This document shows, in pieces, positions 1 through 11,094 of a stretch of DNA of 11,094 nucleotides. The notes under the pieces were generated by a model that saw nothing but the letters and a program-made list of their open reading frames with translations, was not told the origin of the DNA and ran no database searches. Position 1 is the stretch's first letter, and each line of letters opens with the position of its first letter. The translations under genes were made by a program, and so were the position numbers. The stretch is from Candidatus Woesearchaeota archaeon (GTDB taxonomy: Archaea; Nanobdellota; Nanobdellia; Woesearchaeales; UBA12501), in the NCBI GenBank assembly GCA_016203375.1, contig JACQMX010000107.1:1-11094 (forward strand), in the 5' to 3' direction.

Positions 1-1
1 A

Positions 2-358
2 ATAACCACACTCCATCACCGAATACGGAAATTGGAGCAAAACGGTGTAATAAAACGATATTCTATAGAGATTAATAATAAAAAGCTAGGCAGGAATGTC
101 TGTGCCTATATTCTCCTCAAGGTTGATTATGGTATTCTGAAAGCAAAAGGCATGACGCAACAAGCCTTGGCATTGAAACTAAAACATCGAGATGACGTTG
201 AAGATATCGCTTTGGTAACTGGATTAAAGGATATCGTCCTAAAGATTCGAGCACATAACATCGATGAACTCAACCAGCTTGTAACAAAAGATCTGAGAAC
301 GATGCATGGCGTTAAAAGCACGGAAACCATGGTTGTATTAGATGAAGTAGAAGACTAA
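2..358 (+). CDS. Lrp/AsnC-family transcriptional regulator, 5'-truncated by window edge
   Basis: Reading the frame from base 2 gives ITTLHHRIRKLEQNGVIKRY, the end of an Lrp-type helix-turn-helix (recognition helix with the R-I-R-K-L-E motif, then the G-V-I-K turn). It is followed by a RAM/ligand-sensing domain (V-T-G-L-K-D-I, then an E-L-N-Q-L helix, ending T-E-T-M-V-V-L-D-E-V). The TTG at 32 is not the true start, because homologous sequence continues upstream of it and off the window; roughly the first 30 residues are missing. Family members bind DNA as dimers or octamers and respond to amino acids or act as global regulators; the target here is unknown. It ends in TAA, 9 nt from the convergent 101-aa gene, with no obvious partner gene. 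Confidence 0.85.
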   Translation: MTTLHHRIRKLEQNGVIKRYSIEINNKKLGRNVCAYILLKVDYGILKAKGMTQQALALKLKHRDDVEDIALVTGLKDIVLKIRAHNIDELNQLVTKDLRTMHGVKSTETMVVLDEVED

Positions 359-367
359 CGCAACTCA

Positions 368-673
368 TTATAAACAATTCAACCTTATAAACTCCGCCAT
401 CTGATCATATCCAATCTTCTGATAAATTTTGTATGCAGTCGGATAATCAGCTGTTTTAAAATAATAATCGGCAATCGGCTCTAAACGATCAGCAGGAAGC
501 TGCACGTTTCCACTTTCAAGGACGCGCACCGCTTCAGCAACCTTGTTCTGCTTGAAAAGCGCCTCTGCGATTCTCGCGCAGATCTCTTTTCGCTGCTCTT
601 CTGGGAACATCGAGAGATCCATCTTTTCAACGCCAGCGGCAATAACACTTTTTGCAATGAGCTCTGTGTTCAT
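368..673 (-). CDS. Hypothetical 101-aa all-helical protein (TPR-like)
   Basis: I do not recognise a named family. The 101 residues look entirely helical, in paired helices: an A-R-I-A-E-A-L-F-K-Q-N-K-V-A-E-A-V-R segment, then A-D-Y-Y-F-K-T-A-D-Y-P-T-A-Y-K-I-Y. The alternation of small and aromatic residues is typical of tetratricopeptide-like repeats, so a role in protein-protein contact is inferred. No signal peptide or membrane segment is visible. The start is ATG at 673. A TATA-like element lies about 25 nt upstream (695-706), so the mRNA is probably leaderless. It lies just downstream of the DUF1385 gene on the same strand but probably has its own promoter. Coding potential rather than function is what supports it. 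Confidence 0.7.
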   Translation of the reverse strand: MNTELIAKSVIAAGVEKMDLSMFPEEQRKEICARIAEALFKQNKVAEAVRVLESGNVQLPADRLEPIADYYFKTADYPTAYKIYQKIGYDQMAEFIRLNCL

Positions 674-694
674 AGAACTATCAATAAATCTGGA

Positions 695-706
695 CTATAA
701 AAATTT
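695..706 (-). promoter_or_regulatory. TATA box of the 101-aa gene
   Basis: On the minus strand this reads AAATTTTTATAG, a good archaeal TATA box. Its centre is about 25 nt before the ATG at 673, which predicts transcription starting at or within a few bases of the start codon. The T-run could also help end the upstream DUF1385 transcript. Confidence 0.5.
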
Positions 707-731
707 TTTTAACTGGAATTATGGTACATTT

Positions 732-1640
732 CTAACTCTTATCTGCCTTTTTCAGCACTGCCTGCAATGCGCTAATCGCCACTTCCGCTTGCTTGCTGTC
801 AAAGCGTCGTGTTGTCAAGCGCTGCATGAGCATGCCTGGCCAGGAGACAACCTTCATAAACCAGCTCTCCCGATATCTGCCAGCAAGGCGCAATACTTCA
901 TATGCGATACCGGCAATAACGGGCAAGAATAGAATGCGCAATCCGAGCTTTGGCCAAAATGAATAATCTCGCGGGATAAACGTGTACATGAACACGCTCA
1001 AGATGAGCACGATAAGAATGAACGAGGTTCCACAGCGCGGGTGGATTGTCGTGTGCTTCAGCACGTTCTTTGGCGTCAACGGAAGCCTTGCTTCATAACA
1101 ATTCACCGCAGCATGTTCCGCACCATGATACATGAAAAGACGGCGAACGTCTTGCATGACGGAAATGCAGGCAATGTACAGAACAAAGAGCGTTATCTTG
1201 ATCATGCCATCAATAATGTTGAAAAGGGCATAGCTCTTCTTTACGATCGGGAAATAATTCTGAATAATTTGCGCAAGAAGCAGCGGAAGGAACTTAAATA
1301 AAAGGATGGCGAAGCCAAGCGCAAGGACAAGACTGAGTCCTATCTGGACGGGGGTCATTTCCTCGTCATGCTCTCCAAGCGATTCATTGGCTGAATAATT
1401 AAGAGCGCGTACGCCAATCACCATCATTTCGATCATGGCGACTATGCCGCGAAAGAACGGCCATGCGAGGAAGGGAAGTTTATCACTTAGCGATCTTATA
1501 CGCTCTGTTCGAAGGCTTATTGTCCCTGTTGGCTTGCGAACAGCTATGGTAAGATGATGCTTGCTGCGCATCATCACCCCCTCGATAACTGCTTGTCCAC
1601 CCGCAGAAATAAGCTTCTCTTTGGCAGTGGCTTTCGTCAT
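732..1640 (-). CDS. DUF1385 (YqhQ-like) multipass membrane protein
   Basis: This 302-aa protein matches the DUF1385/YqhQ family, whose members are annotated as predicted metal-dependent enzymes but lack a proven reaction. Hallmarks seen are GGQAVIEGVMMR (residues 14-25), YHGAEHAAVNCYE (171-183) and HPRCGTSF (200-207). The conserved His, Glu and Cys residues are plausible metal ligands. Hydrophobic spans lie near residues 60-80, 98-127, 139-162, 206-222 and 232-252, so the protein is membrane-embedded. Length is normal for the family. It ends in TAG at about the expected C-terminus; reading past it would add only 16 codons before TGA. The gene is more familiar from bacteria such as Firmicutes and may have been transferred. 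A TATA-like box about 28 nt before the ATG suggests a leaderless mRNA. Confidence 0.88.
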   Translation of the reverse strand: MTKATAKEKLISAGGQAVIEGVMMRSKHHLTIAVRKPTGTISLRTERIRSLSDKLPFLAWPFFRGIVAMIEMMVIGVRALNYSANESLGEHDEEMTPVQIGLSLVLALGFAILLFKFLPLLLAQIIQNYFPIVKKSYALFNIIDGMIKITLFVLYIACISVMQDVRRLFMYHGAEHAAVNCYEARLPLTPKNVLKHTTIHPRCGTSFILIVLILSVFMYTFIPRDYSFWPKLGLRILFLPVIAGIAYEVLRLAGRYRESWFMKVVSWPGMLMQRLTTRRFDSKQAEVAISALQAVLKKADKS

Positions 1641-1663
1641 TGCTCTTTGGAAAGTGATGGTAA

Positions 1664-1672
1664 TTATTATAG
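1664..1672 (-). promoter_or_regulatory. Probable TATA box of the DUF1385 gene
   Basis: The minus strand reads CTATAATAA, centred about 28 nt upstream of the ATG at 1640. The spacing fits a leaderless archaeal transcript. No Shine-Dalgarno sequence is seen between it and the start codon. Confidence 0.45.
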
Positions 1673-1758
1673 TTTTGTTTCACGTTCATTTCATCGAACT
1701 TCTATCCAGAGGTGGGGGGGATGCTACGTCATTATCACCCTCTTTAATTACCACAATC

Positions 1759-1766
1759 TTTATAAA
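1759..1766 (+). promoter_or_regulatory. TATA box of the S19e ribosomal operon
   Basis: TTTATAAA is a strong archaeal TATA box. Transcription would start near 1786-1792, about 100 nt before the S19e start codon, leaving a leader long enough to fold (see 1795-1861). In contrast to the leaderless genes nearby, S19e has a clear Shine-Dalgarno (AAAAGGAG, about 1874-1881) roughly 9 nt before its ATG. Confidence 0.6.
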
Positions 1767-1794
1767 CCACCCCTAAATCCTAGCATTTGGGTTT

Positions 1795-1861
1795 AGCAGG
1801 TTTAGAGGTTCTCCAGTTGTACGAGCAGGACTAGAAACCTACTGAAAGCCATCAATAAGGC
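1795..1861 (+). promoter_or_regulatory. Foldable leader of the S19e operon (possible regulatory or ncRNA element)
   Basis: Bases 1795-1803 (AGCAGGTTT) can pair with 1835-1843 (AAACCTACT) with one mismatch, closing a 31-nt loop. Bases 1806-1812 (AGGTTCT) can instead pair with 1833-1840 through a one-base bulge, so the two folds exclude each other. A second small hairpin (AAGCC/GGCTT, 1846-1850 with 1858-1862) follows. There is also a direct repeat, AGCAGG plus a near copy of TTTAGA, at 1795 and 1824. It lies inside the predicted 5' untranslated region, so an autoregulatory leader for a ribosomal protein operon is plausible. An embedded guide RNA cannot be excluded. Confidence 0.3.
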
Positions 1862-1890
1862 TTGTAAACACAATAAAAGGAGAAAACCAC

Positions 1891-2409
1891 ATGCCATCCA
1901 TATATGATGTTCCTGCAGACGAGCTCATCAAGCGAACTGCGCTTGAACTCAAGAAGCGTCCAGAGATAAAGCCGCCAGTATGGTCAGCCTTTGTTAAGAC
2001 TGGTGTCCATAAAGAACGGCCACCGATGATTCCTGATTGGTGGCATGTGCGTGTTGCGGCTGTACTTCGTTCTATTGATAGACTTGGTCCAATAGGTGTT
2101 TCCAAGCTTCGCACAAAATATGGCGGCAAGATGCACCGCGGCCATAAGCGTGAACATTTCTATAAGGGTTCTGGAAGTATTATTCGCAAGGTTCTTCAGC
2201 AGCTTGAAGCTGCAAAACTGATCAAACAAACCAAGATTGGCATTCATAAGGGAAGAGTACTTACGCCAGAAGGGCATTCCCTTCTCGATAAGGCAGCACT
2301 TGTGATCCATAAGGAGCGCAAGACAAGCACGAAACAGGAAAAGCCGGTGAGCGAGCCTCCTGAAACAAAGCAGACTACGGCGAAAGTGAAGGAGGCTGTC
2401 GTCGAGTAA
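1891..2409 (+). CDS. rps19e: Ribosomal protein S19e
   Basis: S19e is a small-subunit protein shared by archaea and eukaryotes, acting in 40S/30S head assembly. The protein starts MPSIYDVPADELIKRTALEL and carries the family signatures K-P-P-x-W-x-x-F-V-K-T-G (27-38), P-D-W-W-H-V-R-x-A-A-V-L-R (48-60), and Y-G-G-x-x-x-R-G-x-x-R-E-H (77-89). A winged-helix ending in T-P-E-G follows near 125-128. The conserved domain ends around residue 141. The last 30 residues are a K/T/E/P-rich tail beyond the usual length of about 150, probably disordered. ATG 1891 is preceded by AAAAGGAG. It heads the operon S19e, PDCD5, L39e, L31e, and its TAA lies 1 nt before the next ATG. Confidence 0.95.
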   Translation: MPSIYDVPADELIKRTALELKKRPEIKPPVWSAFVKTGVHKERPPMIPDWWHVRVAAVLRSIDRLGPIGVSKLRTKYGGKMHRGHKREHFYKGSGSIIRKVLQQLEAAKLIKQTKIGIHKGRVLTPEGHSLLDKAALVIHKERKTSTKQEKPVSEPPETKQTTAKVKEAVVE

Positions 2410-2410
2410 G

Positions 2411-2743
2411 ATGAGCGAGCTCGACGAGATCCGCAAGAGAAAACTGGCAATGTTGCAGAAGCAGTATCAGCAACAGGCCAGCAACGAGGCGCAGGATGAG
2501 CTGCAACTCGCGCAACAGCTAGAAATGCTCGAGAATGTCGTGAAGCAAGTGCTGACCAAAGAAGCTTGGTCACGGTACACAAACATCAAGGCAGCGGATC
2601 CTGAACGTGCGGTCCAGATCCTTGCCATACTTGGCCAACTCATCCAGTCAGGCCGAGTAAAGCAGATCGATGATGAGCGCTTTAAGTTGTTGTTGGCGAA
2701 GCTGACACCGCAAAAACGAGAAACAAAAATACGACGGGTATAA
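2411..2743 (+). CDS. PDCD5-family DNA-binding protein (TFAR19-related)
   Basis: This is a 110-aa member of the PDCD5 family, small helical-bundle proteins conserved in archaea and eukaryotes. Archaeal members bind nucleic acid in vitro; the cellular role is not settled. Diagnostic stretches are the N-terminal L-D-E-I-R-K-R-K-L-A, the V-V-K-Q-V-L-T-K-E-A-W-S-R core, the P-E-R-A-V-Q-I-L-A-I-L-G-Q-L-I-Q-S-G-R segment, and the C-terminal I-D-D-E-R-F-K-L-L-L-A-K-L. The Q-rich coiled helix (residues 16-35) is typical. Length is normal. It starts 1 nt after the S19e stop, so translation is probably coupled, and this gene order is standard in archaea. Confidence 0.93.
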   Translation: MSELDEIRKRKLAMLQKQYQQQASNEAQDELQLAQQLEMLENVVKQVLTKEAWSRYTNIKAADPERAVQILAILGQLIQSGRVKQIDDERFKLLLAKLTPQKRETKIRRV

Positions 2744-2755
2744 ACTGGTATAACC

Positions 2756-2929
2756 ATGGCACGATACAAGCATCCAAGCAGAAAAAAGCGTCTGACAAAG
2801 TTAGGACGGCAAACGCGATGGGCACCATTCTGGACAGTGCCTAAGAAATATGGCAAGGGAAGGCGTGTCCATCCTGGCAGGCATACAACCGTCAAGCGCT
2901 CTTGGCGAAGAATCAAGACAAAAGCATAA
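2756..2929 (+). CDS. rpl39e: Ribosomal protein L39e
   Basis: This 57-aa, very basic protein is too short for ordinary ORF cut-offs. It contains the L39e pattern: K-R-L-T-K-L-G-R-Q-T-R near residues 11-21, the central W-A-P-F-W-T-V segment (22-28), and the closing K-R-S-W-R-R-I-K motif (47-54). L39e lines the nascent-peptide exit tunnel of the large subunit. It is a few residues longer than the usual 50-51 because of an insertion with G, H and R between the W segment and the end. ATG 2756 lies 12 nt after the PDCD5 stop; no strong Shine-Dalgarno is seen. The TAA directly abuts the L31e region. Confidence 0.92.
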   Translation: MARYKHPSRKKRLTKLGRQTRWAPFWTVPKKYGKGRRVHPGRHTTVKRSWRRIKTKA

Positions 2930-2938
2930 GTGATAATC

Positions 2939-3460
2939 ATGGTAGTCCTCGAACGAACGTACACTATTCCACTGCGAAAAGAATATCAGAAAGCTCCAAT
3001 GTATAGGAGAGCAAAAAAGGCAGTGATTGCGCTACGAGAATTCTTAGTGAAACACATGAAATCAAGCGAAGTAAAGCTTGGCCCGCAGCTCAATCATGCG
3101 ATATGGGTGCGTGGCATCAAGCATCCACCGCATCATGTAAAGGTGACCGCAGTACGCACCGACGATGGTGTTGTCAAGGCGGAACTTTTCGGCGTGAAGT
3201 GGGAGGAGAAAAAGCCACAACCAACCGAGGAAAAGAAGGGCAAGAAGGCTGAGGCAGAACACGTTCATGCTGAAGGCGAAGAATATAAGCGTGAACACAA
3301 ACATGAAGAAAAGGCCGAAGCCAAAGCAGAAAAACCTGTGGTCGCGCCAAAAAAGGAAGCCGCGGAAAAGAAACCCGCAGAAAAGAAAGCTGCTTCTAAA
3401 GAAACGAAAGCGCCCGCAGATAAGAAGCCTGCGGCGAAGAAGGCAGCGAAGAAAGAATAA
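2939..3460 (+). CDS. rpl31e: Ribosomal protein L31e with long charged C-terminal tail
   Basis: Residues 1-88 are a standard L31e (L-E-R-T-Y-T-I-P-L-R, R-R-A-K-K-A-V-x-A-L-R-E-F, N-H-A-I-W-V-R-G, V-K-V-T-A-V-R). L31e sits near the peptide exit tunnel of the large subunit. Archaeal L31e is normally about 85-100 residues, but here a further 84 or so residues follow. The first half of the tail is rich in E, K and H (E-H-V-H, K-R-E-H-K-H-E-E-K). The second half is K/A/P/E repeats resembling histone H1 or nucleoid-protein tails, ending A-A-K-K-A-A-K-K-E. ATG 2939 is chosen over GTG 2930, which abuts the previous stop, because homologues begin close to the L-E-R-T motif. It is the last gene of the operon. 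Confidence 0.93.
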   Translation: MVVLERTYTIPLRKEYQKAPMYRRAKKAVIALREFLVKHMKSSEVKLGPQLNHAIWVRGIKHPPHHVKVTAVRTDDGVVKAELFGVKWEEKKPQPTEEKKGKKAEAEHVHAEGEEYKREHKHEEKAEAKAEKPVVAPKKEAAEKKPAEKKAASKETKAPADKKPAAKKAAKKE

Positions 3461-3482
3461 ATTTTGAGATTATCTGCTCCCT

Positions 3483-3977
3483 TTATTTGCTCTTTTTCTT
3501 TATCCCATTATGCACAAGCTTCTTCCAGAATATATAACCGAGGCAGAGCAAAATTGCCACATAATTTGCTATCATGAAATTTTGATTGCTCCATCTTATG
3601 CCTGGAAATGCAAAACTTGACAATGGCCAAAGGAATGGTGTTGGCAAGAAATCCTTCGCGTGCGTGGGAATATCGATAAGTATGTGCGCGAGCCATCCAT
3701 AAAGATAAAGCGGAATTCGCTTTATGGTTAGCCAAAGAATAAGGCATACCGCTCCGAAAATGACAAGACTATGCGTTACGCCATATAGCATAAAAACCCA
3801 GTCTGGTATAAGTGCTATGCTGAATTGCCGAAAGGCATAGCCATTCAAGACGTGATAGCCGGAGTAAATACCCCAGGAGAATACATCTGGTAATACGCCT
3901 GCAAGCACTGCTTTGCCAACCACTTTTGTCCTGTGGAAAATGATATAATTCCAAAGGAAATGGGCGAAGATGTCCAT
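3483..3977 (-). CDS. YdjM-like predicted membrane-bound metal-dependent hydrolase
   Basis: This 164-aa protein has the layout of the YdjM / LexA-binding inner-membrane hydrolase family (DUF457-type), for which no reaction is firmly known. It shows an early His (D-I-F-A-H-F-L-W), H15-R16, P30-D31, T69-H70-S71, and A97-H98-I-L-I-D102, then T105-H106. These His/Asp residues are the family's likely metal ligands. Hydrophobic spans lie near 61-85, 90-103 and 135-152, and the C-terminus is lysine-rich. The ATG at 3977 is preferred to the upstream in-frame ATG at 4043, because a TATA box (3999-4008) lies 26 nt before it and the hydrolase pattern begins there, which implies a leaderless mRNA. It converges with L31e and diverges from cbf5. 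Confidence 0.72.
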   Translation of the reverse strand: MDIFAHFLWNYIIFHRTKVVGKAVLAGVLPDVFSWGIYSGYHVLNGYAFRQFSIALIPDWVFMLYGVTHSLVIFGAVCLILWLTIKRIPLYLYGWLAHILIDIPTHAKDFLPTPFLWPLSSFAFPGIRWSNQNFMIANYVAILLCLGYIFWKKLVHNGIKKKSK

Positions 3978-3998
3978 TATAGTCCCAGAAGAAACGTT

Positions 3999-4008
3999 GT
4001 ATAAAAGC
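3999..4008 (-). promoter_or_regulatory. TATA box of the YdjM-like gene
   Basis: The minus strand reads GCTTTTATAC, centred 26 nt before ATG 3977. It fixes the start codon choice and places the nested inverted repeat at 4047-4163 upstream of, not within, this transcript. Confidence 0.55.
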
Positions 4009-4046
4009 ATTTCTATACAGCCATATTGAAAAGTTACTACCATAAC

Positions 4047-4163
4047 AGGCCGCCCGCCGCGTCTTCTGTTGTCTTATCATACTCTTTTGTCTCCCCCCTC
4101 TTTCAGGGGGAGACAAAAGAAAGAATTGCTAACAAAGAAATAATGGAGAGCGGCGGGCGGCTT
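4047..4163. repeat. Nested inverted repeat (palindromic element) in the divergent intergenic region
   Basis: Outer arms: GCCGCCCGCCGC at 4049-4060 is the perfect complement of GCGGCGGGCGGC at 4150-4161, extendable by a G-T and an A-T pair at 4047-4048 with 4162-4163. Inside them is a perfect 14-bp hairpin: CTTTTGTCTCCCCC at 4084-4097 with GGGGGAGACAAAAG at 4106-4119, around an 8-base loop. The outer arms are pure G+C in a window of moderate GC. There is no T-run after the stem on either strand, so it does not look like a terminator. It lies between two divergent promoters, so neither flanking mRNA should include it. A small mobile palindrome, an independent structured RNA, or a protein-binding site are the candidates. 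Confidence 0.8.
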
Positions 4164-4223
4164 CCAAACCAAACCTTATAATAACACTTTCTACACAAAA
4201 CCTTATTAAACACCTAGCGTTTT

Positions 4224-4233
4224 CTAATATAAC
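4224..4233 (+). promoter_or_regulatory. TATA box of cbf5
   Basis: CTAATATAAC is centred about 25 nt before ATG 4253, the spacing expected of a leaderless archaeal gene. Another AT-rich block (CCTTATTAAAC, from 4201) could be a second, more distant promoter. Confidence 0.5.
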
Positions 4234-4252
4234 CCATAACTGAGTGTGTACC

Positions 4253-5260
4253 ATGAGTGAACCAAAAGAGAATCTCTTACCTTTTGAACGTATCAAGCGC
4301 GAGGTATTTGTACGCCGAGAAGCGGAAACCTCGCCAAAGTACGGCCTCAAGCCAGAAGATCGTACTACCGAAGACCTTATCCAATATGGCGTTGTGAATA
4401 TTGACAAGCCTCGCGGTCCAAGCAGCCATCAGATTTCTGCGTATGTGCAGCAGATTCTTGGCTTAACAAAATCAGGACACTCTGGCACGCTCGATCCGCA
4501 CGTTACTGGTGTACTTCCTATTGCTATAGGCAAGGCGACAAAGGTTGTCCAAGCCTTGCTGACTGCTGGAAAAGAGTATGTTTGCATCATGCATTTGCAT
4601 AAGGAAGTTGATGAAGCAAAGCTTCGCGCCGTGTGCAATGAATTTGTTGGACGAATAAAACAGCTTCCTCCAATAAAATCTGCGGTCAAGCGAGAAGAGC
4701 GTTTCAGAAAAATCTATTATCTTGTCATTATCGAAATTGATGAAAAAGATGTTTTCTTTCGAGTTGGCTGTCAAGCGGGGACGTACATACGAAAACTTTG
4801 CCATGATATCGGCGTAAAGCTCGGCACGGGCGCGCACATGGCGGAGCTGCGCCGAACAAAAGCAGGACCATTCAATGAATCAACAAATCTCATTACCCTC
4901 CAAGATCTGCAGGATGCCTTCTGGTATTACCAAAACGAGAAAGACGATTCGTATATTCGAAAGCGCGTTTTACAGATAGAAAAGGCAGTCGAGCACCTTC
5001 CCAAAGTGTGGGTGATCGACACTGCTGTTAACACTATCTGCCATGGAGCAAATCTTAAAATACCCGGCATCAGCAAAGTGGAATCAGACATTCAAGTTGA
5101 CGAGCTTGTTGCAGTTATGACGCTTAAGAATGAGCTCATTGCGCTTGGTCAAGCGAAGATGATATCAAAGGATATGGTCAAGCTGGAGAAAGGCATTGCC
5201 GTGCGCGTGGATCGTGTCCTTATGGAAAGAAATACGTATCCGAAGATTGACAAGATTTAA
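4253..5260 (+). CDS. cbf5: Cbf5, tRNA/rRNA pseudouridine synthase
   Basis: Cbf5 is the catalytic subunit of the archaeal H/ACA ribonucleoprotein. With Nop10, Gar1 and L7Ae it isomerises uridine to pseudouridine at sites set by guide RNAs, and it can also modify tRNA U55. The protein is 335 aa, the usual size. The TruB core carries G-V-V-N-I-D-K-P near 46-53 and the catalytic motif G-H-S-G-T-L-D-P, with D81 as the nucleophile. It also shows L-P-P-I-K-S-A-V (138-145) and the A-G-T-Y-I-R-K-L segment (175-182). A PUA domain spans roughly 250-325 and binds the ACA end of the guide. ATG 4253 is preferred to GTG 4244 because of TATA spacing. It stands alone here rather than next to L14e/cmk as in many archaea. 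Confidence 0.95.
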   Translation: MSEPKENLLPFERIKREVFVRREAETSPKYGLKPEDRTTEDLIQYGVVNIDKPRGPSSHQISAYVQQILGLTKSGHSGTLDPHVTGVLPIAIGKATKVVQALLTAGKEYVCIMHLHKEVDEAKLRAVCNEFVGRIKQLPPIKSAVKREERFRKIYYLVIIEIDEKDVFFRVGCQAGTYIRKLCHDIGVKLGTGAHMAELRRTKAGPFNESTNLITLQDLQDAFWYYQNEKDDSYIRKRVLQIEKAVEHLPKVWVIDTAVNTICHGANLKIPGISKVESDIQVDELVAVMTLKNELIALGQAKMISKDMVKLEKGIAVRVDRVLMERNTYPKIDKI

Positions 5261-5299
5261 TTCTATTCTGTTTATTTTAACGCTTTTCTGTTTATTTAT
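5261..5299 (+). terminator. T-rich terminator region after cbf5
   Basis: The 39 bases after the cbf5 stop are T-rich and contain TTCTGTTTATTT twice, at 5266-5277 and 5286-5297, exactly 20 bases apart. T-tracts without a hairpin are the usual archaeal termination signal, so tandem terminators are likely. The region also separates cbf5 from the convergent 190-aa gene. Confidence 0.45.
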
Positions 5300-5306
5300 A
5301 CACCTT

Positions 5307-5879
5307 CTATACTCCTGACATCTTTTTTAGAGAACTTTCTATAGCTGGCGCGTAGGTTTCAAGCACATCGGCAAGATCCTTCTCTTTTGCTACAAAACGA
5401 TGAAGAGATTCTGATCTGCCTTCCATCACTTCTGGATAGGTTCTGGCGTAATAACCACCCAATGCCACAAGCCCTGATAAAAATGAAACAACAAGATGTC
5501 CAAGAGCTCCGCGATGGTTATCGGCCATCGCAGCATCAAGACTGTTAAAAAGAGCATAACCTGCTACAACTCTCCAAATGCACTCTGAAAGCGATGGTTC
5601 CGTTGCAGTATTTTTGAAAAGCTTTCTTGTAGCTTTAACCTGAAGATACGCGTTAACCTCTCGACGAATATCTGGGAGAAGTAGTGTTTCTCTTTCTTCA
5701 TGCGGCAGAACATAGTAATTATGGAGCAGGTTGAGAACGCCAAAAGAATCACTCAATTGTTCCTTCCTGCTCTCTTTATCGTTGACTATTAATTGATGAT
5801 ATCGAATCATCTCCTCAATCGTATCTCTTACTTTGCTTGGTGCGATTTCAACCTCCAGAAATGTTGTGTTTGTCATCAT
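5307..5879 (-). CDS. Unknown 190-aa protein, coupled to DUF357
   Basis: I do not recognise a family. The sequence reads as mostly helical, with a charged N-terminal half (for example I-E-E-M-I-R-Y-H, then E-E-R-E-T). A conspicuous N-H-R-G-A-L-G-H segment follows (121-128), then a hydrophobic glycine-containing stretch (L-V-V-S-F-L-S-G-L-V-A-L-G-G, 129-142) that may be a buried helix or a single membrane segment. There is no signal peptide. Its ATG overlaps the stop of the DUF357 gene by 4 nt (ATGA), so the two are co-transcribed and probably translationally coupled, which suggests related functions. A second ATG follows directly (M2). It ends in TAG, with TAA four codons later. Confidence 0.75.
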   Translation of the reverse strand: MMTNTTFLEVEIAPSKVRDTIEEMIRYHQLIVNDKESRKEQLSDSFGVLNLLHNYYVLPHEERETLLLPDIRREVNAYLQVKATRKLFKNTATEPSLSECIWRVVAGYALFNSLDAAMADNHRGALGHLVVSFLSGLVALGGYYARTYPEVMEGRSESLHRFVAKEKDLADVLETYAPAIESSLKKMSGV

Positions 5880-6166
5880 TCATCATCCACAGTAAACAAT
5901 TTACTATCCTTCACCTGATACACACCCAATCGCGCTCCGCAATCGAGCCATCCATGTGCATAATTAAGGCAAGCGAACGCGTTCACTTCCTCCCCTTTCT
6001 TGTGGAAGTGCAGCGCGTCGTCATAATACCGTTGTGCCATGTCAAGAATAATCGCTGCATCCTCTTCTCTGTTTTTTGCCTTTGGTGCTTTCTTGGCCAT
6101 AGCGAGAGCTTCCTTTGTCAAGGCAAAATAATGTTCAAGTCGTTTTGGCGGAATGCTCGCGTCCAT
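5876..6166 (-). CDS. DUF357 family protein
   Basis: This 96-aa protein matches DUF357, a family of short archaeal helical proteins of unknown function. The diagnostic part is A-Q-R-Y-Y-D-D-A-L-H-F-H-K-K-G-E-E (44-60), then N-A-F-A-C-L-N-Y-A-H-G-W-L-D (62-75) and G-A-R-L-G. Length is normal. The start ATG 6166 has no Shine-Dalgarno, but a TATA-like CCTTTTTAAC lies about 25 nt upstream (6187-6197), overlapping the end of rpoK, so it may have its own leaderless transcript besides being near the end of the exosome operon. It overlaps the following 190-aa gene by ATGA. Confidence 0.85.
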   Translation of the reverse strand: MDASIPPKRLEHYFALTKEALAMAKKAPKAKNREEDAAIILDMAQRYYDDALHFHKKGEEVNAFACLNYAHGWLDCGARLGVYQVKDSKLFTVDDE

Positions 6167-6186
6167 AGAATAAAGAAAATAGAAGA

Positions 6187-6197
6187 AGTTAAAAAGG
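6187..6197 (-). promoter_or_regulatory. Possible TATA box of DUF357 / T-tract after rpoK
   Basis: The minus strand reads CCTTTTTAACT just after the last rpoK stop, about 25 nt before ATG 6166. It could serve as a weak TATA box for the DUF357 pair. The pyrimidine-rich run that follows could equally end the exosome operon transcript. Confidence 0.35.
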
Positions 6198-6413
6198 TTA
6201 TTGCTCTGGCTTTGGCGGGGTACGCCTTACCGTCATGGGAATAATACCTTCCTCGAACTCTCGCTACGCGATATCAAGCGGGCTGTATCGCATTTGCTTG
6301 AGCTCTTCCTCACTGAATTTAATAAGGGATGGAGCTCCCATCGCGATTTGCATGGCGCGCGCGCCAAGCATCCTTGCCTTTTCGTATTTTGTGTATTTTT
6401 CGCCTTTTTCCAT
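6198..6413 (-). CDS. rpoK: RNA polymerase subunit K (Rpb6/omega homologue), frame interrupted by TAG
   Basis: RpoK stabilises assembly of the largest polymerase subunit. From ATG 6413 the frame gives [24 protein letters not shown] (8-31), the core signature of RpoK/Rpb6, and then P-L-D-I-A. A TAG at 6264-6266 interrupts it after residue 49. In the same frame the sequence continues [21 protein letters not shown] to TAA at 6198-6200. That continuation is the expected RpoK C-terminus (compare E-F-x-x-G-x-(L/I)-P-I-T-(I/V)-R in archaeal homologues), giving 71 codons in total, a normal size. The start is fixed by GGTGAT right after the rrp42 stop. Either the TAG is decoded, or it is a mutation or base-call error, or the protein is truncated to 49 aa. 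Confidence 0.88.
6264..6266 (-). other. In-frame TAG codon inside rpoK
   Basis: The TAG sits between conserved P-L-D-I-A and R-E-F-E-E-G. Homologues have a variable residue here (often E, I or L), and GAG to TAG would be one base change. It lies at the centre of a short perfect inverted repeat (TCGC-GTA-GCGA, 6261-6271). Confidence 0.85.
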
Positions 6414-6423
6414 TAGTATCACC

Positions 6424-7215
6424 TTATGCCTTGAGGCATTTGCGAAGCTCTGCTGATTTTTGCAAGCCGAGCTCCACCATTTGCTTAATCTCGTCGAGTG
6501 TGAGTTGGCCATCGCCGCCTTTTTGTAAGGCGCAGAGCATGCCACCCTGGGTTGTCGTTACCGTCAGTCGAACATCAAACGTTCTTTCTTCGACAGGGGA
6601 CGGGTCTACCAATAAATTCTTGCCAATCTTGTAGACAGTGACCGCAATAGGAAGCTTTGTCAAGGGAAGCTTCTGCTTCGTCTTCTGGCGATAATCAAGC
6701 TCGGTGCCATCATAATGAGGGAATACGGCGTCTTGAAGCGCCGCCAACGCGGCGAGGCTTGAGGCGTCCAGCAGATTCCCATCATCATTGACCGTGCAGA
6801 TGTCGATCGAAACAATCCAAACTTTCTCGCCAGCTTTAATACACAGCTTTTTCGTGTCAATCGCCTTGGCTTCTCGAATGCCGCGATCGACGACTCGAGC
6901 AAGTTCGATTGATTGTACATCCGGAGGTCCCGCCTCGAATTCTGGCGATGCCATGGGAAGCAGTTCAGCACCAACCATAAGCGATCCATCTTCAGGCATG
7001 TCTGGATACGGCTCACTGATAAACAACTTTACTCCAGCGAGTACTTCCGTTTCGCCGATCTTCACGCGCGCTGAGCCTTCAGCGGTTTTGGAAATGCCAT
7101 ATTCAACCTTGACGGGGCGCCACTCGTCTAGTTTTCTGCCGTCAAATCTGATGCCTTTGTTGAGCGCGTTTGTCAGATGTTGCTGCATGGTGTCATTAAG
7201 AAGGGAAGCGCTCAT
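6424..7215 (-). CDS. rrp42: Exosome subunit Rrp42
   Basis: Rrp42 is the RNase PH-like, non-catalytic partner of Rrp41 in the hexameric ring of the archaeal exosome, which degrades and tails RNA from the 3' end. The 263-aa protein shows the family's R-F-D-G-R-K start (23-28), [19 protein letters not shown] (45-63), and V-D-R-G-I-R-E-A (109-116). It then has [17 protein letters not shown] (144-160), and the [12 protein letters not shown] segment near residues 220-232. Its ATG overlaps the rrp41 stop (ATGA) and is preceded by GGAGGTGA within rrp41, so the two are translationally coupled. Length is typical. Confidence 0.95.
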
Positions 7216-7949
7216 TCTACGTCACCTCCTTCGTCGCCGCCTTCTTGGCCTTTGTATTTTTCCTTTAAGGCGGTTTTTTGGATCTCATAGATCTTGTTGC
7301 AAGCGTCCTTTGCGAGCTCTAAGGCTTTATATAACTCATCTTTGTGGATGTCGCCATCCATCTGCAATAGGGTGTATTCGCCGGTGCTTGGCAGCATGGC
7401 AACAGGAATATCCGCTACCGGGCCGTCTTCGTACGCCTCTTCCTGGTAGTCAAGGTCTACAACAAGCTTGTCATCAACTTTTCCAACAGCAATCGCCGCA
7501 ACCAAGTCCTTCATGGGAAGGCCAGCGTCGGCAAGCGCGATGGACGCCGCGCAAATGCCCGCGCACCTGCTTCCCGCGTCTGTCTGTGGAAGATCGATAA
7601 AAACATCAACAACTGTATTTGGGTAATCACTCAAGTCAAGAACGGGTAAAAGCGCCTTCTCAGTGACAAGGGAAATTTCCTTCGCGCGTCGATTCGGGCC
7701 TGGCTTGACGCGTTCGCCCGCTCCGGAGAACGGCATCATGTTGTAGCTGCATCGCAGGACGCCTGTTTTTGGATTCTGCATAAATTTTGGATGCAATTCT
7801 CGAGGTCCATAAACCGTTGCGTAGGCGATCGTGTTACCAATGCGGAATAAGGCGGAGCCATGCGCTCGTGGCACAACGCCTGCCTTTGCTTCTATGGGGC
7901 GAAGGTCGCTAAAGCTTTTTCGTCCATCGAATCGTTTTGTGTATGCCAT
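7212..7949 (-). CDS. rrp41: Exosome catalytic subunit Rrp41
   Basis: Rrp41 carries the phosphorolytic 3'-5' exoribonuclease site of the archaeal exosome. The 245-aa protein has the RNase PH fold with K-R-F-D-G-R (5-10), Y-G-P-R-E-L-H-P (47-54) and the RNA-contacting G-P-N-R-R-A-K-E (84-91). The phosphate-binding A-D/T-D-A-G-S-R motif appears as T-D-A-G-S-R (123-128), and the catalytic Asp is in V-A-D-I-P-V-A-M (D180). So the active site looks intact. The C-terminus is a short G/D/E-rich tail (234-245). It follows rrp4 by 13 nt with GGTGA as ribosome-binding site, and overlaps rrp42 by 4 nt. Confidence 0.96.
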   Translation of the reverse strand: MAYTKRFDGRKSFSDLRPIEAKAGVVPRAHGSALFRIGNTIAYATVYGPRELHPKFMQNPKTGVLRCSYNMMPFSGAGERVKPGPNRRAKEISLVTEKALLPVLDLSDYPNTVVDVFIDLPQTDAGSRCAGICAASIALADAGLPMKDLVAAIAVGKVDDKLVVDLDYQEEAYEDGPVADIPVAMLPSTGEYTLLQMDGDIHKDELYKALELAKDACNKIYEIQKTALKEKYKGQEGGDEGGDVE

Positions 7950-7962
7950 TATTTCACCATGC

Positions 7963-8661
7963 CTATTTCGTAACTTCCTTCAATTTATTCGTGAGAAAGT
8001 CTTTAATTTTATCCGTGAGTCCAGAAAGATGTCCTTCTTTCTCTATTTTCCTTATGGCCTCAACAGCGATGTTTTCCATATGCGCCTCGCCTTCCAGCCA
8101 GATCAAGCCATTTTGCCCAACAACGATCTTGACGCCAGTGGCATCTTTGATCATGCTCACCATGCTTCCTAGCTTGCCGATTATGCGAGGCACTTTGTTA
8201 GTGTTTACTTCAATCACTCTGCCGCCAAGCAACTTGCGTAAACCAGGGCCACGCATGGTTATATCCACAAGCTTTTGGGAAGTGACATTAATAATCTTCG
8301 TGACGATATAATCGCCAAGAGCATAATACTTTGACAAGTCTGAGCCGCGCTCGATAAATTCGCTTGTCGCGTCCTTCATGCCAAGCACTGCTTCGTATGG
8401 CGAGTTAGTACTTAGTCGCCAACCAGCGATCATGATATCGCTTACTTGGCCGATGATGGTGTCGCCGCGCTTTGGAATATATCGTCCAGACAGCGGAATG
8501 ATCTTAAGCACCTTTCCATCGACCTTAAGCAAGCCTAAGCGCGCCGCTCGGATATCCTCTTTTATGCGATACGTGCCAAAGCTGGGGAGAAAATCCATTC
8601 CCTGCGCGAGAAGTTCACCAGGAACAACGATTGCTTTGTCGCTAACTTTCAATTCACTCAT
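7963..8661 (-). CDS. rrp4: Exosome RNA-binding subunit Rrp4
   Basis: Rrp4 forms the cap on the Rrp41-Rrp42 ring and feeds RNA into it. The 232-aa protein has the N-terminal V-V-P-G-E-L-L (12-18) and G-T-Y region. An S1 domain follows, from about 63 to 140 (Y-I-P-K-R-G-D-T-I-I-G-Q-V). A KH-type domain spans about 145-215 with I-G-K-L-G-S (161-166) and G-Q-N-G-L-I-W-L-E-G (182-191). This layout is the Rrp4 standard. The ATG is preceded by AAGGTGAAATACT. It ends in TAG, with TGA three codons later. Confidence 0.95.
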   Translation of the reverse strand: MSELKVSDKAIVVPGELLAQGMDFLPSFGTYRIKEDIRAARLGLLKVDGKVLKIIPLSGRYIPKRGDTIIGQVSDIMIAGWRLSTNSPYEAVLGMKDATSEFIERGSDLSKYYALGDYIVTKIINVTSQKLVDITMRGPGLRKLLGGRVIEVNTNKVPRIIGKLGSMVSMIKDATGVKIVVGQNGLIWLEGEAHMENIAVEAIRKIEKEGHLSGLTDKIKDFLTNKLKEVTK

Positions 8662-8672
8662 AGTATTTCACC

Positions 8673-9389
8673 TTATTGAATAACTCTTGTCTCTGCTCCA
8701 CCATGCGTTAATTTGTTCAGTCGATCGTAAAAATCCGCCTCGAGTCCAGCGGGAATTTCGATCACGCAGGAATAGCTTCCATCATCATTCCATTTTTCCT
8801 GTTGCGGCTTTGCGAATTGCATAATAGCGTTAATCGCTTTGCCCGCATGTGTTGCAGGAATTCTGATGGCAATCTTGCGCTGCTCGAACGATATGGGCAA
8901 GATTGGCCGCAGCTGTTTGACAATTGGGTCAACCTGCTCTTCGGCGGTTTTGTATTCATCGATCTTGATTTTTGCTTCCGCCATCGCGTTCTCAATGCGT
9001 TGCGGCGGATGCGGGAATTTTGTTTGTGGATCAATCGCGTTTCTCGCAATGATTGTGATAATGCGTTTGCGCTTCTCTTCGCGCAGCTTTTCGCGATATT
9101 CAGCGGTGAGCTGAATCTCACCTTCTTTCATGATGGTAGTAGCGATGCGCAACACATCAGTGCTGCCAAAGACGGCCTTCAACTGTGTTTCCGCGGCAAA
9201 AACCCCTCTGCTCACATCGCTAAAGATTTTCTCGCTGCGAAGGACGTCTTTTATGTCTACTGCCTTGCCTTTCTTGAATTCGATGGCAAGGTCAGGGTCA
9301 ACCGCGACTTCAAACACACTGCCGCCTTTCTTTAGGCGGGCGAGGTTAAAAGAGACGCGCTCTTTATCGAAGATCTGTTGCCGGTGCAT
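8673..9389 (-). CDS. SBDS-family ribosome maturation protein
   Basis: SBDS (Sdo1) family proteins act in maturation of the large ribosomal subunit; in eukaryotes SBDS works with EFL1 to release eIF6. The 238-aa protein has three domains. The N-terminal FYSH domain runs to about residue 90 (A-R-L-K-K-G-G-S-V-F-E-V-A-V-D-P, 17-32). The central helical domain (about 95-165) has R-x-I-I-T-I-I-A-R-N-A-I-D-P and F-P-H-P-P-Q-R-I. The C-terminal ferredoxin-like domain is about 166-238. The N-terminus is slightly longer than usual. The ATG begins 1 nt after the psmA TAG, and its clustering with exosome genes is conserved in archaea. Confidence 0.95.
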   Translation of the reverse strand: MHRQQIFDKERVSFNLARLKKGGSVFEVAVDPDLAIEFKKGKAVDIKDVLRSEKIFSDVSRGVFAAETQLKAVFGSTDVLRIATTIMKEGEIQLTAEYREKLREEKRKRIITIIARNAIDPQTKFPHPPQRIENAMAEAKIKIDEYKTAEEQVDPIVKQLRPILPISFEQRKIAIRIPATHAGKAINAIMQFAKPQQEKWNDDGSYSCVIEIPAGLEADFYDRLNKLTHGGAETRVIQ

Positions 9390-9390
9390 C

Positions 9391-10122
9391 CTACTTTTTC
9401 TTAACCTCTTTTAGGAGCTTGTCTATGCGATCTTTTTCTACTTTTGTGAAGGTTCTTGTATCAGCGCGAACATATGCGCAGTCAAGGCGATCAACCGTAA
9501 TATTATTTTCAAGTGCCTTGGCCAATGCTTTGATGCCAAGTTTCATCGCGTCATCAATCGACATATCACGCCGGTATTCTTTATTGAGAATTTCCTCGAT
9601 CTCTGTTTCTCCTTCGCCAATCACGCACGCCTTGTACTCAAAGTAAATTCCTGTTGGGTCTGTTTTGTATAATGTTAAACCTCGTACATCCGCGCCGCCG
9701 ATGAGGATGGAAACGCCGAAAGGCCGAAGGCCACCGGATTGCGTGCAGATTTGCTTGAGATCACAAATATCTTTTACAATAGAAAGCACATCGATAGGCG
9801 TATCATAGGTTACTCGATTTTGTTGCGCTCGGAGCTGGGCGCGCTCAATCAATACACGCGCATCGGAAAGAATGCCTGCCGCAGTTGCTCCAATATGCTC
9901 ATCAATCTTGAAAATCTTTTCTATGGCATCAGCCACAATAAGCTGGTCAACGATGCGTTTATCTGTTACAAACACAACACCGTCCTTTACTACCATACCA
10001 ATGGCCGTACTGCCCTGCTTGACTGTTTTCTTCGCATACTCAACTTGAAGGAGCCGTCCATCCGGGCTGAACATGGTGATAGCGCGGTCATAGCCCATCA
10101 CCTGATGGCTCATTGGCTGCAT
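9391..10122 (-). CDS. psmA: Proteasome subunit alpha
   Basis: This is an alpha subunit of the 20S proteasome; rings of alpha subunits gate entry to the beta-ring protease chamber. It carries the family signature Y-D-R-A-I-T-M-F-S-P-D-G-R-L-L-Q-V-E-Y-A (11-30), with K-Q-G-S-T-A-I-G (35-42) and S-G-G-L-R-P-F-G-V-S following. The alpha family has no catalytic threonine. The in-frame ATG at 10146 is rejected in favour of ATG 10122, because AAGGAGG lies 8 nt before the latter. This gives 243 aa, a normal size. A 28-nt gap follows rnp2. It ends in TAG. Confidence 0.95.
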   Translation of the reverse strand: MQPMSHQVMGYDRAITMFSPDGRLLQVEYAKKTVKQGSTAIGMVVKDGVVFVTDKRIVDQLIVADAIEKIFKIDEHIGATAAGILSDARVLIERAQLRAQQNRVTYDTPIDVLSIVKDICDLKQICTQSGGLRPFGVSILIGGADVRGLTLYKTDPTGIYFEYKACVIGEGETEIEEILNKEYRRDMSIDDAMKLGIKALAKALENNITVDRLDCAYVRADTRTFTKVEKDRIDKLLKEVKKK

Positions 10123-10150
10123 ATTTTCGTCCTCCTTTTCTTTCATGGTT

Positions 10151-10522
10151 TCAACCTGCCGTGTTTTTTTCCGTTATTTTTTTTATTTTGCGAAGGATGC
10201 CTGACACCTTTGTCGTGCGGACAATCACCGCTTGATCAGCAATCATTGTGATGAGCGCAAGGCTCGCTTTGAGTTGGTTAACATACTTCGTGTTTACCTT
10301 TAAAACGCCACGCTGCTTGTTCCCATCCCATGTGTCCGCAAGCACCCACAAACCTGACTTTGCTGTTTCAAGCTCGCCTAAAAGCTGAAGGGCTTGCTTC
10401 CATATTTCTCTGGAAACAGGAGTTACCTCGGGGATTTTGCCTTTCGAAAGGATTTCAAAGGCGATATATCTGTTTTTCTCCCGAAGCGTTGGAATTAATG
10501 GTTTCACGCGCTTATTCGCCAT
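10151..10522 (-). CDS. rnp2: RNase P protein subunit Pop5 (Rnp2)
   Basis: Pop5/Rpp14-type subunit of archaeal RNase P, the ribonucleoprotein that removes tRNA 5' leaders; it pairs with Rpp30. The 123-aa protein contains K-P-L-I-P-T-L-R-E-K-N-R-Y-I-A-F-E-I (7-24), L-L-G-E-L-E-T-A-K-S-G-L-W (47-59), K-Q-R-G-V-L-K-V-N-x-K-Y-V (69-81) and V-R-T-T-K-V-S-G-I-L-R-K (101-112), all diagnostic. ATG 10522 is preceded by AAGGGA with 6 nt spacing. It is the first gene of the superoperon in this window, with a TATA box near 10614-10621 as the likely promoter. It ends in TGA. Confidence 0.94.
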   Translation of the reverse strand: MANKRVKPLIPTLREKNRYIAFEILSKGKIPEVTPVSREIWKQALQLLGELETAKSGLWVLADTWDGNKQRGVLKVNTKYVNQLKASLALITMIADQAVIVRTTKVSGILRKIKKITEKNTAG

Positions 10523-10536
10523 GATTTCCCTTAAAA

Positions 10537-10552
10537 CAGTTTTCTTTAACTG
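10537..10552. repeat. Small hairpin in the rnp2 leader
   Basis: CAGTT (10537-10541) and AACTG (10548-10552) form a perfect 5-bp stem around a 6-base loop, upstream of the rnp2 start. The rest of the 261-base gap 10523-10783 shows only the two divergent TATA boxes; the 65-codon frame inside it is not supported. Confidence 0.25.
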
Positions 10553-10613
10553 AGAAAATGTGCATGTAGCTCGATTTTCTCCTTTCTCTCAGGGGACTGG
10601 GATTTTGTCAGAG

Positions 10614-10621
10614 TATAAAAA
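10614..10621 (-). promoter_or_regulatory. Probable TATA box of the rnp2-psmA-exosome operon
   Basis: The minus strand reads TTTTTATA about 95 nt before ATG 10522, giving a leader of about 65 nt, in keeping with the Shine-Dalgarno seen at rnp2. The same bases read TATAAAAA on the plus strand, so direction is not certain. Confidence 0.4.
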
Positions 10622-10727
10622 GGTATTGGTTTGTAATATGCTGGCTTATAATGTCTATAATGCTATTTTATTGCCAATTAGGCTGTTTTCTCTTTTCATC
10701 TATTCTTTGCATTGTCATAAACAAAGA

Positions 10728-10737
10728 TTTTTATATG
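10728..10737 (+). promoter_or_regulatory. TATA box of the tandem microprotein genes
   Basis: TTTTTATATG precedes the first 45-aa gene by about 50 nt, predicting a start near 10758-10760 and a leader of about 25 nt carrying AAGGTGAT. Confidence 0.55.
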
Positions 10738-10783
10738 AGTGTGCTATAATGATTTGATACAGTGATAGTAAGAAGGTGATTGT

Positions 10784-10921
10784 ATGGCAAAGGCATTAAA
10801 AAAGCGAGGCGTTCAGCGAATAAGTCGAACGAAATTCTTGGACAAACATACTGCTAGCCCATTGAAAGGTCGCAGCGGCCCAACATATCGTCGGGTTCGC
10901 AGGCAATTGCCACGTTATTAG
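10784..10921 (+). CDS. Basic 45-aa microprotein 1, unknown function
   Basis: ATG 10784 follows AAGGTGAT with ideal spacing and a TATA box, which supports expression. The 45-aa product has 15 Lys/Arg and no acidic residue except D20. The C-terminal half carries K-G-R-S-G-P-T-Y-R-R-V-R-R-Q, matched by the next gene as K-G-R-G-G-P-T-H-R-K-R-R-Q. It must bind nucleic acid if folded like other such proteins; a small ribosomal or chromatin protein is the likely class, but I do not recognise a named family. It ends in TAG with TGA four codons later. It diverges from the exosome operon. Confidence 0.72.
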   Translation: MAKALKKRGVQRISRTKFLDKHTASPLKGRSGPTYRRVRRQLPRY

Positions 10922-10942
10922 CATACTCTTTGAGGTGATACT

Positions 10943-11080
10943 ATGCCTACAGCAGTCGAAAGAAATCGGCGAAAAAAGTTTCGTTCTGGATATTTAGGAC
11001 AAGTGAAAGGTCGCGGCGGGCCAACGCATCGAAAAAGACGACAAGTAAGGGCACCAGCAAGCGCGAGAAGCATGCGATAA
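10943..11080 (+). CDS. Basic 45-aa microprotein 2, paralogue of the preceding gene
   Basis: ATG 10943 is preceded by GAGGTGATACT and lies 21 nt after the previous stop. The 45-aa product has 15 Lys/Arg and shares the K-G-R-x-G-P-T-x-R motif and exact length with the upstream gene. The DNA encoding the motif is nearly the same (GAAAGGTCGC, then GCGG and CCAAC). So the pair arose by duplication. The N-terminal halves and the A-P-A-S-A-R-S-M-R tail differ. Function unknown; a ribosome-associated or DNA-binding role is inference only. It ends in TAA just before a T-rich run. Confidence 0.7.
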   Translation: MPTAVERNRRKKFRSGYLGQVKGRGGPTHRKRRQVRAPASARSMR

Positions 11081-11094
11081 ATTTTCTTTTTTTC
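11081..11094 (+). terminator. T-rich terminator after the microprotein genes
   Basis: The window ends ATTTTCTTTTTTTC directly after the stop codon, a typical archaeal T-tract terminator. It may continue beyond the window. Confidence 0.5.

Follow-up and report, generated by a model that had tools for sequence, protein, structure and literature searches.

The rpoK gene of this woesearchaeal contig is interrupted by an in-frame TAG, and we infer that the interruption very probably belongs to the draft consensus and not to a mutation fixed in the lineage. Four observations favor a lone nonsense base of that consensus: the relatives compared have a sense codon at this position, TAG is an ordinary stop in the genome, the release factor aRF1 is intact, and a second, unrelated gene of the assembly carries a nonsense codon of its own.

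Under this explanation the gene would be an ordinary single archaeal rpoK, one codon of which happens to read TAG in a draft metagenome-type consensus. The nonsense base would be an assembly or sequencing error, or else the allele of a rare strain taken up by the assembler. The working rpoK of the population would have a sense codon at codon 50.

An in-frame TAG in the only rpoK found

The window, meaning the whole stretch of 11,094 nucleotides that was analyzed, is contig C83 of a 71% complete assembly with 118 contigs and a total of 663,514 bases. Read from 6413 down to 6198, the rpoK frame encodes 49 residues, TAG, 21 residues and TAA (Table 1). The earlier note had described the same arrangement, leaving the strand (minus) unstated. 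Because TAG occupies codon 50 of 71, this rpoK has no open frame that continues across the conserved C-terminal part. Translated through the TAG, the gene matches the Pfam family Rpb6 (PF01192) at 35.3 bits (cut-off 26), and the match spans residues 8–59, across the stop. A genome search of the assembly returned a single Rpb6 match, rpoK itself, at 34.6 bits. The earlier note had raised the prospect of an intact second rpoK elsewhere in the genome; none was found in the 118 contigs, which represent a 71% complete genome.

Table 1. Features at and around the interrupted rpoK gene of the window
Feature	Position	Strand	Basis or remark
rpoK (Rpo6) reading frame	6198..6413	minus	71 codons, TAG at codon 50, then TAA; Rpb6 domain match
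In-frame TAG, codon 50 of rpoK	6264..6266	minus	ORF reading
21 codons 3' of TAG, matching the conserved RpoK C-terminus	6201..6263	minus	Domain match, alignment, identity counts
Small inverted repeat TCGC-GTA-GCGA around TAG	6261..6271	strand-neutral	Within chance expectation
Upstream neighbor, RNase PH family (Rrp42-like exosome) gene, intact	6424..7215	minus	Pfam and ORF listing
Downstream neighbor, DUF357 gene, intact	5876..6166	minus	Pfam and ORF listing

Beyond these features, a 190-aa protein with no Pfam match is encoded at 5307–5879 on the minus strand and overlaps the end of the DUF357 gene that adjoins rpoK. Window frames outside the Pfam check carry presumptive names.

RpoK sequence continues beyond the stop, and the relatives compared have a sense codon in its place

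As judged from sequence, the 21 codons after the TAG are real RpoK and not a chance open stretch, because the Rpb6 match crosses the TAG and because identity to P0002, which is the nearest protein in the database (83% identical across the full query), is similar on both sides, at 41 of 49 residues before the TAG and 18 of 21 after it. Invariant residues of the RpoK alignment are likewise present on both sides. Identity is somewhat lower after the TAG for P0003 (39 of 49 before, 13 of 21 after) and P0004 (40 of 49 before, 13 of 21 after), and it is mainly the variable tail that accounts for the drop. Over the first 14 residues that follow the TAG, identical positions number 14 in P0002, 11 in P0003 and 10 in P0004. 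The Rpb6 match and the retained identity support the earlier view that the C-terminus is, or was until recently, translated. With no clear decay 3' of the stop, the stop is either new or absent from cells altogether.

Among the genes compared, the stop at codon 50 is private to this one. Across 119 rpoK loci (108 distinct), it occurs only in the window's own copy; the loci named within this comparison are the best 80 of 390 relatives from a contig scan with alignment A1. The other 107 distinct genes encode K (73), L (16), M (7), E (4), I (3), T (2) or R (2) at this codon. A contig scan with alignment A2 gave zero confirmed relatives. Database homologues other than the gene's own entry agree, with a sense residue at codon 50 in all 23 (18 in alignment A1, five read separately).

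Genomes sampled by relatedness give the same picture. Among the 60 nearest, own genome included, 56 have an rpoK match; these make 58 rows, and the 57 matches other than the window's show no internal stop. Nine genomes besides its own belong to the same family, and all eight that have rpoK encode Lys at codon 50. The earlier note had stated that a sense codon at this site in sister genomes would refute its finding; such codons are present at the level of the family and beyond, the family being the closest rank that the comparison set reaches. Order-wide, 328 of 352 genomes have an rpoK match. Two others among the order-wide matches listed were flagged for a TAA, and inspection of both loci placed the TAA before the start codon.

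TAG is an ordinary stop codon in this genome

We assessed stop usage in 41 of the 118 contigs (255,923 bases), in which 237 ORFs of at least 100 aa were called mechanically. TAG ends 46 of these ORFs, TAA 127 and TGA 64. For ORFs with a closed extension, the sequence from the stop to the next start codon scores as non-coding after all three stops, with per-codon values of −0.096 for TAG (45 ORFs), −0.053 for TAA (120) and −0.082 for TGA (63). In-frame extensions have a median length of 16 codons after TAG, 11.5 after TAA and 8 after TGA. An earlier scoring of whole in-frame extensions, over 21 contigs, had given mean values per codon of 0.176 for TAG, 0.103 for TAA and −0.076 for TGA. The positive values arose because some long extensions enter the next gene, and scoring was therefore limited to the stretch between stop and next start.

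Of 14 extensions judged by eye, only that of locus L060, described below, resembled one protein cut by a stop, and the long extensions after TAG started with a next gene. Ten frames from suspicious neighbor pairs were compared with Pfam; eight matched at E ≤ 0.01 (one under its family's cut-off), two had no match, and each adjacent frame seemed to be a gene of its own. In the window, five of the 20 listed frames end in TAG, including the gene for a proteasome subunit. General reassignment of TAG to sense can be excluded, given how many ORFs end in TAG across the 41 contigs and the non-coding sequence that follows them.

Two pairs of frames deserve mention in their own right. On contig C35 (L067; minus strand, 10619–13696 plus the following frame), adjacent frames of 1034 and 907 codons flank a single TAG. 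They are probably separate genes, since the second begins with GTG and what resembles a signal peptide. On contig C60 (L072; plus strand), each of the overlapping frames at 1–741 and 593–1309 has a match to 2OG-Fe(II) oxygenase families close to its own C-terminus; the two are probably tandem paralogues.

The factor that reads TAG as a stop is also intact. The aRF1 gene of the assembly has no internal stop, and the NIKS, YxCxxxF and GGQ motifs can be read in it.

A second gene is interrupted by a different stop codon

Codon 110 of a 573-codon frame on contig C1 (L060; minus strand, 3422–5143) is an in-frame TAA. Three homologues of 564–576 aa, 52–53% identical over 92–98% of the query, are uninterrupted, and all three have Tyr at this codon; a genome search with one of them reported the same single TAA. 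This gene is unrelated to rpoK and its stop codon differs, so nonsense changes in the assembly are not specific to TAG or to rpoK. Such a TAA is easier to reconcile with nonsense changes scattered over a draft consensus, or with real mutations, than with TAG-specific decoding. Scans of 21 sequences, and then of the 41 contigs, found no further clearly interrupted gene, with the proviso that such scans are blind to short interrupted ends without homology, rpoK's own among them. Near the L060 gene, a frame at C1:2772–3380 is a weak relative, with 24% identity to P0029.

Pyrrolysine machinery and suppressor tRNAs

Decoding by pyrrolysine would call for a PylS synthetase, and no match to the PylS C-terminal domain exceeds its curated cut-off in any of 60 genomes, own included. 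In its own genome (71% complete) the best match to this family reaches 37.2 bits against a cut-off of 178.15, and the PylS N-terminal family has no match there. Matches below the C-terminal cut-off occur in 51 of the 60 genomes, own included. We take these for other class II synthetases, because 13 of 14 control genomes match as well and only one of the 14 does so over the cut-off.

An Rfam search of the assembly located tRNAs at 15 places at E 0.001, 14 of them over cut-off, and at 17 places at E 5. ARAGORN, applied to the tRNA loci and sampled contigs both with introns allowed and without, found no CTA anticodon in this clearly partial tRNA set. Two weak places on contig C47 gave no clear call, and a place on C82 was called as Cys (GCA) under relaxed settings alone. 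On contigs C19 and C18 (L055 and L056), it read a tRNA-Thr (TGT) and a tRNA-Val (GAC) with 31-nt introns at the same position.

Weighing decoding, readthrough, truncation and consensus error

The conserved, open frame beyond the TAG is what one would expect if the codon were decoded as an amino acid, be it as pyrrolysine, through some other amber suppressor tRNA or under a reassigned code. The longer median extension after TAG than after TAA or TGA points the same way, and a suppressor tRNA could be missing from the data because the assembly is 71% complete, with 14 tRNA matches over cut-off. We nevertheless consider decoding very improbable: TAG ends many ORFs and is followed by non-coding sequence up to the next start, long post-TAG extensions open with a next gene, aRF1 is intact, neither a PylS over cut-off nor a CUA tRNA turned up in the available 71%, no relative examined has the stop, and the other interrupted gene carries TAA. 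Pyrrolysine or a suppressor tRNA, both proposed in the earlier note, therefore goes unsupported. Programmed readthrough would yield a 49-aa and a 71-aa RpoK from one gene, and the inverted repeat that encloses the TAG, together with the conserved extension behind it, speaks for this. The repeat does exist, but it does not exceed chance: the window has one site of the form TCGC-NNN-GCGA, shuffled windows average 0.35, and 59 of 200 shuffles have one or more. Nor does the 93-nt stretch from 24 nt before the TAG through the TAA fold better than shuffled sequence (−20.9 kcal/mol, z −0.62; 53 of 200 shuffles at least as good), leaving no local structure beyond chance. A programmed site would also be expected to persist in relatives, and codon 50 is a sense codon in all 107 of the other distinct rpoK genes. 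We give this proposal hardly any credence. It is equally improbable that natural suppression, or termination that leaks, lets rpoK be expressed through its amber codon, with readthrough limiting the full-length subunit and TAG elsewhere serving as a stop.

A real nonsense mutation fixed in the lineage, such that a 49-aa RpoK is made or the polymerase works without the subunit's C-terminus, is unlikely. This is the sole rpoK found in the assembly, and the L060 gene is interrupted too, as fixed mutation would allow. Some tolerance of shortening is suggested by a passage in PMC13257274 that reports Rpo6 forms of 52–55 aa, described as being without the C-terminal beta-finger, in Euryarchaeota and Nanobdellati. 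However, a short solved Rpo6 chain of 57 aa (entries including 8cro, seen in one alignment) is without six central positions and keeps EFEKGVIPITVIRP, the very stretch that a cut at residue 49 removes. Any fixed mutation would also have to be very recent, since no decay relative to P0002 is seen in the codons beyond the TAG, and it would stand against an order in which nearly all genomes have an rpoK match. An error or rare-strain allele in the consensus faces counterpoints of its own. The TAG lies mid-contig, away from contig ends. The other 19 listed frames of the window have no in-frame stop, the Rpb2 domain is intact, and the scan of 41 contigs showed one other clearly interrupted gene; the consensus is therefore not full of errors. 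Overall, we rank a consensus error or rare-strain allele as most likely and a fixed mutation second, with decoding and programmed readthrough each at a very low probability. From the earlier list of options, a base-call error and a mutation in one strain thus stay as the leading readings, and amber decoding and readthrough are not supported.

Meaning and comparison with known systems

Were the TAG decoded, an amber codon would control a core transcription gene. Such a new way of reading genes is not favored here, and a sequence error or private mutation is most likely instead. The case carries a caution, in that a single nonsense base in a fragmented draft genome can make a core gene appear truncated. 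Most of the exotic readings fall away once the use of stop codons, the release factor and related genomes have been checked.

Pyrrolysine decoding by PylS and PylT resembles the present case in that a conserved gene contains an in-frame TAG. It differs in that no PylS over cut-off and no CUA tRNA was found and TAG serves here as an ordinary stop. Pyrrolysine usually occurs in methylamine methyltransferase genes, and rpoK is not among them. Compared with archaeal RpoK (Rpo6; PF01192), the gene, read through the TAG, is homologous over its full length and differs at codon 50, where no other rpoK compared has a stop. The remaining comparison class is that of sporadic nonsense errors and private mutations in draft metagenome assemblies. 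Our search for literature on premature stops in metagenome assemblies found no paper; the likeness lies in the features of the case itself, with a stop in one genome only, a fragmented assembly, and a second, unrelated example inside it.
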